This document shows, in pieces, positions 1 through 64,000 of a stretch of 64,000 bases of DNA; the stretch's first letter is position 1, and every line of letters starts with the position of its first letter. The stretch covers positions 868,001 to 932,000 of the forward strand of contig NZ_CP101156.1 in the NCBI RefSeq assembly GCF_024298845.1, written 5' to 3'. The DNA is from Natronosalvus amylolyticus. GTDB taxonomy: Archaea > Halobacteriota > Halobacteria > Halobacteriales > Natrialbaceae. Under the pieces are notes generated by a model. The model was given only the letters and a program-made list of their open reading frames with translations, made no database searches and was not told the origin of the DNA. The translations under genes and the position numbers were made by a program.

Positions 1-261
1 CGTAACGGGCTGTTCCCGGCCCGCCTTTCCGTCGATGCCTGTTTTGACGAGGATTGCTCGTTGCATACCCAACAGGAAGTCGACCGAATCCGTGGATACG
101 TCCGCGCTGGCGCGTTCCTCGGCGTCGGAACTGTCACCGTCGACTGTGCGAACGTGACCAACCCTGAGAAGGTCTCACCAGCACTCGAGGCCTGTGCGGA
201 GCGCGCCGAGCGTGAAGGGTTATCGTTCGAACTCGACGCACCCATTAGCCTCGAGCGGTAA
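1..261 (+). CDS. C-terminal part of an unidentified protein (5' end outside window)
   Basis: The reading frame is open from base 1 and stops at 259-261, so only the last 86 codons are visible. The fragment ends in a compact alpha/beta-like segment (GVGTVTVDCANVTNP followed by an alanine/glutamate-rich helix) and contains three cysteines. I do not recognise the family. It lies 9 bases upstream of a METTL5-like methylase on the same strand, so the two are probably co-transcribed. That pairing hints at an RNA- or translation-related role, but this is inference from context only. No internal start needs to be invoked; the frame continues upstream of the window. Confidence 0.7.
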   Translation, partial: RNGLFPARLSVDACFDEDCSLHTQQEVDRIRGYVRAGAFLGVGTVTVDCANVTNPEKVSPALEACAERAEREGLSFELDAPISLER

Positions 262-270
262 CCGCAGGAC

Positions 271-1056
271 ATGACCCGCGGCCCTGCTCGCCGAACGCTC
301 GAACGACGACTCGAGTCAGTCGCTGATTTTTCCGATCCCCGAGCAGACCTCGAGCAGTATCTCACGACTCCGGCGATTGCGGCCCACATTGCCCACCTGG
401 CTGCCATGCACGACGAGATAACGGGAACGACGGTCATCGACCTCGGAACTGGGACCGGGATGCTCGCGCTCGCTGTCGGCCAGTACGGCCCAGAACGCGT
501 GATCGGCCTCGATATCGACCGGGAAGCCTTGCAGACGGCTCGAGCAAACGAACAGCGGGTTCGGGCAGCGGTCGAGGACAGCGGCCAGAGCGGTCCACAC
601 GCCAACGCTGACTCAAACGGCCCAGCCTACGAGTGGGTACAGGCCGACGTCCGGAGCGTCCCGCTCTATCTCGACAGCAGTCGCCGGAGCCAGGCGACAT
701 CGACGCGGGACCGTTCTGTCTCACGTACTGCCGCGACCGACGCGCACCGAGAGCCGGTCGTTGTCGTTTCGAACCCGCCGTTCGGCGCCCAGCGCGGGAA
801 TCGACACGCCGATAGACCGTTTCTCGAGGAAGCCAGTATCCTGGCGGACGTCTCCTATACGATTCACAACGCGGGGAGCCAGGAGTTTGTCGAATCGTTC
901 GCGAGAGACCACGGGGGTACGGTCACCCACGCGTTTCGAGCAACCCTCGAGGTCGGCCACCGATTCGAGTTTCACGACGATGCCCAAGTCGACCTCGAGA
1001 CGGAAGTGTATCGAATCGAGTGGGATCAGGCCCAAAACAGCGTAGAACTGCGCTAA
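271..1056 (+). CDS. METTL5-like SAM-dependent methyltransferase
   Basis: A class I SAM-dependent methylase of the METTL5/COG2263 type, whose eukaryotic member N6-methylates an adenosine of small-subunit rRNA; an rRNA or other RNA substrate is therefore likely here. The SAM-binding motif DLGTGTGMLAL is near residue 55, an acidic motif IV-like segment (GLDIDREAL) follows, and the catalytic NPPFG motif of N6-adenine methylases is near residue 170. A Ser/Thr/Arg-rich insertion of about 30 residues just before NPPFG is not part of the core fold and may be lineage-specific. The ATG at 271 gives a normal N-terminus. Its stop overlaps the stop of the convergent rhomboid gene by 4 bases. Confidence 0.88.
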   Translation: MTRGPARRTLERRLESVADFSDPRADLEQYLTTPAIAAHIAHLAAMHDEITGTTVIDLGTGTGMLALAVGQYGPERVIGLDIDREALQTARANEQRVRAAVEDSGQSGPHANADSNGPAYEWVQADVRSVPLYLDSSRRSQATSTRDRSVSRTAATDAHREPVVVVSNPPFGAQRGNRHADRPFLEEASILADVSYTIHNAGSQEFVESFARDHGGTVTHAFRATLEVGHRFEFHDDAQVDLETEVYRIEWDQAQNSVELR

Positions 1057-2843
1057 TTGTACGATTCCTTACTCGCGATTTGAACGATGGTGTCGTCCAC
1101 GTGGACGTACAGTTCGTCGTCGACACGAACGAACTCGAGGCCGTTTGCCGTCACTGATTCGTTGTGTTCAGGTATGGAGACTGTTGCCGTCTCCGTGTCA
1201 TTCCCGTGTACCTCGAGGAAGAATTCGCCGTCGCTTGGCGCGATTGTCACGTTCTGGCCGCTAATCTGTGCATTCGCGGTCGACTGATCGCTCGCGAAGG
1301 CGTGCCTTCGCTCGCTGCCTGTGTCGAGCCACACCTGATAGACGGTGTCGTTTCCGACCGGGGTCCAGCCCTGACGTTCAGCTCGCACGGTTTCGCGCCA
1401 GCCTGGACCACCGACGATAATCGTTTGCGAGCCCGAAAAGGCCAACCGCTGGGCGGAGACGGCCTCCGTCCAGAGCTGCCTATCTGGATTCGAGACGATC
1501 ACGCCACTGGACTGGACGCCTTCCGGATCGAACGCCTCGAGGTCGACCACTGACGCCATCGGGTTCTGCACACCCTCGGCGTACTCGACCGTGTATCCCT
1601 CGACGGTCACCGACGCCTCGTTGTCCGCCATGCCGTCGCCGATCACGAACAGGTTGACTGGAATTGCCGGCCCCGTGATGAGCGCAACGACGACGAGAAC
1701 GACGACGAACGCCGACCACTGGTGGGACGTTTCCGTGATGGCCGTCGGCAATTTCGCCTTCGGCCGCTGAACGAGGGTTCGAATACGAGCGACATCGAGT
1801 GCAGTCGTTCGACTTTGCATCGTCTCGAGCGTTCGACGGAGCGGGCGACCTGTCGTGTGAATAGTTGGTCGGGAGAGGCGATGCTCGAGCCACGGGGGAA
1901 CGATCGACCGTTCTGACCCGACGACGGCGACGGTGGCAACGAGGGCGAGAGCGGTGACGGCGATAACACCCGGCCCCTGAAACAGGATGTACTCGTTGGC
2001 GCCACCGAACCAGTAAATCGCCCACAGAGATTTCGAAAAGCCGTAGACGAGAACTGCAAGCCACAGATACAGCGGATTGGGACGGTAGTTCCGGTGGCGA
2101 AAGACGAAAAGCGCCAGCAGAAATCCGAGGAAAAAGCCGAGTGCGTGTCCCTGAATCGCGATGGTCGCCCACGACGGCGGCGATGGTGGCCGTGGCTGGG
2201 CCACGTAGACACCGATCGGTAACTCGAGGGCGGACTGAATTCGTGAAACGGTCCCCTGCACGCCGATGGCGGCGATGACCGTCACGATCGGATAACGGAC
2301 GATAGCGAACCCGGCGAATGCGAAGACGACGCCGGAAAAACCGATGACGGGACCGAGCGCGAACACGCTGGTCAGTATGCCGATTCCGATAACGGCTACC
2401 GGAAAGATCACGAACGCTCGAACAACCGGATTGGTCCACCACCCTGAGAACGATTCGCTGCCGCGCTCGTTCGGGTAGTGCCCCCAGGCGTACTCGGCTA
2501 TCGGGGCGATGACGAGCGTCCCGATGAGATTCCCGGTCAGATGACTTGCGCTCGCGTGGGCAAAAGGAGCTGTCAGCATCCCCAGTGGATAAAAGAACGA
2601 GTAGGCGCGGAAGGGTTTGACGACGGGCCTGTTGAAGTTCGTGATCCCGTCCTGGACGAACAGATAGATGAGCAGAACGAATCCGATTGAGACGAGCGTG
2701 CCCCACGGCACGCCGAACAATAGCCGAGAGCGCAGAACGTCACCCCAGCGATGGCTCGGGTGAGACAGTCGCCGAACGGCGACGAGAGAGGCGAGGATCG
2801 TCGCGACGACGAGGATGGCGAGCACGTCCCCGAGCCAGTCCAT
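1053..2843 (-). CDS. Rhomboid family intramembrane serine protease with C-terminal soluble domain
   Basis: A 596-residue membrane protease predicted to cleave transmembrane substrates within the bilayer. The catalytic serine lies in GFSGVVFAF and the histidine in the later helix GHALGFFLGF. The conserved H..N region (HASASHLTGN) of rhomboid proteases is also present. An N-terminal helix (WLGDVLAILVVATIL) precedes the six-helix core. A further membrane segment near residue 400 leads into a beta-rich domain of roughly 170 residues of unknown role, perhaps substrate binding. The start at 2843 (MDWLGD) is preferred over the upstream ATG at 2912, because the extra 23 residues are basic and unlike the rest. 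It is convergent with the METTL5-like gene and divergent from rpo11. Confidence 0.88.
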   Translation of the reverse strand: MDWLGDVLAILVVATILASLVAVRRLSHPSHRWGDVLRSRLLFGVPWGTLVSIGFVLLIYLFVQDGITNFNRPVVKPFRAYSFFYPLGMLTAPFAHASASHLTGNLIGTLVIAPIAEYAWGHYPNERGSESFSGWWTNPVVRAFVIFPVAVIGIGILTSVFALGPVIGFSGVVFAFAGFAIVRYPIVTVIAAIGVQGTVSRIQSALELPIGVYVAQPRPPSPPSWATIAIQGHALGFFLGFLLALFVFRHRNYRPNPLYLWLAVLVYGFSKSLWAIYWFGGANEYILFQGPGVIAVTALALVATVAVVGSERSIVPPWLEHRLSRPTIHTTGRPLRRTLETMQSRTTALDVARIRTLVQRPKAKLPTAITETSHQWSAFVVVLVVVALITGPAIPVNLFVIGDGMADNEASVTVEGYTVEYAEGVQNPMASVVDLEAFDPEGVQSSGVIVSNPDRQLWTEAVSAQRLAFSGSQTIIVGGPGWRETVRAERQGWTPVGNDTVYQVWLDTGSERRHAFASDQSTANAQISGQNVTIAPSDGEFFLEVHGNDTETATVSIPEHNESVTANGLEFVRVDDELYVHVDDTIVQIASKESYN

Positions 2844-2963
2844 AGTCAACCCTGAGGGGGAAGCTGTATAGGGGTTTCCCCTTTTTCCGAACCGAACGCG
2901 TCCGCAGAACACTCGAGAGACGGCTTCGAAAGGTACAAGCGAATAACGAACACAGACATGTGT

Positions 2964-3251
2964 ATGGAACTACGGGTCACCGAGAGTAGCGAGAACGAGC
3001 TCTCGATCGAAATTGTTGGTGAGGATCACACGTTCATGAACGTGCTCAAAGGGGCCCTGCTCGAACACGAGGACGTCACGGCGGCGACCTACGACATGAA
3101 CCCCGAGCAGTCCGGCGGCCAGACCGATCCTATTCTGACGATCAAAACTGACGGAGTCGATCCCCTCGACGCGCTCGAGGACGCAGCAGGCGACGTTCGC
3201 GAAAAGGCAGGCGCGTTCCGCGACGCGTTCGAAGCGGCGAAAGCGGCCTGA
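2964..3251 (+). CDS. rpo11: DNA-directed RNA polymerase subunit Rpo11 (RpoL)
   Basis: A 95-residue homologue of Rpo11/Rpb11. It pairs with Rpo3 in the alpha-like assembly platform of archaeal RNA polymerase. Diagnostic features are the start MELRVTE, the central [18 protein letters not shown] segment shared by L/Rpb11/AC19 subunits, and the C-terminal heterodimerisation helix rich in Ala and Glu. The ATG at 2964 is chosen over the one at 2958 because the family begins with MELRV. It is a single gene here, flanked by the divergent rhomboid gene and followed by a 205-base convergent gap before the GYD-domain gene. That gap (3252-3456) shows nothing else I can support. Confidence 0.95.
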
Positions 3252-3456
3252 TACTGCTCGAGCCGACTCCGTTTTTTTGACTACTCGAGTCATCGGACCC
3301 CTGCAGCGACCGGTTCGACGGAGAGGCACGAAACCCAAATACCGGTCTCTGTTGCAGTCCTCAGTGGCGGACAGGAGCGGCGTGCTGCAAATCGAGGATG
3401 AATACGGTACTTTCACTGAGTGTATCTTCGGTCTTTCTGCGGACAGGACGAGCACC

Positions 3457-3750
3457 TCATGACATCGTTTCAACGATATCGCGGAACTCGTCGAGGGTGA
3501 ACGCTCGGAGCGTTTCGGTCGTCACGTTTCCGCTTTCCGCGAGCGAAAGCGCAGCCTGCGCTGCCGTCTCGTCATCTGGGAAGTCGGCAACGACGACGCC
3601 GTCGTACTGCCCCATCGTGACGAAAAAATCCTTCCACGTGCCGCCCAGTGATTCGACCATCTCTTTCGCATGCACCGTCCGTTCGGGGCTAGCTCGGACG
3701 TTTTCGACGCCTTGCTGGGTGAAAGAGGTCAAGAGTATGTATGTCGGCAT
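3457..3750 (-). CDS. GYD domain-containing protein
   Basis: A 97-residue protein that matches the small GYD-domain family (ferredoxin-like alpha/beta barrel fold) over its whole length. Recognisable parts are the first strand YILLTSFTQQG, the central GGTWKDFFVTMGQYDGVVV segment, and the helix after FPDDETAAQAALSL. No enzyme activity has been established for the family; it resembles dimeric ferredoxin-like barrel proteins. It is a single gene, convergent with rpo11. The product assignment is family-level only. Confidence 0.88.
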   Translation of the reverse strand: MPTYILLTSFTQQGVENVRASPERTVHAKEMVESLGGTWKDFFVTMGQYDGVVVADFPDDETAAQAALSLAESGNVTTETLRAFTLDEFRDIVETMS

Positions 3751-3806
3751 TACGGACGTGTATCCAACGAACTGAACGATATAGCCCCACCCCGTATCGG
3801 CAGCGA

Positions 3807-4076
3807 TTACTCATCAAGTGAATATACCGTAATGTCCACTTCATCGGGCTCTAAAACACCAGCAGCTACAAACCATTCTATGATATATGAGCGGACAAAA
3901 TACAGGAGAACGAACGAACTGCCAAAGGAAATGAGAATTATTCCTAACGGCATAGTTTGTGAGTCAAACGTCAGTACGAAACCGAAAAAAGCCAAGCAAA
4001 ACCACCAGAACCCAATATAAGCGCCATACGTGAGGATACTGGGACGGGACTCGAGCAAAGAGGTATTTTTGGTCAT
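3807..4076 (-). CDS. Small hypothetical membrane protein
   Basis: An 89-residue protein with two or three hydrophobic segments (around YIGFWWFCLAFFGFVLTF, then GIILISFGSSFVLLYFV) and an acidic C-terminus. I recognise no family. The start at 4076 (MTKNTS) is preferred because a TATTATG-like box around 4104-4111 sits about 30 bases upstream, which fits leaderless initiation; a start at 4094 would lie too close to that box. The gene and its surroundings are clearly A/T-richer than the neighbouring genes, which suggests acquired DNA. It lies beside an IS relic. Confidence 0.6.
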   Translation of the reverse strand: MTKNTSLLESRPSILTYGAYIGFWWFCLAFFGFVLTFDSQTMPLGIILISFGSSFVLLYFVRSYIIEWFVAAGVLEPDEVDITVYSLDE

Positions 4077-4260
4077 AGCTTCTACACAATTCATATCGTA
4101 GAAGCATAATAGTTGTGAAAACTACATTTGGAGTGGACTTCGTCCCACTCGTGCTCTGTAAGCAGCAAAAACGGAACGTTCCACTCACGTTCTGTCAAGA
4201 GACACCTGCTGAATTTTGTGCGTGTATCAGCAGTCAATACACGGTTATCACAACACCGGA

Positions 4261-4490
4261 CGTTGACATCCTCCGCACGACTGAAGTCGTGGATTCCTCG
4301 CGCTTGGGGTCGGGCGTTCCGACGCCAACGGAGGCAATTTCCCGACCTCGGTTGGTCGGTCTCGGTTTGTAGGTGGTGCGTCGAGTGGTGGGCGTGTGGT
4401 GACGCCAGTCCGTTTGGACTACCCTGCTGGCACCCTACAGGCCGTGCCATCGACTCGTCGGGAATACCCGACCTCATGGGGACAAAACGT
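4261..4490 (-). mobile_element. Relic of the right end of an IS1341-type (solo tnpB) element
   Basis: The segment begins with CGTTGACATCC, followed by the perfect hairpin CACGACT-GA-AGTCGTG (4276-4291). Both match the right end of the intact element at 47037-47066. Read on the minus strand, the rest encodes a piece resembling the C-terminus of that element's TnpB: ...SRRF...DESMARPV here against ...SESF...GSMARPV there, followed by a diverged tail. The upstream catalytic part of TnpB is missing. The relic ends directly at the stop codon of the UspA-ferredoxin gene, which suggests a deletion or recombination junction. The region may still carry a decayed omega-RNA scaffold. Confidence 0.75.
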
Positions 4491-5663
4491 CTAGATAACC
4501 CGTTCACGGAGCTGCTCGAGCTGCTTGGCGTTGTAGACTAATTTTACCGCATCGGTCGTCGGCGTGGCGACGCAGGTCAACCGCAGGTTCATCTCGTCGA
4601 CCTCCTCATCGGAGAGGCTCCGGTTGGCCTCCATCTCAACCTCACCATCGACCAGTACCGCCGCACAGTTGATACAGCCACCACCCCGACAGTAGAACGG
4701 CCAGTCGTACCCTTCTGACTCGGCCGCTTCGAGGATGTACTCACCCTTATCGACGGCCAGCGTCCCGTAGGCCTCCGCCGTCAGGTCGGCCTCGGCCGCC
4801 TTCTCGAAGAGATCGTCGTCCTCCAGCGACCAGCTTTGATCCTCGATGACTTCGTAGTCGAGGAACTCGACGGTGGCGCCAATCGACTCCGGTTTCACAG
4901 AGACGACCGGAACCGGCGAGAACCGGACCGTGCGTTCGGTGACGCTCCCGAGCAGGTATCGCCTGAGGCCGGTGCGCCCGTGTGTCCCCATCACGACGAC
5001 ATCTATCTCCGCCTCCGCCACGTATCCGGCGATCACCTCGTGTGGCCGACCGCTACGCGTGGCCGTGACGACCTCCACGCCGGCAGCTTCGCCCCGCTCG
5101 CGTACGTCATCGGTCGGCAGCGACTCCGTCTCGCGCCCGCCAGAAGCGACGTGAAGTGCGTGGAGCGTCCCGCCGACTTCGGACACGAGGTCGATCGCGT
5201 GTTCCGTGGCGGCCTCGGCCCCTTGACTCCCGTCGGTTGGGACGAGGACGGTATCGATCTCGAAGTCGCCGACGGTGTCTTCGTGAACGGTCACGACGGG
5301 GATCGGCGACTCCTGGAGGGTCTGTTCGGCCACGCTGCCCAGCAGGAACCGACCGATTCCCGTCCGACCGTGCGTCCCCATTACGACGACATCAACGCCG
5401 TGCTCCTCCGCGTAGTCCAGTATCACCCGGTAGATCGCCGTTTCCTCGTCGTCGATGATCTCGGTCTTCGGGGTTAGTCCCGCCTCGTTTGCCCCCTCTT
5501 GGATATCCCTTACGGCCTGTTCCGCTTGCTTTCGGTCACCCTGCTCGAGAACGGAGACGACGGTCAGATCGGCGCCGAATAGGTCGGCCATTCGAACGGC
5601 GACGGCTCCGGCTCGCTCCGCCACTTTGCTCCCATCCGTCGGCACGAGGATCTCGCCATACAT
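4491..5663 (-). CDS. Tandem universal stress protein domains fused to a 2Fe-2S ferredoxin
   Basis: A 390-residue protein made of three parts. Residues 1-135 and about 138-265 are two UspA domains, each starting with a VPTDGS strand and ending with the nucleotide-loop signature GTHGRTG...GSV. Residues about 265-390 are a complete plant-type ferredoxin of the haloarchaeal kind, including its N-terminal acidic insertion (DDDLFEKAAEAD). The cluster ligands are C325, C330, C333 and C364 (C-x4-C-x2-C-x30-C). The C-terminus LVYNAKQLEQLRERVI closely resembles free halobacterial ferredoxins. The fusion implies coupling of ATP/AMP sensing with electron transfer, but that role is inference. It is divergent from a heme-type membrane protein gene across 270 bases of A/T-rich DNA. 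Confidence 0.9.
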   Translation of the reverse strand: MYGEILVPTDGSKVAERAGAVAVRMADLFGADLTVVSVLEQGDRKQAEQAVRDIQEGANEAGLTPKTEIIDDEETAIYRVILDYAEEHGVDVVVMGTHGRTGIGRFLLGSVAEQTLQESPIPVVTVHEDTVGDFEIDTVLVPTDGSQGAEAATEHAIDLVSEVGGTLHALHVASGGRETESLPTDDVRERGEAAGVEVVTATRSGRPHEVIAGYVAEAEIDVVVMGTHGRTGLRRYLLGSVTERTVRFSPVPVVSVKPESIGATVEFLDYEVIEDQSWSLEDDDLFEKAAEADLTAEAYGTLAVDKGEYILEAAESEGYDWPFYCRGGGCINCAAVLVDGEVEMEANRSLSDEEVDEMNLRLTCVATPTTDAVKLVYNAKQLEQLRERVI

Positions 5664-5933
5664 ACGCGGAACTATAGTCTCTGTGCAATATCAAACCCAC
5701 CCGCTCTTCCAGTCCCAAGAGAGCCATCTATTCGCTACTGTCAGGGTTGTCGCGGCAACCCGCTTTTAGGAACGGACGAAGTCCGGATCGAACGTTATCT
5801 TCTTTCAGACACGAATATAAGACAGACTCGTCCGGTTTATTACATAGTAAATGCACGGAAACTGTCTATGCTATGGATCGAGATCACACGTAGAATTATA
5901 GCCAGGTGCAGTGAATACTATAGACGAGAATAA

Positions 5934-6575
5934 ATGTCAGTTGACACGAGAAACGAACTCACTCACCATCTGGCAGTGGGAGTCGGTAGCGTCGTCTTCG
6001 CCGCGTTGCTGTGGGTGGCTGGGTATCACGAGCAGCGGGTCGTCGGAGCAGTTCCGTGGTTCCTCTTGGTTCTGGTACTGATCATCGGACCGACAGTGAG
6101 ACTCTGGCCCGGAATCAGACGCCGGTTCTCGGGTAATTTCCCGGTGAACTGGCGGGCTGAACTGGGGATCTGGTTCGCGATCTGGAGTGTCGTTCACCTG
6201 CTTTTCGTGTTTCACGCGAGAGACTGGGACGTCGTCGGCTACTTGGCAGACATGAGCCCGTGGGCGTTCGGATCGTTCGTCGCTGTGATCATGGCGGTCG
6301 GGCTCGCGGCCACCTCGAACAACCGTGCGTACGACTACATGGGTGGGAAAGCGTGGAAGTGGCACCAGACCGTCGGTGCGTACGCGATCTTCTGGCTCCT
6401 CGCCGTCCACATTTACGACAGAGCCTATCTCCGGCCTGGGTTCCCGTCCGAAGATCCACTCCACTGGCTGTACCTGATCACACTCGTTCTCGTCGTCGTG
6501 TTCCAGGGCGCCGCGTTCGCCAAAATCGTCTCCCACTATCGGAAGACGGGTGAGTATCCTTCAGGGTTGAACTGA
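5934..6575 (+). CDS. Ferric reductase-like / MsrQ-YedZ-like heme membrane protein
   Basis: A 213-residue integral membrane protein with about six hydrophobic helices and histidines placed inside them (WSVVHLLFVFH; WKWHQTVGAYAIFWLLAVHIYD). This is the pattern of the ferric-reductase-like transmembrane domain that binds b-type heme in MsrQ/YedZ. Such proteins pass electrons across the membrane, in MsrPQ to a periplasmic molybdenum enzyme. A sulfite-oxidase-fold protein is encoded 3.3 kb away, but the genes are not in one operon, so a pairing is speculative. The upstream ferredoxin-fusion gene is divergent. The ATG at 5934 gives a normal, short cytoplasmic N-terminus. Confidence 0.75.
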   Translation: MSVDTRNELTHHLAVGVGSVVFAALLWVAGYHEQRVVGAVPWFLLVLVLIIGPTVRLWPGIRRRFSGNFPVNWRAELGIWFAIWSVVHLLFVFHARDWDVVGYLADMSPWAFGSFVAVIMAVGLAATSNNRAYDYMGGKAWKWHQTVGAYAIFWLLAVHIYDRAYLRPGFPSEDPLHWLYLITLVLVVVFQGAAFAKIVSHYRKTGEYPSGLN

Positions 6576-6709
6576 TTTGCTCAGTTACATCCTGGATTGT
6601 AGGCGATGAACCATCCAGCGACCACGACGTACCCGTCGACGAGCACCACTACAGCGGAAAATCTAAGATATAGATTTCATTTCAACAGCGCTGAGTAGTC
6701 GAACCCTGT

Positions 6710-7528
6710 TCAACAGACCGCGTAGGCGACGTGAATCACTCCATCAGGACCCACGTGGAGGTCGATGCCTTCGTTCGTATAGCCGGTTTCGACGTTGGTG
6801 CCAAACGGTGACTCGAGCAAGGCCGCTGCAATGTCAGCACCGAGTGCTTCAGGGTCGTCGTACGAATCGATAGTATCGTCGAACGATTGCAACGGTGCCC
6901 AGGCAGGGTCCGCCTGACAGGCACCAGCGTAATTCTCAGGCGCCGGGGGCGATCCAGGGTCGCTGTCGGTGTACTGGGCGATGACGTATCGCTGGTTGTG
7001 TTCGGTGGCAAACGCGGCAAGGTCCTCGTCGTACGCCCGTGACTCGAATCCGTTCGCGTCACGGTGGGCCTCGAGCGCCTCGTGGATGGCCTGTTCGACC
7101 GTCGCGTGTTCGATACCATTGCTCGAGTCGCTCTCCCCGGGTACGTCGGGGCCGATACCAGGGAGGACCGACGCTGGGACGATTCCCGTCGCAAAGAGCG
7201 CCAGAATCACGACGACGATTGCGACGATGGGCAAATACGGTTTCGCCACCTCGAGCCACCCTGGGACAGCAAGGTCGCGCTCGACGTCCTCGTAGGACGG
7301 TTCGACTTGCTCGAGCGTCGGGTTGAGACAACGCGAACACGGCGGGTTGTTCTTGACGTGTTCGCGGCCACAGTTTGGGCACACCCAGACGTACTGCGTA
7401 CCGGTCTCGACGGTCTCGTCCCGTTCGGGGTCGACCTGTTCGAACGACTCGCTGTCACAGGTGGTGCAAGCGTGTGGCTCCTCGTCGCTCGAGTACACCC
7501 GTCCACACCACGTACACCGCCAACTCAC
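6710..7528 (-). CDS. Membrane protein with two N-terminal zinc ribbons and a CAP-like extracellular domain
   Basis: A 272-residue protein with two cytoplasmic zinc-ribbon motifs (CTWCG...CTTC near residues 5-25 and CPNCG...CSRC near 50-70). A single transmembrane helix (YLPIVAIVVVILALFATGIV) lies near residue 100. The outer domain has features of the CAP/SCP fold: a helix with HEALEAHRDANGFES, then YDEDLAAFATEHNQRYV, and a C-terminal strand GIDLHVGPDGVIHVAY. The CAP match is by pattern and is distant. The function is unknown. It is monocistronic, with 134 bases of unremarkable DNA upstream of the preceding gene's end. Confidence 0.75.
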   Translation of the reverse strand: MSWRCTWCGRVYSSDEEPHACTTCDSESFEQVDPERDETVETGTQYVWVCPNCGREHVKNNPPCSRCLNPTLEQVEPSYEDVERDLAVPGWLEVAKPYLPIVAIVVVILALFATGIVPASVLPGIGPDVPGESDSSNGIEHATVEQAIHEALEAHRDANGFESRAYDEDLAAFATEHNQRYVIAQYTDSDPGSPPAPENYAGACQADPAWAPLQSFDDTIDSYDDPEALGADIAAALLESPFGTNVETGYTNEGIDLHVGPDGVIHVAYAVC

Positions 7529-7636
7529 TGGTGAAAGAGGTCGACTGTGGACGATTAAGTGTATCGACTACCGGGCTGGCAATACTATGATCTTGCTATT
7601 CGCTTAAAAGACGATAGTACGTGCAGCGGGAGGCCG

Positions 7637-8449
7637 TCAGCGTCGAACCGGAATATCTCGCTCGTCGAGATAGGCCTTGGTCTCCTCGATAGAGTAATCC
7701 CCGAAGTGGAAGATAGAGGCAGCGAGGCCCGCATCTGCTCCTGCGTCGGTGAATACCTCGTACATATCTTCGGGACCACCACAGCCCGAGGAGGCGATTA
7801 CGGGCGTACTTACGGCATCACAGACGGCTTTTGTAAGTGGAATGTCGTAGCCGTCTTTCGTCCCGTCGGCGTCGATGGAGTTGACGAACAGTTCGCCAGC
7901 ACCGCGAGACTCCGCCTCTTTAGCCCACTCAACCACGTCGATGCCGGTCCCTTCGCGGCCGCCTTTTTTCGTACACTCGAACCAGCAGGACTCACCGTCT
8001 ATCTCGACGAAGTGTTCGCCCTCGTCGTCGAACCGACGTCGAGCGTCGACGCTGATCACGATACACTGGCTGCCAAACGCGCGAGCGCCTTCGTCGATGA
8101 GTTCGGGTCGCTCGAGCGCACCCGTGGTGATCGAGACTTTGTCAGCCCCCGCACGAAGCGTCTCTTTGATGTCCTCGACCGTACGAATCCCACCGCCGAC
8201 GGTGAGGGGGATAAACACTTCGTCGGCAACCCTCTCGACGACCGAGAGCATGGTTTCTCGCCCGTCAGCAGAAGCCGTGATGTCGAGGAAGACGAACTCG
8301 TCGGCACCCGCCTCGTTGTAGGCGCGTGCCATCTCGACGGGATCGCCGGTGTACTTGAGGTCCTGAAAATGAACGCCGGTGTAGACGGCCGGATTCCCGT
8401 TGTCGTCCAGATCGACGTCGATACACGGGATTATGCGCTTGGTGAGCAT
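7637..8449 (-). CDS. hisF: Imidazole glycerol phosphate synthase cyclase subunit HisF
   Basis: A 270-residue (beta/alpha)8 barrel that, with the glutaminase HisH, converts PRFAR and ammonia into imidazole glycerol phosphate and AICAR in histidine synthesis. Signatures are the N-terminal [10 protein letters not shown] with the catalytic Asp, the phosphate-binding [10 protein letters not shown], the second catalytic Asp in VISVDARR, the loop [13 protein letters not shown], and the C-terminal phosphate site ASSGCGG. No other his gene is adjacent, as is common in haloarchaea, where his genes are scattered. The start MLTKRIIP at 8449 matches the family. Confidence 0.96.
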
Positions 8450-8567
8450 CTACTCGAGCGTTGGGCCGAACGGGGTTTGACCGTTTCGACCGTGACAGCG
8501 CTATCGGAACCACTCGCGAGTCGTCCGTATGGGAGTGTTTAAGGTCTCGAATCTGCAACCACGAGGT

Positions 8568-8726
8568 ATGGCTGACGATACGACGCACGGACACGATAGC
8601 GAGGAACCACAGGGACGAACGACCGCGCCGATGAGTGAGTTTGCAGTTCGCGATGCGGCCTTCGGCTTCGTCGTGATGGTCATCGGGGTCGCGCTGGTGT
8701 TTGGAATCCCGCTCGCCTTTTTCTGA
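8568..8726 (+). CDS. Small haloarchaeal membrane protein (DUF7550-like)
   Basis: A 52-residue protein with a hydrophilic, His- and Asp-rich N-terminus (MADDTTHGHD) and one C-terminal transmembrane helix (FGFVVMVIGVALVFGIPLAFF). It resembles a small haloarchaeal membrane family that I associate with the name DUF7550; no function is known. The ATG at 8568 is chosen because the longer reading from 8529 adds residues unlike the family. It is transcribed divergently from hisF. The 172 bases downstream, before the convergent RHH gene, show nothing I can name. Confidence 0.6.
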   Translation: MADDTTHGHDSEEPQGRTTAPMSEFAVRDAAFGFVVMVIGVALVFGIPLAFF

Positions 8727-8898
8727 TTTGTAGTCCCCTCTCGAAGGGATACCGTTGCAGGAGAGTTCGACGGCTGTCGAGCCACTCGAGTGAAAAACCG
8801 ATGCTCGAGTTACCGTCGTCCAACGTCACTGGAGAATACTGTCAGACATTCGGAGAACTTGCCGCTACCGTCCGACGAGTTCTCTTTGTCCGGTGGTA

Positions 8899-9111
8899 TT
8901 AGAACACGTACTCGTCGTCGTGGCCCATCATCCCGTCGTTCTCGAGTCCCGGTTCCTCATCGTCCATCGGTCCGCTCGTTTTGTACGCCTTGATCCCGGT
9001 CGAGAGCAGGTCTTCGATCGCTTCCTCACGGTTGACGAACTCGCCTCGCTCAACCATCTGGGCGATCTGCATCTCGAGATGTTCCGGTATCGTGATCTCT
9101 ACTTTCGGCAT
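8899..9111 (-). CDS. Ribbon-helix-helix (CopG-like) DNA-binding protein
   Basis: A 70-residue protein. Its first 45 residues form a ribbon-helix-helix: the strand PKVEITIPEHL, helix A (EMQIAQMVERGEF), the turn VNRE and helix B (EAIEDLLSTGIKAY). This is the CopG/Arc/NikR class of dimeric DNA-binding proteins. The C-terminal 25 residues are acidic and glycine-rich with no fold visible. It could regulate itself or nearby genes, but the sequence gives no partner toxin or operator, so it is not assigned as an antitoxin. The 9112-9339 interval upstream holds no gene I can support. Confidence 0.8.
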   Translation of the reverse strand: MPKVEITIPEHLEMQIAQMVERGEFVNREEAIEDLLSTGIKAYKTSGPMDDEEPGLENDGMMGHDDEYVF

Positions 9112-9339
9112 CTGATTCGGCTTTCGGTGAGGGGGTATTTAAGATTGACGGGGACCAGTGTAGGTCACGTTTCTCGTGGCCATATCCCACAATTGGTAGT
9201 GACCGAGTAGCAACCGTAATCCCCAGTCAGTTGCGTTTTTGTAGACGCTTCTCGCTGATTGCGAATTATCATCACACGGTGGGGAAATTCACGAGAATTC
9301 TGCTATCGATACGGCTTTCGCGTGGTGTCGGGCAATTCG

Positions 9340-9633
9340 TTACCGGTTGCCGACGACAGATTCGATGGTTTCTTTGATCGATGCTGCCGGCTCGGTCAAC
9401 GTCTCGAGTTGGCGTTGCATCCCGCGCTGGTTGAAATAGCTTGCAAAGGCCAGAATCGTTGGTGGCCAGAGGCCGACGAACAATCCACGCTGTCGGTCCC
9501 CGCGGACGAAGAAGTAGTACCACGAAAGGCCAACTGAGGCGATAGACGCAATAGCTGCAGGACCGAGTGCATCGGTACTGTCTGTCATCTCCGGACGTGT
9601 CGTCGTCTCTGCGAATCGCTGTTTACTCGCCAT
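9340..9633 (-). CDS. Small hypothetical membrane protein
   Basis: A 97-residue protein with two hydrophobic stretches (PAAIASIASVGLSWYYFFV and LFVGLWPPTILAFASYF) and a C-terminal amphipathic helix. No known family is recognised. The start at 9633 lies about 34 bases from a TATA-like palindrome GGTTATAAACC (9661-9671). That palindrome can serve both this gene and the divergent sulfite-oxidase-fold gene. An in-frame ATG at 9588 is an alternative start. Confidence 0.55.
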   Translation of the reverse strand: MASKQRFAETTTRPEMTDSTDALGPAAIASIASVGLSWYYFFVRGDRQRGLFVGLWPPTILAFASYFNQRGMQRQLETLTEPAASIKETIESVVGNR

Positions 9634-9873
9634 GTATCATGGTCCTCGGGACTGCCCGTATTGGTTATAAACCACGTATCTGCCGGTAGTAAAGAGTTGG
9701 TTCGGATGAGCGACCGTTCCGCCCAGTTCCCGGAACGTTCACGGTGGGTGAATCTGCGGTTACCTCTCGGTTCTGGCGGAACGCGAGCGCTCGCCGGTAC
9801 ATTGAGGTACCACCTCTCTCACGGGTGGGCTCGAGACGGTACGGTTACGGTTCTCCCGCAACAACGCTGGCGT

Positions 9874-10464
9874 ATGAAAGACGTCACGGACCTCTACACG
9901 GAGTTTGGTTCGGACCGACTCCCGCCAGGGCAACGAGAGACATCGAAATTCCCCGTGCTCTCGAAAGGAGCAACACCCCAATGGGACCCCGATGGCTGGG
10001 AGTTTTCGGTCACAGGTGCCGTGGAAAATCCCGTTACACTCTCCTGGGAAGAGTTTCGCGAATTGCCGTCCGAGACGCAGGTGCAGGACTTTCACTGTGT
10101 CACCGGCTGGAGTAAGTTCGACTGTCCGTTTACCGGTGTCACCTTTCCCACGATTGCCGAGTTGGCTGGGGTCGACGATGACGCCTGTCACGTCCTCTTT
10201 TCGGCCCTGGACGATTACACGACCGACCTCCCGCTCGAGGACTGCATGCGAGAGGAGGTGCTGTTCGCCTGGGACTTCGACGGTGACCCGCTCGAGCGCG
10301 AACACGGCGGCCCCCTTCGGGTCGTCACGCCACATCGATACGCATACAAAGGCGCAAAGTGGGTCAACGGCGTCGAGTTCCTGACCGAACCCGAGTTGGG
10401 GTACTGGGAACGGCGAGGGTACTCAGAAACGGCGAATCCGTGGCGCGAAGAGCGGTACAGCTAG
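9874..10464 (+). CDS. Sulfite oxidase-like molybdopterin-binding oxidoreductase
   Basis: A 196-residue protein covering the molybdopterin-binding SUOX fold and lacking the dimerisation and heme domains of true sulfite oxidase; it is comparable in size with YuiH/MsrP-like proteins. The molybdenum-ligating cysteine is in DFHCVTGWSKFD. The later HGGPLRVVTPHRYAYKGAKWV segment is typical of cofactor binding. The substrate is unknown. The start at 9874 (MKDVTDLYTEFG) is chosen because family members begin there. A longer reading from ATG 9706 is open, and a TATA-like box at 9663-9670 suits it better, but the extra 56 residues look noncoding. The stop codon lies inside a 29-bp tandem duplication. 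Confidence 0.85.
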   Translation: MKDVTDLYTEFGSDRLPPGQRETSKFPVLSKGATPQWDPDGWEFSVTGAVENPVTLSWEEFRELPSETQVQDFHCVTGWSKFDCPFTGVTFPTIAELAGVDDDACHVLFSALDDYTTDLPLEDCMREEVLFAWDFDGDPLEREHGGPLRVVTPHRYAYKGAKWVNGVEFLTEPELGYWERRGYSETANPWREERYS

Positions 10465-10512
10465 GGTTTCGTCAAGTCCAAACGTACAGCTAGTGTTTCG
10501 TCAAGCCCGAGT
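10455..10512 (+). repeat. 29-bp tandem duplication across the stop of the SUOX-like gene
   Basis: Two adjacent copies of a 29-base unit beginning GTACAGCTAG (10455-10483 and 10484-10512) agree at all but two of their first 25 bases and then diverge. The first copy contains the gene's last codons and TAG stop, and the second a duplicate of them. It looks like a recent slippage duplication with no evident function. Confidence 0.8.
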
Positions 10513-10606
10513 TTTCCGGGTCTGCCCCTCGAGCGAACAGATGCTCGCAATCATCCCGTACAGAACCTCGAAACGCTGAAGGCAACGCCACCCTGAATTG
10601 CGAGCG

Positions 10607-11962
10607 ATGGAGCGACCGTCGGGACAGGGACGACTGGACGCACGGACACCACCGGGCGAACGACCTCGCGCGAACGACCTCGTCAGTCGCAGTTGCGAAC
10701 TGGGCGACGTCTCCTTCGGTGAGTCCCTCCGAAATGTCACGGACGCCCGCATACAGTGGGCAACGCCCGACGGCCTCGAGATTGTCGGCTGGGGAACTGC
10801 TGTGGAGTGCAGTGCGGTCGGCCCCGACCGGTTCGACACGATTCGATCCCAGGCCACGGCAACGTTCGAAGATCTCGAGTACGACGGCCCCGACGTGGCC
10901 CGACCGCGAGCCTTTGGCGGCTTTTCATTCCACGACGCGCACGAACCCGCTGGCCCCTGGAACGGGTTCGGCGCAGCGACGTTCGTCATCCCCGCCGTGA
11001 TACTCACCCGAACCGACGACGGGACGTGGCTGACAGCCGTCGGGGACGGCCGCCAATCGACCGAACAAAGCCTCGAGTCCTGGGCGGAGCACCTCTCGAG
11101 CGGTCCTGCAATGCGCCCGAGTGGGCAGGGCCCGGGCATTCGCGAGACACGACGAACGACCACGCGGGAAGAGTGGATCGACGGAGTGAAAACCGCGATC
11201 GACCGGATCGAGTCACGCGCTCTCGAGAAGGTCGTCCTCGCCCAGGCTCTCGAAGTCGACCTGGAGGGATCGGCGGACGTGCCGTCTATCGTCGAACGCC
11301 TCAGACGCCGGTACCCGAACTGCTACCGGTTTCTCGTGGGTCACGAAGCAAGTGGCACATTCTTTGGTGCTCCTCCCGAACGCCTCGTATTTAAGCAGGG
11401 TGACCACGTTCGAACCGAAGCTCTCGCCGGTTCGGTCCCACGTGGTGGATCCCCAGAAACCGACGGTGAGTTGGCAGATAGCATGATCGAGAGCGAGAAA
11501 GTCCAGCACGAACACGGCGTCGTCGTCGACGCGATTCGCAGCCAACTCGAACCGCTTTCGAAACGGGTGACGATCGATGACCAGCGTGTGCGCCGACTCG
11601 CAACGATCCAACACCTCTGGACACCCATCGAAGCAACGCTCGAGAACGGAGCACACGTCCTCGATCTCGTCGAAGCGTTACATCCGACGCCAGCAGTCGG
11701 TGGTATTCCGCCGGCTATTGCCTGGGAAACGATCCGTTCGATCGAATCGTTCGACCGCGGTTGGTACGCCTCGCCCGTCGGCTGGTTCGACGGGGCTGGT
11801 GATGGGGAGTTTGCCGTGGGCATCCGCTCCGGTGTCGCGACGAACGGGACGGTGACGCTGTTTGCGGGTAACGGGATTGTCGGCGACAGCGATCCCGTCG
11901 ACGAGTGGGACGAAGTGTTGCTCAAATATCGTCCAATCCTCGACGAACTTCGCGAACCATGA
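10607..11962 (+). CDS. menF: Isochorismate synthase MenF
   Basis: A 451-residue chorismate-binding enzyme converting chorismate to isochorismate, the first committed step of menaquinone synthesis. The C-terminal half carries the family blocks: ALEKVVLAQALEVDL, the EALAGSVPRGG loop, QHLWTPIEA, LVEALHPTPAVGG and the end-block SFDRGWYASPVGWFD. The N-terminal 100 residues are variable, as usual. ATG 10607 is preferred; a TTG three codons upstream is possible. The stop overlaps the menD start as ATGA, so the two genes are translationally coupled. The chorismate/isochorismate direction is inferred from the men neighbours. Confidence 0.93.
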   Translation: MERPSGQGRLDARTPPGERPRANDLVSRSCELGDVSFGESLRNVTDARIQWATPDGLEIVGWGTAVECSAVGPDRFDTIRSQATATFEDLEYDGPDVARPRAFGGFSFHDAHEPAGPWNGFGAATFVIPAVILTRTDDGTWLTAVGDGRQSTEQSLESWAEHLSSGPAMRPSGQGPGIRETRRTTTREEWIDGVKTAIDRIESRALEKVVLAQALEVDLEGSADVPSIVERLRRRYPNCYRFLVGHEASGTFFGAPPERLVFKQGDHVRTEALAGSVPRGGSPETDGELADSMIESEKVQHEHGVVVDAIRSQLEPLSKRVTIDDQRVRRLATIQHLWTPIEATLENGAHVLDLVEALHPTPAVGGIPPAIAWETIRSIESFDRGWYASPVGWFDGAGDGEFAVGIRSGVATNGTVTLFAGNGIVGDSDPVDEWDEVLLKYRPILDELREP

Positions 11963-13797
11963 CGGCACCAAACCGGTCGACGCTCTGGGGTGAAACACTG
12001 GTCGAAGAGTTGGCTGCCGGCGGCCTGGAGGCCGTCTGCATCTCGCCGGGCAGTCGCTCGACGCCGCTAACGGTCGCGTTCGCGAAGCATCCCGATATCA
12101 GGGTCTTCTCACACCTCGATGAACGTTCCGGCGCGTTTTTTGCACTCGGTCGAGCCAGGCGCACGGGCGAACCGACGGCTCTCGTCTGTACCTCGGGAAC
12201 CGCAGCCGCGAACTTTCATCCAGCGGTCATCGAAGCCCATCAAGCCCGCGTTCCGCTGCTCGTGTTGAGTGCGGACCGGCCCCCGGAACTGCGCGACAGT
12301 GGCGCAAATCAGACGGTCGACCAGGTCTCGCTGTACGGCGACGCAGTCCGTTGGCACGCCGAACTTCCCGTTCCCGAACCCGACGAGCGAGCAGTTCGCA
12401 TGCTGCGGACGACCGCTGCACGAGCCCTCGAACAGACGACAGCGCGACCACCCGGCCCGGTTCACCTGAACTGTCCGTTTCGAAAACCACTCGAGCCGAC
12501 GACGGTCCCTGATTCGGTTCCAGAAACGTTCGAGACGACACTGGCCGGGCGCGGTCGTGACGGTCCGTTCGTGAAGCGCACTCCCGACGACGCTCGCCTC
12601 GAACCGGGGTCGAAGACGGTTCGAGAGATTGCAGCGGCACTCGAGTCGGCTACGCGGCCACTCCTCGTCGCCGGACCTGCCGACCCACCGGTGACGGCGG
12701 TCGGTACCGATTCCGTTCTCGACCTCGCCGAAGCCGTGGGCGCGCCAGTTCTGGCCGACCCGTTGTCCGGGCTCCGTTTTGGGTCACACCTCGAACGAGC
12801 GCGCGAGAGCGAACGAACCGGTGTCTTCGGTGGGTACGACACCTACGCAGAATCGCTCCCTGCCCCGGACGTCGTCGTCCGCTGGGGCGCCTCACCCACC
12901 TCGAAATCGCTCCGCAACTGGTTGCGCGACGGTGACTGTCGTCAGTTCCTGCTCGATCCCGCTGGCGAGTGGCGTGAAGCGACCTTCACCGCGACTGATC
13001 TGGTAACGGCCGACCCGAAAGCTGTGCTCGAGGGTGTCACCGAGTCGGTCAGTTCGAACACGGCAGACCAGCGTGTCTCCGCAACGGTCGATTCGAACGA
13101 CACAGATCCGGGAGTGAACGACTGGCTCGAGGCGCTCGAAACCGCGGAAACCCATCACTGGCAGGTGTGTGTAGACTACTGTGACCACGACAGCGACCGT
13201 GCAACTGCCGACGGACTCGAGGGGTCACTCCTCGCGACCGTACTCGAGCGTGCTCCTGACCCGGCGACGGTTTTCGTCTCGAATAGTATGCCCATCAGGG
13301 ACGCCGACCGATTCGGGCGGCCACGGTCGGCCGAGCTGACCGTGCTCGCGAACCGTGGTGCGAGCGGTATCGACGGCATTACGAGTACGGCACTGGGTGC
13401 TGGAAGTGCAACCGACGATCCGCTCGTCCTCGTAACGGGCGACCTCGCCCTGTATCACGATTCGAACGGTTTACTCGCGCTGGAGCGTTGTGACGTCGAC
13501 GCGACGATCGTCGTCCTCGATAACGACGGCGGCGGTATCTTCCATCTGCTTCCAATCGAATCGTTCGACCCGCCGTTTACCGACCAGTTCAAAACCCCAC
13601 ACGACCTCGAGTTCGATGCGCTGGGCGACCTTTACAGCTTCGAGGTGAGCCAGGTCACCCCCGAGGAGTTTCCGACCGCTTACGAGGCCAGCCTCGAGAC
13701 GGCGGGAACGCAGTTACTCTCGGTATCGTTCGACGCCGAATACAGTCACCGCCAGCGGGAAGCGCTCGAGCAAGCGGTTCTCGAACGCCTCGAGTAA
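11959..13797 (+). CDS. menD: 2-succinyl-5-enolpyruvyl-6-hydroxy-3-cyclohexene-1-carboxylate synthase MenD
   Basis: A 612-residue thiamine-diphosphate enzyme that joins isochorismate with the succinic semialdehyde-ThDP adduct derived from 2-oxoglutarate. The N-terminal domain has CISPGSRSTPLTVAF and the catalytic-Glu region HLDERSGAFFALG. The ThDP/Mg motif is GDLALYHDSNGL...VLDNDGGGIFHLLPI near residues 490-530. ATG 11959 overlaps the menF stop by 4 bases. It belongs to the men cluster; a DnaJ-type gene converges with it 23 bases downstream. Confidence 0.95.
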   Translation: MTAPNRSTLWGETLVEELAAGGLEAVCISPGSRSTPLTVAFAKHPDIRVFSHLDERSGAFFALGRARRTGEPTALVCTSGTAAANFHPAVIEAHQARVPLLVLSADRPPELRDSGANQTVDQVSLYGDAVRWHAELPVPEPDERAVRMLRTTAARALEQTTARPPGPVHLNCPFRKPLEPTTVPDSVPETFETTLAGRGRDGPFVKRTPDDARLEPGSKTVREIAAALESATRPLLVAGPADPPVTAVGTDSVLDLAEAVGAPVLADPLSGLRFGSHLERARESERTGVFGGYDTYAESLPAPDVVVRWGASPTSKSLRNWLRDGDCRQFLLDPAGEWREATFTATDLVTADPKAVLEGVTESVSSNTADQRVSATVDSNDTDPGVNDWLEALETAETHHWQVCVDYCDHDSDRATADGLEGSLLATVLERAPDPATVFVSNSMPIRDADRFGRPRSAELTVLANRGASGIDGITSTALGAGSATDDPLVLVTGDLALYHDSNGLLALERCDVDATIVVLDNDGGGIFHLLPIESFDPPFTDQFKTPHDLEFDALGDLYSFEVSQVTPEEFPTAYEASLETAGTQLLSVSFDAEYSHRQREALEQAVLERLE

Positions 13798-13820
13798 CAC
13801 GTCGAAGTGGCGATAAACGA

Positions 13821-14861
13821 TTACCGCGGTCGGAGTGCCCACCAGACGGTACCTGCGTATCCGAACGGAACCCAGAACGCCGCCAGTGCCAGCCCACCGA
13901 GTACCGGATCGATCGGCCACAGATACCAGATGGCCACCGAGGCGACGAGTGCCCACCCGCCGAAGGTCGCGAACGCGACGCGAGGCATCGTCAGGAGGTA
14001 GCCAACCAGGGCCAGGCTACAGGCACCCACGACGAGGTTGACAGGGAGCCAGAACGCTGGCGAGAGACTCGAGTAGACGAGCAACGGGTACAAGAGTGCG
14101 ATACAGGCGACCGCGATTTCGGTCGGTCGGTCGAGTTTCCGGTGCGGTCGTGACAGCGTTATCTCGCCGTCCCAGTCGTGAACGGCGTACCGAAAGGCAC
14201 CCTCCGCGTTCCCTGTCGGTTCGCCGGTTGCCCGTCGGTTTCCAGACCGTTGCCTGGTGTTTTGTGTGTCCTCCGAAGCGCTCGAGGTCCTCGTGGCGTT
14301 ACCCCCAAGCCACGCCATTCGGCCCCGACGTCGGCGCTGACGGGCGTGATGAGTCTCGCTTCGGTCGCGGTCACCCGTGGTTTGGGCCCCCGCGTGCTGT
14401 CTGTCGGTGTTCGAAGTTGACGCGGTAGAACCTGTGGATCCTGAACGGGTCGCCCGAGTCGTCTTTCGGCTGGCGGTCCGGTCACTGCCCGCCGTCTGCT
14501 CGGTGGTCGAGGTTCGCGCAGTGCTTGCACCCCTTGTCGACCCCGGTGTCGTTTGCGAATCGGCGTCTTCACCCTGGTTCGAACCAGTCTTATTGGCGTC
14601 CGAATCGGATGACGATGTCGAGGCACACAGCGATTCCAACCGACAGTACGCATCGTGGCCCAGTCGGTCGTACCGTGCCCGCTCGAGGTCGTCGGATAGC
14701 ACCGCTCTCGCGTCAGTCACCAGATCGAAGCGCGTTGCCGCATCCGGGTCCGTACTCCGGTCGGGATGCACCTCGAGCACCCGTGACCGGTACGCTTCGG
14801 TGATTTCGTCCTGCGTGGCGTCGGAATCGACACCGAGTACGTCGTAGTACGACTCGGCCAT
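13821..14861 (-). CDS. J-domain membrane protein
   Basis: A 346-residue protein with an N-terminal J domain (SYYDVLGVDSDATQDEI; HPD motif in EVHPDRSTDP; residues 1-70). A long disordered Ser/Thr/Arg-rich linker of about 130 residues follows, then a C-terminal domain with four hydrophobic helices after a DWDGEITLSRPHRK segment. The G/F region and zinc centre of true DnaJ are absent, so it is probably a specialised membrane co-chaperone that recruits DnaK. Start 14861 (MAESYY) is preferred over the upstream ATG at 14924. It interrupts the men region on the opposite strand. Confidence 0.88.
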   Translation of the reverse strand: MAESYYDVLGVDSDATQDEITEAYRSRVLEVHPDRSTDPDAATRFDLVTDARAVLSDDLERARYDRLGHDAYCRLESLCASTSSSDSDANKTGSNQGEDADSQTTPGSTRGASTARTSTTEQTAGSDRTASRKTTRATRSGSTGSTASTSNTDRQHAGAQTTGDRDRSETHHARQRRRRGRMAWLGGNATRTSSASEDTQNTRQRSGNRRATGEPTGNAEGAFRYAVHDWDGEITLSRPHRKLDRPTEIAVACIALLYPLLVYSSLSPAFWLPVNLVVGACSLALVGYLLTMPRVAFATFGGWALVASVAIWYLWPIDPVLGGLALAAFWVPFGYAGTVWWALRPR

Positions 14862-14953
14862 TGATGACAGGTTCTCGAGAGGAGTATAAAAATCATCCCG
14901 AGTCGATTGCCGATTCGTCGTCACTTTTGGCGCATGCTGTCGTCGGGGTCAGC

Positions 14954-16378
14954 ATGGATCTCGCGATCGTCGACACGCTGGCGCTGACGATGGCCGACGA
15001 CCGACTTGGCGTCCTCGAAAACGCCACGATCGGTATCGACGACGGCGAACTCGTCTACGTCGGCCCCTCGAGCGGCTTCGAGGGAGAACCGGAGCGAACG
15101 ATCGACGGGAACGGTCGCCTGACGATGCCGGGCCTGGTGAACGCCCACACCCATCTGGGACTCACCCTCTGTCGCGGCGGCGCCCAGGACGTTCCCGAAA
15201 TCGAGTGGATGAACCGTGCACTCGGGCCGCTGATCGAACACGCGAACGCCGAGGATCACGTCGTCGGGGCTCGCCTCGGTGGCCTCGAGGCGCTCCGGTC
15301 TGGAGTGACGACGGTCGGCGAGTACGCCGCCAACGTCGAGCAACTGGTCGATCGAAGTCTCGAGCCGCTGGGGCTGCGAGTGGTCGCGACGGAGACGATC
15401 AACGCGGTCGCGGAGTCGTCGGCAGATCTCGGCCCCGACGACGCCTACCCACTGGACGAGGAGGTGGGTGCGGCGGCCCTCGAGCGCAACGAGACGCTGT
15501 TCGAGACCTACGCCGATCACGAACGCGTCTCCTGTCTGTACGGACCACAAGCGCTCGATATGGTACCGCGGTCGATTCTCGAGACGATCCGCGAGCGTGC
15601 AGACGCACACGACCGAGGGGTCCACATGCACGTCGCCCAGGGCGACCGCGAGCGCCGCCAGATCGAGGCCAGGTACGGTTCGGGGGCCACGACCGTCGGT
15701 GTCCTCGAGGAGTTGGGGCTCGTCTCTGATCGACTACTCGCAGTTCACCTCCATGGCGCAACATCCGACGAACGGGAGCACCTGGCCGCTGCGGGCGTTC
15801 GGATGGCCGCAAATCCGAGTTCGATAGCCGCAATCGACGGTGTCACCCCGCCACTATGTGAGTACCGAGAGTACGGCGGTGTCGCTGGAATCGGCACGGA
15901 TCAGGCGCCGGGAACAGGCGGGCACGACCTCCTTCGCGAACTCCGTACGGCGAGCCTGCTCTCGAAAACCGACCGTGGCGATCCGACGGCGTTCCCCGCC
16001 TGGACGGCCCTGCGCGTTGGGACGATAGAAGGGGCGCGGGCACTCGGAATCGACGACCTGGTCGGGTCGCTCGAGGTTGGCAAGCGCGCCGACGTCGTCT
16101 GTTACGACCTCGATCACCCGGCCGTCGCGCCGACGGTCTCGAGGCCGTTACACACGGCCGTCCCCAACCTCGTGTATGGGGCGAGTGGTGGTCTCGCCGA
16201 CACCGTGATCGTCGACGGGGAGGTTGTTCTCGAGGACGGGTCTGTAACGACGGTGGACGAGGTGTCGGTGCTCGAGGAAGCGGACGACCGAGCGACGGCG
16301 CTCTTCGATCGAGCGGCCACCGACTGGGAGGCTGCGGGTTCGGAACTCGTGGCGCGCGTCGAAGACGGGTGGCTGTAG
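14954..16378 (+). CDS. Amidohydrolase (MTA/SAH-deaminase-like)
   Basis: A 474-residue metal-dependent hydrolase of the cytosine/adenosine deaminase group. Metal ligands and active-site motifs are the NAHTHLGL pair of His, HMHVAQG, LAVHLHG and the Asp in GTDQAPGTGGHDLL. The last is characteristic of 5'-methylthioadenosine/S-adenosylhomocysteine and 5'-deoxyadenosine deaminases. Which substrate it uses cannot be read from the sequence. The C-terminal composite beta-sandwich (SLEVGKRADVVCYD) is typical. Start 14954 (MDLAIVD) matches the family; an upstream in-frame ATG exists at 14861. It precedes menB by 110 bases on the same strand. Confidence 0.87.
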   Translation: MDLAIVDTLALTMADDRLGVLENATIGIDDGELVYVGPSSGFEGEPERTIDGNGRLTMPGLVNAHTHLGLTLCRGGAQDVPEIEWMNRALGPLIEHANAEDHVVGARLGGLEALRSGVTTVGEYAANVEQLVDRSLEPLGLRVVATETINAVAESSADLGPDDAYPLDEEVGAAALERNETLFETYADHERVSCLYGPQALDMVPRSILETIRERADAHDRGVHMHVAQGDRERRQIEARYGSGATTVGVLEELGLVSDRLLAVHLHGATSDEREHLAAAGVRMAANPSSIAAIDGVTPPLCEYREYGGVAGIGTDQAPGTGGHDLLRELRTASLLSKTDRGDPTAFPAWTALRVGTIEGARALGIDDLVGSLEVGKRADVVCYDLDHPAVAPTVSRPLHTAVPNLVYGASGGLADTVIVDGEVVLEDGSVTTVDEVSVLEEADDRATALFDRAATDWEAAGSELVARVEDGWL

Positions 16379-16488
16379 ACGCGAGCCGTAATCCGATGGT
16401 GGGTAAAACCGGGCGAGCGCAGACGAGAAGGGCGTCGATCGGACGAGAACCTACCCCTATTTCAGGGCTTCGAGCCCAACTTCGAGAC

Positions 16489-17376
16489 ATGGTTTCGGAA
16501 ACGTTCGACCCGAATCGCTGGGAACCGGTCGAAGGATTCGACTTTCGCGATATCACCTATCACCGTTCGACCGAATCGGGGACGGTTCGAATCGCCTTCG
16601 ACCGCCCGGAGGTGCGAAACGCGTTTCGGCCCGGAACGGTCGACGAACTGTACGACGCGCTCGATCACGCCAAACGCCAGACTGACGTCGGGTGTGTGCT
16701 CCTGACGGGGAACGGCCCCTCACCGAAAGACGGCGGCTGGGCGTTCTGTTCTGGCGGCGACCAGTCGATCAGGGGCGACGCTGGCTACGAGTACGAGGGC
16801 GATGAATCGCGGGCTTCCGAACAGGGTCGCCTCCACATTCTCGAGGTGCAGCGCCTGATTCGACACATCCCGAAAATCGTCGTCTGTGTCGTCCCCGGTT
16901 GGGCAGTCGGCGGCGGCCACTCGCTGCACGTCGTCTGTGATCTGACGCTCGCCAGCGAAGAGCACGCCAAGTTCCTCCAGACCGACCCCGACGTCGGCAG
17001 CTACGATGCCGGATTCGGCTCGGCGTATCTCGCCCGCCAGATCGGCCAGAAAAAGGCTCGAGAGGTATTCTTCCTCGGGAAAACCTACTCCGCCGAGGAG
17101 GCCGCCGAGATGGGAATGGTCAACGAAGCCGTCCCCCACGACGAACTCGAGGAAGTTGCCCTCGAGTGGGCCGAGCGGATCAATGCGAAGAGTCCGAACG
17201 CGATGCGGATGCTCAAGTACGCGTTCAACATGGCCGACGACGGATTCGTCGGTCAGCAAGTGTTCGCAGGCGAAGCGACCAGACTTGGCTACATGACCGA
17301 CGAGGCCAAAGAAGGCCGAGACGCGTTCAACGAAGGGCGAGAGCCGGACTTTTCGGACTACCCCTGGCACTACTGA
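16489..17376 (+). CDS. menB: 1,4-dihydroxy-2-naphthoyl-CoA synthase MenB
   Basis: A 295-residue crotonase-fold enzyme that cyclises o-succinylbenzoyl-CoA to DHNA-CoA. The N-terminal RIAFDRPEVRNAFRPGTVDEL, the oxyanion-hole segment CSGGDQS, the PGWAVGGGHSLHVVCDLTLA block, and the MenB-specific TDPDVGSYDAGFGSAYLAR and C-terminal DYPWHY are all visible. Start 16489 (MVSETF) is chosen; the longer frame from 16369 overlaps the amidohydrolase and is Arg-rich. It is one of the men genes dispersed over 12 kb. Confidence 0.96.
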   Translation: MVSETFDPNRWEPVEGFDFRDITYHRSTESGTVRIAFDRPEVRNAFRPGTVDELYDALDHAKRQTDVGCVLLTGNGPSPKDGGWAFCSGGDQSIRGDAGYEYEGDESRASEQGRLHILEVQRLIRHIPKIVVCVVPGWAVGGGHSLHVVCDLTLASEEHAKFLQTDPDVGSYDAGFGSAYLARQIGQKKAREVFFLGKTYSAEEAAEMGMVNEAVPHDELEEVALEWAERINAKSPNAMRMLKYAFNMADDGFVGQQVFAGEATRLGYMTDEAKEGRDAFNEGREPDFSDYPWHY

Positions 17377-17442
17377 TAGCGCTCTCGAAAAATATCGGCT
17401 CTCTCGAGTTGTACGGCTTTCTTTCGAACACGATTCCGCCGT

Positions 17443-17862
17443 TCACGCACTCGAGAGCGGCACGATCGTCAACGGGATTTCGGTCTCTCTCGCCAGTCGA
17501 TCGGTGGTACTACCGAACACGGCAGCCTCGATGGCGTCGGCACCGCTTTGTCCAACCACAATGAGATCTGCCTCGATCTCGTCTGCGTATGCAAGGAGGG
17601 ATTCGGTGGGTTTCCCGCGGCGTATCTCCGCTTTGATGTCCATGTGAGCCTGTTCCTCGAGTATGTCATCGACGATATCCCGCGCCGCTTGGTTCAGTTC
17701 GTCGACCTCGCTTACCCCGAATTTCAACGGGTTCGACCCCGTTTCGACCACCGTCATCACGTGAACGGTGGCACCGACGGCCGCCGCCAGGTCGACGGCG
17801 TGCCCGAGGGCCTCGGTTGCGTTTTCGCTCCCATCGCTGGCGACCAGAATCGTCTCGTACAT
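17443..17862 (-). CDS. Universal stress protein, single UspA domain
   Basis: A 139-residue UspA domain starting MYETILVASDGSENA. The nucleotide-binding loop region is VVGQSGADAIEAAVFGSTTDRLAR. This has GQSG in place of the usual GTHGRTG, so ATP binding could be altered or absent. Start 17862 is preferred over the upstream ATG at 17958, whose extension is basic and Cys-containing. It is convergent with menB and divergent from thiE across 130 bases. Confidence 0.88.
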   Translation of the reverse strand: MYETILVASDGSENATEALGHAVDLAAAVGATVHVMTVVETGSNPLKFGVSEVDELNQAARDIVDDILEEQAHMDIKAEIRRGKPTESLLAYADEIEADLIVVGQSGADAIEAAVFGSTTDRLARETEIPLTIVPLSSA

Positions 17863-17992
17863 GCGGGTGGCTTCGTGCGCGAGCGGCTTTGTCGTTCTGG
17901 TGTCACGACAGGGATGAGTACGTCGGTGCCAACGCCGTTTTCCACAGTCACCGATCATCGAGGTTATTAACTCGATAGTACTACCCAGTTAT

Positions 17993-18649
17993 ATGCCCCG
18001 CGACCCTACGAACTGGCAAACGTATCTCGTCACTCAGGAATCTGCAAGCAACGGCCGGAGGACGCCCGAAATCGTCGGACGGGCGCTCGAGGGCGGTATC
18101 GACGTCGTCCAACTTCGGGAGAAGGGCCTCGACGCTCGAGATCGATACGAAGTGGGCAGTGTGGTACGCACGCTAACGGCCGAGGCGGACGTTCCCCTGA
18201 TCGTCAACGACCGGATCGATCTCGCGCGGGCACTCGGTGCCGATGGCGTCCACGTCGGACAATCTGATCTTCCCGTAGCCGTCGCTCGAGACCTCCTCGG
18301 GGAGAGTGCTATCGTCGGCTGTTCGGCTTCGACGGTCGAGGAGGCCCTCGAAGCCGAGCGGGCAGGGGCCTCGTATCTCGGTGTAGGAGCCATCTACGGA
18401 ACGCCCTCGAAATCTGTCGCCGCGAAAAAAGATGGCATCGGCACCGAACGAATCGAAGCGATCGTCGACGCGGTCGATATTCCCGTCATCGGCATTGGCG
18501 GCATAACTGCCGAGAACGCTCGAGCAGTCGTCGACGCCGGCGGGACTGGCGTGGCGGTCATCAGCGAAATTTCGGGGGCCGACGATCCAACGGGCGCAAC
18601 CGAGACGCTCGTCGAGAGGGTCGACGGGGAGGAGCAACCATCTCCATGA
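17993..18649 (+). CDS. thiE: Thiamine-phosphate synthase ThiE
   Basis: A 218-residue TIM-barrel enzyme that couples HMP-pyrophosphate and the thiazole phosphate into thiamine monophosphate. Signatures are DVVQLREKGLD, PLIVNDRIDLA, GADGVHVGQSDLP, the pyrophosphate loop GAIYGTPSKS and the C-terminal IGGITAENARAVVDAG. No thiM or other thi gene is adjacent. I found no CUGAGA-type THI-box in the short upstream region, so a TPP riboswitch is unlikely. A leaderless promoter is plausible. Confidence 0.94.
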   Translation: MPRDPTNWQTYLVTQESASNGRRTPEIVGRALEGGIDVVQLREKGLDARDRYEVGSVVRTLTAEADVPLIVNDRIDLARALGADGVHVGQSDLPVAVARDLLGESAIVGCSASTVEEALEAERAGASYLGVGAIYGTPSKSVAAKKDGIGTERIEAIVDAVDIPVIGIGGITAENARAVVDAGGTGVAVISEISGADDPTGATETLVERVDGEEQPSP

Positions 18650-18743
18650 TCAAAAGTGGGAGCATGAGATCGAGACTCCCCGCCCGCGGAAAGCCCATCG
18701 CCAATGCCAACGTTAACACTCTCTCGAGTGGCACTTCGAACTA

Positions 18744-19682
18744 ATGAGTTCGGTCGAGCGCGACGTATCACGGACGAAAGCCTGGGTGATGGCCGCCCGG
18801 CCACAGACGCTACCCGCGGCCGCTGCGCCAGTCCTGGTGGGGACTGGGCTGGCGGTTCACAACGGCGTCTTCGCCCCGTTGCCGGCGCTGATGGCGTTCA
18901 TCGGCGCGGCACTCATCCAGATCGGGACGAACTTTGCGAACGACTACTACGACGCGATCAAGGGTGCCGATACCGACGACCGGGAAGGGTTCACTCGAGT
19001 TACGCAGTCGGGACTGATCGCCCCGTCACAGGTGAAAGCGGCGACGATACTCACGTTTACCCTCGCGATTCTCTCCGGCACCTATCTCGTCTACGTGGGG
19101 GGTCTGCCGATTCTGGTAATCGGACTCGTGAGCGTCTTTTGTGGCTGGGCGTACACCGGCGGCCCGTACCCACTGGGCTATCACGGATTGGGGGACCTCT
19201 TCGTCTTCGTCTTCTTCGGCCTCGTCGCTGTCGTCGGCACCTACTACGTCCAGGCTGTCGCCCATCTGGAACCCCTGACGAGGACTATCCCTCCGGGTAC
19301 GATTACCACGAGCGCAATCGTGGCGAGTCTACCCATCGCTGGCCTGTCGACGGCAATTTTGGTTGTGAACAACATCCGTGATAAGGAGACGGACGCCGAT
19401 ACGGGAAAGCGCACGCTGGCTGTCCGACTGGGCTACCGAGCCAGCCGACTCGAGTTCACGTTACTGGTGGCTCTCGCCTACGTGGTTCCGCTGTGGTTCT
19501 GGCTCGGCCAGGGCTTCGACGCGACCGTCTTGATCCCCCTCGTGACCGTGCCGTATGCGGCGCTGATCACGCGAACCGTCTGGACGCGAACGGACGGCGA
19601 GGCGTTGAACCCGGCACTCGAGCAAACCGGCAAACTGCTGGCGATGTATGCGGCCCTGTTTTCGGCCGGGCTGGTGATCTGA
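18744..19682 (+). CDS. menA: 1,4-dihydroxy-2-naphthoate polyprenyltransferase MenA
   Basis: A 312-residue UbiA-family membrane prenyltransferase that attaches the isoprenoid tail to DHNA. The two Asp-rich magnesium/diphosphate motifs are NDYYDAIKGAD near residue 72 and NIRDKETDADTGKRTLAVRLG near residue 210. About eight to nine hydrophobic helices surround them. MenA specificity follows from the start WVMAARPQTLPAAAAPVLVG and from context. Its stop lies one base before the menC GTG, so menA-menC-menE form a tight operon. Confidence 0.95.
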   Translation: MSSVERDVSRTKAWVMAARPQTLPAAAAPVLVGTGLAVHNGVFAPLPALMAFIGAALIQIGTNFANDYYDAIKGADTDDREGFTRVTQSGLIAPSQVKAATILTFTLAILSGTYLVYVGGLPILVIGLVSVFCGWAYTGGPYPLGYHGLGDLFVFVFFGLVAVVGTYYVQAVAHLEPLTRTIPPGTITTSAIVASLPIAGLSTAILVVNNIRDKETDADTGKRTLAVRLGYRASRLEFTLLVALAYVVPLWFWLGQGFDATVLIPLVTVPYAALITRTVWTRTDGEALNPALEQTGKLLAMYAALFSAGLVI

Positions 19683-19683
19683 C

Positions 19684-20748
19684 GTGACCTCGGAAGCACC
19701 CGACGTGGGCCTACAGATTCGCCCGTACGAACTCGAACTCGCTGAGCCGTTCGAGACAGCCCAGGGGACGATGAGGACCCGCCGAGGGTTTCTCGTTCGG
19801 GTCGATGCAGGCGATGTGATCGGTATCGGCGAAGCCGCGCCGCTTCCCGGCTGGACGGAGCCCTACGACGACTGTCGAGAGGCACTCGAGAACGCAATCG
19901 ACGTCATCGACTCGGGAACGGCTGCGGCACTCGAGGCTGTCGAACAAACCCCAGCGGCCCGTCACGGGCTGTCCTTGGCTATCGCCGACCGGTACGCGAC
20001 GAAAGCAGCACGGCCGCTGTATCAGTATCTCGGCGACGGGTCGCGGGTTGCGAGAGTGCCGGTCAACGCGACGGTCGGCGCTCGGTCGCTCGAGGAGACG
20101 GTGTCCGCGGCGACCACCGCCTCGGACCGTGGCTTTGGGTGTCTCAAACTCAAAGTCGGGAGCGGGCCGCTAGAGGACGATCTCGAGCGGGTTAGACGCG
20201 TCAGAGCGGCAGTGGACGAGAACGTCGAACTTCGGGTCGACGCCAACGGTGGCTGGACCTACGACGAGGCCGAAACCGCCCTCGAAACCCTCGAAACGGT
20301 GGGGGTCGCGATACTCGAGCAACCACTCCCTGCGGGCGCACTCGGGGGACACACAGCGCTTCGAGAGACCGGATACGACGTCGATATCGCGCTCGACGAA
20401 GGGTTACTCGAACACGGTGTGGACGCCATCTGTGACGCGGAAGCGGCCGACGTGGTCGTATTGAAGCCGATGGCACTCGGCGGGATAGACGTCGCTCGTG
20501 AACTCGTCACCTGGCTCAGCGAACTCGACATCGACCCGCTGGTGACGACCACCATCGACGGCGTGGTCGCCCGAACCGCAGCGGTCCATCTCGCCGCTGC
20601 CATCCCAGACGTCCGCGCCTGCGGGCTGGCGACGGGCGACCTGCTCGCGAACGACCTCGGCCGCGATCCAGTAGTGTTCGAAAAAGGCGCAGCCGTCGTC
20701 CCACAGGCCAAAGGGCTCGGTATCGACGATATCTGGGGTGAGCCGTGA
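19684..20748 (+). CDS. menC: o-Succinylbenzoate synthase MenC
   Basis: A 354-residue enolase-superfamily dehydratase making o-succinylbenzoate from SHCHC. The catalytic Lys pair is in CLKLKVG. Metal ligands appear as RVDANGGW, LEQPL and ALDEGL, and a second Lys is in VVLKPMALGG. The start is GTG at 19684, one base after the menA stop. The gene overlaps menE at TGATG. MenH (SHCHC synthase), which would make its substrate, is not visible in the window. Confidence 0.94.
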   Translation: MTSEAPDVGLQIRPYELELAEPFETAQGTMRTRRGFLVRVDAGDVIGIGEAAPLPGWTEPYDDCREALENAIDVIDSGTAAALEAVEQTPAARHGLSLAIADRYATKAARPLYQYLGDGSRVARVPVNATVGARSLEETVSAATTASDRGFGCLKLKVGSGPLEDDLERVRRVRAAVDENVELRVDANGGWTYDEAETALETLETVGVAILEQPLPAGALGGHTALRETGYDVDIALDEGLLEHGVDAICDAEAADVVVLKPMALGGIDVARELVTWLSELDIDPLVTTTIDGVVARTAAVHLAAAIPDVRACGLATGDLLANDLGRDPVVFEKGAAVVPQAKGLGIDDIWGEP

Positions 20749-22454
20749 TGCCTGCCGAGAGGAAACAAGAAGAATACACACCGCCGCCGGGACTCGAGTG
20801 GGCTACGGGCGACTTACTTGCCAGACGGGCGCGGACCACCCCGGAGCGAACGGCGCTGATCGACGTCGCGACCGAGCGCGAGTGGACCTATCGCGACCTC
20901 GATGTGGCCGTCGACGGACTGAGCCGGCGGTTGCCAGGCTCGAGGGGCGAACGAATCGGCGTCCTACTGGAAACGCGGCCGACGTTCGCCATGCTCCCGT
21001 TCGCCGCGATGCGGACGGAACGAACGCTCGTCCTCCTTAACTGTCGGGAATCGCCCGTCGAACTCGCCGAAAAGGCGACCCGCGCTGGCGTCGAATCGCT
21101 CCTCTGTGGGCGGGAAACCGAATCGCTAGCTCGAGATATTCGGGAGGCAATGGGCGACGGTGTCTCGAGTGAGGGCGAGGAGAACGAAACGAATACGGAC
21201 TCGAGGCAGGTGCCGGTGTATTCGATCGACGAGTCGGAAACGACGGGTGTGATGTTGTTGTCCGAACCGGGGCAAAAAGCGGTAACCGACGCCGAAACGC
21301 GTGAGGGCAACAGAACCGAAACGAGCGAGGGCGACAGTGCCGAGACGAACGAGGGCGACAGAACCGAAACGAGCGAGGGCGTAAATAGCGATTCGAACGA
21401 AAACATCCTCCTCATCGCCTTCACGTCCGGGACGACGGGAACGCCGAAAGGCGTCACACTGACCGCAACTAATCTGGTCTCGAGTGCGGTCGCCTCTGCG
21501 TTCAGACTCGGCGTCGACCGCACTGACCGGTGGCTCTGTTGTCTCCCGATGTATCATATGGGTGGGCTCGCGCCAGTGTTCAGATGTGCCCTGTACGGGA
21601 CGACGGTGGTGCTCCAGCGAGCGTTCGAACCACCGGAAACGGCCCGAGTTCTCGAGGACTACGACGTCACCGGCGTTTCACTCGTCCCGACGATGCTCAA
21701 TCGACTCCTGGAAGCCGGGTGGGAACCTGCAAGCTCACTTCGGTTCGTGTTACTCGGGGGAGCGCCCGCGGATTCACGTCTGCTCGAGCGCTGTGAACGA
21801 ACCGACGTACCCGTCTACCCAACCTACGGCATGACCGAAACGGCATCACAGATCGCGACGGCGACCCCCGAGGAAGCGTTCGCCCACGACGGGACCGTCG
21901 GGCAAGCACTCGTTTGCACGTCGGTTTCGGTACTCGACGAGGACGGGACGCCGGCTGAACCCGGCAGCCCTGGCGAACTCGTCGTCTCCGGACCGACTGT
22001 CACCCCTGGCTATCTCGATCCGGAGCAGACAGCCGCTGCTTTCAGCACTCGAGGGCTCCGCACCGGTGACGTGGGCTTTCGCGACGAGGACGGACGCCTG
22101 TGGATTCTGGACCGCCGGGCGGATCGAATCGTCACCGGCGGCGAAAACGTCGACCCGGCGAAGGTTAGGCAGGTCCTCGAGTCCCATTCAGGCGTGAGGA
22201 AGGCGGCAGTCGTCGGCCTCGACGACCCCGAGTGGGGCGAACGTGTGGCGGCCCTCGTCGTTCCTGAGGACGACGACGGTACACTCGAGGTTTCGGCGGT
22301 ACAGACCTACTGCCGAGAACGACTCGCCGGGTTCAAAGTGCCGAAAACGATCGGGCAGGCCCCAGCGCTTCCGCGAACCGCCTCAGGCACCGTCGACCGT
22401 GAGGAAGCGCGGGCGAAACTCGAGGAACACGGTATCGATCTCACCGAAAGCTAA
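20748..22454 (+). CDS. menE: o-Succinylbenzoate-CoA ligase MenE
   Basis: A 568-residue ANL-family adenylating enzyme that activates o-succinylbenzoate for MenB. The AMP-binding P-loop is FTSGTTGTPKG near residue 225, the motif YPTYGMTETASQ follows near 360, the hinge is DRRADRIVTGGENVDP, and the C-terminal catalytic Lys is in RTASGTVDREE. ATG 20748 (or GTG 20745) overlaps the menC stop. A low-complexity acidic insertion just before the P-loop is built of 24-bp repeats (21303-21398), which most homologues would not need. Confidence 0.93.
   Translation: MPAERKQEEYTPPPGLEWATGDLLARRARTTPERTALIDVATEREWTYRDLDVAVDGLSRRLPGSRGERIGVLLETRPTFAMLPFAAMRTERTLVLLNCRESPVELAEKATRAGVESLLCGRETESLARDIREAMGDGVSSEGEENETNTDSRQVPVYSIDESETTGVMLLSEPGQKAVTDAETREGNRTETSEGDSAETNEGDRTETSEGVNSDSNENILLIAFTSGTTGTPKGVTLTATNLVSSAVASAFRLGVDRTDRWLCCLPMYHMGGLAPVFRCALYGTTVVLQRAFEPPETARVLEDYDVTGVSLVPTMLNRLLEAGWEPASSLRFVLLGGAPADSRLLERCERTDVPVYPTYGMTETASQIATATPEEAFAHDGTVGQALVCTSVSVLDEDGTPAEPGSPGELVVSGPTVTPGYLDPEQTAAAFSTRGLRTGDVGFRDEDGRLWILDRRADRIVTGGENVDPAKVRQVLESHSGVRKAAVVGLDDPEWGERVAALVVPEDDDGTLEVSAVQTYCRERLAGFKVPKTIGQAPALPRTASGTVDREEARAKLEEHGIDLTES
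21303..21398 (+). repeat. In-frame 24-bp tandem repeat inside menE
   Basis: Four 24-base units start at 21303, 21327, 21351 and 21375, each beginning GAGGGC. They encode octapeptides EGNRTETS, EGDSAETN, EGDRTETS and EGVNSDSN. The first three are closely similar and the fourth is diverged. The unit keeps the frame and adds an acidic, probably surface-exposed loop before the adenylation motif. Confidence 0.85.
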
Positions 22455-22480
22455 AGTCGTCACCGTTACTCCGCTTACTC

Positions 22481-23389
22481 GTGTGTACGCTTGTCTTCGC
22501 CTGGCAGGTCTTCGATAGCGCACCGGTAGCGGTCGCTGCCAACCGTGACGAGCAACTCGATCGCCCCGCGAGTCCACCGGCGGTCTACGCGACGGACCCG
22601 GTCGTCATCGCGCCTCGAGACGTTCAGGCCGGCGGGACCTGGATCGGCGTGAACGAGGCGGGGCTGTTCACCGGGATTACGAACCGCTGGCTGGACGACG
22701 ACCTCCCTAGCGACCGCTCCCGAGGGAAACTCGTCGCCGACGTGTTATCCTGTTCGTCGGCAGCCGAAGCCCGAACCCACGTCAAACGGGCGCTCGAGAG
22801 CCACGCGTACGACGGGTTCAACCTCGTTATCGCCGATGGCAGCGACGCCTGGTGTCTCGAGTGGGACGGTGCTAGTTCCTGGACCGCGTTCGACCCCGGC
22901 GTGCACATCGTGTACAACACGGGATTCGACGACGTCGCCGAGATACCAACCCGCCGAGGTGCGGTCGCGAGCGACCAGGCAACGAACGCACGGCGGGTAA
23001 AACGGCGACTCGAGGAGGCGCTCGAAGACCAGCAACCATCATCGGGCGACGTGAGCGCCCCGGCGTGCTCGAGCGATACACCGGACTCGGACGCACCGGC
23101 ATCCTCGAGCGATACACCGGACTCGGACGCACAAGTAGACTCGAGTGCGGTTTCGGACTGGCTAAAGACCGCCGGTACCGTCCTCGGCGACCACGAGTAC
23201 GGCGTCTGCGTTCACGGCGACGGATTTGGGACGCGGTCGTCCTCACGGCTTGCCCTGGGTGGAGTGGCCCAGACACAGTATGCGGTGACCGACGGACCGC
23301 CCTGTCGAAACCAGTACAGAGACGTCGACCTCGGCGATGAATTTCGCGACCGCGTCGCTCGAGTGCTGGCCGACGAAGGCCACATTTAA
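22481..23389 (+). CDS. NRDE family protein (TANGO2-like)
   Basis: A 302-residue protein beginning Met-Cys-Thr-Leu, with the eponymous NRDE motif (AANRDEQLDRP) near residue 22. Cys2 would become the N-terminal residue after Met removal, as in Ntn-hydrolase-like proteins. Family members are linked to heme/lipid metabolism in eukaryotes, but the biochemical role in archaea is unknown. The start is GTG at 22481, required for the conserved MCTL. An in-frame 36-bp duplication (23068-23131) encodes repeated SSDTPDSDAPA. The gene follows menE by 26 bases, so it may be the last gene of the men operon. Confidence 0.88.
   Translation: MCTLVFAWQVFDSAPVAVAANRDEQLDRPASPPAVYATDPVVIAPRDVQAGGTWIGVNEAGLFTGITNRWLDDDLPSDRSRGKLVADVLSCSSAAEARTHVKRALESHAYDGFNLVIADGSDAWCLEWDGASSWTAFDPGVHIVYNTGFDDVAEIPTRRGAVASDQATNARRVKRRLEEALEDQQPSSGDVSAPACSSDTPDSDAPASSSDTPDSDAQVDSSAVSDWLKTAGTVLGDHEYGVCVHGDGFGTRSSSRLALGGVAQTQYAVTDGPPCRNQYRDVDLGDEFRDRVARVLADEGHI
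23068..23131 (+). repeat. 36-bp period direct repeat inside the NRDE gene
   Basis: A perfect 28-base sequence beginning CTCGAGCGATACACC occurs at 23068-23095 and again at 23104-23131. The 36-base period preserves the frame and duplicates a Ser/Asp-rich dodecapeptide. Confidence 0.85.
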
Positions 23390-23470
23390 GCGGGTTGCGA
23401 CCGGTGTACGTCGTATGGACGCAACGGAGCCTGTAGCGCTCGGTACGGAGTCGCTCGAGGTGGTCGATCG

Positions 23471-23821
23471 ATGAGTGTGTCGGCGGCCGAAGCCAACCTT
23501 TCGGAGGACGAACGTGCGGGACTCGAACTGGTGCGAATATCGGGCGGCATTCACCAGAGCGATTTCTGGAAGGAACTCGATGTCTCCTCACGGAAAGGGA
23601 GCCGGATCGTCGAATCGCTCGTCGAAAAAGAGTTGGTAGAACGAGAAGAGACGGTATACGACGGTCACAACACCTACTTCATCACGCCGACCGCTCGAGA
23701 CCTCGATTTCACGCTGTTGATGGCCGGCGACATGCTTTCGCCGTTCATCGGCGAAGAGGAGGTCGATCCGAACAGTGACGCGTTCTCACAGTGGATCATG
23801 AACCTCGCCTACCAGGAATAG
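23471..23821 (+). CDS. Winged helix-turn-helix transcriptional regulator
   Basis: A 116-residue protein with a winged HTH: helices around GLELVRISGGIHQSDFWKEL, the recognition helix SSRKGSRIVESLVEKELV, and a wing at EETVYDGHNTYFITPTARDL. The C-terminal 40 residues are acidic (FIGEEEVDPNSDAF) and may mediate dimerisation. The recognition pattern resembles MarR/ArsR-like haloarchaeal regulators. The target is unknown; it lies just downstream of the NRDE gene on the same strand. Confidence 0.78.
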   Translation: MSVSAAEANLSEDERAGLELVRISGGIHQSDFWKELDVSSRKGSRIVESLVEKELVEREETVYDGHNTYFITPTARDLDFTLLMAGDMLSPFIGEEEVDPNSDAFSQWIMNLAYQE

Positions 23822-23848
23822 TCGAAACCGTCGAAAGCAGTATTTTCC

Positions 23849-24259
23849 TTACCGACCGGGAATCCGTTCGATGAGAACGAACGGATCCCGTTCGCGATTG
23901 TAGTAGGGCACGTCACCATCGATGGATTCGATGAGTCGGCGGTGTACTTCGCGTGCAGCCCGGCCTTCGTCCGGGTTAAGATGATGGAGACCCCGCATAT
24001 CGATCCAGAAGCCGCCATCGAGCCAGAGCAACGTCTCGTCGTTGGACTGATAGACGACATCGCCCTTCTCGGTCAGTCCCTCGATTGCCAGTTGCCGTCC
24101 AGAGAGCTGAGCGCGAGCGAGCACCGCCACCAGTTGCTGTCGTGAGACTGGTGCGTGCAGCGCGACGTCGTCGATACTGTCACCGAAGTACTCCTCGACG
24201 AGATCACACGCTCTCGAGAACTCGTCAAATTCGACGTCGTGATCCTGGGTAATCTTCAT
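23849..24259 (-). CDS. Hypothetical protein
   Basis: A 136-residue acidic soluble protein, for which I recognise no family. The N-terminal 60 residues look helical (EFSRACDLVEEYFGDSIDDVALHA). The C-terminal half has a strand-rich part with tryptophans (LLWLDGGFWIDMRGLHHL) and ends FVLIERIPGR. No Cys clusters or membrane helices are present. It sits between the convergent HTH gene and the gatA end, with a short A/T-rich upstream region that could hold its promoter. Confidence 0.65.
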   Translation of the reverse strand: MKITQDHDVEFDEFSRACDLVEEYFGDSIDDVALHAPVSRQQLVAVLARAQLSGRQLAIEGLTEKGDVVYQSNDETLLWLDGGFWIDMRGLHHLNPDEGRAAREVHRRLIESIDGDVPYYNRERDPFVLIERIPGR

Positions 24260-24352
24260 GAGTGGAGGGAAACGAATTACCTATGGAGATATTCTCAAAT
24301 CCTTCATATAAATCTATGGGAGTTTCTCAGCAGCGATGAGCGATAAATCGCT

Positions 24353-25624
24353 TTACTCGAGGGCGCTTCCTGCTCGGATGAGCTGTCGTTCGCCGAACGC
24401 CGGGCCGACCAGTTGCATTCCCACCGGGAGACCGTCGGCGTCGCCAATCGGGACGGAAATGGCAGGCAGGTCAGCGAGGTTGACCGGGACGGTGTTCGCA
24501 TCGGCGAGATACATCTGCAAGGGGTCGTCGAGACTCTCACCGAGTTCGAAGGGTGTCACGGGCATCGTGGGCGAGGCCAGCACGTCGGCCTCTTCGAGGG
24601 CACTGTCGAAGTCCTGTTTGACCCACGCTCGAGCGTTCTGTGCCTTTTTGTAGTACTTGTCGTGATACCCCGCAGAGAGGGCGTAGGTGCCCAACAGGAT
24701 ACGGCGTTTAACTTCGTCACCGAAGCCTTCGGCACGGCCGGCCGCAAACGTCTCGTTCCAGTTGCCGTCGAAGCCACCCGAGTGGCCGTAGCGGACGCCG
24801 TCGAATCGGGCTAGATTAGAGGAGGCCTCGGACATGGCGATCACGTAGTAGGCCTCGACAGCGTGTTCGACCGAGGGGAGACTGACGTCGTGGGTCGTCG
24901 CACCCTGCGATTCGAGTTGCTCGATACCATCCCAGAAAGCGTCGACGACGCCGTCTTCGGCCCCCTCCAGCAGTTCGGTCGGAATCCCGATCGAAAGTCC
25001 GTCGACGTTCCCGTCGGCCGCATCGGAGTAGGCGACGTCTCCCTGTGGTGGGTCCCGAGTCGTCCCGTCCCGCTCGTCCACGCCGGCGATGACCTCGAGC
25101 AACGTCGCCGCGTCCTCGACGGTGCCCGCAATCGGACCGATCTGCTCGAGGCTGTTGGCGTAGGCGACCAGGCCGTACCGTGAAACCAGCCCGTAGGTCG
25201 GTTTGATTCCGACGACGCCACAGAAGGCAGCCGGACAGCGAATCGAGCCGCCCGTGTCACTGCCCAGCGCCAGGTCAGCAGCGCCGGCGGCGACGGCTGC
25301 GGCAGAGCCGCCTGAGGATCCACCGGGGACGTGACCCGGTGCAGCCGGATTGTCGGTCGGGCCAAAATACGACGTTTCGGTCGTGGTCCCCATCCCGAAC
25401 TCGTCCATGTTCGTCTTTCCGACGATGGTTCCGCCGGCATCGGTGATCCGCTCGACCACGGTCGCATCGTACGGCGGCACGTAATCGGCGAGCATCTTCG
25501 ACCCGCACGTGGTTTTCACCCCGTCGGTCGAGATGTTGTCTTTGACCGCGACCTGCTTCCCGGCCAGCGGGCCATCCGATTCACCGTCGATCGTCGCCTC
25601 GGTAATGAAAATATCGTCACTCAT
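24353..25624 (-). CDS. gatA: Glu-tRNA(Gln)/Asp-tRNA(Asn) amidotransferase subunit A (GatA)
   Basis: A 423-residue amidase-signature protein that releases ammonia from glutamine for the tRNA-dependent amidation carried out with GatB and GatC. The catalytic Lys is in QVAVKDN, the cis-Ser in [15 protein letters not shown], and the nucleophilic Ser region in [16 protein letters not shown]. Start 25624 (MSDDIF) is chosen over 25633. It follows gatC by 12 bases. gatB is not in the window, as usual in haloarchaea. Confidence 0.96.
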
Positions 25625-25636
25625 AAAAAACACCGC

Positions 25637-25915
25637 TCAGGAGACGTTCGGCCCCTTGAAGTAATCGTCTTCGTGATCCGGAGCGTTCTGTAACGCTTCG
25701 GCCGTCTCGAGGCTCGCTCGCACCTCGTCCGGTCGCATCACGTTCGTCAACTCGGTCTCGCTGTCGACCTCGGGTACCGCATCGAGCGTCTCGAAATACG
25801 CGAGGATGTTAGCGAACTGCTCGGTAAATCGTTCGACCTCATCGTCCTCGAGGTCCACTCTGGCCAGCCCGGCCACGTGGCGAACGTCTTCGGGCGTGAC
25901 AACGTCGTCGCTCAT
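25637..25915 (-). CDS. gatC: Amidotransferase subunit C (GatC)
   Basis: A 92-residue GatC with the N-terminal helix TPEDVRHVAGLARVDLEDDE, the FTEQFANILAYFETLDAV region that wraps around GatA, and the C-terminal NVMRPDEV...ALQNAPDHEDDYFKGP segment typical of the family. Start 25915 gives MSDDVVTPEDV; the upstream in-frame ATG at 25972 adds a Cys-containing extension unlike GatC. It is co-transcribed with gatA and divergent from tfb across about 195 bases. Confidence 0.94.
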   Translation of the reverse strand: MSDDVVTPEDVRHVAGLARVDLEDDEVERFTEQFANILAYFETLDAVPEVDSETELTNVMRPDEVRASLETAEALQNAPDHEDDYFKGPNVS

Positions 25916-26111
25916 ATGTGAGCACTCTGGGCAACGGGGAGTAAGGGTTTCGATACGCCCCTCGAGAGCCAACGGTAGACGGACGGGTCAAACGCCGTTG
26001 TTCGACCAGTCGGTTCACCGAGAAACGACCCTAACAATGTGAGCCCTGTTGGCTAAGTGGGCTTCATCCCTAGGCTCTCGTACGGAAACGGTCCCCAAAA
26101 CACCCACTACA

Positions 26112-27086
26112 ATGACTGATACAACTATGCGGACGCGACAGTGGCAATCGCGGACCGACACGAAAACCGACGTCGACACGCGCGAAGAACGCACAGCGTG
26201 TCCCGAGTGCGGTGGACGACTCGAAACCGACCTCGAGCACGGCGAAACCGCCTGTGAATCGTGCGGTCTCGTCGTCGAAACCGACGAGATCGATCGTGGA
26301 CCGGAGTGGCGTGCGTTCGACAGTGGAGAGCGAGACGAAAAGAGTCGTGTCGGCGCACCAACCACGAAAATGATGCACGACGACGGCCTCTCGACGAATA
26401 TCGGCTGGCAGAATAAAGACGCCTACGGCCGATCGCTGTCGAGTCGCCAGCGCCAGAAGATGCAACGGCTCCGGACGTGGAACGAGCGCTTTCGCACGCG
26501 AGATGCCAAAGAACGCAACCTGAAGCAAGCCCTCGGTGAAATCGATCGAATGGCCTCCGCACTCGGCCTCCCGAAAACCGTCCGCGAGACCGCGAGCGTC
26601 ATCTATCGTCGAGCACTCGACGAAGATCTGCTCCCCGGCCGCTCGATCGAAGGGGTCGCGACCGCGTCACTCTACGCCGCCGCTCGCCAGGCCGGAACGC
26701 CACGCAGCCTCGACGAAATCAGCGCCGTCAGCCGCGTCGAACGCGACGAAATCGCGCGCACCTACCGATACGTCGTCCGCGAACTCGGCCTCGAGGTCCA
26801 GCCCGCCGACCCCGAAAGCTACGTCCCCCGGTTTGCGAGTGACCTCGGGATATCCGACGAAACCGAACGTCAGGCCCGAAAGCTGATGCAAACGGCCAAA
26901 TCCGAGGGGCTGCACTCCGGAAAGTCACCCGTCGGTCTGGCTGCTGCAGGCGTGTACGCGGCCGCACTGTTGACGAACGAAAAGGTAACTCAGAGTGCAG
27001 TGAGCGACGTCGCGAACGTCTCGGAAGTGACGATCCGTAACCGGTATCACGAACTTCTCGAGGCCGAAAAAGGCCCACAGCGCTAA
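26112..27086 (+). CDS. tfb: Transcription initiation factor IIB (TFB)
   Basis: A 324-residue archaeal TFB, which bridges TBP-bound promoters and RNA polymerase. The N-terminal zinc ribbon has CPECGG...CESCG (residues about 30-50). The B-reader/linker contains KSRVGAPTTKMMHDDGLSTNI, and two cyclin repeats follow (ALGLPKTVRETASVIYRRA and GISDETERQARKLMQTAKSEG). The C-terminal HTH binding the BRE includes AVSDVANVSEVTIRNRY. Start 26112 is preferred over 26049. A short hairpin lies in its leader (26042-26063). Haloarchaea carry several TFBs; which paralogue this is cannot be told here. Confidence 0.95.
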   Translation: MTDTTMRTRQWQSRTDTKTDVDTREERTACPECGGRLETDLEHGETACESCGLVVETDEIDRGPEWRAFDSGERDEKSRVGAPTTKMMHDDGLSTNIGWQNKDAYGRSLSSRQRQKMQRLRTWNERFRTRDAKERNLKQALGEIDRMASALGLPKTVRETASVIYRRALDEDLLPGRSIEGVATASLYAAARQAGTPRSLDEISAVSRVERDEIARTYRYVVRELGLEVQPADPESYVPRFASDLGISDETERQARKLMQTAKSEGLHSGKSPVGLAAAGVYAAALLTNEKVTQSAVSDVANVSEVTIRNRYHELLEAEKGPQR

Positions 27087-27198
27087 CCAGTCTCCTGAAT
27101 CCAAACGGTTGCGTAATCCCTCGAAAGGGTCGCCTACTCGTCCGCACTCGAGGAGTAAGCGGCACATACTGAGGGTAGGTGAGCCCAACACTGGACGT

Positions 27199-27327
27199 AT
27201 GCGCTGTGACAACTGTCAAGAGCACGGGGGGCGAGCATACGTACTCAAAACGTACGTCGAACGCGGTGGCGAGCAAACGATCGATCTCGAGTTCTGTTCG
27301 GCGACCTGCCTTCGCGAGTGGACCTGA
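27199..27327 (+). CDS. Small zinc-finger protein, 42 residues
   Basis: A compact protein beginning MRCDNCQEHGG and ending FCSATCLREW. The two CxxC-type pairs are about 30 residues apart, as in small treble-clef/zinc-ribbon proteins common in haloarchaea (DUF7576-like). The ATG at 27199 is chosen because the upstream in-frame extension is basic and unlike the neighbours. Its role is unknown; such micro-proteins are usually regulatory or adaptor-like. Confidence 0.75.
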   Translation: MRCDNCQEHGGRAYVLKTYVERGGEQTIDLEFCSATCLREWT

Positions 27328-27384
27328 GAGTAACGCACCCCACGCCTCGAGAATTCCACGTCACAACCTGAGAAACGTCCCCAC

Positions 27385-28536
27385 TCACGATTCGAGTAGC
27401 GACTCGATGTACTGTCCGACGTGGTCGTCCATACGCCGTTTGTAGCCCGCCTGTCGGGCGAGGCGGTCCAGTTCTCGAGCCGTCAGGCTGCCGTACTGGA
27501 CGGCTTTCTTATCTCGTTTCGCGACCGAGTCCGGGAGCACGCGAGCGGCCACCGTTCGCAAGGCGCGCTTGCGTTCACTCTCATCGGCCAGCCAGCGGTC
27601 GGGAAGGGCGAGAGCGGCTTCGACGACGCCATCGTGGAGCAGAGGAGCCACCGGTTCGACCCCCGCGGCCTCGAGAGTCAGCACGTCTCGAGGAAGTTGC
27701 TCTGGAAGCGTCAGGATTTGCTCGCGAACGGCACCACGGACCGTCTCGGCGTCGACTCGGTGATCGAGACGAACAACTTTTTCGTAGCCGCCAAACAGTT
27801 CGTCAGCACCCTGACCGACCGCCAGCGCGTCGAAACCATCCGCTGCGACGGCTTCGGCGACGAGATACAGCGGCAGCGCAATCTGGACGTCCATCGCGTT
27901 CGTCCGGCCCGTTTCCCGGGCGATTTTCGGGACCGCTCGTTCGAGGTCCGCCGGCTCGAGTTCGACCACGTTCAGGTCCTTCCCCATGGCCGTTGCCGCC
28001 GTCCTCGCGGCTTCGAGGTCGTGACTATCGGGAAACCCGACCACGTACAACGGTGCGTCGAGCAACGCAGCGACGAGTGCCGAGTCGACGCCACCGGAAA
28101 ACGCGACGGCGACGGACTCCGTCTCGACGGTGTCGACTGCGCACCGAATTCGAGTATCGACGTGATCAATAACCGTCTGGCCATCGTTCGGAGCGTCCAG
28201 TTGGTCGCCCTCGGGTAGTTCCCAGACACGTTCTGGGGTTTCACCAGGAGGACCGTTACGCGATAGCGCGTGCCCCGCAGGAAACGCAACCGGGTCCTCG
28301 AGGGCGACCGGTCGAAACGCCGTCAGTGCCGGCGTGGGCGAGGCGGCTCCCTCGATGACCGAGCGCTCGACGAACAGCGGAACCCGACCGAGAACGTCAC
28401 GAACCAGCGTGTCGTCGACCCACCCCGCGAATCCCGACGTGCCTGGCAGTGGGTCACCTCGTTGGAGGGCCGCACGGACGACGGTTTCTTCGGTGCCGCG
28501 GATACTCGGCTCGGTTTCCCGATGGTTTCTCGTCAT
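27385..28536 (-). CDS. Asparagine synthase-like ATP-pyrophosphatase
   Basis: A 383-residue protein with the PP-loop FSGGVDSALVAALL near residue 145 and the asparagine-synthase C-terminal features VGQGADELFGGY and KRDKKAVQYGS. The N-terminal 130 residues lack the Cys2 nucleophile and the glutaminase fold signatures. It is therefore either an ammonia-dependent synthetase or a different amide/adenylating enzyme. It overlaps the PHP gene upstream (ATGA), giving a two-gene operon. The product is not known. Confidence 0.85.
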   Translation of the reverse strand: MTRNHRETEPSIRGTEETVVRAALQRGDPLPGTSGFAGWVDDTLVRDVLGRVPLFVERSVIEGAASPTPALTAFRPVALEDPVAFPAGHALSRNGPPGETPERVWELPEGDQLDAPNDGQTVIDHVDTRIRCAVDTVETESVAVAFSGGVDSALVAALLDAPLYVVGFPDSHDLEAARTAATAMGKDLNVVELEPADLERAVPKIARETGRTNAMDVQIALPLYLVAEAVAADGFDALAVGQGADELFGGYEKVVRLDHRVDAETVRGAVREQILTLPEQLPRDVLTLEAAGVEPVAPLLHDGVVEAALALPDRWLADESERKRALRTVAARVLPDSVAKRDKKAVQYGSLTARELDRLARQAGYKRRMDDHVGQYIESLLES

Positions 28537-29222
28537 CGACTGAACAGGGCCCCCAGCCCGCTGATCGCTCGTCGTTTGACGCCGCCGGCCGCCTGTCGGA
28601 AGCTAATGTGCCAGGGCGTCCGTTTCCCCTCAATCGTCGTCCCACCCCGTTCGATTGCCTCGAGAATCGCGTCGACGGTGTTCCTCTCGGCGTCAACTCG
28701 AGTGACCGCCTGACCGACCATCTCACTGATATGAGCGTCACTGCCGGCCGTCATCGGCAGCCCCCGAGAGCGGGCGAACCGCTCGGCCTGTCGGTTTGCA
28801 CGTCCCGTAATCAGCCGAGAGTTGTATACCTCGATGGCATCAGCCTGGGCCAGTTGTTCACGGGTGATTCGAGCCATCACGCCGTGTCGTGACTCCTGGA
28901 AGGGATGTGGGATTACGGCGACGCCACCTTGCTCGCGAATCGCCTCGAGGGTCGCCTCGTAAGACAGGCCGGGTGGTATCGCTTCAGTAACCCCGAGACC
29001 GAGAATGTGACCGGCCTTACTCGAGATTTCGACGCCGGGAATGCCGATCAAACCGTACTCGGGCGCACGTTCGACGGCTTCGAGACTCGCATCGATCTCG
29101 TCGTGATCCGTAATGGCGATAGCGTCGAGCCCCACCGCTGCGGCTTGCTCGAGGATGAGATCAACCGGATCACGACCATCGTGCGAGAGCGACGAGTGCG
29201 TGTGCAGTTCGACCGTCAGCAT
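28533..29222 (-). CDS. PHP domain metal-dependent phosphoesterase
   Basis: A 229-residue PHP-fold hydrolase. Metal-binding motifs are the start VELHTHSSLSHDG, then AITDHDEI, PGVEIS, IPHPFQ and the C-terminal GSDAH. Proteins of this TrpH/YciV-like group hydrolyse nucleoside 3',5'-bisphosphates or short oligonucleotides; the substrate here is unknown. Its last 4 bases overlap the asparagine-synthase-like gene. The upstream interval 29223-29589 holds a long inverted repeat and a MITE but no gene. Confidence 0.9.
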   Translation of the reverse strand: MLTVELHTHSSLSHDGRDPVDLILEQAAAVGLDAIAITDHDEIDASLEAVERAPEYGLIGIPGVEISSKAGHILGLGVTEAIPPGLSYEATLEAIREQGGVAVIPHPFQESRHGVMARITREQLAQADAIEVYNSRLITGRANRQAERFARSRGLPMTAGSDAHISEMVGQAVTRVDAERNTVDAILEAIERGGTTIEGKRTPWHISFRQAAGGVKRRAISGLGALFSR

Positions 29223-29326
29223 CTATCAAGTATACGTGCTGGACCGGACAAAAACACCCCGGTACGCATCCGAGAGGGCACTTGCGTTCCTGTCGAATCG
29301 ACGATCGCACTGTTCACTGAGTGGCT

Positions 29327-29396
29327 TCCCAAACCTGAACTGGTGGGTGAAATCGGGCGGTGTGGTTCGATTTCACCCATGAGTCGACGTTTGGGA
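29327..29396. repeat. Nested inverted repeat (70 bp) upstream of the PHP operon
   Basis: Outer arms TCCCAAAC (29327-29334) and GTTTGGGA (29389-29396) enclose inner perfect 11-base arms GGGTGAAATCG (29345-29355) and CGATTTCACCC (29368-29378) with a 12-base loop. It could be a cruciform, a bidirectional terminator, an operator or a decayed mobile palindrome. It does not share sequence with the 84-bp MITE. Confidence 0.75.
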
Positions 29397-29510
29397 GGGT
29401 ACTGAGGGGTTCCTCACGTGTGAACGTCTGGACCGAACTGCTGGGGTCGTCTCACCCTTGGCGGAGTACTAAGACACGATCCCGACCTGAGTGCTCTCAC
29501 GGCCAGCTTA

Positions 29511-29594
29511 TATAGTAGCCAGTGAAACGATTGACACACCTACCGCGACGCCCGTTTGCGAACGAGTGTACACTGACTTTCACTGGCTACTATA
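29511..29594. repeat. 84-bp MITE-like palindromic element, copy 1
   Basis: An 84-base element with perfect 17-base terminal inverted repeats: TATAGTAGCCAGTGAAA at 29511-29527 and its complement at 29578-29594. It is one of three 84-base copies in the window (others at 59429 and 61062) and differs most in its centre. The TA/TATA ends suggest mobilisation by an IS630/Tc1-type transposase, which is inference. Its right edge supplies the stop codon of the Gfo/Idh gene. Confidence 0.88.
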
Positions 29595-30711
29595 GGTCGA
29601 TCCAGCCACCCTGTTCGTCGCTCCGTTGGACTGCCTCGAGGAGTCGCTGGACGGCCAGACCGTCTTCGAAACTCGGCGCGAAATCGTCACCGCTTGCTAC
29701 CGCGGAGAGGAACTCGTAGTTTTCGTGGACGAACGTGTGTTCCCAGCCGATGACGTGCCCTGGTGGCCACCAGTGATCCACGTAGGGGTCGTCTTCGTCG
29801 GTGACCAGAATCGTCTCGTATCCCCGATTATCCTCCCGCAACAGTTCGAGTTCGTTCAACCGTTCGAGCGAGAACTTGAGACTACCCTTCGAGCCGTGAA
29901 TCTCGATAGTGTGGTCGTTCTTGTGGCCGGTCGCGAACCGCGAGGCCTCGAAGCTCCCGACAGCCCCGTTTTCGAACTCGGCCTGGGCAGTGTAGGCGTC
30001 GTCGACGGTGACCGGGCGGGTTTCGTCTTCGCCCGCTACGGGGCGTTCTTCGACGAACGTCTGGCAATGTCCGCTGATTCGTTCGATGTCGCCCGCCAGG
30101 TCGTCGTCACCGACGAGGAATCGGGCGAGGTCGAGGGTGTGGGAACCGAGGTCGCCGAGTGCTCCCGAACCGGCGAGTTCCGCGTCGTTACGCCACGACC
30201 ACGGCGCGTCCGGATCGACCAGCCAGTCCTGGAGATAGCGACCCCGAACGTGGTGAATTTCGCCCAGTTCGCCGTCCTCGAGCAAGCTCTTCGCGTACCG
30301 AATCGCGGGCACGAACCGGTAGTTGAAGGCGCAGCCAGCAGGGACGTCACTGCCCGCCGCGTCGGCGGCCGCAGCCATCTCCTCGGCTCCCTCGAGCGTC
30401 GGAGCCAGCGGTTTCTCACAGAAGACTGGTGTGCCGGCCTCGAGTGCCGCGATAGAAGGCTCGGCGTGAACGTGGTTCGGCCCGAGATTGTAGAAGACGT
30501 CGACGTCGTCGACGACGTCGGCCCAGTCGGTCGCCGTGGAGGCGAAGCCGAGTTCCTCGGCGGCCGACTCGAGGGCTTCCTCGTCCCGGCCGACGAGCAC
30601 GCTACGTTCGACGTCGGGTGCGTCGGGGAAGAACATCGGGAGTCTGGCCAGTGCGTTCGCGTGGGCTTTTCCCATAAATCGATAGCCAAGGACGCCAATT
30701 GACAGGCTCAT
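29590..30711 (-). CDS. Gfo/Idh/MocA family oxidoreductase
   Basis: A 373-residue NAD(P)-dependent sugar/inositol dehydrogenase-like protein. The N-terminal Rossmann fold starts IGVLGYRFMGKAHANA. The catalytic EKPLAP motif is near residue 97, and a C-terminal alpha/beta domain has YRFVPAIRYAK and GDLGSHTLDLARFL. The substrate is unknown. Start 30711 (MSLSIGV) matches the family; a longer frame to 30960 is open but basic. The final Leu codon is partly, and the TAG stop wholly, supplied by the MITE, so the native C-terminus may have been a few residues different. Confidence 0.9.
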   Translation of the reverse strand: MSLSIGVLGYRFMGKAHANALARLPMFFPDAPDVERSVLVGRDEEALESAAEELGFASTATDWADVVDDVDVFYNLGPNHVHAEPSIAALEAGTPVFCEKPLAPTLEGAEEMAAAADAAGSDVPAGCAFNYRFVPAIRYAKSLLEDGELGEIHHVRGRYLQDWLVDPDAPWSWRNDAELAGSGALGDLGSHTLDLARFLVGDDDLAGDIERISGHCQTFVEERPVAGEDETRPVTVDDAYTAQAEFENGAVGSFEASRFATGHKNDHTIEIHGSKGSLKFSLERLNELELLREDNRGYETILVTDEDDPYVDHWWPPGHVIGWEHTFVHENYEFLSAVASGDDFAPSFEDGLAVQRLLEAVQRSDEQGGWIDL

Positions 30712-30826
30712 ATCCCGATATTCATTCGGGCAGTAGTTAGTGTTTTGCGCTCCGTCACGTTTCGACGGACGAAAGAAAGGACAAGCACCAATAATGATGT
30801 AACATCTGATGGAAGTGGCTAGAAAT

Positions 30827-31261
30827 ATGATGCTGAGCCGACGTTCACTTCTTTTCGTCGGTGCAACAGCCGCCAGCACGTTCAGCGGTTGTCTCGACCG
30901 ATTTGATGATCGGCTGGACCTCGAGGTAGGGGTGATCAACAATCGGGACGAGACACACACCGCCTCCCTCGAGATAGGAACAGGAGATGGGGGCGTCGTC
31001 AGTAGGTGGTCTCTGGAAGTTGCTCCGTCGAACGAGGCGAATCGGGACGGGGGTTCGTACCACCCACGCGCAACGATCTCCGACGCAGTCTCTAGCGGAG
31101 AGACATACCAGTTACGCTATCACGTCGATACCGAAGCAGAGGGAAGTCGGCACCTAACGGCTGCGTGCGACGAAGACAAACCAGTGGTCCAATGGACGCT
31201 TCGACTGCAGTCCGGTGGCGGCGTGGTAATACACGATGGGTGCACGGACGATCGAGGGTGA
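30827..31261 (+). CDS. Predicted Tat-exported lipoprotein
   Basis: A 144-residue protein with a twin-arginine-like N-region (LSRRSLLF), a hydrophobic core and a lipobox ending SGC (C22), which predicts membrane anchoring after export. The mature part is a small beta-rich domain (VGVINNRDETHTASLEI...GGVVIHDGC) with two further cysteines, resembling the short immunoglobulin-like lipoproteins common in haloarchaea. Its function is unknown. The start is at 30827 or the next codon, 30830. Confidence 0.72.
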   Translation: MMLSRRSLLFVGATAASTFSGCLDRFDDRLDLEVGVINNRDETHTASLEIGTGDGGVVSRWSLEVAPSNEANRDGGSYHPRATISDAVSSGETYQLRYHVDTEAEGSRHLTAACDEDKPVVQWTLRLQSGGGVVIHDGCTDDRG

Positions 31262-31268
31262 ATGACCG

Positions 31269-31388
31269 CTATCGTAGCCCGTGAAACGATTGATAACCTG
31301 GTGGTTCGTCAATCCTGAACCCGTGACGGAGTACTAGCGCGAGGCCTTCTTGTGAGCGGGTGGCACTGACGGTCACTGGCTGCGATAG
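31269..31388. repeat. Diverged MITE-like palindrome (about 120 bp)
   Basis: The ends CTATCGTAGCCCGTGA (31269) and TCACTGGCTGCGATAG (to 31388) form an imperfect inverted repeat. They match the 84-bp MITE ends (CTATAGTAGCCAGTGA) with a few changes. The centre is longer and unrelated. It is best read as an old or related family member. Confidence 0.6.
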
Positions 31389-31498
31389 ACGAATGCCTCG
31401 AGTCGGACAACTTGAACCAACAGAAGATGCTGATGGTATCGAGACACTCGAGCGGTACCGTCTCCAGTCGAGTGTCTCAGGACTTCCACGAATCGCTA

Positions 31499-32578
31499 CT
31501 AGTCGTCCGCTGGGGCCTGGGCGGAGCGAACCTCAATCTCGCCATCGTCGAGCCGTTTTTCGACGTTTCGGGCTGCTTCGACCATGTTCGCCATCTTGCC
31601 GTAAGCGACCTCACGTGGCAACAGTTTCACGCCACAGTCGGGCGAGACAACGAGTTGTTCGGGCGGCACGATCTCGAGGCCTTTCTCGATGTTGCGCTCG
31701 ATCTGTTCGACTGATTCGACCTCCGCGACGTGCACGTCGGTAACGCCCAGCGCGAGGTCTTTGGTAAACTCGGGGTCTTTGAACACGTCCAGTTGTTCGT
31801 AGTCGCCATTGGCGAGTTCGAGGTCGAACTCGTCGACGGGGAACTCGAGGATTTCGGGGTAGATACGCGAGTAATCGCCGTAACAGACGTGCAAGCCGAT
31901 GCGTACCTCCTCGGGAATGTCGTCGACGATGCGCTCGAGACACTCGCCAACGATAGCGTGGTCGTCCGGCGTCGTGGCGAGTGCGGGTTCGTCGATCTGA
32001 ATGTAGCGAGCACCGGCGTCAACCAGTTTCTCGATCTCTTCGTTGACGAGGTCAGCGAGGTCGTAGGCCAGGGCTTCTTCGTCCTCGTAGGCCTCGTTGA
32101 ACGACCAGTTAGCGAGCGTGTACGGGCCGGTGATGGGAACTTTGACCGGTCGGTTCGTCGCGTCGGCGGTGAACTCGTACTCGTCGACGAGCCAGCTGTC
32201 GGTGTACTCGACTTCGCTGACGACAGACGGTTTGTCGAAGTAGTTGTGCCCCCAGACTTTGACCGGGCCGTTGAACTCGTAGCCGTCGATCCGGTGGGCG
32301 AAGAACTCGACCATCTCGTTGCGCCGCATCTCGCCGTCAACGACGACGTCTAGGCCGGCACGTTCGTGCTCGTTCGTGATCAGCCGGGCTGCGTCGTCCA
32401 GTGCTTCCTGATAGTCCCCCTCGTCGAAGCCGTGGTCGGGGTCCTGATACAGCTCTTTTGCGCGGTTCAGCCACTTCGGTTTTGGATAGCTGCCAACGAC
32501 GGTCGTCAACAGGAAGTGGTCGTTTTCGTGTTGTTCCGGTCTGAACTGGTCTCGGTTTTCGTTTCGGTCTGGGCTCAT
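31499..32578 (-). CDS. Methionine synthase, MetE C-terminal-type (core-MetE)
   Basis: A 359-residue TIM-barrel protein matching the catalytic half of cobalamin-independent methionine synthase, as in the short archaeal enzymes that transfer methyl groups to homocysteine. Zinc/homocysteine ligands are visible as IGLHVCYGD (His, Cys) and VVSPDCGVKLLP (Cys). Other family blocks are LTTVVGSYPKP and YIQIDEPAL. The long folate-binding N-terminal half of bacterial MetE is absent, so the methyl donor is probably a corrinoid protein or another carrier. It overlaps its paralogue upstream by 4 bases. Confidence 0.9.
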   Translation of the reverse strand: MSPDRNENRDQFRPEQHENDHFLLTTVVGSYPKPKWLNRAKELYQDPDHGFDEGDYQEALDDAARLITNEHERAGLDVVVDGEMRRNEMVEFFAHRIDGYEFNGPVKVWGHNYFDKPSVVSEVEYTDSWLVDEYEFTADATNRPVKVPITGPYTLANWSFNEAYEDEEALAYDLADLVNEEIEKLVDAGARYIQIDEPALATTPDDHAIVGECLERIVDDIPEEVRIGLHVCYGDYSRIYPEILEFPVDEFDLELANGDYEQLDVFKDPEFTKDLALGVTDVHVAEVESVEQIERNIEKGLEIVPPEQLVVSPDCGVKLLPREVAYGKMANMVEAARNVEKRLDDGEIEVRSAQAPADD

Positions 32579-33576
32579 GCGTGAGTCACCTCCGCCAGCG
32601 AGGCGGCATCAGCGAGGGCCTCGAGTTTGGCCTCGAAAGTCGAATACGGGAGATAGAACGTTTCGGTGTTGGTCGTCAGATACGCGGTGTCGAAGTCGGA
32701 AACCGGCAGTTTGTCGAACACCCACTCGGCCCGGTCGCGAATCGCTTCCGGTTCCTCGAGGAGGGTGTTCTGGCCGTTGAGGAGTCCGAGGGCGATATCG
32801 TCCGTCGCGCCGTACTCCTGGATGTTGTAGAGGCTGCCGTCCTGTTCGGTCACGAAGTCGAAGCCTACGGCATCGATATCCGCGTCGAGCAAGTGTGCGT
32901 AGACTTTCTCCTCGAGTGCACCGTAAAACGGCTGGACGATGACGTCGGCCTCGGTCGCGGTTGCCACCACGTCGAGTGCCTCGCTGGCGAGTTCATCGAT
33001 GCCGTCCTCGGGAGCGTTCTCGACGAGCGATGGCTCGAGCAGGAACAGCGTCTCGTGGGCGGGGAAAGCGTCGACCTCGGCTGCGAGATACTCACCGAGT
33101 GCCCCGAGAAACGCCTCCTCGTCGCCATAGTGTTCGTCCGTCGCGAGGTCCGCAAGCGTGTATGGACCCGGGAGGACTGCCTGAACGGGTTGGTCAGTGT
33201 AGGCGACGGTTTTCTCGAGTTCGGCGGCGACGTCGCCCGAAAAGCCGAGTTCATCCGTGACGACCGGATCACGATAGAAGTTGTTGTTGTCGTAGTAGCG
33301 AACGATTCCCTCCGTGTCGACGGCGTCGTTGACTGCCAGCGGGTGTGCCAGCATGTCGTCCCAGCGAAGTTGGCCTTCCGAAATCAGGTCGAGACCGGCC
33401 TCGAGTTGGGCGTCGAGAACGGTTTCTCGAGCCTCGTCGTAGACCGCAGTGATATCCTCGGACTCGTCGCCACTGATTAGGTCGTGTTTCTGATGGCCTT
33501 TGAGATCCGAGAGGTCGTCCTTTGCCCAGTCCGGGAGCGGGAACAGTCCCGGTGTGGTGGATACGTACTCAGTCAT
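32575..33576 (-). CDS. MetE-like paralogue lacking zinc ligands
   Basis: A 333-residue protein homologous to the MetE barrel (FPLPDWAKDDL, VQAVLPGPYTLADLA, LFLLEPSLVE). Where its downstream partner has HVCYGD and SPDCG, this protein has VQPFYGALE and TTNTETFYLP, so the zinc-binding Cys and His residues are missing. It is co-transcribed with and overlaps the catalytic paralogue. A role as a non-catalytic subunit or methyl-donor-binding partner is likely but inferred. A TATA-like AATATTAAG (33605-33613) lies about 30 bases upstream of the start. Confidence 0.85.
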   Translation of the reverse strand: MTEYVSTTPGLFPLPDWAKDDLSDLKGHQKHDLISGDESEDITAVYDEARETVLDAQLEAGLDLISEGQLRWDDMLAHPLAVNDAVDTEGIVRYYDNNNFYRDPVVTDELGFSGDVAAELEKTVAYTDQPVQAVLPGPYTLADLATDEHYGDEEAFLGALGEYLAAEVDAFPAHETLFLLEPSLVENAPEDGIDELASEALDVVATATEADVIVQPFYGALEEKVYAHLLDADIDAVGFDFVTEQDGSLYNIQEYGATDDIALGLLNGQNTLLEEPEAIRDRAEWVFDKLPVSDFDTAYLTTNTETFYLPYSTFEAKLEALADAASLAEVTHA

Positions 33577-33977
33577 GCGTATGGGGCGCTAGGCTATACC
33601 GACGCTTAATATTTTCCATACCGTCTAATGCTTGCGAGTAATTCACTCGGAGTGGAGACGATGACTATCGAATAACTGAACACCACTGCACTCGAGACTG
33701 TTAACCAGGTAGTTGGAACCGCCTGCGCCTGATTTGCAGCCCATAATATGATATTACTATCAAATTGGTAGGGTGACAATACTATATTGATATGGTAATT
33801 GTATTAAAATGGAGAGTGTACTTGACCGGGGCAAACAAAAAGCGGCATCACTAGTCACAAGGGAAAATTCGGTCTAATCCAAGATCAAACCTGCGAGGAA
33901 GAAACTGGCCAATAAACGGCTCGAGAGGGGGTGTCAGATCGAATACTCGAGCTGGTTCACAACATACTCGAACAGTG
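33577..33977. other. 401-bp intergenic region with an A/T-rich island
   Basis: The region holds the promoter side of the metE pair and the downstream end of the hemK2 operon. From about 33740 to 33850 the DNA is strikingly A/T-rich compared with its surroundings and contains short inverted repeats such as TACTATCAAATTGGTAG. I see no credible gene or RNA in it. Confidence 0.6.
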
Positions 33978-34601
33978 TCACTGGTACAACTCGAGGATCG
34001 TCAGCGTCTCGAATGGGAACGATTCGTCGGCGACCGCTGCAACACTGAACCCCGCTTCGCCCGCCGTTTCGACGACGGCGTCGACGCCGGTGAGACTGCT
34101 CACGAGCAACAATACAATACCACCGGGCGCGAGCACACGGGCGACCCGCTCGAGGAACGGATCGATGACCGCCCGCCCGTCTTCACCCCCGGAGAGGGCA
34201 CGTTCCATCCAGTCGTCCCACTCGTGGTCCGGCTCGGTGGGAAGATACGGTGGATTGAACACGACAGCGTCGAAACTCCCGTCGGAAAAGGGTGAGACGA
34301 GGTCGGCACGCACCGCCTCGAGACCGCGTTCTCTGGCCTGTTTGACGGCGTGCGGATTCAGATCCGCGGCGACCACCCGTCCTTCCGTCTCCGTCGCGAT
34401 CTGGTCGGCCACGTACCCGGAACCGGTTCCCACCTCGAGCACTCGAAGCCCATTCGATGGAGTCGATCGGGATTCTTCGAGCGAGTCCAGCCGTGTCTCG
34501 AGCGTTTCGAGCCGACCACACGCGATGCTTGCCAACAGCTGTGAATCCTCCGCGGGCTGGTAGACGTCGGTCTCGAGCCCACGACGGTCAGCGAGGTCCA
34601 T
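33978..34601 (-). CDS. HemK2/MTQ2-type protein methyltransferase
   Basis: A 207-residue SAM methylase with motif I LEVGTGSGYVADQIA near residue 53 and the glutamine-methylase signature FNPPYLP near residue 115. Members of this group methylate the GGQ glutamine of release factor aRF1/eRF1. The start YQPAEDSQLLA is also characteristic. It is the last gene of the rpl21e operon; its start overlaps the mscS stop by one base. Confidence 0.9.
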   Translation of the reverse strand: MDLADRRGLETDVYQPAEDSQLLASIACGRLETLETRLDSLEESRSTPSNGLRVLEVGTGSGYVADQIATETEGRVVAADLNPHAVKQARERGLEAVRADLVSPFSDGSFDAVVFNPPYLPTEPDHEWDDWMERALSGGEDGRAVIDPFLERVARVLAPGGIVLLLVSSLTGVDAVVETAGEAGFSVAAVADESFPFETLTILELYQ

Positions 34602-35767
34602 TACCGGTCACCTCCGTTCCCGTCAGTTCCCGATGGTGGCTGCTCGTGACCCGCAATCGACGAGCGTGAACCGGTCTGAGAATCACCAGTATCCTCCTCG
34701 GCGGGCCCGTGACGCTGACTGACCTCCCGCTGTGGATACGGAATCTTGACGTCGGCTCCCTCGAACTGCGCCTTGATCGCGTTCACAGCCTGGGTCCGAG
34801 CAGTTGCCCGCTTGCGCGCGTTCGGGTTATCGATCCAGAACCGCACGCCGAGAACGACCGAAGAGGGCCCAAACTCCTTCGTGATAACCGATGGTTCCGG
34901 GGATGTCGCCGCTTCCGCTACGTCTTCGATGGCATCACGCGCGAGCGTTGCCGCCTGCTCGACATCTACCTCGTAGTCGACGCCAACCTCGACTTCGATA
35001 CGGAGCTGTGAGGTTTTCGATCGGTTCAGGACGACACTCGAGGTAACGATATCGTTCGGTACGATTATGTATTCCCCGTCGAAGGCCCGGATCTGCGTGT
35101 TAAAGATCGAAATATCCGTGACGATTCCTTCACGACCGTCGAGTTCGACCCAGTGACCGACTTCGAACGACCGTGCAAACATCAGGACGAATCCGGCCAG
35201 AATCGAACCGAGGGTCTGTCTCGCCGCCATACCGAGCACGATACCCAGAAACCCAGCCCCGACGAGAAGTCCGCTCAGGTCATCGATCCAGATACTCAAC
35301 ACGACGACGATTGCCACCGACCAGATGATGACTTGCATGATGCGGACCGACACCTCCTCTTGATGGTCGGTCACCGCACTCGAGTTCGCGACGACGTCGT
35401 GGAGCAATCTCGCGACGAATCGCCAGACGATCATCGTCATAACAAGAATGACGAACGAAACGGCCATTCTGGCGATCATTGCCGTCCCGATGTCGAACTG
35501 CGCCAGCAAGTCGGCAATATCGTCAGTGACGTCCCACACACCGATCGTGATCGACAACGTGAGGACGCTCACACTGAGCAACAAAACAGTCGTGATAATA
35601 TCGGCATACAGTGGTCGAAGACGTCTGGTCAGCCAGGACTGTAAGTGCCGGTACGTCGCCAGGACGAGGACGAGTAGACCGATAGCGATAGCGGTAATCG
35701 CGATTCGCTGAGTCTGGGTCGAAAACTCCTCTGCCAACCAGTCGAACCCCGTCAGTAGTTCGTACAT
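34601..35767 (-). CDS. MscS-family mechanosensitive ion channel
   Basis: A 388-residue small-conductance mechanosensitive channel. Four N-terminal membrane helices are followed by the pore-lining helix (VGAGFLGIVLGMAARQTLGSILAGFVLMF) and the cytoplasmic beta domain with VGHWVELDGREGIVTDISIFNTQIR and VPNDIV. It ends in a disordered acidic/Ser tail. It would release solutes on hypo-osmotic shock, which fits a halophile. Start 35767 (MYELLTG) is preferred to 35797, which overlaps ksgA. It sits between ksgA and hemK2 in the operon, an unusual passenger there. Confidence 0.9.
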   Translation of the reverse strand: MYELLTGFDWLAEEFSTQTQRIAITAIAIGLLVLVLATYRHLQSWLTRRLRPLYADIITTVLLLSVSVLTLSITIGVWDVTDDIADLLAQFDIGTAMIARMAVSFVILVMTMIVWRFVARLLHDVVANSSAVTDHQEEVSVRIMQVIIWSVAIVVVLSIWIDDLSGLLVGAGFLGIVLGMAARQTLGSILAGFVLMFARSFEVGHWVELDGREGIVTDISIFNTQIRAFDGEYIIVPNDIVTSSVVLNRSKTSQLRIEVEVGVDYEVDVEQAATLARDAIEDVAEAATSPEPSVITKEFGPSSVVLGVRFWIDNPNARKRATARTQAVNAIKAQFEGADVKIPYPQREVSQRHGPAEEDTGDSQTGSRSSIAGHEQPPSGTDGNGGDR

Positions 35768-35771
35768 CCGT

Positions 35772-36641
35772 TCATTCCTCTGTCGGTTGCCCAACATCCA
35801 TTGCCAGAACGGTCAGCTCCGCAAACTCCGCGGGCGTCACCGTCCCCGCACGCTGGGAGAGGAGATCCTCGTCAGCCGCCTCAACGACGGCGTCCGGTGT
35901 CTCGAGACCCGAAATATGTGCGGTGTTTCGAATCGCGTTTCGCATCGTCTTCCGTCGCTGGGTGAACACCGCTTTGACGAACCGGAGGAAGAACTCCTCG
36001 TCGGGAACCTCGTAGTCAGGTGCTCGTGGAACCGCCCGGACCACCGCGCTTTCGACCTGTGGCGGCGGTGAAAACGCCTCTCTGGGGATCGTTTCGACCA
36101 TCTCGACCTCCGCAAAGTGCTGCGTCGAAACCGACAACCGCCCGTACTCCGACGTCCCCGGTTCGGCGACCATTCGTTCTGCAAACTCCTTTTGAAACAT
36201 CAAGACCAGCGGCCGTTTTTCCGGCAGCAGCCGGAACGTGATCTCACTCGAGACACCGTAGGGGAGATTTGAGACAGACGCACTGAACGCAGGCAAATCG
36301 ACCTCGAGTGCATCACCTTCGATTACTGTCAGGCGGTCCATTTCGATGGCGTCAGCGAACTCTCGACGCAAAAACTCGGCCAGCCGCCGATCACGTTCGA
36401 TAACTGTCACTCTCTCCCCGACATCGAGTAGTCGGTCAGTGAGTGCCCCAGTGCCGCCACCGACCTCGAGAAGGTGCTCGAATATCGGCGTCGGTTGTGG
36501 AGTCAGGTCCAGCATTTCGTCGATCCCCTCGAGATACGTCGGGAGCCGATCGAGTACCCGATCGTCGACGAGGAAGTGTTGATCCTGGTCCGGGTCACCG
36601 CGAATCCCTGCCCGGGCAATCAACGCATCTGGATCTTTCAT
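35772..36641 (-). CDS. ksgA: 16S rRNA dimethyladenosine transferase KsgA/Dim1
   Basis: A 289-residue enzyme that dimethylates two adjacent adenosines in the 3'-terminal helix of 16S rRNA. Motifs are QHFLVDDRVLDRL, LLEVGGGTGALTDRLL (SAM site), VIERDRRLAEFL, the catalytic NLPYGVSSEI and the C-terminal KAVFTQRRKTMRNAI. It follows DUF655 by 209 bases, an interval with no visible gene, and precedes mscS by 4 bases. The archaeal order rpl21e-rpo4-DUF655-ksgA is preserved. Confidence 0.95.
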   Translation of the reverse strand: MKDPDALIARAGIRGDPDQDQHFLVDDRVLDRLPTYLEGIDEMLDLTPQPTPIFEHLLEVGGGTGALTDRLLDVGERVTVIERDRRLAEFLRREFADAIEMDRLTVIEGDALEVDLPAFSASVSNLPYGVSSEITFRLLPEKRPLVLMFQKEFAERMVAEPGTSEYGRLSVSTQHFAEVEMVETIPREAFSPPPQVESAVVRAVPRAPDYEVPDEEFFLRFVKAVFTQRRKTMRNAIRNTAHISGLETPDAVVEAADEDLLSQRAGTVTPAEFAELTVLAMDVGQPTEE

Positions 36642-36850
36642 TTGACGAGTTTACGCGAGGGGGGTCTGTAAACGCACCGTCTTGGGTTGCCGGTCAATTG
36701 CGCCGATGATGACTCCCATCTCCCTACACCAGAACGATGCGAGCACACCGGAAGTCCTGACGGGGGACTGTCGTAACTGATTACCGGTCAGCGGCAGACC
36801 GAGATGGTTGGTGACACTCGTTCGAACAGGAGCCGTTCAAAATGCCGATA

Positions 36851-37429
36851 TTATGGTTCCTGACCCACGAACGTCCGATATTTCAGATCCTCGTCGCGAA
36901 GTTCCTCGAGGATTCGATTGGCCAGCACGTCACCAGGGTCGTGCAGTCCGGAGACGCGATCCTCGAGTTCCTCGAAGCTCTCGAACGGCTTTCGTTTTCG
37001 TTCATCGAGGATCGTGTTTCGAAGTTTCTTGCCGATACCAGGAAGGAGATTTAGCTGGTGCAGTCGCAGCGTAATCGGCTGGGCATCGTTGTAGAAGTCG
37101 ACGAATCGCTCCTCGTTCTCTTCGACGAGGTCGTGCACGACGTACTCGAGTTCCGACTGCGCACCCGAGGAGAGGTCGTCGTACCCGACAGGTCGACAGT
37201 CTTCGATTACATCCCGTTCTTCCGGCGGTTCGACCACGACGTTGGTCCCGATCGTAATCCGAGCGTCCTCGTCGAAGGCGACCTGATAAAGGGTAAAATC
37301 TGCGGTGTTGAGGGCGTATCCAGCAGGCGATTGCTGAAAACGCCGGCGACCTTCGGAAAGACCATGGGCGAGGTAATCAAGCACAACCGCTCGGCGCACG
37401 TCCATCTCATCGCTGTCGGCTTCGCTCAT
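36851..37429 (-). CDS. DUF655 family protein
   Basis: A 192-residue archaeal protein of the DUF655 family. An N-terminal OB-like part (VVLDYLAHGLSEGRRRFQQSPAGYAL) is followed by a helix-hairpin-helix segment (LHQLNLLPGIGKKLRNTILDERKRKPFESFEEL), which predicts nucleic-acid binding. It is conserved in the ribosomal/RNA polymerase operon between rpo4 and ksgA, so a role in RNA metabolism is likely though undefined. Start 37429 (MSEADSDEMD) is chosen over 37447. Confidence 0.92.
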   Translation of the reverse strand: MSEADSDEMDVRRAVVLDYLAHGLSEGRRRFQQSPAGYALNTADFTLYQVAFDEDARITIGTNVVVEPPEERDVIEDCRPVGYDDLSSGAQSELEYVVHDLVEENEERFVDFYNDAQPITLRLHQLNLLPGIGKKLRNTILDERKRKPFESFEELEDRVSGLHDPGDVLANRILEELRDEDLKYRTFVGQEP

Positions 37430-37563
37430 TAGGACAAGATACGGCAACAGGTCACTTAAAGAGTTGGCTCGGCGACGAAACGAACTCGACGAAAGCCGTG
37501 GCCAACACCGGGTTAAACGACGAAGGTATCGAAACCCAACGGATGAGCGGAGAACGAATCCGT

Positions 37564-37920
37564 TTACGCGTACTTGGCGATGACGTTGAGGATCTCGTCG
37601 AGTTCCTCGCCGGAAACGGAGTATCGCTGCTGAGCGAACACCGTCCGAAGTTCCTGACGATCCCGGGGCAGGAGATTCGCGATCTTGTACGCCGTTGGCT
37701 CGTCGACTTTCTCGAGTTCCTTGAGCTCTTCGACCAGCGCTTTGGCGTCCTCGGTCTCGAGGAGGGCGAAGCGATTGACGTGGTCGATGGCTCGCGCGAG
37801 TTCGTACCGAAGCTCACGATCTTCATCGAGCGCGCGTTCGGCCTCGATATCGGCAAGCAGGTCCTTCGTCTCGGAGACCGTCAGATACTCCTCCTCGACG
37901 ATCTCTTTGAAGATCGTCAT
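37564..37920 (-). CDS. rpo4: DNA-directed RNA polymerase subunit Rpo4 (RpoF)
   Basis: A 118-residue Rpb4 homologue that with Rpo7 forms the stalk of RNA polymerase. The family pattern is visible as [20 protein letters not shown], then [15 protein letters not shown]-like helices and the HRDC-like C-terminal [19 protein letters not shown]...ILNVIAKYA. It overlaps the rpl21e stop by 4 bases (ATGA), so it is coupled to ribosomal protein synthesis. Confidence 0.94.
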
Positions 37921-38207
37921 TCCTGGGCGCGCATGTGGGCCGCCGAGGCGATCAGCGTTTTGTCGACGCCGCCGTCCGTGATCTGGACTTTGAACGCCTT
38001 CCCCTGTTTGCCGACGACTTCGCCGGTGTGGCCGTTAAACCGTGGGTGGAAGCGGCCTTTGGGGACGCTTGGGTCGATTTTGAGGTGGACTTTCTGCCCC
38101 ACGTCGTACTCCTGAATTGCACGCTGTGGTGGGGATGTGCCACGCTCTCGAGGTTTGTTTGCGAGCTTTCGTCGGGTTCCCTGACGAGGTCCATTCGAGT
38201 TCGGCAT
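37917..38207 (-). CDS. rpl21e: Ribosomal protein L21e (eL21)
   Basis: A 96-residue large-subunit protein with the archaeal/eukaryotic eL21 pattern: the basic N-terminus [40 protein letters not shown] and [21 protein letters not shown] 38207 matches the family; the longer frame to 38312 extends into the promoter region. It is the first gene of the rpl21e-rpo4-DUF655-ksgA-mscS-hemK2 run. Confidence 0.95.
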
Positions 38208-38352
38208 AGTCGTACGACGCTCTTGATCGGTGACGGTTATAAAACGCACGTTATGCGCTCGTCTATCGACGCCCGTTGAACAGTGCTCGAGCGAGCCAGA
38301 ACTTGTGTCCACGAGTCGGCAGCTATAATCGGCCTCCCCATGAGTCTCGAGT

Positions 38353-39525
38353 ATGGACGACGATCAGTTCCAGATCGAAACGCGTTCGATCCACGCCGGG
38401 CAGAAACCTGACGAGGAAACCGGGGCGCTCATGACCCCGATTTTTGCCAACTCGACGTACGAACAGGACGCCCCCGGCGATCACCGGGGCTATGAGTACT
38501 CGAGGACGGGGAATCCCACACGAACGGATCTCGAGGAAAACCTCGCGAGCCTCGAGGGGGCCGACTACGGTCGCTGTTTCGCCAGCGGGATGGGCGCAAT
38601 CAACACGGTCTGTAATCTGCTCGAATCCGGAGACCACGTCGTCACCGGCAACGACGTCTACGGCGGCACCCACCGCATTTTTACGCAGGTCTACGACCAG
38701 TACGAGATCGAGTTCACGTTCGTCGATATGACCGATCTCGAAGCCATCGAAGCCGCCTTCCAGGACAACACCGAGTTGCTCTGGCTCGAGACACCGACCA
38801 ACCCCCTCATGTCCGTCGTCGATATCGAAGGGGCGGCGGCAATCGCCGACGAACACGACGCAATTTCGGTCATCGACAACACCTTCGCCACTCCGTACCT
38901 CCAGCGACCGCTGGAACTGGGTGCCGACGTTGTGAGCCACTCGCTGACAAAATACCTCGGCGGCCACTCGGACGTGGTCGGTGGGGCACTCCTGACGAAC
39001 GATCCCGAACTGGACGAACGCTTTGGATTCTATCAGAACGCGGTTGGGGCAACGCCCGGCCCCTTCGACTGTTTCCTCGTCCTTCGGGGCACGAAGACAC
39101 TTCCTGTCCGGATGGACCGCCACTGCGACAACGCTCGTGCTATTGCCGAATGGCTCGACGGCCACCCCGACGTCGATCAGGTCTACTATCCCGGCCTCGA
39201 GGACCATCCTGGTCACGACATCGCCGCCCGGCAGATGGACGACTTCGGCGGCATGCTGAGCTTCGAACTCGACGGCACGCTCGAGCAGGCGTCAACCGTC
39301 GTCGAGGAGACCGAAGTGTTCACGCTCGCCGAAAGCCTCGGCGGCGTCGAAAGCCTGATCGAACAGCCTGCACCGATGACCCACGCCGCGATTCCTCGCG
39401 AAGAGCGACTCGAGGCTGGATTGACCGACAGCCTCATTCGCGTCTCGGTGGGCATCGAGCACGTCGACGATCTGATCGGTGATCTGGAGCAGGCGATAGA
39501 CGTGGCGCTCGGGACGGACGACTAA
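38353..39525 (+). CDS. Cystathionine gamma-synthase (PLP-dependent)
   Basis: A 390-residue enzyme of the Cys/Met metabolism PLP family. Features are the substrate/cofactor segment [49 protein letters not shown], the internal-aldimine Lys in [13 protein letters not shown], and the C-terminal [18 protein letters not shown]. Cystathionine gamma-synthase is favoured over the lyase or homocysteine synthase on overall pattern, but these cannot be fully separated by eye. It is consistent with the nearby methionine synthase pair, though not in its operon. Confidence 0.9.
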
Positions 39526-39587
39526 CCTGAGTTCAGTTTATACCCAGGTACCAAAACCGATATCAAATCACTCTCTGTGTCGAAACG

Positions 39588-39935
39588 ATGGTCAATGTCC
39601 CTGCTGCCGACCAGCAAGTCATCGAACTCGAGGCGAGTCGGCTCGTCCTGTCTGCACTGGTACTGGCGGTTCTCGCTGTCACACTCATGCAGTTTCCTGA
39701 CGGATACAATCTCGGATTGGGCCTTGTGGTAATCTCTTTCTTGATTCTCTGTTTTGCCTGGCTGAAAGCCCGGTACCGAACGCGTGTCGCTCGAACCCAG
39801 GAAGAATCCCGCGGCAAAAATCGGTACGTGTCGGACGACCCCACACGGTGTAGGCGAAGCGACCGCTGCTCGAGCAGAGACCTTCGAAAGAAGCGAGGTG
39901 AAGCCGTTAGATACGGCCGACGTTCTCGACGGTAA
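39588..39935 (+). CDS. Putative small membrane protein
   Basis: A 115-residue reading frame with two convincing hydrophobic helices ([17 protein letters not shown] and [18 protein letters not shown]) and a basic, arginine-rich C-terminal tail. The tail overlaps the 3' end of the convergent aEF1B gene by 29 bases, so the real protein may be this or the tail may be meaningless. No family is recognised. The membrane segments lie in DNA with no better opposite-strand gene. Confidence 0.5.
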
Positions 39936-40173
39936 CGCTCTCGACGCCTTCGACTTCGGCGAAGGCTTCCTCGACACCCTCAGTGCCACCGGCACCGTCA
40001 GGAACGATCACGGTCGGGTAGAGCGCAACGAGGCCGAACGCGACTTCCTCGCGCTCGACGCCGTTGATCTTGGCACCTTCCGCAAGGGCGTTCTCGAGGC
40101 GCTCCTGAAGCGCGTCGAGGTCGACCTCGGGGCTTTGCGGCATGACTTTGATTTTGGCGGCTACTTTTCCCAT
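39907..40173 (-). CDS. Translation elongation factor aEF-1 beta
   Basis: An 88-residue guanine-nucleotide exchange factor for aEF-1 alpha. The whole protein matches the EF1B exchange domain: [19 protein letters not shown], the [27 protein letters not shown] core and the terminal [21 protein letters not shown]. Start 40173 (MGKVAAK) is family-typical. It lies 2 bases after the zinc-finger gene, a standard archaeal pairing. Confidence 0.95.
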
Positions 40174-40175
40174 GA

Positions 40176-40355
40176 TTATGGTCCGGTGAACCCACAGTCG
40201 GGGCACTCATAGAGGTTGCTCTGTTTGCGACACTTGGCACAGCGGTAGATCTGTGCGCCACAGTCTGGGCATTTGAACGCCGCAGCGTTCGTACCCGCGA
40301 TGTTGATCCCACAGGAGACGCAGGAACGAGTCTCCCGTCGGTCCGTGGAACTCAT
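40176..40355 (-). CDS. HVO_2753-type multi-zinc-finger protein
   Basis: A 59-residue protein with four CxxC motifs: CVSCG, CPDCG, CAKC and CPDCG, ending GFTGP. It matches the small haloarchaeal/archaeal zinc-finger protein that accompanies aEF1B (HVO_2753 family). In Haloferax a protein of this type is linked to biofilm formation and swarming; the molecular role is not settled. Start 40355 is chosen; the upstream extension to 40466 is not conserved-looking. Confidence 0.92.
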
Positions 40356-40536
40356 ACCCGCTCTTTCCCGCCCGTCGCTTTTAACGGTTGTCTTTCGACT
40401 GCAGGTGTCGGCCCGTTGCCGTCCCCGTAAGCCAGCACTCGTGCTATCGCGGCTGATCAGGTTCAAGAGATTCTCCGTATATGAGCCAAGAAAGGCGGCC
40501 TGACATCCGGGATTGTCCAGACGAGGGGAAAATCGC

Positions 40537-41790
40537 TTACCATCCCGACCAGCCAGCGAGAATTAACGGGCCGATCAACACGCCCATCAGATGTACTCGA
40601 CGCGCACCGAGTCGTACCGGTACGAGCCCGATGATCGCTGCCAGACAGAATACGAGAATGCCCACGAGACCGGTGAACAAAAACGAGAGACAGCAAAGCA
40701 GCGTCAAGATTACGACCGATATCTTCCAGTACTCGAGACGGCCGATCAACTGGAGGTAGAGATCACCGACGGAAACGACGAGCACGAAGCCAAACACGCC
40801 GGAGAGGACCACTCCCACGAGGAGCACGGGGAGATTGAGCGGAGCGCCAACGTTTTCGAACGCTACCATCACCCCGGACCTTGGTTGCCCGATAGCGACG
40901 AGCGCAAACAGGGCGAAAATCGTATTGGCCGTATCGACACCGCTGGTCGCGACGATGTATCCTCGGTCTGTGATCCCCCCAGGGACCAGAAACAGCACGG
41001 CGATCGCCGCGATGGCTGCCGAAACGCCAGGTAGATAGCCAACCACAGCGCCAGCGATAGCCCCTGAGACGGCAGTCCAGCCGAGGAGTGGTCGTGAGAG
41101 ACGAAGCCCACCGTCCTCCTGCGGTGGTACCCCACCACCGTTGATTGCATCGATCAAGACCGGTGCACCGAACAGTCCAGCAAACAGTGGAGCGAGCATC
41201 CCGCCCGCCTCGAGTGGAGCTTCGGGCGAAAGGTCGAGCGTCGCCCAACCGAGAACGGCCGCCAACAAGAACGAGCAAGCACCAACCGCCCGTCGTTGCC
41301 AGGTGTATTCCGTCACCACGAGCGCGAGTACGATAGCGAGCAAGAGAAACGAGAGATGGGCTCGCACATACGGATAGACGGCCGTGACACCGATCGTCAC
41401 TGGGATGGCAAGCGGAATGGCCACAAGGACGGCGAGCAAGCTCCCAACGGCGGATAGTCGTATCGCCTCGAAGCCGCGCCCGTCGAGGACCATCCGGTGA
41501 CCCGGTAATGCTGTGACGGCCATTTCAGCATCCGGCACACCGAGCGCCATCGCCGGAATCGCGTTCAGGAATGTATGGACGACACCAGCAGCGAGCATGG
41601 CTGCCCCGACGAACAGTGGCGGTCCGGGGACGCTGGCGGCCACTCCAGCCAGCACGAGCGCGAAATTATTCGCGTGCAAGCCCGGAATCAGCCCGCTGAT
41701 GGATCCGAGAACGATTCCGCCGGCAACCCAGCACAGAAACGGGATCGAAAACGCCGGGTCGACGACGAGTTCGAACTCGGGCAGGACCAT
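40537..41790 (-). CDS. TctA-like tripartite tricarboxylate transporter permease
   Basis: A 417-residue membrane protein with about ten to eleven helices and the TctA signatures [17 protein letters not shown] near the N-terminus and [13 protein letters not shown] in the second half, the inverted-repeat P-G motifs of this family. No TctB or TctC gene is adjacent. Archaeal members may therefore work without a binding protein, or the family function (tricarboxylate uptake) may not apply. Its upstream region contains the 18-bp tandem repeat. Confidence 0.82.
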
Positions 41791-41860
41791 CGGGCCCCAC
41801 TGGATGCCGCTTGTGATTTAAATTCGAGGACCGGTTTCGGCACTCGAGTAGGTGTACTTA

Positions 41861-41932
41861 CGTCCGGCAATCGTCGCACGTCCGGCAATCGTCGCACGTC
41901 CGGCAATCGTCGCACGTCCGGCAATCGTCGTT
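41861..41932. repeat. Four tandem 18-bp repeats upstream of the permease gene
   Basis: Four consecutive units of CGTCCGGCAATCGTCGCA occur at 41861-41878, 41879-41896, 41897-41914 and 41915-41932, the last ending in TT instead of CA. They lie between the permease start and the HAD gene stop. Iterated operators or slippage are both possible. Confidence 0.9.
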
Positions 41933-41956
41933 CACTCCATGCCCATTGTGTGGCGA

Positions 41957-42661
41957 TTAGGCTACTTCGAACGCCCTAGAAAGGGACTGAGGTAGCGATT
42001 CCGGGTACAAGAGTCCCGAAACGTCCGAGACGATCGCATCGGCAACCTCGCCCGCTGTGTCAGTATCTCGAGTACTGGTCGTGGTATCGGTACCCGCAAC
42101 GTAGACAGTCTGAAACCCGGCTTCGTGAGCGCCAACGATGTCCTCGTCGAACGTATCGCCGACGTAGACGTGCTCGTCGGCCGGAAGGCGCTCTCGAGCC
42201 GTCTCGAAAATTTCTCGATCGGGTTTCCGCACCCCGAGTTCGTTGGAGACGACCACCGTGTCGACCAGTTCGCCGAGCCCATGGCGGTCAATTTTCGCCC
42301 GCTGTTGTCGTCCATCGCCGTTCGTCAGAATGCCGGTCTGTCGGCTGTTTCCGACCCGTTCGACAACTTGCCTCGCCTCCCTCGAGACCGCCGTTGCCTT
42401 CAGTTCGGTCTGGCAGTGTTCTCGGGCCAGCGTTTTCGGAGCGGCCTCCAGAGGCGTTTGTTCGACCACTGCTTCGAACGCCCGTCTGTACGGGTTCGGT
42501 TCACACGTCTCGAGCGCCCGAAACAGCCGCTCGACGTATAGTTCGTACGCGCTGTCGGTCGGCTCACCGTAGGGTTCGACGGTCGTTGCAAACTGCTCGT
42601 CGAACGATTTCGTGTATGTACAGAGTGTCCCGTCGAGGTCGAAGTAGACTGCCGTGCTCAT
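41957..42661 (-). CDS. HAD superfamily hydrolase
   Basis: A 234-residue HAD-type phosphatase with motif I FDLDGTLC, motif II GILTNGD, motif III Lys in GVRKPDREIF and motif IV VGDTFDEDIVGAHEAG. A cap of helices sits between motifs I and II, like phosphoglycolate phosphatase or dehalogenase-like proteins. The substrate is unknown. Start 42661 (MSTAVYFDL) is preferred: a longer frame to 42961 overlaps rpl12 and is an artefact. It may be transcribed after rpl12, 82 bases upstream. Confidence 0.9.
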   Translation of the reverse strand: MSTAVYFDLDGTLCTYTKSFDEQFATTVEPYGEPTDSAYELYVERLFRALETCEPNPYRRAFEAVVEQTPLEAAPKTLAREHCQTELKATAVSREARQVVERVGNSRQTGILTNGDGRQQRAKIDRHGLGELVDTVVVSNELGVRKPDREIFETARERLPADEHVYVGDTFDEDIVGAHEAGFQTVYVAGTDTTTSTRDTDTAGEVADAIVSDVSGLLYPESLPQSLSRAFEVA

Positions 42662-42743
42662 TGGAGGCTGTTTTCTCCCCACAGATGCGACTACGGAACT
42701 CGTGTGCAAAAAATGTAGGTAAAACGGCTCGTCGTCGTGCGAC

Positions 42744-43082
42744 TTAGCCGAAGAGTTCGCCGAGACCTTCGCCGCTGGCCTCCTCTTCTTCGTCATCGTC
42801 GTCGTCCGTCGTGTCCGGGACGTCGCTAGTCTCTTCGACATCGTCGTCGTCACCATCGTCGGCTGCGGCTGCAGCGCCACCGGCGGCGGCTCCAGCTGCG
42901 GGGACGGCGGCTGCCTCGGCGACAGCCTCGTCGATGTCGACGTCCTCGAGTGCGGCGACAAGCGCCTTCACGCGAGATTCTTCGACGTCGACGCCGGCGG
43001 CCTCGAGCACGCCGGTCAGGTTGTCTTCGTTGATCTCTTCGTCGGTCTCGTTCAGGATGAGTGCTGCGTAGACGTATTCCAT
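42744..43082 (-). CDS. rpl12: Ribosomal protein L12 (P1)
   Basis: A 112-residue archaeal stalk protein with the N-terminal dimerisation/L10-binding domain ([22 protein letters not shown]), an Ala/Gly hinge and a very acidic linker. It ends GLGELFG, the elongation-factor-binding tail shared with L10. It follows rpl10 by 21 bases. Confidence 0.96.
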
Positions 43083-43103
43083 TGTTGTAATCCTCGTAGT
43101 GTA

Positions 43104-44147
43104 TTAGCCGAACATTGCGCCGAGTCCTTCCGCACCGTCGCCATCGTCTTCGTCATCGTCGTCTTCGGCTTCGGATTCGGATTCGGCCTCGTCCGTCTCG
43201 TCTTGGTCGTCGGTCGATTCTTCAGTGTCCGCTGCAGGCGCAGCAGGTGCCTCGACGCCCTGTAGCTCCTCGGGAAGGGCTTCCTCGTCGTCGATCTGAG
43301 CCGCTATGGCGCGCAGTTGCGCGTCGGCCTTACGGACGAGGTCGGGCATGAGTTCGTCGTTCTCGATTGCGGCGTGCAGGCCGAGGCTCTTTGCCTCGCC
43401 GGTTGCCTTGGCGATGATCGAGGGGACAGTCTGGGCTGTCGGATAGCCAGCGTTGATCGAGAGGTTTCGTGCGAAGGCGGCTGCCGTCTGCACGTCGCTC
43501 TCGTAGGCCTCGACATCGATGTCCAGGTCCTCTGGGTCGAACAGGACGCCTTCGGAGTAGACGGCGCGCAAGTCGAGACCAACTTCCTTCGGCTCGATAC
43601 CGAGTTCGTTGAGGACGTTTGCCAGATCAGCCGAGACTTCTTCACCAGTCTCGAGTACAGTCGAGTCCTCCATCACCTGAATCGAACCGTCTTCGATTCG
43701 GGCGTTGGCACCGACCTGCTGGAGTTCCCCGACGAACGGACCGGGGTCGACTCCCGTGTCACCCTCCGGGATGACGATATCGTTCGGCGCGACCTCCCCA
43801 GCGTTGATCGGAGCGGGCGTCTTCGATGCCTCGAGTTCCTTGTAGAGCGCGAACGGGTTGTCGTTCGTCGCCACCAGGCCGACCTGCCCGTCGATGTGTT
43901 CGACGAGATTGTCGAGGCCAGCGGCTTCGAGCGCTCGAGTCTGTAGCGTATTTCGGCTGACGCGGACGACTGCCGTACCGTGGAGTCCGCGACGCATGTC
44001 CTGGAGCTGCTTCGAAGGAATGCCCGTAATACCGACGACACCGATACTTTCGTAGTCGTCAATCAGGGCCTCGAGTTCGGCGACTTCCTCTCGCTTCCAC
44101 TCGGGAAGGTTCTCCGTTTTACGCTCGCTCTGGGCTTCAGCGCTCAT
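43104..44147 (-). CDS. rpl10: Ribosomal protein L10 (P0)
   Basis: A 347-residue acidic P0-type protein anchoring the L12 dimers to 23S rRNA. The N-terminal rRNA-binding domain is recognisable in [24 protein letters not shown]...VVRVSRNTL, and the insert domain in [30 protein letters not shown]. The acidic C-terminus ends EGLGAMFG, like L12. It starts one base downstream of the rpl1 stop. Confidence 0.96.
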
Positions 44148-44148
44148 T

Positions 44149-44781
44149 TCAGGCCACCTCCACAGATGGTCCCATCGTCGTTTTCACGAAGACGGAGTCG
44201 ATGTTCTGTGGACCTTTCTCGAGGTCAGCGTGCAGTCGGCGGATAATGACGTCGATGTTGGACGCGATATCCTCGGCACTCATGTCCTCGGCACCAACGC
44301 GCGTGTGGAACGTACGTCGGTCTCGAGAACGAATCTGCACGGTGTTTTTGAGTCGATTGACCGTCTCGACGACGTCGTCGTCGGGCGAGAGCGGGTCCGG
44401 CATTTTCCCTCGAGGGCCCAGGATGGTACCCAGGTATCGAGCGATATCTTGCATCATCGCCTCTTCAGCGATGAAGAAATCAGTCGCGTCTGCCAGGTCT
44501 TTGGCTTCGTCATCGTCCAGGTCGGCCACGTCGCTTCCCGAAAGGACCTGGTCCGCGACCTCTTCGGCACGGACGGCGGTCTCGCCTTCGGCGATCACGA
44601 CGATCTGAGTTTCTTGGCCGGTGCCGGACGGCAACACGACTGATTCATCGACACGATTCGACGGTTCGTTTAAATCTAGATCGCGCAGATTGATCGCGAG
44701 GTCCACCGTCTCGGTAAAGTTCCGGTCCGGTGACTCCTCGAGTGCGCGAGTCACTGCTGTTTCTATATCCGTATCTGCCAT
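44149..44781 (-). CDS. rpl1: Ribosomal protein L1
   Basis: A 210-residue L1 with the family signature [21 protein letters not shown], preceded by [11 protein letters not shown]. It binds the L1 stalk of 23S rRNA and, in archaea, can repress its own mRNA. A Shine-Dalgarno GGAGGTGA lies immediately upstream of the ATG on the minus strand. A TTTAAG box (near 44870) and a leader of about 65 bases with a hairpin precede it. The order L1-L10-L12 is preserved; L11 lies 1.2 kb upstream. Confidence 0.96.
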
Positions 44782-44827
44782 CGTTCACCTCCGTAGTACG
44801 CAGGGTGTGCTCCTACGGGTCAGTGAA

Positions 44828-44842
44828 ACAGGCCATGCCTGT
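44828..44842 (-). promoter_or_regulatory. Hairpin in the rpl1 leader (candidate L1 autoregulatory site)
   Basis: Perfect 6-base arms ACAGGC and GCCTGT with a 3-base loop lie in the predicted 5' leader of rpl1, about 46 bases before its ATG. Archaeal L1 is known to repress its operon by binding its mRNA; whether this hairpin mimics the 23S site is not shown. Confidence 0.4.
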
Positions 44843-45075
44843 CTCGGTTTGAGAAAGTGCTATCGGGAACTTAAACCCGTCGAACTGTCCGTTCGATCGA
44901 CAGCGAACCGGTAAACTACAGAGACACGGCCCTCGTACCACAGAACCAGCCTCGAGTAGGTGACAGCCGAAACGAGATTGGACGAATATAAAACATCGCG
45001 TAGTACGTAAATTTTTATTCTCGAAGCCAGTTAATTTCCGAAATCTATATTATGGTGCTCGTGTATTTCTCGACT

Positions 45076-45672
45076 ATGGGGCCAATAGACTTATATCACA
45101 TGACCACTGGCTCGGGGGAGCCACTCACAGCGTACGAAGAACTCCTCACGCTCTATGAGGGGTTATCACTGGTCGAACAGGGGGTATTACACGGCGCTGG
45201 CGTATTGCTTGTTGGAGTGTTGCTGATTGGAATCCTTCGTGAATTCGCCAGTGACACGCTCAAAACGTCCCACCGGAGTCCGTTCATCTCCCTGTGTATC
45301 GGGCTTCCGGCCACAATCGTGCTCGGTGGGCTATTCTACACAGGATTGGTCCTCAGTGGGACCAATGTTGGCATCTTCTTTGCAATCCCCCTCGTTACCA
45401 TTAGTGGACTCCTCTTGCCCGCTGTTGTTACAATGGGGTACGTATCGCTCGGCGGGGCAGTGCTCGGTCGCCTGGGGTCAACGAACGCCCTTTCGTGGAT
45501 CGTACTCGGTGCAGCGTTGAGCGCGTTGACGGTGCTCGCTACGCCAGTCGCAGTTGCCGTCAGCTTCCTCGCAGCCGTACTCGGCTGCGGTGCTGGGGCC
45601 CGAGTGATGTTCAACGGTGGCGGTGTCCGCGAGAGTACCGATAGAGTCGTTCCTCCGGCGAACAAAATTTAG
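45076..45672 (+). CDS. Hypothetical multi-pass membrane protein
   Basis: A 198-residue protein with about five hydrophobic helices (VLHGAGVLLVGVLLIGIL; ISLCIGLPATIVLGGLFYTGLVL; VGIFFAIPLVTISGLLLPAVV; WIVLGAALSALTVLATPVAVAVSF). No family is recognised. An A/T-rich TCTATATT box centred near 45048 lies 27 bases before the ATG at 45076, favouring a leaderless start there; ATG 45052 is an alternative. It interrupts the usual L11-L1 neighbourhood on the opposite strand and is less GC-rich than the ribosomal genes, so it is probably an insertion. Confidence 0.65.
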   Translation: MGPIDLYHMTTGSGEPLTAYEELLTLYEGLSLVEQGVLHGAGVLLVGVLLIGILREFASDTLKTSHRSPFISLCIGLPATIVLGGLFYTGLVLSGTNVGIFFAIPLVTISGLLLPAVVTMGYVSLGGAVLGRLGSTNALSWIVLGAALSALTVLATPVAVAVSFLAAVLGCGAGARVMFNGGGVRESTDRVVPPANKI

Positions 45673-45970
45673 GGCAGTTTCGAGTAGCTGTTTCTCGAGC
45701 CCCATGTCGAAATGGCCCATTTCGTTAGAGTTTGTTAGCAATTTGTAGCTCACAACCTTTCACCGTAGAGAGAGCTCACAGCTTTTCTGCACCCACTGGT
45801 AACTGACGCATCGCTCGAGCCTCCAATCGGGGACCTACAGAAATCCAAGGCGCGTGTGTCCGTGATTGGCTCAGAGGCACGTTACCTACACCGATACCTA
45901 CAGGTATCAGATTCCGTAGAAGGAAAGCGTGTCAGCCAGTGGCTACACGCCCAGTTAATAAGTGGGAGGA

Positions 45971-46447
45971 TTACTCGACGAGCGCGTCGTCGTACTCGCC
46001 ATCGTCGACTTTCGCTTTGAACTCGCGGGCATCGACGCCTTCGATGGTGACGCCCATCGAGGCGCACGTACCGACGACTTCTTTCGCCGCGTTTTTCGTA
46101 TCGTACGCGAGCAGGTCGGGTTTCTTCTGCTCGGCGATCGTTTTCACCTGCTCGATCGAGAGGTCAGCGACGAAGTCCTTCTGGGGTTCGCCACTGCCAG
46201 TGTCGAATCCGGCCTCGTCTTTGACGAGTGCAGCCGTTGGTGGGACACCGACGTCGATGGTGTAACTCCCGTCTTCTTCGTATTCGACGGTGACAGGCAC
46301 TTCGGTGCCGTCGAACGCTGCAGTTTGTTCGTTGATATCGCTGACGACCGCCTGAACGTCGACGGGCGTCGGTCCGAGCTCGGGGCCGAGTGGTGGGCCA
46401 GGATTGGCCTGGCCACCCGGGACGAGCACTTCGATGGTTCCAGCCAT
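45971..46447 (-). CDS. rpl11: Ribosomal protein L11
   Basis: A 158-residue L11 beginning AGTIEVLVPGGQANPGPPLGPELGPTPVDV and carrying the C-terminal rRNA-binding part (YDTKNAAKEVVGTCASMGVTIEGVDAREF). It forms the GTPase-associated centre with 23S rRNA. Start 46447 is certain by family; the open frame continues upstream only because the repeat array is open. A CTTAAAAC-like TATA box lies about 27 bases upstream, just before the tandem repeats. The 45673-45970 interval downstream shows no gene. Confidence 0.96.
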   Translation of the reverse strand: MAGTIEVLVPGGQANPGPPLGPELGPTPVDVQAVVSDINEQTAAFDGTEVPVTVEYEEDGSYTIDVGVPPTAALVKDEAGFDTGSGEPQKDFVADLSIEQVKTIAEQKKPDLLAYDTKNAAKEVVGTCASMGVTIEGVDAREFKAKVDDGEYDDALVE

Positions 46448-46495
46448 ACCCGAATGAATCCTCGCTCGAGTTTTAAGGGTTGCCATTCGAGGTAG

Positions 46496-46730
46496 TCGGA
46501 TAGCGCGAGTGTGTGACGAGTTCTCGACGGGCACGGATAGCGCGAGTGTGTGACGAGTTCTCGACGGGCACGGATAGCGTGGCGGGTTCACAGCGGGCAC
46601 GGATAGCGCGAGTGTGTGACGAGTTCTCGACGGGCACGGATAGCGTGGCGGGTTCACAGCGGGCACGGATAGCGCGAGTGTGTGACGAGTTCTCGACGGG
46701 CACGGATAGCATGGCGGGTTCACAGCGGGC
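46496..46730. repeat. Compound tandem repeat between rpl11 and cutA
   Basis: A 235-base array made of two units sharing the prefix ACGGATAGCG. Unit A is 37 bases (containing GAGTGTGTGACGAG) and unit B is 29 bases (containing TGGCGGGTTCACAG). The order is A A B A B A B at 46496, 46533, 46570, 46599, 46636, 46665 and 46702. An A+B pair is 66 bases, a multiple of three, so artefactual frames run through it. There is no spacer diversity, so it is not a CRISPR. It fills nearly the whole intergenic space upstream of the rpl11 promoter. Confidence 0.93.
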
Positions 46731-46737
46731 GCGAATA

Positions 46738-47049
46738 TTACGACGATGTACCCCCTACATCAGTCACGTCCTCGCGCCAGGCGGCAAACGACTCGAGGAC
46801 ATCGGATTCGTTGAATCGTTCGATACAGGGAACCTCGTGTGGATGTATCTCGAGAATACGTTGACGGAGGGCTGGATACCGTTCGTCGGTTGTTTTGGCG
46901 AGTAAAACTGTCTCCTTCTCACGGTGGACTGCTCCCTCCCATCGATAGGTGGATGTGGTCTCGAGTTGATTGACACAGGCAGCGAGGCGTTCGTCGATAA
47001 TAGTCTCCGCTATAGAGTCAGCAGCTTCTGGCGGTGCGTTGACATCCAC
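46738..47049 (-). CDS. cutA: CutA-type protein, 5' end replaced by an IS terminus
   Basis: A 103-residue CutA homologue (trimeric ferredoxin-like protein linked to divalent metal tolerance). Visible are APPEAADSIAETIIDERLAACVNQL, TYRWEGAVHREKETVLLAKTT and HPHEVPCIERFN. Normal family members start with about seven residues of a first strand (M..VY.TAPP); here the sequence before APPE comes from the right end of the adjacent tnpB element. The only available start is the GTG at 47049, inside that element. Whether the chimeric protein folds is unknown. Confidence 0.82.
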   Translation of the reverse strand: MDVNAPPEAADSIAETIIDERLAACVNQLETTSTYRWEGAVHREKETVLLAKTTDERYPALRQRILEIHPHEVPCIERFNESDVLESFAAWREDVTDVGGTSS

Positions 47050-48555
47050 CCACGACTGAAGTCGTGAGATTCCTCTCGTGGGAGTCTCAGTCGTCTGAGT
47101 CCCCGAGAGCGATATTTCCGCTCGATGCGGTACTTTGGTCTGTGTACGCCTCGTTGGCCGTTGCCTCCACCGCGATGGAGGGCGGGCTATGATGTTCCCG
47201 CCAACTGTGTTTGTTCCACTTGAGGTACACGGGCCGTGCCATCGACCCGACTGTGTTGTTCTGCTGTCTCAGGAACGATTCCGATGCGACAAGGTCGGCG
47301 TGACCCTCGAACCCACACGGACACGCCAGCGAATCCTCGTGGCGAATAGTCTCTTCGCGCTCGCCACATTCGGGACACTCCTGACTCGTCCACGCTTCAG
47401 ATTCCTCTTCGACCCTGATACCGTACTCTTCGCACATGTCTTCGAGCCGATTGATGAACCGGCGGTACGCCCAAAAGTTGTGCGTCTTCGAGTTTATAAC
47501 CGGCGACCAATGTGTTGAGAGAACGCCTTTGATGTCGCCTACGTACAGCGTCGACACGCCCTCGTCGTACAGACGTTCCACGAGGTCGCGGACGAGGGTG
47601 TTTTGGGCGTGTTTGCGCCGATTCGTGCGCTTACGGTACAAGCGGTCGATGCGCTTGCTGGATTTGTGCTGGTCTTCGAGGAGTGACTGGTAGTACGCGA
47701 TTTGTTCGGTGGTTTCGCGGAACCGCTCGAACAACTCACGTCCTTCGTACAAGTATTGAGAACCGGTTGTCGTCGTGCAAGCGACGAGATTGTTCGCGCC
47801 CACGTCGAGAGCGGCTTCTTCCGAAGCCAGTGGTGAATCCAGTCGAGAACTGTCGACGGTGACTGGTTGATAAGCCCTGAACGTATCTGCGGTTTCGTCG
47901 TACACGAGTTCGAGTCGGCCTTGCTCGCCGCTCCACTTCGGCTCACCAGCAACTTCAACGCGAAGCCGTTGGTTCCGATTCAACCCAAGTTCGTTTTTGA
48001 GTTCAGAGCCGATCGGGACTTCAAGCCGGGAATATTTCCCGAATTGGATGGTGTACTGGTCGTTGCGAACGTACGTACGGAGTAGCCGCCCATCGTCTTC
48101 GTTACCCCAGTATCCGGGTGGCGACGGCTTCTCGTCGAGTTTGCCGGCGTGGTACTTCTCGTTGCTGGAGAAGAACGACCGCCACGCTTCGGAGTTCTTG
48201 CGGATGATCTGCTGGGCGACGGAACTGCTGAGAACACCCTTGTATTTGCCTTCGAGACTGCCGGTGTCGGCGTCCCAGAAGCTTTCGTCGTCTTCGAGGA
48301 AGGCTTGACGGCGAGCGTAGTTGGTCTCGTTCCAGAGACTCGCAGAAGCGTCCAACCAGCGAACGAACACCTCACGCTCTTTCGCAGAGCGAGGGCGAAC
48401 GTCAAACCGGTTGGTTCGCTTCATCACTACGTGTAACGAAATATTATGTTGTAAAGGTATTGAATAGCGTGGGAGACTCAGGCCCGCCAGTGAGCGTTGG
48501 TGGTGGAGTGGGATGTCGGATTCATCCCACGACTCAAGTCGTGGGCTTTCTCCTC
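47037..48555 (-). mobile_element. IS1341-type (solo tnpB, IS200/IS605 superfamily) element
   Basis: Subterminal hairpins flank a single tnpB: CCCACGACT-CA-AGTCGTGGG (48526-48545) on the left and CACGACT-GA-AGTCGTG (47051-47066) on the right. The right terminus is CGTTGACATCC at 47037, shared with the relic at 4261. No TnpA transposase is encoded, so mobility would depend on a TnpA elsewhere. The right end overlaps the 5' end of cutA. The left boundary is approximate. Confidence 0.82.
47087..48424 (-). CDS. tnpB: TnpB, RNA-guided endonuclease of an IS1341-type element
   Basis: A 445-residue TnpB with an N-terminal wedge-like domain ([20 protein letters not shown]), the RuvC start ALDVGANNL, a helical region [20 protein letters not shown] and a zinc finger CPECG...CPCG. 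The last RuvC block is [15 protein letters not shown]. At the second RuvC acidic position, where canonical TnpB has Glu-Asp-Leu, the sequence reads YVGDIKG, so the usual Glu is absent. Start 48424 is chosen; the longer frame to 48628 runs through the left end. The C-terminal tail and right end should overlap the omega-RNA. Confidence 0.9.
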
Positions 48556-48673
48556 GAGTCTGTGTAATCGCGTTTGAAATCCCGAGAGTAACGACGAATG
48601 TATAACTCATATCGTAATCAATGTTCAACAGAATATCTATCAGGTGGCTTCGGAGAGAACGAATCGCCGAAAG

Positions 48674-48680
48674 TTATAAA
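48674..48680 (+). promoter_or_regulatory. TATA box of the dpp operon
   Basis: TTATAAA lies with its 3' end 26 bases upstream of the dppA ATG at 48706, the spacing expected for a leaderless archaeal transcript. Confidence 0.65.
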
Positions 48681-48705
48681 CGTTTTGTGTGCGGTATACT
48701 ATAAC

Positions 48706-50385
48706 ATGAGACGTACTAACGAGTCCTCAGGGGAGGGCAACGGTGTGACGAGGCGGAAAATGCTCACGTATGCCGGTGCAACCGGACTCGCCGTCACAGT
48801 TGCCGGGTGTGCAGGCGAGGAGCCCGAAGAAGGGATAGACGATGACAGCGGAAACGGCACTGGAAACGGAAACGGGAACGGAAATGGGGACGGAAGCGAT
48901 GACGATTCGTCACTCGTGTACGCGACGACTATCGCCCCGAGTACCATCGACCCGATGCAGGTGTCTGATAACTTCGAGAACATCTACGCAGTTAACGTCT
49001 ATGACTCGCTCATGATGTACTCCGACGACACCCCGCCGGAACTCGTCGACGGTCTCGTCGTCGAGTGGGACGTCGCCGACGACGACCAGACCTACGAGTT
49101 TACGCTGCGTGACGATGCGACCTTCCACAACGGCGATCCGGTAACCGCCGACGACGTCGTCTACTCCATCACCCGCATGATGGAGATGCAGATGGGAATG
49201 TCCTGGATGTGGGCCGGCACGATGTCCCCCGATGGTGTGAGTGCTATCGACGAGACGACCGTGGAGATCGAAACCGACCGCACGTTCGCCCCGTTCATTT
49301 TCACGCTGCCGTATCACCCCATCGTCAACGAGGCGGAGGTCGAAGCCAACGACGAGGATTGGCTCCAGGACAACGACGCTGGCAGCGGCCCGTACCAGCT
49401 CGTCGAACACGTCCGCAACGAGCGCCTCGTCCTCGAGCGCAACGAAGACTGGTGGGGTGAGTGGCCCGACGGCGGTGACCCCTTCGACGAGGTCGTCATG
49501 GAAATCGTCCCCGAAGAGGGAACGATCAGCGGCATGATGGGAAGTCAAGAGGCAGACATTACGGACGAGTGGCTCTCATTACAGACCTACGAGGAGATCG
49601 GCTCGATGGACCACGCCTCGGTCAGCGACGAAGTTACGTTCTCCCCACTTTACGTGTTCATGCACAACCAGCGGGAGCCACTCGACGACGTCAACGTTCG
49701 AAAAGCCATCTCCTACGCCGTCGACTACGAAACCATCGTCGACGACATCCTCGAGGGCAACGCCGAACGGTTGCAGGGTCCTCTGCCGGATGCAATGTGG
49801 GGGCACAACAGCGACGTGACGCTCTACGACCGTGATCTCGACCAGGCCCAGGCCTACCTCGACGAGTCACCATACGATGGTGAGGACATCGAACTGACTT
49901 ACACCTACGTCAGCGGTCTCACCGTGACCGAAAACATCGGGCTATTGATGCAGACGAATCTCGCCGAGTTGGGGATCACCCTCGACCTCGAGGGAGCCCC
50001 GTGGACCCGGATCACCGACATGGTTACCGATCCGGAATCGACGTCCGACATGCACGCGATTTACCTGTCGTTCTCGTACGTCGACCCGGACACGTTCCTC
50101 TACCCAGCCTGGCACTCCGACTCACACGGGAGCTGGGAGAGCGCTTCGTGGTACCAAAACGAAGCGGTCGATCAACTCCTGGATGACGCCCGTACCGAGA
50201 TCGATCAGGACGCACGAATCGAGATGTACGAAGAAGTGCAAGAGCTGATGACGGAGGACGCACCCGCACTGTTCGTCGTCAACGAAGCGGAACTGTACGG
50301 CATCAACAACCGCGTTGGCGGCTACGTCGATAACGGTCTCGTCGGCTATTCGAAGGCCTTCTGGCGGCTGTACAACCAGGGGTAA
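48706..50385 (+). CDS. Dipeptide/oligopeptide ABC transporter substrate-binding lipoprotein
   Basis: A 559-residue SBP family 5 protein. The N-terminus has a twin-arginine motif (TRRKML), a hydrophobic core and the lipobox VAGC (C35), then an Asp/Gly/Asn-rich linker, predicting Tat export and lipid anchoring outside the cell. Family blocks include TYEFTLRDDATFHNGDPVTADDVVYSI-type sequence and RKAISYAVDYETIV. Start 48706 matches the promoter spacing. It is the first gene of a five-gene importer operon; the substrate (peptides, or another family-5 ligand) is not proven. Confidence 0.93.
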   Translation: MRRTNESSGEGNGVTRRKMLTYAGATGLAVTVAGCAGEEPEEGIDDDSGNGTGNGNGNGNGDGSDDDSSLVYATTIAPSTIDPMQVSDNFENIYAVNVYDSLMMYSDDTPPELVDGLVVEWDVADDDQTYEFTLRDDATFHNGDPVTADDVVYSITRMMEMQMGMSWMWAGTMSPDGVSAIDETTVEIETDRTFAPFIFTLPYHPIVNEAEVEANDEDWLQDNDAGSGPYQLVEHVRNERLVLERNEDWWGEWPDGGDPFDEVVMEIVPEEGTISGMMGSQEADITDEWLSLQTYEEIGSMDHASVSDEVTFSPLYVFMHNQREPLDDVNVRKAISYAVDYETIVDDILEGNAERLQGPLPDAMWGHNSDVTLYDRDLDQAQAYLDESPYDGEDIELTYTYVSGLTVTENIGLLMQTNLAELGITLDLEGAPWTRITDMVTDPESTSDMHAIYLSFSYVDPDTFLYPAWHSDSHGSWESASWYQNEAVDQLLDDARTEIDQDARIEMYEEVQELMTEDAPALFVVNEAELYGINNRVGGYVDNGLVGYSKAFWRLYNQG

Positions 50386-50416
50386 CGCCGCGGTATAACT
50401 ACCACTATACTGATAA

Positions 50417-51430
50417 ATGGGTTTTAAAAGCTACGTATTCAGGCGAATCCTCTCGGGGATACCAGTCTTCATCGGCCTCTCGATGCTGATATTTTTCCTC
50501 GCGCGAGTGCTTCCAGGTGACCCAGCTCGCCTGGCACTCGGCCCGCGGGCTTCGGACGAAGCGGTTCAGTCGCTTCGAGACCAGATGGGATTGAACGATC
50601 CAGTCATCGTACAGTATCTCAACTACATGGCCGGGCTGTTCCAGGGAGATATGGGTATCTCGCTGACGACGAATCGAAACGTCGCCGCAGACCTCGTGTA
50701 CTTCTTTCCGGCAACGTTCGAACTGATCACGGTCGGGATGACAATCGCCGTTCTCCTCGGAGTCCCACTCGGCATCATCGCCGGCCAGAACAAAGACCGC
50801 TTCGAGGACAACGCCGGTCGACTCTTTGCCTTCTTCGGCGTTTCGATGCCCGCGTTCTGGGTTGCCATCTTGCTCCAGCTCCTGTTTGCGTTCTACATGG
50901 GCTGGCTGCCGGCAACCGGTCGCATCGCGACGGCACCACCCCGTATTACCGGGCTCATGCTCGTCGATAGCCTCATCGCAACCGACTTCGCGGCGTTTCG
51001 TAGCGCCCTCGCTCACCTCGCGCTTCCCGCCTTTACCCTCGCACTCGCACCCATGGCCGACATCGCACGTATGACCCGCTCGAGTTTCATCGAAGAGTTC
51101 AACAAAGATTACGTCCACGCCCTCGAGACCTCGGGCATTCCGGCGAAACTCATCGCCTACAAGTACGTCCTCAAATCGTCGTTCGCGGCGACGCTGACGA
51201 TCATCGCTCTCGATTACGGCTTCCTGATCGGATCGGCGTTTCTCATCGAAATCGTCTTCGCCTGGCCGGGTATGGCCCGCTACGGCGTCACTGCGATCCT
51301 CGAGAACGACATCAACGCCATCGTCGGTGTGACCCTGGTCGTCGGTCTGGTCTACATCGTCGCGAACATGGTGGTCGATATCATGTACGGCTACTTCGAT
51401 CCACGGGTTCGGTACGGAGGTGACGAGTAA
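50417..51430 (+). CDS. ABC transporter permease, DppB type
   Basis: A 337-residue inner permease with the DppB N-terminus (YVFRRILSGIPVFIGLSMLIFFLARVLPGDPARLALG), six membrane helices and the ATPase-contact EAA loop (YVHALETSGIPAKLIAYKYVLK). It pairs with DppC to form the channel. It starts 31 bases after the binding-protein gene and its TAA shares one base with the dppC ATG. Confidence 0.95.
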   Translation: MGFKSYVFRRILSGIPVFIGLSMLIFFLARVLPGDPARLALGPRASDEAVQSLRDQMGLNDPVIVQYLNYMAGLFQGDMGISLTTNRNVAADLVYFFPATFELITVGMTIAVLLGVPLGIIAGQNKDRFEDNAGRLFAFFGVSMPAFWVAILLQLLFAFYMGWLPATGRIATAPPRITGLMLVDSLIATDFAAFRSALAHLALPAFTLALAPMADIARMTRSSFIEEFNKDYVHALETSGIPAKLIAYKYVLKSSFAATLTIIALDYGFLIGSAFLIEIVFAWPGMARYGVTAILENDINAIVGVTLVVGLVYIVANMVVDIMYGYFDPRVRYGGDE

Positions 51431-52335
51431 TGAGTACGCTCTCGTCGGAGAACCGTTCCGAGGCCATGGAAAATCGTATCGAAAGCGCAAAACGAGTCGC
51501 CTACCGCTTCAGGCAGAATCCGCTTTCGCTGGCCGGTCTCGCTATTATTCTGGGTCTGGTGTTCATCGCCATCTTCGCCCCGTACATCGCCCGCCATCCA
51601 CAGGACGCTGGCTACATGGGCGAACCGGCCGTCGACTTCGCGAATCGGTTTGCCGAACCGAGCTGGGAACACCCGTTCGGGACGGATCAAGCGGGCCGCG
51701 ACATCCTCTCGAGAGTTATCTTCGGGACTCGATATTCGCTGGTTCTCGGCATCTTCGTCCTCACGTTTGCCATCGGCATCGGGGTCCCCGTGGGCCTCGT
51801 TGCGGGATACGTTGGTGGTGCGCTCGGAACGATTCTAATGCGGATTACGGACGTGTTCCTCTCGGTGCCGCCGCTCGTCCTCGCCCTCGCCGTGGCCGTG
51901 CCGCTCCAGCCGAGTTTACGAAACGCGATGATCGCTATCGCCATCGTCTGGTGGCCCTGGTACGCCAGGTTGGTCTATGGGGAAGTCGTCTCCGTTCGCG
52001 AAGAGCAGTTCGTCGAAGCCAGCCGTGGCATCGGCGCGAACCGGATTCGAATCATGTTCCGGGAAATACTGCCGAACGTCCTGGCACCGATTACCGTCAA
52101 ATTCAGCCTCGACATGGGGTATGCTATCCTGATCGGGGCCGGACTCGGCTTCCTCGGGCTAGGGGCCCAACCCCCAACTCCAGAGTGGGGCACGATGATC
52201 AGCGAAGGACGCGTCTACCTCCCGGCCCAGTGGTGGTACTCGACGTTCCCTGGACTGGCGATTTTCATCGCGGTCCTGGGATTCAACTTGCTCGGTGACG
52301 GCCTTCGGGACGTCTTCGACGTGGAGGTAAAGTAA
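51430..52335 (+). CDS. ABC transporter permease, DppC type
   Basis: A 301-residue permease with an N-terminal tail and first helix (NPLSLAGLAIILGLVFIAIFAPYIA), the HPFGTDQAGRDILSRVIFGTRYSL block typical of DppC, and the EAA loop (FVEASRGIGANRIRIMFREILPN). It overlaps dppB by one base. Heterodimerisation with DppB is expected from the family. Confidence 0.95.
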   Translation: MSTLSSENRSEAMENRIESAKRVAYRFRQNPLSLAGLAIILGLVFIAIFAPYIARHPQDAGYMGEPAVDFANRFAEPSWEHPFGTDQAGRDILSRVIFGTRYSLVLGIFVLTFAIGIGVPVGLVAGYVGGALGTILMRITDVFLSVPPLVLALAVAVPLQPSLRNAMIAIAIVWWPWYARLVYGEVVSVREEQFVEASRGIGANRIRIMFREILPNVLAPITVKFSLDMGYAILIGAGLGFLGLGAQPPTPEWGTMISEGRVYLPAQWWYSTFPGLAIFIAVLGFNLLGDGLRDVFDVEVK

Positions 52336-52352
52336 ATGCGAGACACACGAAC

Positions 52353-52360
52353 AGGAGGTG
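52353..52360 (+). promoter_or_regulatory. Shine-Dalgarno sequence of dppD
   Basis: AGGAGGTG lies 7 bases before the dppD ATG. It supports internal initiation within the dpp operon and fixes the start at 52368. Confidence 0.75.
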
Positions 52361-52367
52361 ACTCGAG

Positions 52368-53558
52368 ATGAGCGACCCCCTCCTCGAAGTCAGTGATCTG
52401 CACGTCGATTTCAACACCTACGACGGCCGGTCGAAGGTCATAAACGGCGTCGATTTGCACGTCGACGAGGGCGAAACGGTCGCCATCGTCGGGGAGTCCG
52501 GCTGTGGGAAAAGCGTCACTGCCGAGACGATCATGAGTATGTTACCCCAGCCACCGGGTGAGATCACCGGCGGCGAACTTCGATATCGGGGTGAAGAACT
52601 CCTGGGCGACCCTGCCGCCCACAAACGCGTCAAAGCGGAGTCGATGGGCATGATCTTTCAGGATCCAATGACGAGCCTTTCGCCCGTCTTCACCGTCGGC
52701 GAGATGATGCGCGACGTGTTGACCTACAACGGCAAGACGGAGGTCGGCTGGCTCGAGTTAGGCAAGAGTATCCTCGGCCGTCGCGGCGCAGACGAAAAAG
52801 CGATGCGAGAACGGAGTATCGAACTCCTGGACCGCCTACAGATTCCAGACCCCGAAGGCGTTCTCGACCGGTATCCAGTCGAGCTCTCCGGCGGGATGCG
52901 CCAGCGGGTCCTTATCGCGATGGCGCTGCTGAGCGAACCGGAGTTTCTCATTGCAGACGAACCGACGACGGCACTCGACGTCACTGTCCAGGACCAGTTG
53001 ATCGAGCTATTGCGTGAACAGATCGACCGCGAAGGGCTTTCGATGCTCTACATTACGCACAACCTCGGCGTCGCCCGCCGCATCGCCGACCGGATTTACG
53101 TCATGTACGCCGGAGAAATCGCGGAAGTCGGGACGAGAGACGAGATTCTCGACGAGCCACTGCATCCCTATAGCCGGGGGCTGATCGATAGCATACCCAA
53201 ACTGACCGCGTTCGAGCGCGAAGGTATCGACGGGCTGCTTCCAGATTACACGAATCCGCCACAGGGCTGTCGTTTCCATCCCCGTTGTCCAGCCGCCATG
53301 GAAGGCGTCTGTGACGGGGAGAAACCGCCGCTGTACGAACCGGCCGAGGGGCATCAGGTCGCCTGTTACCTGTACGACGACGAGATGAACGCACAGGAAG
53401 CCCTCGAGGTCGCAGAGACCGAAATCGATTTCCAAGGTGGGTCACCGGATCGTGCCGGTGCATCGTCCTCGCCCGAAGACGAAAGCGCCGCCGAACCGGC
53501 GGATCGAAACCAGATGACCGAGCCAGCATCCAGACAGACCGACGGAGGGAACAGATGA
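52368..53558 (+). CDS. ABC transporter ATP-binding protein, DppD type
   Basis: A 396-residue ATPase with Walker A GESGCGKSVTAE, Q-loop IFQDPMTSLSP, signature VELSGGMRQRV and Walker B FLIADEPTTALDV. The C-terminal oligopeptide domain has NPPQGCRFHPRCPAAMEGVC, whose cysteines may bind a 4Fe-4S cluster as in DppD/F structures. A disordered acidic tail of about 50 residues is added at the end. It overlaps dppF by 4 bases. Confidence 0.94.
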   Translation: MSDPLLEVSDLHVDFNTYDGRSKVINGVDLHVDEGETVAIVGESGCGKSVTAETIMSMLPQPPGEITGGELRYRGEELLGDPAAHKRVKAESMGMIFQDPMTSLSPVFTVGEMMRDVLTYNGKTEVGWLELGKSILGRRGADEKAMRERSIELLDRLQIPDPEGVLDRYPVELSGGMRQRVLIAMALLSEPEFLIADEPTTALDVTVQDQLIELLREQIDREGLSMLYITHNLGVARRIADRIYVMYAGEIAEVGTRDEILDEPLHPYSRGLIDSIPKLTAFEREGIDGLLPDYTNPPQGCRFHPRCPAAMEGVCDGEKPPLYEPAEGHQVACYLYDDEMNAQEALEVAETEIDFQGGSPDRAGASSSPEDESAAEPADRNQMTEPASRQTDGGNR

Positions 53559-54646
53559 GTACACCGAACACGGACGCCTCGAATGCCGGCACCGCTGCTT
53601 CGGACGAGTGGGTAACGAACGACATGGACGCGGACACAGGCCCCGAAGAAGATCCGGTGCTCAAAGTCCGGGATCTCAAAAAGTACTATCCCATCACCGG
53701 TGGCCTCCTCAAAAAGAAAATTGGCGAAGTCAAAGCCGTCGATGGAGTCTCCTTCGACGTCCGTCGCGGTGAAACGTACGCTATCGTCGGCGAATCAGGC
53801 TGTGGGAAGACGACACTCGGGAAAACGATTGCCCGATTGCACGCGCCCACCGCCGGCACCATCGAATTCGATGGGACAGATATCTCGAGTCTTGGAGAAC
53901 GTGAGTTGAAGCCAGTCAGACGAGAGATACAGGTGGTCTACCAGGACCCGACGTCGTCGTTGAATCCGCGCAAGCGAATCAAAGACATCGTCGCCGAACC
54001 GCTGATCGTTCACGACATCGGCTCGAAAGCCGAACGCCGCGAGCGCGTCAAAGCGCTGCTCGAGCGGGTCGACCTGCCCGAAGACTTCCTCTATCGATAC
54101 CCCAACGAACTCTCCGGCGGGCAAAAGCAGCGAGTGGCTATCGCTCGAGCGCTCACCCTGAATCCGACATTACTCGTGCTCGACGAGCCGACGAGCGCAC
54201 TCGACGTCAGTGTCCAGGCGAAGGTCATCGCCTTGCTCGAGGAACTCCAACGGGATTTGAATCTCTCGTATCTACTCATCACCCACGACCTGAGCCTGAC
54301 GAAAAACATCGCCGACAGAATCGGGGTGATGTATCTCGGTACGTTCATGGAGAGAGCCAGCGCAGCGGAACTGTTCCGGTCGCCCCAGAACCCCTACACG
54401 GAACAGTTACTCTCGGCCATTCCAATCGTCGAACAATCCGAGGCCGAACTCAAACCCGAGAAGATACAGATCCGTGGGGAGACGCCCGACCCATCAGATC
54501 CGCCATCTGGCTGTTCGTTTCACCCGCGATGCCATCGTGCAATCGACGCCTGCTCGAGTGAGGCCCCAAAACTCGTCGACGTCGGCACCGATCACGATAG
54601 CCGCTGTCTGTTACACGGAGATGGTAAGAACTCGAGTGACACCTGA
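53555..54646 (+). CDS. ABC transporter ATP-binding protein, DppF type
   Basis: A 363-residue partner ATPase with Walker A GESGCGKTTLGKT, Q-loop VYQDPTSSLNPRKR, signature NELSGGQKQRVAIARAL, Walker B LLVLDEPTSALDV and H-loop ITHDLSL. The C-terminal oligopeptide domain shows PSGCSFHPRCHRAIDAC. The N-terminal 35 residues are disordered. It completes a dppABCDF-type importer, the last gene before a convergent lrp-type regulator. Confidence 0.94.
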   Translation: MSTPNTDASNAGTAASDEWVTNDMDADTGPEEDPVLKVRDLKKYYPITGGLLKKKIGEVKAVDGVSFDVRRGETYAIVGESGCGKTTLGKTIARLHAPTAGTIEFDGTDISSLGERELKPVRREIQVVYQDPTSSLNPRKRIKDIVAEPLIVHDIGSKAERRERVKALLERVDLPEDFLYRYPNELSGGQKQRVAIARALTLNPTLLVLDEPTSALDVSVQAKVIALLEELQRDLNLSYLLITHDLSLTKNIADRIGVMYLGTFMERASAAELFRSPQNPYTEQLLSAIPIVEQSEAELKPEKIQIRGETPDPSDPPSGCSFHPRCHRAIDACSSEAPKLVDVGTDHDSRCLLHGDGKNSSDT

Positions 54647-54700
54647 ACCCCGCAGGGTGGAAAGACGTTACACGACAGAAAGACGGGGAGTAAAAGGCAA

Positions 54701-55237
54701 TCAGGCGTCCTCGATTTTACTGTGCCAGGCTTTGTGGGTCCGGATGACCGGGACGACCTCGTAGTCCTCGACGATGTCTGCGTGCTGAATCAACTCGTTG
54801 ACGTACTCTTTGACGTCACGGAGCGAAGCGTGCCAGACCCGAATCAACATATCCGATTGTCCGAGATACTCGTCGACTTCGTACACCAGTTCCTGATCGA
54901 CCAGGTAGTCGATAAACTCGTGGAGTTCTTCGTTCGTCGCCTCGGGCTGGAGCGAGACCTGAACGTCAGCGTACTCGAGATCGACTTCCTGAAGGACGAG
55001 AACGCCGATAATCTTGATAATGTTGTTGTCCTGGAGTTTTTTGCGTCGTCGTCGAACGGCGGTTCTCGAGAGGCCGACTCGCTCGCCCAGGTCGGTGTCC
55101 GAGATTCGCCCGTCTTCGTTCAGAATGCGGTAGATCTTGTAGTCGACTTCGTCCAGATTATCGGTGACGAGTTGCTCGATGGTTTCCTCGAGGTCGAGGT
55201 CCGCAGTTTCCATCTGACTGCCTGACGTATCTGCCAT
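54701..55237 (-). CDS. Lrp/AsnC family transcriptional regulator
   Basis: A 178-residue regulator with an N-terminal acidic extension, an AsnC-type HTH (DEVDYKIYRILNEDGRISDTDLGERVGLSRTAVRRRRKKL) and a RAM-like ligand/oligomerisation domain (YADVQVSLQPEATNEELHEF...LIRVWHASLRDVKEYV). It is divergent from the acyl-CoA synthetase gene and convergent with dppF. Control of either is plausible but not shown. Confidence 0.92.
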   Translation of the reverse strand: MADTSGSQMETADLDLEETIEQLVTDNLDEVDYKIYRILNEDGRISDTDLGERVGLSRTAVRRRRKKLQDNNIIKIIGVLVLQEVDLEYADVQVSLQPEATNEELHEFIDYLVDQELVYEVDEYLGQSDMLIRVWHASLRDVKEYVNELIQHADIVEDYEVVPVIRTHKAWHSKIEDA

Positions 55238-55418
55238 AACCTATAGTACAAACAGGTGAACCTTGAACGTAGTGTTTCCTCGAGATGGCGAAACGTCAGG
55301 TCGGTAACCGTGTGCAGCAGCGAATCGTCAGGTTGGTGTACGTGTAGAGCCGCGAAAACTGACAACGGTAACGTTCATTGCACGGGCCGGCAAACCTTGC
55401 CAGCATATGGACGGGGAT

Positions 55419-57431
55419 ATGACCGACGAGGTGGTGCACGAACCAACGCAGTCGTTCGTCGAATCCACGAACGTCTGGGCGTTCATGCAGGCGTACGGTA
55501 TCGAAAACTACGACGACCTCATCGAGCGAACGACGACCGACCGCGGTGACGGCGAAAGCGGCGTGGAGTGGTTCTGGGACGAACTGGTCGACTATCTCGA
55601 CCTCGAATTTTTCGAACCGTACGACCAAGTACGAGACGATTCGGATGGCCCGCAGTTCACCGACTGGTATCCCGGCGGTGAACTCAACATCGCACACAAC
55701 ACTGTCGACCGACACGCCACCCTCGAGAGGGAAGAGCGAAACACGGTGGCGACGATCTGGGAGGGTGAAGATGGCGAAGTGCGCGAAATCACTTACCACG
55801 AACTCCACCGTCAGGCGAACAAAGTGGCCAACGCCCTCGAGGAACGGGGTATCGAGACGGGTGATACCGTCGGCCTGTACATGCCGATGGTACCCGAAGT
55901 GGTCTCGATCCTGTACGGCTGTTTCAAAGTGGGGGCTATCGCCGTCCCCATCTTCTCGGGCTTCGGCGTCGACGCCGTGGCCACCCGCATCGAGGACGCC
56001 GAGTGTTCGGTGCTCGTTACCGGCGACGGGTTCTACCGCCGAGGCAGTCCGATCTATCTGAAGGGGTCGGCGGATGACGCCATCGAGAAGGCTGGGCTAG
56101 TCGAGCACACCATCGTCTTCGATCGGTTGGGCTCGAGCGAGGCACAACCCGACTCGAGCGACTCCGGGACCACCCACGACATCCCCTGGAACGACGACCG
56201 TGACGAGTGGTGGAACGACGCCGTCGAAACGCAAGACGACGAGTACGAGAGCAAATCACTCCCCTCGAACCAGGAGTCGATGTTACTGTACTCCTCGGGA
56301 ACGACGGGAACGCCGAAAGGCATCGTCCACACGCACGCGGGTGTCCAGACACAGTGTGCCAAAGAGCTGTATTTCGGCTTCGATCTGAAACCCGCCGACC
56401 GCTTTTTCTGGGTCAGTGACATCGGCTGGATGATGGGGCCCTGGACGTTGATCGGCGTCCACACCTTCGGCGGCACCGTCTTCATGTACGAGGGTGCACC
56501 CGACCACCCCCAACCAGACCGGTTCTGGGAAATGATCGATCGTCACGGACTCACCCAGTTCGGCATCTCACCAACGGCCATTCGAGCGTTGCGCAAACAC
56601 GGGGACGACTGGCTGGCGGACCACGACCTCTCCTCGCTTCGACTGCTCGGTTCGACGGGCGAACCCTGGGACCCCGAGTCCTGGCGCTGGTTCTACGACC
56701 ACGTCGGCGGGGGTGACGCGCCGATCATCAACATCTCCGGCGGTACCGAGATCTGTGGCTGTTTCCTGATGCCGATGCCGACCCAGCCGCTCAAGCCCTG
56801 CACGCTCGGTGGTCCGGGATTGGGCATGGACATCGACATCGTCAACGCCGCTGGCGAATCCGTCAAAAACGACAACCAACGCGGCTTTCTGGTCGCCCGC
56901 GATTCCTGTCCCTCGATGACGAAATCGCTCTGGAGCGGCGACGAGCGCTACCTTGAGGAGTACTGGTCGACGTTCGACGACATGTGGGACCACGGTGACT
57001 GGGCCCAACAGGACGAAGACGGCTTCTGGTTCTTGCATGGCCGCGCTGACGACGCACTCAACGTGGCCGGCAGAAAGGTCGGCCCGGCCGAAGTCGAAGG
57101 CGCGCTCATCGATCACGAGGCCGTCAACCAGGCCGCCGCCGTCGGTGCGCCAGACGACACCACCGGCACCGCCGTCGTCACCTACGTCATCCTCGAGGAC
57201 GGATTCGAGGAAGGCGAAACGCTTCGAACCGAACTTCGTAACCAGGTCGGCGAGGAACTCGGCAAGCCCTTCCGGCCACGCGAGATTCTGTTCGTCGACG
57301 CCTTCCCCAAAACGCAATCCGGGAAGATCATCCGACGGGCCGTCCAGGCTGCGTACACCGGCGAAGATCTGGGCGACCTCTCGAGCCTCGAAAACCCCGA
57401 AGCACTCGAGGCCCTCGAGGATGCGCGGTAA
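55419..57431 (+). CDS. Acyl-CoA synthetase (acetyl-CoA synthetase-like, AMP-forming)
   Basis: A 670-residue ANL-family ligase organised like acetyl-CoA synthetase. It has the N-terminal ACS cap (FYWDELVDYL-like VEWFWDELVDYLDLEFFEPYDQ), the P-loop YSSGTTGTPKGIVHTH, the pocket motif WVSDIGWMMGPW, the ISGGTEICGCF motif, the hinge GRADDALNVAGRKVGPAE and the catalytic Lys in PKTQSGKIIRR. The substrate acyl group cannot be fixed; short- or branched-chain acids are likely. ATG 55419 or 55407 are both possible. Confidence 0.9.
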   Translation: MTDEVVHEPTQSFVESTNVWAFMQAYGIENYDDLIERTTTDRGDGESGVEWFWDELVDYLDLEFFEPYDQVRDDSDGPQFTDWYPGGELNIAHNTVDRHATLEREERNTVATIWEGEDGEVREITYHELHRQANKVANALEERGIETGDTVGLYMPMVPEVVSILYGCFKVGAIAVPIFSGFGVDAVATRIEDAECSVLVTGDGFYRRGSPIYLKGSADDAIEKAGLVEHTIVFDRLGSSEAQPDSSDSGTTHDIPWNDDRDEWWNDAVETQDDEYESKSLPSNQESMLLYSSGTTGTPKGIVHTHAGVQTQCAKELYFGFDLKPADRFFWVSDIGWMMGPWTLIGVHTFGGTVFMYEGAPDHPQPDRFWEMIDRHGLTQFGISPTAIRALRKHGDDWLADHDLSSLRLLGSTGEPWDPESWRWFYDHVGGGDAPIINISGGTEICGCFLMPMPTQPLKPCTLGGPGLGMDIDIVNAAGESVKNDNQRGFLVARDSCPSMTKSLWSGDERYLEEYWSTFDDMWDHGDWAQQDEDGFWFLHGRADDALNVAGRKVGPAEVEGALIDHEAVNQAAAVGAPDDTTGTAVVTYVILEDGFEEGETLRTELRNQVGEELGKPFRPREILFVDAFPKTQSGKIIRRAVQAAYTGEDLGDLSSLENPEALEALEDAR

Positions 57432-57515
57432 GCCGAAATGAGTGCAATAAACGACTGAAAACGACTTAACGATACGATATTTATTTACGGTAGTGGTGTT
57501 CACTTGAGCTACACG

Positions 57516-58145
57516 ATGGGGAACGGAACGCCTGCACAAACACCACGTGAACCCGACGAAATGTCAGGCGAAACGACGGGTGCCGACTCACCATCACAGA
57601 CTACACTAACCCGTGACTCCCTTTTTCACGTCCTCCAGACGAGTAGACGCCGAGCAGCGATTCGATACCTCCAGGCGCACCTCCAGAACGAAGGCGGCGA
57701 TTTCGAATCAGTGTCTCCAGTCCCCATCGGGGACCTGACGGAGTGGATCGCGGCCAGAGAACACGACATCACTGTCGAGCAGTTGCGCTCGAGTCAGCGC
57801 CAGCGCGTGTACATCTCGCTGTATCAGACACACCTCCCGAAACTCGACGAACTGGGGATCATTTACTACGACAACGACCGCGGACTGGTCACACCGACGC
57901 CGACGATTCGCGAGTTCGCGCAGTATCTCGAGGAGGAGACCCCGGTCGAGCAGGAACCTGGACCGGGAGAAACGCCCTGGGTCGGTGCATACGTCCTACT
58001 CACAGCTTTTGGAGCGGTCTTGCTCGCGTTAACTGCGAGTGATATACTGCCTATCGAACCGCTCACCGTCGGTGGACTGATCGTCGGGGGGCTTGGGGTG
58101 ATTACGGCGGCGTATACGTACGACCTATCGAAACGCGAACAATAG
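57516..58145 (+). CDS. Winged-HTH membrane protein (DUF7344-like)
   Basis: A 209-residue protein with an N-terminal disordered part, a winged-helix-like domain (LFHVLQTSRRRAAIRYLQAHL...VYISLYQTHLPKLDELGIIYYDNDRGLVTPTP) and two C-terminal membrane helices (VGAYVLLTAFGAVLLALTAS and TVGGLIVGGLGVITAAYTY). This is the architecture of the haloarchaeal DUF7344-type predicted regulators anchored at the membrane. Its target is unknown. ATG 57516 is preferred over a TTG at 57504. Confidence 0.82.
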   Translation: MGNGTPAQTPREPDEMSGETTGADSPSQTTLTRDSLFHVLQTSRRRAAIRYLQAHLQNEGGDFESVSPVPIGDLTEWIAAREHDITVEQLRSSQRQRVYISLYQTHLPKLDELGIIYYDNDRGLVTPTPTIREFAQYLEEETPVEQEPGPGETPWVGAYVLLTAFGAVLLALTASDILPIEPLTVGGLIVGGLGVITAAYTYDLSKREQ

Positions 58146-58185
58146 TACACGCTGGAACGATGAAAACACTCGAGTGATCGTCCGA

Positions 58186-58857
58186 TCAGTAGATGAGTTC
58201 GTCGTCGTTTTCGACCATGTACAGTGTTCGAGCGGCGATGTTCACCGCGTGATCGCCGACCCGCTCGAGGTCGCGAATCGTCAACAGCAACCGTGACACG
58301 TCTCTGAGCAGGTACTCGACTTCGTCTGGGGACCCAAGTTCGCGTTCGATGAGGTCACGGACGACGATTTGACTCGCGCGTTCGGCGAAGTGATCGAGGT
58401 CGTCGTCTCTGGTCGCCAGTTCACGACAGGCAGCGGTGTCTTCCTGGTCGTACGCCTGCATGGCGTCGTCGATCATCTCGAGGGTGAGATCACCCATCGC
58501 CTGTACGTCGACGTCCGGAAAGAGGTCACGTTCGGCGTCCTGGGTGTACTCGCCCAGATTCACGGCCAGATCACCGACTCGTTCGAGGTCGGTGATTATT
58601 TTGAACGAGGACGCGATAAATCGGAGGTCGCTCGCGACCGGCTGCTGGAGCGCGAGCAGGTTGATACACCGCTGCTCGAGGTCGAGATACATTCGGTTGA
58701 TTTCGCTGTCTCCCATGATGACTTCCTGGGCGAGTTCGTCGTCTTTGCGTTCCAGTGCATCGAGCCCCATACGCAGGCGTTCCATCACGAGTTCGCCCAT
58801 GTAACAGATCTCCGCACGAAGTTCGCGGAGTTGTTCCTGATACGATTTTCTGGCCAT
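58186..58857 (-). CDS. phoU: Phosphate signalling protein PhoU
   Basis: A 223-residue PhoU with two three-helix repeats, each carrying the metal-binding E/D motif: ITDLERVGDLAVNLGEY near residue 80 and IRDLERVGDHAVNIAAR near residue 190. PhoU modulates phosphate uptake by Pst transporters and phosphate regulators. Start 58857 (MARKSYQEQL) is chosen over the frame extending to 58968. No pst gene is visible in the window. Confidence 0.94.
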   Translation of the reverse strand: MARKSYQEQLRELRAEICYMGELVMERLRMGLDALERKDDELAQEVIMGDSEINRMYLDLEQRCINLLALQQPVASDLRFIASSFKIITDLERVGDLAVNLGEYTQDAERDLFPDVDVQAMGDLTLEMIDDAMQAYDQEDTAACRELATRDDDLDHFAERASQIVVRDLIERELGSPDEVEYLLRDVSRLLLTIRDLERVGDHAVNIAARTLYMVENDDELIY

Positions 58858-58951
58858 ATTCCCTCCACCTCGGTCGGGGCAGATATATGTTACGTCGCCC
58901 AGTACGAAATCAGCTAGCTCGAGCGTTAGGTCCCCCACCCCGAAACCCGAT

Positions 58952-59377
58952 TCACTCGAAAGAGTCAACCGGCGGTTCGGCGTCGACGATCTCGAGCGGA
59001 AGCCGTTCTCCCGTTCGATCGAACGCGGCGAAGGTTTCCTCGTCGTCGGTCCAGGGCGGAACGGCGACGAAGAGTATCTGTGCGAGGTCGTCGTATTTCG
59101 TCACGGTCAGTTCGCCGACGGGGTGTGAGACGAATCGACCCTGGGTTTCCGTGGCGGGCGTCGAGAGATTGACTCCGAAGACGGCGTTAACCGCATTACC
59201 GGGGTCTGGAAGGAAAAAGTCCGTGAAAACCGGTGCATCGTCCGGGAGTGCAGCCACGTCGGGCCCCTCGAGTGAATTTGCTTCAGACACTGAAAGGCCA
59301 GTTGTGACGCCGGATGGGTCGGCATCGTCCGCTAGCTCGAGCAAGACGTCGACCAGTCCGCGAGTGATGTATACCAC
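58952..59377 (-). CDS. Hypothetical haloarchaeal protein
   Basis: A 141-residue soluble protein (VYITRGLVDVLLELADDADPSGV...FLPDPGNAVNAVFGVNLSTPA...QGRFVSHPVGELTVTKYDDL...VAVPPWTDDEE). It feels familiar as a haloarchaeal conserved protein, but I cannot name a function. The GTG at 59377 is taken as the start. Reading further upstream runs into the MITE at 59429-59512, whose translation supplies a false N-terminus. The MITE therefore sits in its promoter region, about 50 bases upstream. Confidence 0.7.
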   Translation of the reverse strand: MVYITRGLVDVLLELADDADPSGVTTGLSVSEANSLEGPDVAALPDDAPVFTDFFLPDPGNAVNAVFGVNLSTPATETQGRFVSHPVGELTVTKYDDLAQILFVAVPPWTDDEETFAAFDRTGERLPLEIVDAEPPVDSFE

Positions 59378-59428
59378 TGGTAGCAGTAACTGCGGTGGAC
59401 TGATATAGATGTCCCCATCATACGTTGG

Positions 59429-59512
59429 TATAGTAGCCAGTGAAACGATGTACACACCTAACGCGACATCCTCTTGCGATAGGGTGTGCAATGACTTTCA
59501 CTGGCTACTATT
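59429..59512. repeat. 84-bp MITE-like palindromic element, copy 2
   Basis: Ends are TATAGTAGCCAGTGAAA at 59429-59445 and its complement finishing at 59511, with the last base changed to T. It is nearly identical to copy 3, differing mainly in a few central positions, and in the same orientation. It lies upstream of the gene ending at 58952. Confidence 0.88.
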
Positions 59513-59537
59513 GTCTCTCGGCGTCGGGGTAGACCGA

Positions 59538-60221
59538 TCAAAACGGTAGCATTCCCCAGAATGCACCCGCATACGCTCGAGGGAGTCGTCGTCGGGCCGT
59601 ATCTAGCGCCGTCTCCAGCGCTGCGGACGCGTCGTCGTGAACCCCCGGCCCGTGGCCCACGAGGATATGCTCGGGGTCGAACCCGCCGAGTTGCGCTCGA
59701 GGCGGCGCGATTCGACGCATCGGATGGACGCCGAGGGGTTCGCCACCGGCACGGAAATACGACGCCGTACCGACCGATTCGGGCACGAGGAGAATTCGGC
59801 GATCCGGTTCGTAGAGGGCGACTTCCTGCCAGGATCGGCCGTCTTTCATGACGTGTGCCTCGAGGCCGGTATCCGCGAGCGAATCGGTGAACCGGACGAC
59901 GGGTGCGTCGATCTCTTCGCTGACGCCGTCGAACCACTTCGGCATGTAGACGGGAACGTCGTGCCGAGTTGCGATTTCCGCAGCGTCTCGCTTGTGACGG
60001 TCCAGCATGACGACGACACCCGTCACGGTGCCGAGTTCGGCGAGTGCCTCGTCGAGTCCGTCGGCATCCACGGGATCGAACACCCAGACATCGCTGTCGA
60101 TGGCGAGCGCATGGCTCGCCCGTTGCATCCCTTCTTCGGGATGTGCGATCCAGCCGAAACTGCCATCGAAGCTGTCAATTTCACGGAAATCGGTCGCTCG
60201 TTTATCGATACGGAGACTCAT
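59538..60221 (-). CDS. Metallo-beta-lactamase-fold-like hypothetical protein
   Basis: A 227-residue protein resembling haloarchaeal MBL-fold-like proteins: the strand-rich N-terminus ASHALAIDSDVWVFDPVDADG, then VVMLDRHKRDAAEIATRHDVPVY and the C-terminal ILVGHGPGVHDDA. The canonical HxHxDH metal motif is replaced by DRHKRDA, so metal binding and hydrolysis are doubtful. It may be a degenerate member. It is divergent from the VOC gene; MITE copies 2 and 3 flank the two genes. Confidence 0.7.
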   Translation of the reverse strand: MSLRIDKRATDFREIDSFDGSFGWIAHPEEGMQRASHALAIDSDVWVFDPVDADGLDEALAELGTVTGVVVMLDRHKRDAAEIATRHDVPVYMPKWFDGVSEEIDAPVVRFTDSLADTGLEAHVMKDGRSWQEVALYEPDRRILLVPESVGTASYFRAGGEPLGVHPMRRIAPPRAQLGGFDPEHILVGHGPGVHDDASAALETALDTARRRLPRAYAGAFWGMLPF

Positions 60222-60335
60222 ATTCGATTTTTACGGCAGCAATCGATATAAACGCCAGCGAGACGGCAGTGCTAACGGGGTATCGACAATCCTGACGCCG
60301 GAGGCTCTTTGACCCCGTGTTGAGTACGCCTACGT

Positions 60336-61052
60336 ATGCTCCGTTCGCTCGCCTGGCTCGGTCTCGAGGTCAAATATCTCGAGCCAGCACGCCGATTTTA
60401 CGAGGAAACGCTCGAGTTGTCGCCCCGTGAACGGTCCCTGGCCGTGAACGATCCAGCCAGCGCGGTGGCCTACCCTGTCGGCGACACCGATCTAGTGCTT
60501 CGTTCTCCCAACGGGATCCCTCGAGGTGGCCTCCACACCCATTACGCGCTCTCGATTCCGGCCGAAGAATACGACGACTGGTGGGACAGACTTTCGGGAC
60601 CGATGGGATACGACCTGGACGAGTACACATTCGGTACTGCACGCTCGCTGTACCTGTACGACCCAGATGGCAACTGCGTCGAACTCGGTCAGACCGACGT
60701 CGCCGGCCCGGGCATCGACGGCCTGTTCGAGGTCGTCCTCGAGGTCGAATCGCTCGAGCGGGCCGAATCGCTGTACAGCCAACTGGGGTTCGAGACGATC
60801 GACCGAGGCGAAGAACGGGTTCGTGTCCGAATGGCCGGGCCAGTCGCCCTCGAGTTGTGGGAACCGCACCTGGGGTTGGCCGAAGCCAGAGGTGGCGTCC
60901 ACGTCGACCTCGGGTTCGAAACCGACGAAATTGACCGTATTCGGGACACACTCGAGGGAACGGTCTGCTCGCTCGAGCGCAGTGGAAACCGACTCGTCGC
61001 TCGTGACCCCGATGGGCACCATCTGACGTTTTGTGCCACCGAGAGCAGTTAG
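60336..61052 (+). CDS. VOC family (glyoxalase/dioxygenase-fold) protein
   Basis: A 238-residue protein with two vicinal-oxygen-chelate domains (residues about 3-120 and 125-235). Possible metal ligands are His in GLHTHYALS, Glu in CVELGQTD, His in GVHVDLGF and the C-terminal DPDGHHLTF. The arrangement resembles ring-cleavage dioxygenases and two-domain VOC proteins; the reaction is unknown. ATG 60336 gives MLRSLAWLGLEV. The third MITE begins 9 bases after the stop. Confidence 0.85.
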   Translation: MLRSLAWLGLEVKYLEPARRFYEETLELSPRERSLAVNDPASAVAYPVGDTDLVLRSPNGIPRGGLHTHYALSIPAEEYDDWWDRLSGPMGYDLDEYTFGTARSLYLYDPDGNCVELGQTDVAGPGIDGLFEVVLEVESLERAESLYSQLGFETIDRGEERVRVRMAGPVALELWEPHLGLAEARGGVHVDLGFETDEIDRIRDTLEGTVCSLERSGNRLVARDPDGHHLTFCATESS

Positions 61053-61061
61053 TGAAACGGA

Positions 61062-61145
61062 TATAGTAGCCAGTGAAACGATGTACACACCTAACGCGAC
61101 GCCGTCTTGCGAGGGGGTGTGCAATGACTTTCACTGGCTACTATA
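61062..61145. repeat. 84-bp MITE-like palindromic element, copy 3
   Basis: Perfect 17-base terminal inverted repeats TATAGTAGCCAGTGAAA (61062-61078) and TTTCACTGGCTACTATA (61129-61145). It has the same orientation as copy 2, 1.6 kb away. Confidence 0.9.
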
Positions 61146-61175
61146 GCACAGGCTCCCGCCAGTTCGCGTCACGAG

Positions 61176-61199
61176 AGGTGTGTACATCGTTTCACTGGC
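61176..61199. repeat. Partial inverted copy of the MITE left arm
   Basis: A 24-base stretch beginning AGGTGTGTACATCG is the exact reverse complement of the left arm of MITE copies 2 and 3 without its outer seven bases. It lies 30 bases after copy 3 and looks like a remnant of a second insertion. Confidence 0.8.
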
Positions 61200-61339
61200 A
61201 CCTCTCATACGGTTTACTGCCGTCTCGTACCGGTGAGTGCCCATACGGGGTCGGCAATCGCCGATAAAAAAGCACAGAGGACCGTCTCATTACAGACTGC
61301 CCCATCAACGAAACCGTCCCGAAAAAAGCCAACTGGACG

Positions 61340-61630
61340 CTACAGTCGACTCGTATCCACGTCGACCCCAGGAGGTGCGACGATCAGAAACCCACGGAAA
61401 TGAACGAGGCTGCCGCCCGACTCTTTGACGTCACGCGCAAAGCCCGACGCCAGTTCGTTCACGTCGCCGTCGACGTTCAACACGAGAACGTTGCCAGCAC
61501 CCAGCGTCTCGAGCCAGGTTTCCGGCTCGGTCGTTCCGTCGAGGACGTCGAGCAGGATACTCCCCTCGAGGTCGAGTTCCTCGTCCATGTGTTCCTCGAC
61601 GGCTCGAAGGTCGAGGTCGAAATCGCTCAT
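61340..61630 (-). CDS. Conserved haloarchaeal protein (DUF5779-like)
   Basis: A 96-residue acidic protein starting MSDFDLDLRAVEEHMDEEL, with a central LLDVLDGTTEPETWLETL and a strand-rich C-terminal half (GNVLVLNVDGDVNELA...LVHFRGFLIVAPPGVDVD). It matches a small haloarchaeal family that I associate with DUF5779; no function is known. Start 61630 is chosen over the frame to 61756. The 61631-61984 interval upstream is shared with the divergent leuA-type promoter and holds no other gene I can support. Confidence 0.7.
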   Translation of the reverse strand: MSDFDLDLRAVEEHMDEELDLEGSILLDVLDGTTEPETWLETLGAGNVLVLNVDGDVNELASGFARDVKESGGSLVHFRGFLIVAPPGVDVDTSRL

Positions 61631-61950
61631 ACCTGGAACGCTCGAACCGCGATGAGAAAAACGTTCCCCCACCGCTCGAACGTGGCCGCCAGAGAGTCCG
61701 ACGATATCACTCGTTTCGAACGATTGTCCAATTGGGAGTGCGCGCGAGGCCGCCAATTCTTACATCCTCAACCAGAGCAGTGAAATTTACACTGACACGG
61801 TCACACGTGGGTCGGGCAATCATGGTATGGTATGGGTGTGTATAAGGACATTGGGGGGCATACCAGGCCGTTTACTGCATGCGTTTTCTCCATCCTTCAC
61901 GAACGTCAATCGAGGATTATGATGGTGCCAATATCCGTTTCAGCGCCACA

Positions 61951-61958
61951 TTTATATA
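61951..61958 (+). promoter_or_regulatory. TATA box of the leuA-type gene
   Basis: TTTATATA ends 27 bases before the ATG at 61985, the spacing of a leaderless archaeal transcript. This argues that 61985 is the true start of the frameshifted gene. Confidence 0.65.
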
Positions 61959-61984
61959 CTCCCTCGGACCTGTGGTTGGATACA

Positions 61985-63218
61985 ATGTCGACACCTACCG
62001 ACACTGGCTCTGAGACCCCTCAGGGCGGTCGAGTTCTTCCAGGGAACATTAGATTCCACTGACGAAATCGAGACAGCACGTGTCTTCGATACCACGCTAC
62101 GGGACGGCGAGCAGTCCCCAGGCACGTCGTTTTCCTACGACGACAAACGCGAGATCGCACGGATTTTAGACGAGATGGGAACCCACGTCATAGAGGCCGG
62201 TTTCCCCGTCAACTCCGAGGCCGAATTCGAGGCCGTCCGTGATATCGCGTCGTCGACGGAGACGACCACCTGCGGGTTAGCTCGCGTCGTCGATGGCGAC
62301 ATCGAAGCCGCGTTAGATTCCGGCGTCGAGATGGTTCACGTCTTCGTCTCCACGAGTGACGTCCAGATCGAAGACTCGATGCACTCGAGTCGCGAGGACG
62401 TCGTCGAGCGCGCTATCGCCGCCGTCGAACGCGTCGTCGAGACGGGAACGACCTGTATGTTCTCGCCGATGGACGCGACACGGACGGACGAGGCGTTCTT
62501 GACGGAGGTTATCGAAGCCGTGAGCGAGGCAGGCACCGACTGGATCAATATTCCCGATACGTGCGGGGTTGCGACGCCGCGTCGCTTCTACGATCTGATC
62601 GAGAAGGTCTGTCAGCACACCGACGCCCGAATCGACGTACACACACACGATGACTTCGGACTGGCCACGGCGAACGCGCTGGCGGGGATCGAAGCCGGTG
62701 CCGACCAGGCACAGGTTTCGGTGAACTCCATCGGCGAGCGAGCCGGTAACGCCGCCTACGAGGAGTACGTGATGGCCGTCGAATCGGTCTACCAGGCGGA
62801 TACTGGTATCGATACGACACGCATCACCGAACTCTCGCAGGTCGTTGCCGACCGCAGCGGCGTTCCAGTCCCATCGAACAAGCCGATCGTCGGCTCCAAC
62901 GCGTTCTCTCACGAAAGCGGTATCCACGCTGCCGGTGTTATCGAAAATTCCGATACGTTCGAACCCGGCGTGATGACTCCAGAAATGGTCGGCGCACGAC
63001 GTCGACTGGTGCTGGGCAAGCACACCGGGACCCACTCGGTCCGCGAGCGACTGGTCGAAACCGGTTACGACCCGACCGAGACGGAGGTACGCGCAGTCAC
63101 CCGACGCGTCAAAGATTACGGGGCGGAAAAACGACGCGTCACCGTCTCCGACCTCGAGCGATTCGCCGAGGAGGAAGGCGTCGCCGAACTCCCCGAAAAA
63201 GAGGAGGTGCGAGCGTAA
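61985..63218 (+). CDS. leuA: 2-isopropylmalate synthase / (R)-citramalate synthase, with an apparent N-terminal frameshift
   Basis: An acyl-CoA-condensing aldolase-type enzyme of leucine/isoleucine synthesis. The catalytic DTTLRDGEQSPG is encoded at about 62094-62129, DVHTHDDFGLATANAL, SVNSIGERAGNAAYEE and SHESGIHAAGV follow. The conserved N-terminus (VEFFQGTLDSTDEI) reads in frame only from 62028, and no ATG, GTG or TTG precedes it in that frame. The promoter-proximal ATG 61985 is one frame off and meets TGA at 62060-62062. Removing one base, for example from CCCC at 62016-62019, would join them. The first intact in-frame ATG (62175) lies after the catalytic motif. Sequencing error, inactivation or recoding are all possible. 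Confidence 0.8.
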
Positions 63219-63303
63219 GCATGGCCGCCGCGGTCGCTTCCGGCCGTCAGCACCGGCTGGCGGTCACGGACACTTCGAGCAACGCTTGCCTACCGGACAA
63301 GGG

Positions 63304-63309
63304 TTATAT
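63304..63309 (+). promoter_or_regulatory. TATA box for the ilvB leader transcript
   Basis: TTATAT ends 27 bases before the ATG at 63336, as expected if that ATG is the first transcribed codon of a leaderless mRNA. Confidence 0.6.
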
Positions 63310-63335
63310 CGCTCGAGCGGTATACAAGTTAGATA

Positions 63336-63416
63336 ATGAGCGTTCGCGACACCACGCCGGCACGCACTGCCGACAGCGCGTCGCTCGCTTCCCTCATTAT
63401 TGTAGGGGCAGCCTAG
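63336..63416 (+). CDS. Putative branched-chain amino-acid leader peptide (26 residues)
   Basis: A short frame ATG 63336 to TAG 63414-63416 whose last ten residues are [10 protein letters not shown]: five of the seven residues from Leu17 to Val23 are branched-chain amino acids. A TATA box sits at leaderless distance. The Val codon (63402-63404) abuts a perfect hairpin at 63404-63421. The segment TTCCCTC (63389-63395) just before the Ile-Ile-Val codons is complementary to GAGGGAA (63543-63549) at the ilvB Shine-Dalgarno. The first sixteen residues are unremarkable. The arrangement resembles bacterial ilv/leu leader peptides; no archaeal example is known to me. Translation is not shown. Confidence 0.5.
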
Positions 63417-63421
63417 CCCCT
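63404..63421 (+). promoter_or_regulatory. Hairpin overlapping the leader-peptide stop codon
   Basis: Perfect 6-base arms AGGGGC (63404-63409) and GCCCCT (63416-63421) enclose AGCCTA. It spans the last codons and stop of the leader peptide, so a stalled ribosome would block it. Only a weak T-rich run follows, so a terminator role is uncertain. Confidence 0.55.
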
Positions 63422-63541
63422 CATCACCCACTCTTTCGTCCCGGATTTGCACCGTATTCGAAGCAACCAGCGACGCGGGTCCATCACTTGCCCCTATCAC
63501 AGATGACAACCACAGACACGAGATTGCCGACACCGGCAACG

Positions 63542-63547
63542 GGAGGG
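63542..63547 (+). promoter_or_regulatory. Shine-Dalgarno sequence of ilvB
   Basis: GGAGGG lies 5 bases before the ATG at 63553. It shows that ilvB is initiated internally rather than leaderless, and it is the partner of the complementary segment in the leader frame. Confidence 0.7.
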
Positions 63548-63552
63548 AATCG

Positions 63553-64000
63553 ATGAGCGAGCGCGCATCCGTCTCCCCGAAGACAGCGGAACCGACCACC
63601 GACCAACCGACCGACGAACGAATGGACGAGGAACAGCCGAGCGAGGACACTCGAGCGGAGAGAAAACCCGTCACCACGGGTGCGGAATCCGTCGTTCGAG
63701 CCCTCGAGAACGCGGGCGTGGAGTACGCTTTCGGCGTTCAGGGCGGGGCAATCATGCCCGTCTACGACGCCCTTTACGATTCGGACATTCGCCACATTAC
63801 GATGGCCCACGAGCAGGGGGCCTCGCACGCGGCGGACGCGTACGGTATCGTCTCCGGTGAGCCAGGCGTCTGCCTGGCGACGTCCGGGCCGGGCGCAACG
63901 AACCTCGTGACCGGCATCGCCGACGCCGATATGGATTCGGACCCGATGATTGCTTTGACCGGCCAGGTCCCGACCGGGATGGTCGGCAACGATGCGTTTC
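63553..64000 (+). CDS. ilvB: Acetolactate synthase large subunit IlvB (3' end outside window)
   Basis: The first 149 codons of the ThDP-dependent enzyme making acetolactate/acetohydroxybutyrate for valine, leucine and isoleucine. After a disordered acidic N-terminal extension of about 40 residues, family sequence begins: [29 protein letters not shown], the catalytic-Glu region [14 protein letters not shown], and [21 protein letters not shown]. It follows the leuA-type gene across a 334-base interval holding the leader peptide. A 17-codon frame (63504-63556) ends on the ilvB start (ATGA) and could couple translation. Downstream ilvN/ilvC are expected but lie outside. Confidence 0.94.

Follow-up and report, generated by a model that had tools for sequence, protein, structure and literature searches.

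A conserved Usp-Usp-ferredoxin fusion of Natrialbaceae and its genomic link to a six-helix membrane protein of the putative ferric-reductase type

The genome of Natronosalvus amylolyticus encodes a single polypeptide in which two Usp domains are followed by a complete haloarchaeal-type 2Fe-2S ferredoxin. This fusion is conserved in many related genomes, where its gene usually lies close to that of a six-helix membrane protein that we place in the ferric-reductase superfamily. The best reading, for which we would give slightly better than even odds (about 0.55), is that a cytosolic, nucleotide-responsive Usp-ferredoxin exchanges electrons with the membrane heme protein encoded next door. The window, that is the whole stretch of 64,000 nucleotides that was analysed, contains the following features of the system:

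4491-5663, minus strand: CDS of the Usp-Usp-ferredoxin fusion, 390 aa, ATG start, a single uninterrupted frame
5274-5663, minus strand: Usp domain 1 (residues 1-130), with the ATP motif G96-x2-G99-x9-G109-S110 and the invariant D10
4890-5264, minus strand: Usp domain 2 (residues 134-258), with the ATP motif G226-x2-G229-x9-G239-S240 and the invariant D144
4875-4889, minus strand: linker of about 5 residues (259-263) between Usp domain 2 and the ferredoxin
4494-4874, minus strand: haloarchaeal-type 2Fe-2S ferredoxin domain (residues 264-390), with the predicted ligands C325, C330, C333 and C364
5664-5933, no strand: intergenic region of 270 bp separating the fusion gene from the divergently oriented membrane-protein gene, a shared promoter region in clade A (defined below), in which a block close to the start of the fusion gene is conserved
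5934-6575, plus strand: CDS of the six-helix membrane protein, 213 aa, of the putative ferric-reductase-domain (YedZ/MsrQ-STEAP) kind, with R74, H88, H144, Q145 and H159 invariant

The first-pass annotation had described two Usp domains with nucleotide-loop signatures, joined in one frame to a full-length haloarchaeal 2Fe-2S ferredoxin including its insertion, and both halves of this description are borne out. Pfam detects Usp (PF00582) in two stretches (E 1.1e-52, 178.8 bits for a cut-off of 24) and Fer2 at residues 301-369 (E 3.9e-13), while the NCBIfam model NF041393, “ferredoxin Fer”, is matched with 200.2 bits (cut-off 150) over positions 2-128 of its 128. The ferredoxin part gives end-to-end phmmer matches to the solved Halobacterium and Haloarcula ferredoxins; when structures are aligned, the 127 C-terminal residues are about 56-57% identical from end to end to haloarchaeal Fer (PDB 1doi, 1e0z), with the same ligands and the same N-terminal insertion. 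In an AlphaFold2 model of the fusion (mean pLDDT 82.5), residues 1-260 superpose on tandem Usp structures (3loq, Z 27.7; ATP-bound TTHA0350, 3ab8, Z 26.8) and residues 263-390 on the Haloarcula ferredoxin 1doi (Z 23.3, rmsd 1.2 Å). Because the latter superposition covers 128/128 residues, the halophilic N-terminal insertion is part of the fused ferredoxin. The tandem fold and both ATP motifs are those of the tandem Usp proteins of Archaeoglobus (3loq), TTHA0350 (3ab8) and Rv2623 (3cis), which, unlike the fusion, carry no ferredoxin. The boundaries first given for the reading frame are exact, and its strand, then unstated, is minus; the domain junction, placed near base 4870, falls close by, at residues 258-264 (base about 4875-4890); and the four cysteines named as cluster ligands are the right ones, identical in all 33 intact fusions that we collected.

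Intact fusions are present in 27 of 125 genomes of the Natrialbaceae, among them those of Natrarchaeobius chitinivorans, Natronorubrum halalkaliphilum, Natronococcus amylolyticus and Natrialba swarupiae; two of the 27 first gave partial matches, and both copies proved full length on closer look. Three further families of the same order also harbor the fusion (in genomes G138, G139 and G253), which was not found outside the order among 295 genomes of the phylum. Across the 33 aligned intact copies, the cluster cysteines (C-x4-C-x2-C...C) and the aspartate of each nucleotide loop never vary; the first Usp domain has the full G-2X-G-9X-G(S/T) motif in 33/33 copies and the second in 32/33. A stop codon between the Usp and ferredoxin parts, which the first-pass annotation had named as evidence against a real fusion, occurs in none of the homologues found. 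An assembly or sequencing error joining two genes, the other concern raised at that stage, has a negligible probability: the intact copies come from numerous assemblies, among them closed plasmids of Natronococcus occultus and Natrialba magadii, and they form one clade. Chance is likewise excluded by the conservation of full-length fusions (84-87% and 52-59% identity) across numerous genomes that were sequenced independently.

The fusions split into two sub-lineages. Sub-lineage A (clade A) comprises the window copy and proteins of 390 aa with 75-87% identity to it, whereas sub-lineage B (clade B) holds most other fusions, which are about 410 aa long and 50-55% identical. A tree of the ferredoxin part gathers all fused domains in one clade (100/96) on a long branch, apart from the free haloarchaeal Fer, which is a separate small protein. 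Since the fused ferredoxin domains stand together in this way, the simplest reading is that the fusion probably arose once. Nearly all fusion genomes, that of N. amylolyticus included, also encode a free Fer. A neutral fusion of adjacent genes, with no joint function, would have been easy to produce by chance given how numerous Usp genes are (most of 50 matches in the N. amylolyticus genome), but one old fusion has been held down to about 50% identity, each of the three parts shows a dN/dS of about 0.1-0.3 within clade A, and the fusion is co-inherited with the membrane protein; we consider this explanation very improbable. Public annotation conceals the architecture: two fusions of about 410 aa (NC_019976.1:105367-106596 and NC_013923.1:200071-201318) are both labelled “ferredoxin Fer”, a name that rests on the C-terminal domain alone and overlooks the two Usp domains. 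The plasmid-borne genes of Natronococcus occultus and Natrialba magadii carry this annotation. The case exposes an annotation trap, the fusion being filed merely under the name of its last domain.

Within the first 16 kb of the window (antisense frames excluded), the sole other gene to be met repeatedly next to the fusion across many genomes is that of the 213-aa membrane protein. It lies at most 3 kb from 27 of the 33 fusion copies, in divergent orientation in eight cases (clade A), downstream on the same strand in 17 and in another arrangement in two; 13 of the 17 same-strand genes follow after a gap of less than 250 bp, nine of them 76-78 bp apart. The linkage thus occurs in several arrangements, so the association has survived rearrangement. 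Across the 125 genomes of the family, the membrane protein (at least 69% identity) is found in 25 of the 27 that harbor a fusion versus one of the 98 others, this single exception being a 66% complete assembly; the Fisher p of 7e-23 for the co-occurrence is a descriptive figure that ignores shared ancestry. All three fusion genomes from outside the family carry a relative of the membrane protein as well. No membrane-protein gene lies near six of the 33 fusion copies, and the protein is missing altogether from two fusion genomes (G007 and G102). In another genome (G092), a fusion-adjacent copy of the membrane-protein gene (contig C2, L076:9467-10113) is apparently frameshifted, and an intact pair is present elsewhere.

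Two further genes of the window deserve mention. An Oxidored_molyb gene (PF00174, sulfite-oxidase/MsrP superfamily) at 9661-10464 on the plus strand starts about 3 kb beyond the membrane-protein gene. Its PF00174 region (about 9967-10407, 3.4 kb from the membrane-protein gene) was considered as an MsrP-like acceptor and rejected, the pairing being absent from other genomes; the closeness is probably accidental, because no other gene from the first 16 kb of the window is a repeated neighbour of the fusion across several genomes. On the minus strand, positions 1053-2912 encode a membrane protein that combines a rhomboid domain with a long C-terminal region, adjoining the gene for RNA polymerase subunit L.

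The assignment of the six-helix protein combines several lines of evidence. The window protein itself gives no significant match in Pfam and a weak match to MamZ in NCBIfam (E 0.015). Seven of 31 relatives match PF01794 (Ferric_reduct) weakly (best E 3e-4), a family for which neither the window protein nor any other protein of the N. amylolyticus genome gives a match above the cut-off. A relative with 56% identity matches the MsrQ model with an E of 5.8e-5, below the cut-off, and identity with the MsrQ equivalog (NF003831) is rejected, the best relative tested reaching 22.7 bits for a cut-off of 130; the scores lying below this threshold, we limit our claims to superfamily membership and to a likeness in the way the protein would work. 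The AlphaFold2 model shows six long helices at moderate confidence (pLDDT 72.7). Foldseek alone returned no significant structural match (best E 0.6) and a PDB sequence profile search with the membrane-protein alignment nothing relevant, and a second look with VIA-align gave 12 top matches that are all STEAP, NOX, DUOX or SpNOX structures (Z 8.1-11.8), with cytochrome b561 next in rank. Since Z values of 8-12 can be attained by chance for helical bundles, the assignment leans also on the sequence motif and on the weak family matches.

This motif consists of R-x13-H in TM3 and a histidine in TM5. R74, H88 and H159 are invariant in 31/31 sequences and align to R77, H91 and H164 of E. coli MsrQ, which is about 21% identical to the window protein. 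An arginine in place of the first TM3 histidine, with the outer histidines retained, is the mark of the YedZ/STEAP branch (PMC3591440). From the modelled fold, the weak family matches and the R-x13-H...H signature, we place the protein in the ferric-reductase (YedZ/MsrQ-STEAP-NOX) superfamily. It would bind a heme b through the predicted ligands H88 and H159, and the arginine-rich loop 2-3 suggests that R74, K142 and H144 face the cytosol. The protein resembles MsrQ/YedZ and STEAP in its six helices, in the TM3 and TM5 motif and in having no dehydrogenase domain, and therefore needs an electron donor from outside; it differs from MsrQ in that it has no conserved MsrP neighbour and is tied to ferredoxins instead.

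A role for the cluster other than electron transfer would be that of a sensor, with the Usp pair as output, oxidation or loss of the cluster altering the binding of nucleotides or of a partner with no net electron transport. Every cluster ligand and nucleotide motif is retained, as such a switch would have it, and many clade B copies are set among stress genes, coding for other Usp proteins, DUF2267 and pyridoxamine-phosphate-oxidase-like proteins and P-type cation ATPases. These surroundings recall, by analogy, the mycobacterial hypoxia/dormancy gene set, to which Rv2623 belongs. The latter, a tandem Usp protein, governs growth, which it restrains through ATP binding (PMC2682197). However, the fusion keeps a whole ferredoxin and not a reduced sensor fold, and its tight linkage to a protein of ferric-reductase type points to electron transfer, so we regard a redox switch as an unlikely, if serious, alternative to electron exchange with the membrane protein.

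A second kind of ferredoxin is associated with the same membrane-protein family. Relatives of the membrane protein with 41-58% identity often adjoin a short 2Fe-2S ferredoxin with an RR-type signal and a lipobox (for example ...RRHVLLAAGTAGAAALGGCL...), and because of these two elements it is probably exported and lipid-anchored. Its gene lies directly upstream of the membrane-protein relative in five genomes (G089, G091, G092, G093 and G138), and near it in G304, with a separate Usp-Usp gene in between; no ferredoxin was found within 5 kb of the membrane-protein relatives in G031, G039 and G115. The same island of G304 also encodes, alongside the membrane protein, the Usp-Usp genes and the exported ferredoxin, one more 2Fe-2S ferredoxin-like ORF, whose N-terminal region includes a hydrophobic stretch (L177:163-750). 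Among the 125 genomes of the family the lipobox ferredoxin occurs in 17, and all 17 have the fusion, the membrane protein or both (p 6e-12); in G007 and G113 it is encoded 1-2 kb from a fusion. The N. amylolyticus copy lies outside the window, at positions 55794-56072 of contig C1 (L200:7795-8076), among several Usp genes. A Usp pair, a ferredoxin and a ferric-reductase-type protein therefore co-occur in two forms, as individual genes and with the Usp pair and the ferredoxin joined in one chain, which argues for a joint function.

The association of membrane-protein relatives with ferredoxins that have no Usp domains would also suit a simpler role for the Usp pair, which might merely anchor or dimerise the ferredoxin, or give it a stress-linked address, so that electrons pass and nucleotides have no regulatory part. 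The linkage to the membrane protein is itself silent on nucleotides. Such a passive tether is nevertheless hard to reconcile with ATP motifs that are complete in all first and in all but one of the second Usp domains, and with the invariance of both aspartates, and we hold it to be improbable.

We thus return to a Usp-ferredoxin that exchanges electrons with the membrane protein under the influence of nucleotides. The fusion is probably cytosolic, since it has no signal peptide. Haloarchaeal ferredoxins take electrons from 2-oxoacid oxidoreductases, and the ferredoxin of the fusion, if loaded with its cluster, would probably be reduced by 2-oxoacid:ferredoxin oxidoreductases in the same way as the free protein. 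The reduced fusion would then dock at the cytosolic face of the membrane protein, and the electron would cross by way of the heme, ligated by H88 and H159, and reach the outer face, where the lipoprotein ferredoxin or another acceptor would take it up. ATP, ADP or AMP bound to both Usp domains might govern the timing or the tightness of contact between the ferredoxin and the membrane protein, with the outcome that electron export would track the cell's energy or stress status. The fusion could act as electron donor or as acceptor, and its dependence on the cell's state could come through nucleotides or through stress-induced partners. The first-pass annotation had proposed that a link between Usp and ferredoxin couples nucleotide sensing with redox flow; this is plausible from the domain content, and the presence of a conserved membrane partner of ferric-reductase type strengthens it. 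The fullest version, a three-part transmembrane route made of the Usp-Usp-ferredoxin, the heme protein and the exported lipoprotein ferredoxin, in which ATP or AMP switches the flow under stress, is more speculative, and we put it forward tentatively as less probable than its negation.

Each part of this system is of a known kind. In FRD-Fer2 proteins (architecture M8 in PMC3591440) a ferredoxin serves a ferric-reductase domain, as proposed here, but within one bacterial chain, whereas the ferredoxin of the present system sits on a separate and probably cytosolic Usp protein. In a 2024 survey of Usp proteins from haloarchaea (PMC10791855), the only fusion partners named are permeases and Na+/H+ exchangers. 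The literature searched, which held few subscription papers, contains no description of a Usp-ferredoxin protein, in agreement with the earlier remark that there is no characterised example, and databases carry it just as “ferredoxin Fer”; the combination, together with its ferric-reductase-type partner, is new to that literature.

To our knowledge, Usp proteins occur throughout life and the regulatory targets of most of them are unknown. Because the fusion has a target attached and a likely partner next door, two or three proteins would suffice for a direct test of what Usp nucleotide binding controls. The NOX/STEAP/MsrQ superfamily was considered nearly absent from archaea in 2013 (PMC3591440), and our reading would add to it an archaeal, ferredoxin-linked branch. 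In the Natrialbaceae and their relatives, the system suggests that electrons are moved across the membrane in response to stress or energy state, a process for which there seems to be no earlier description.
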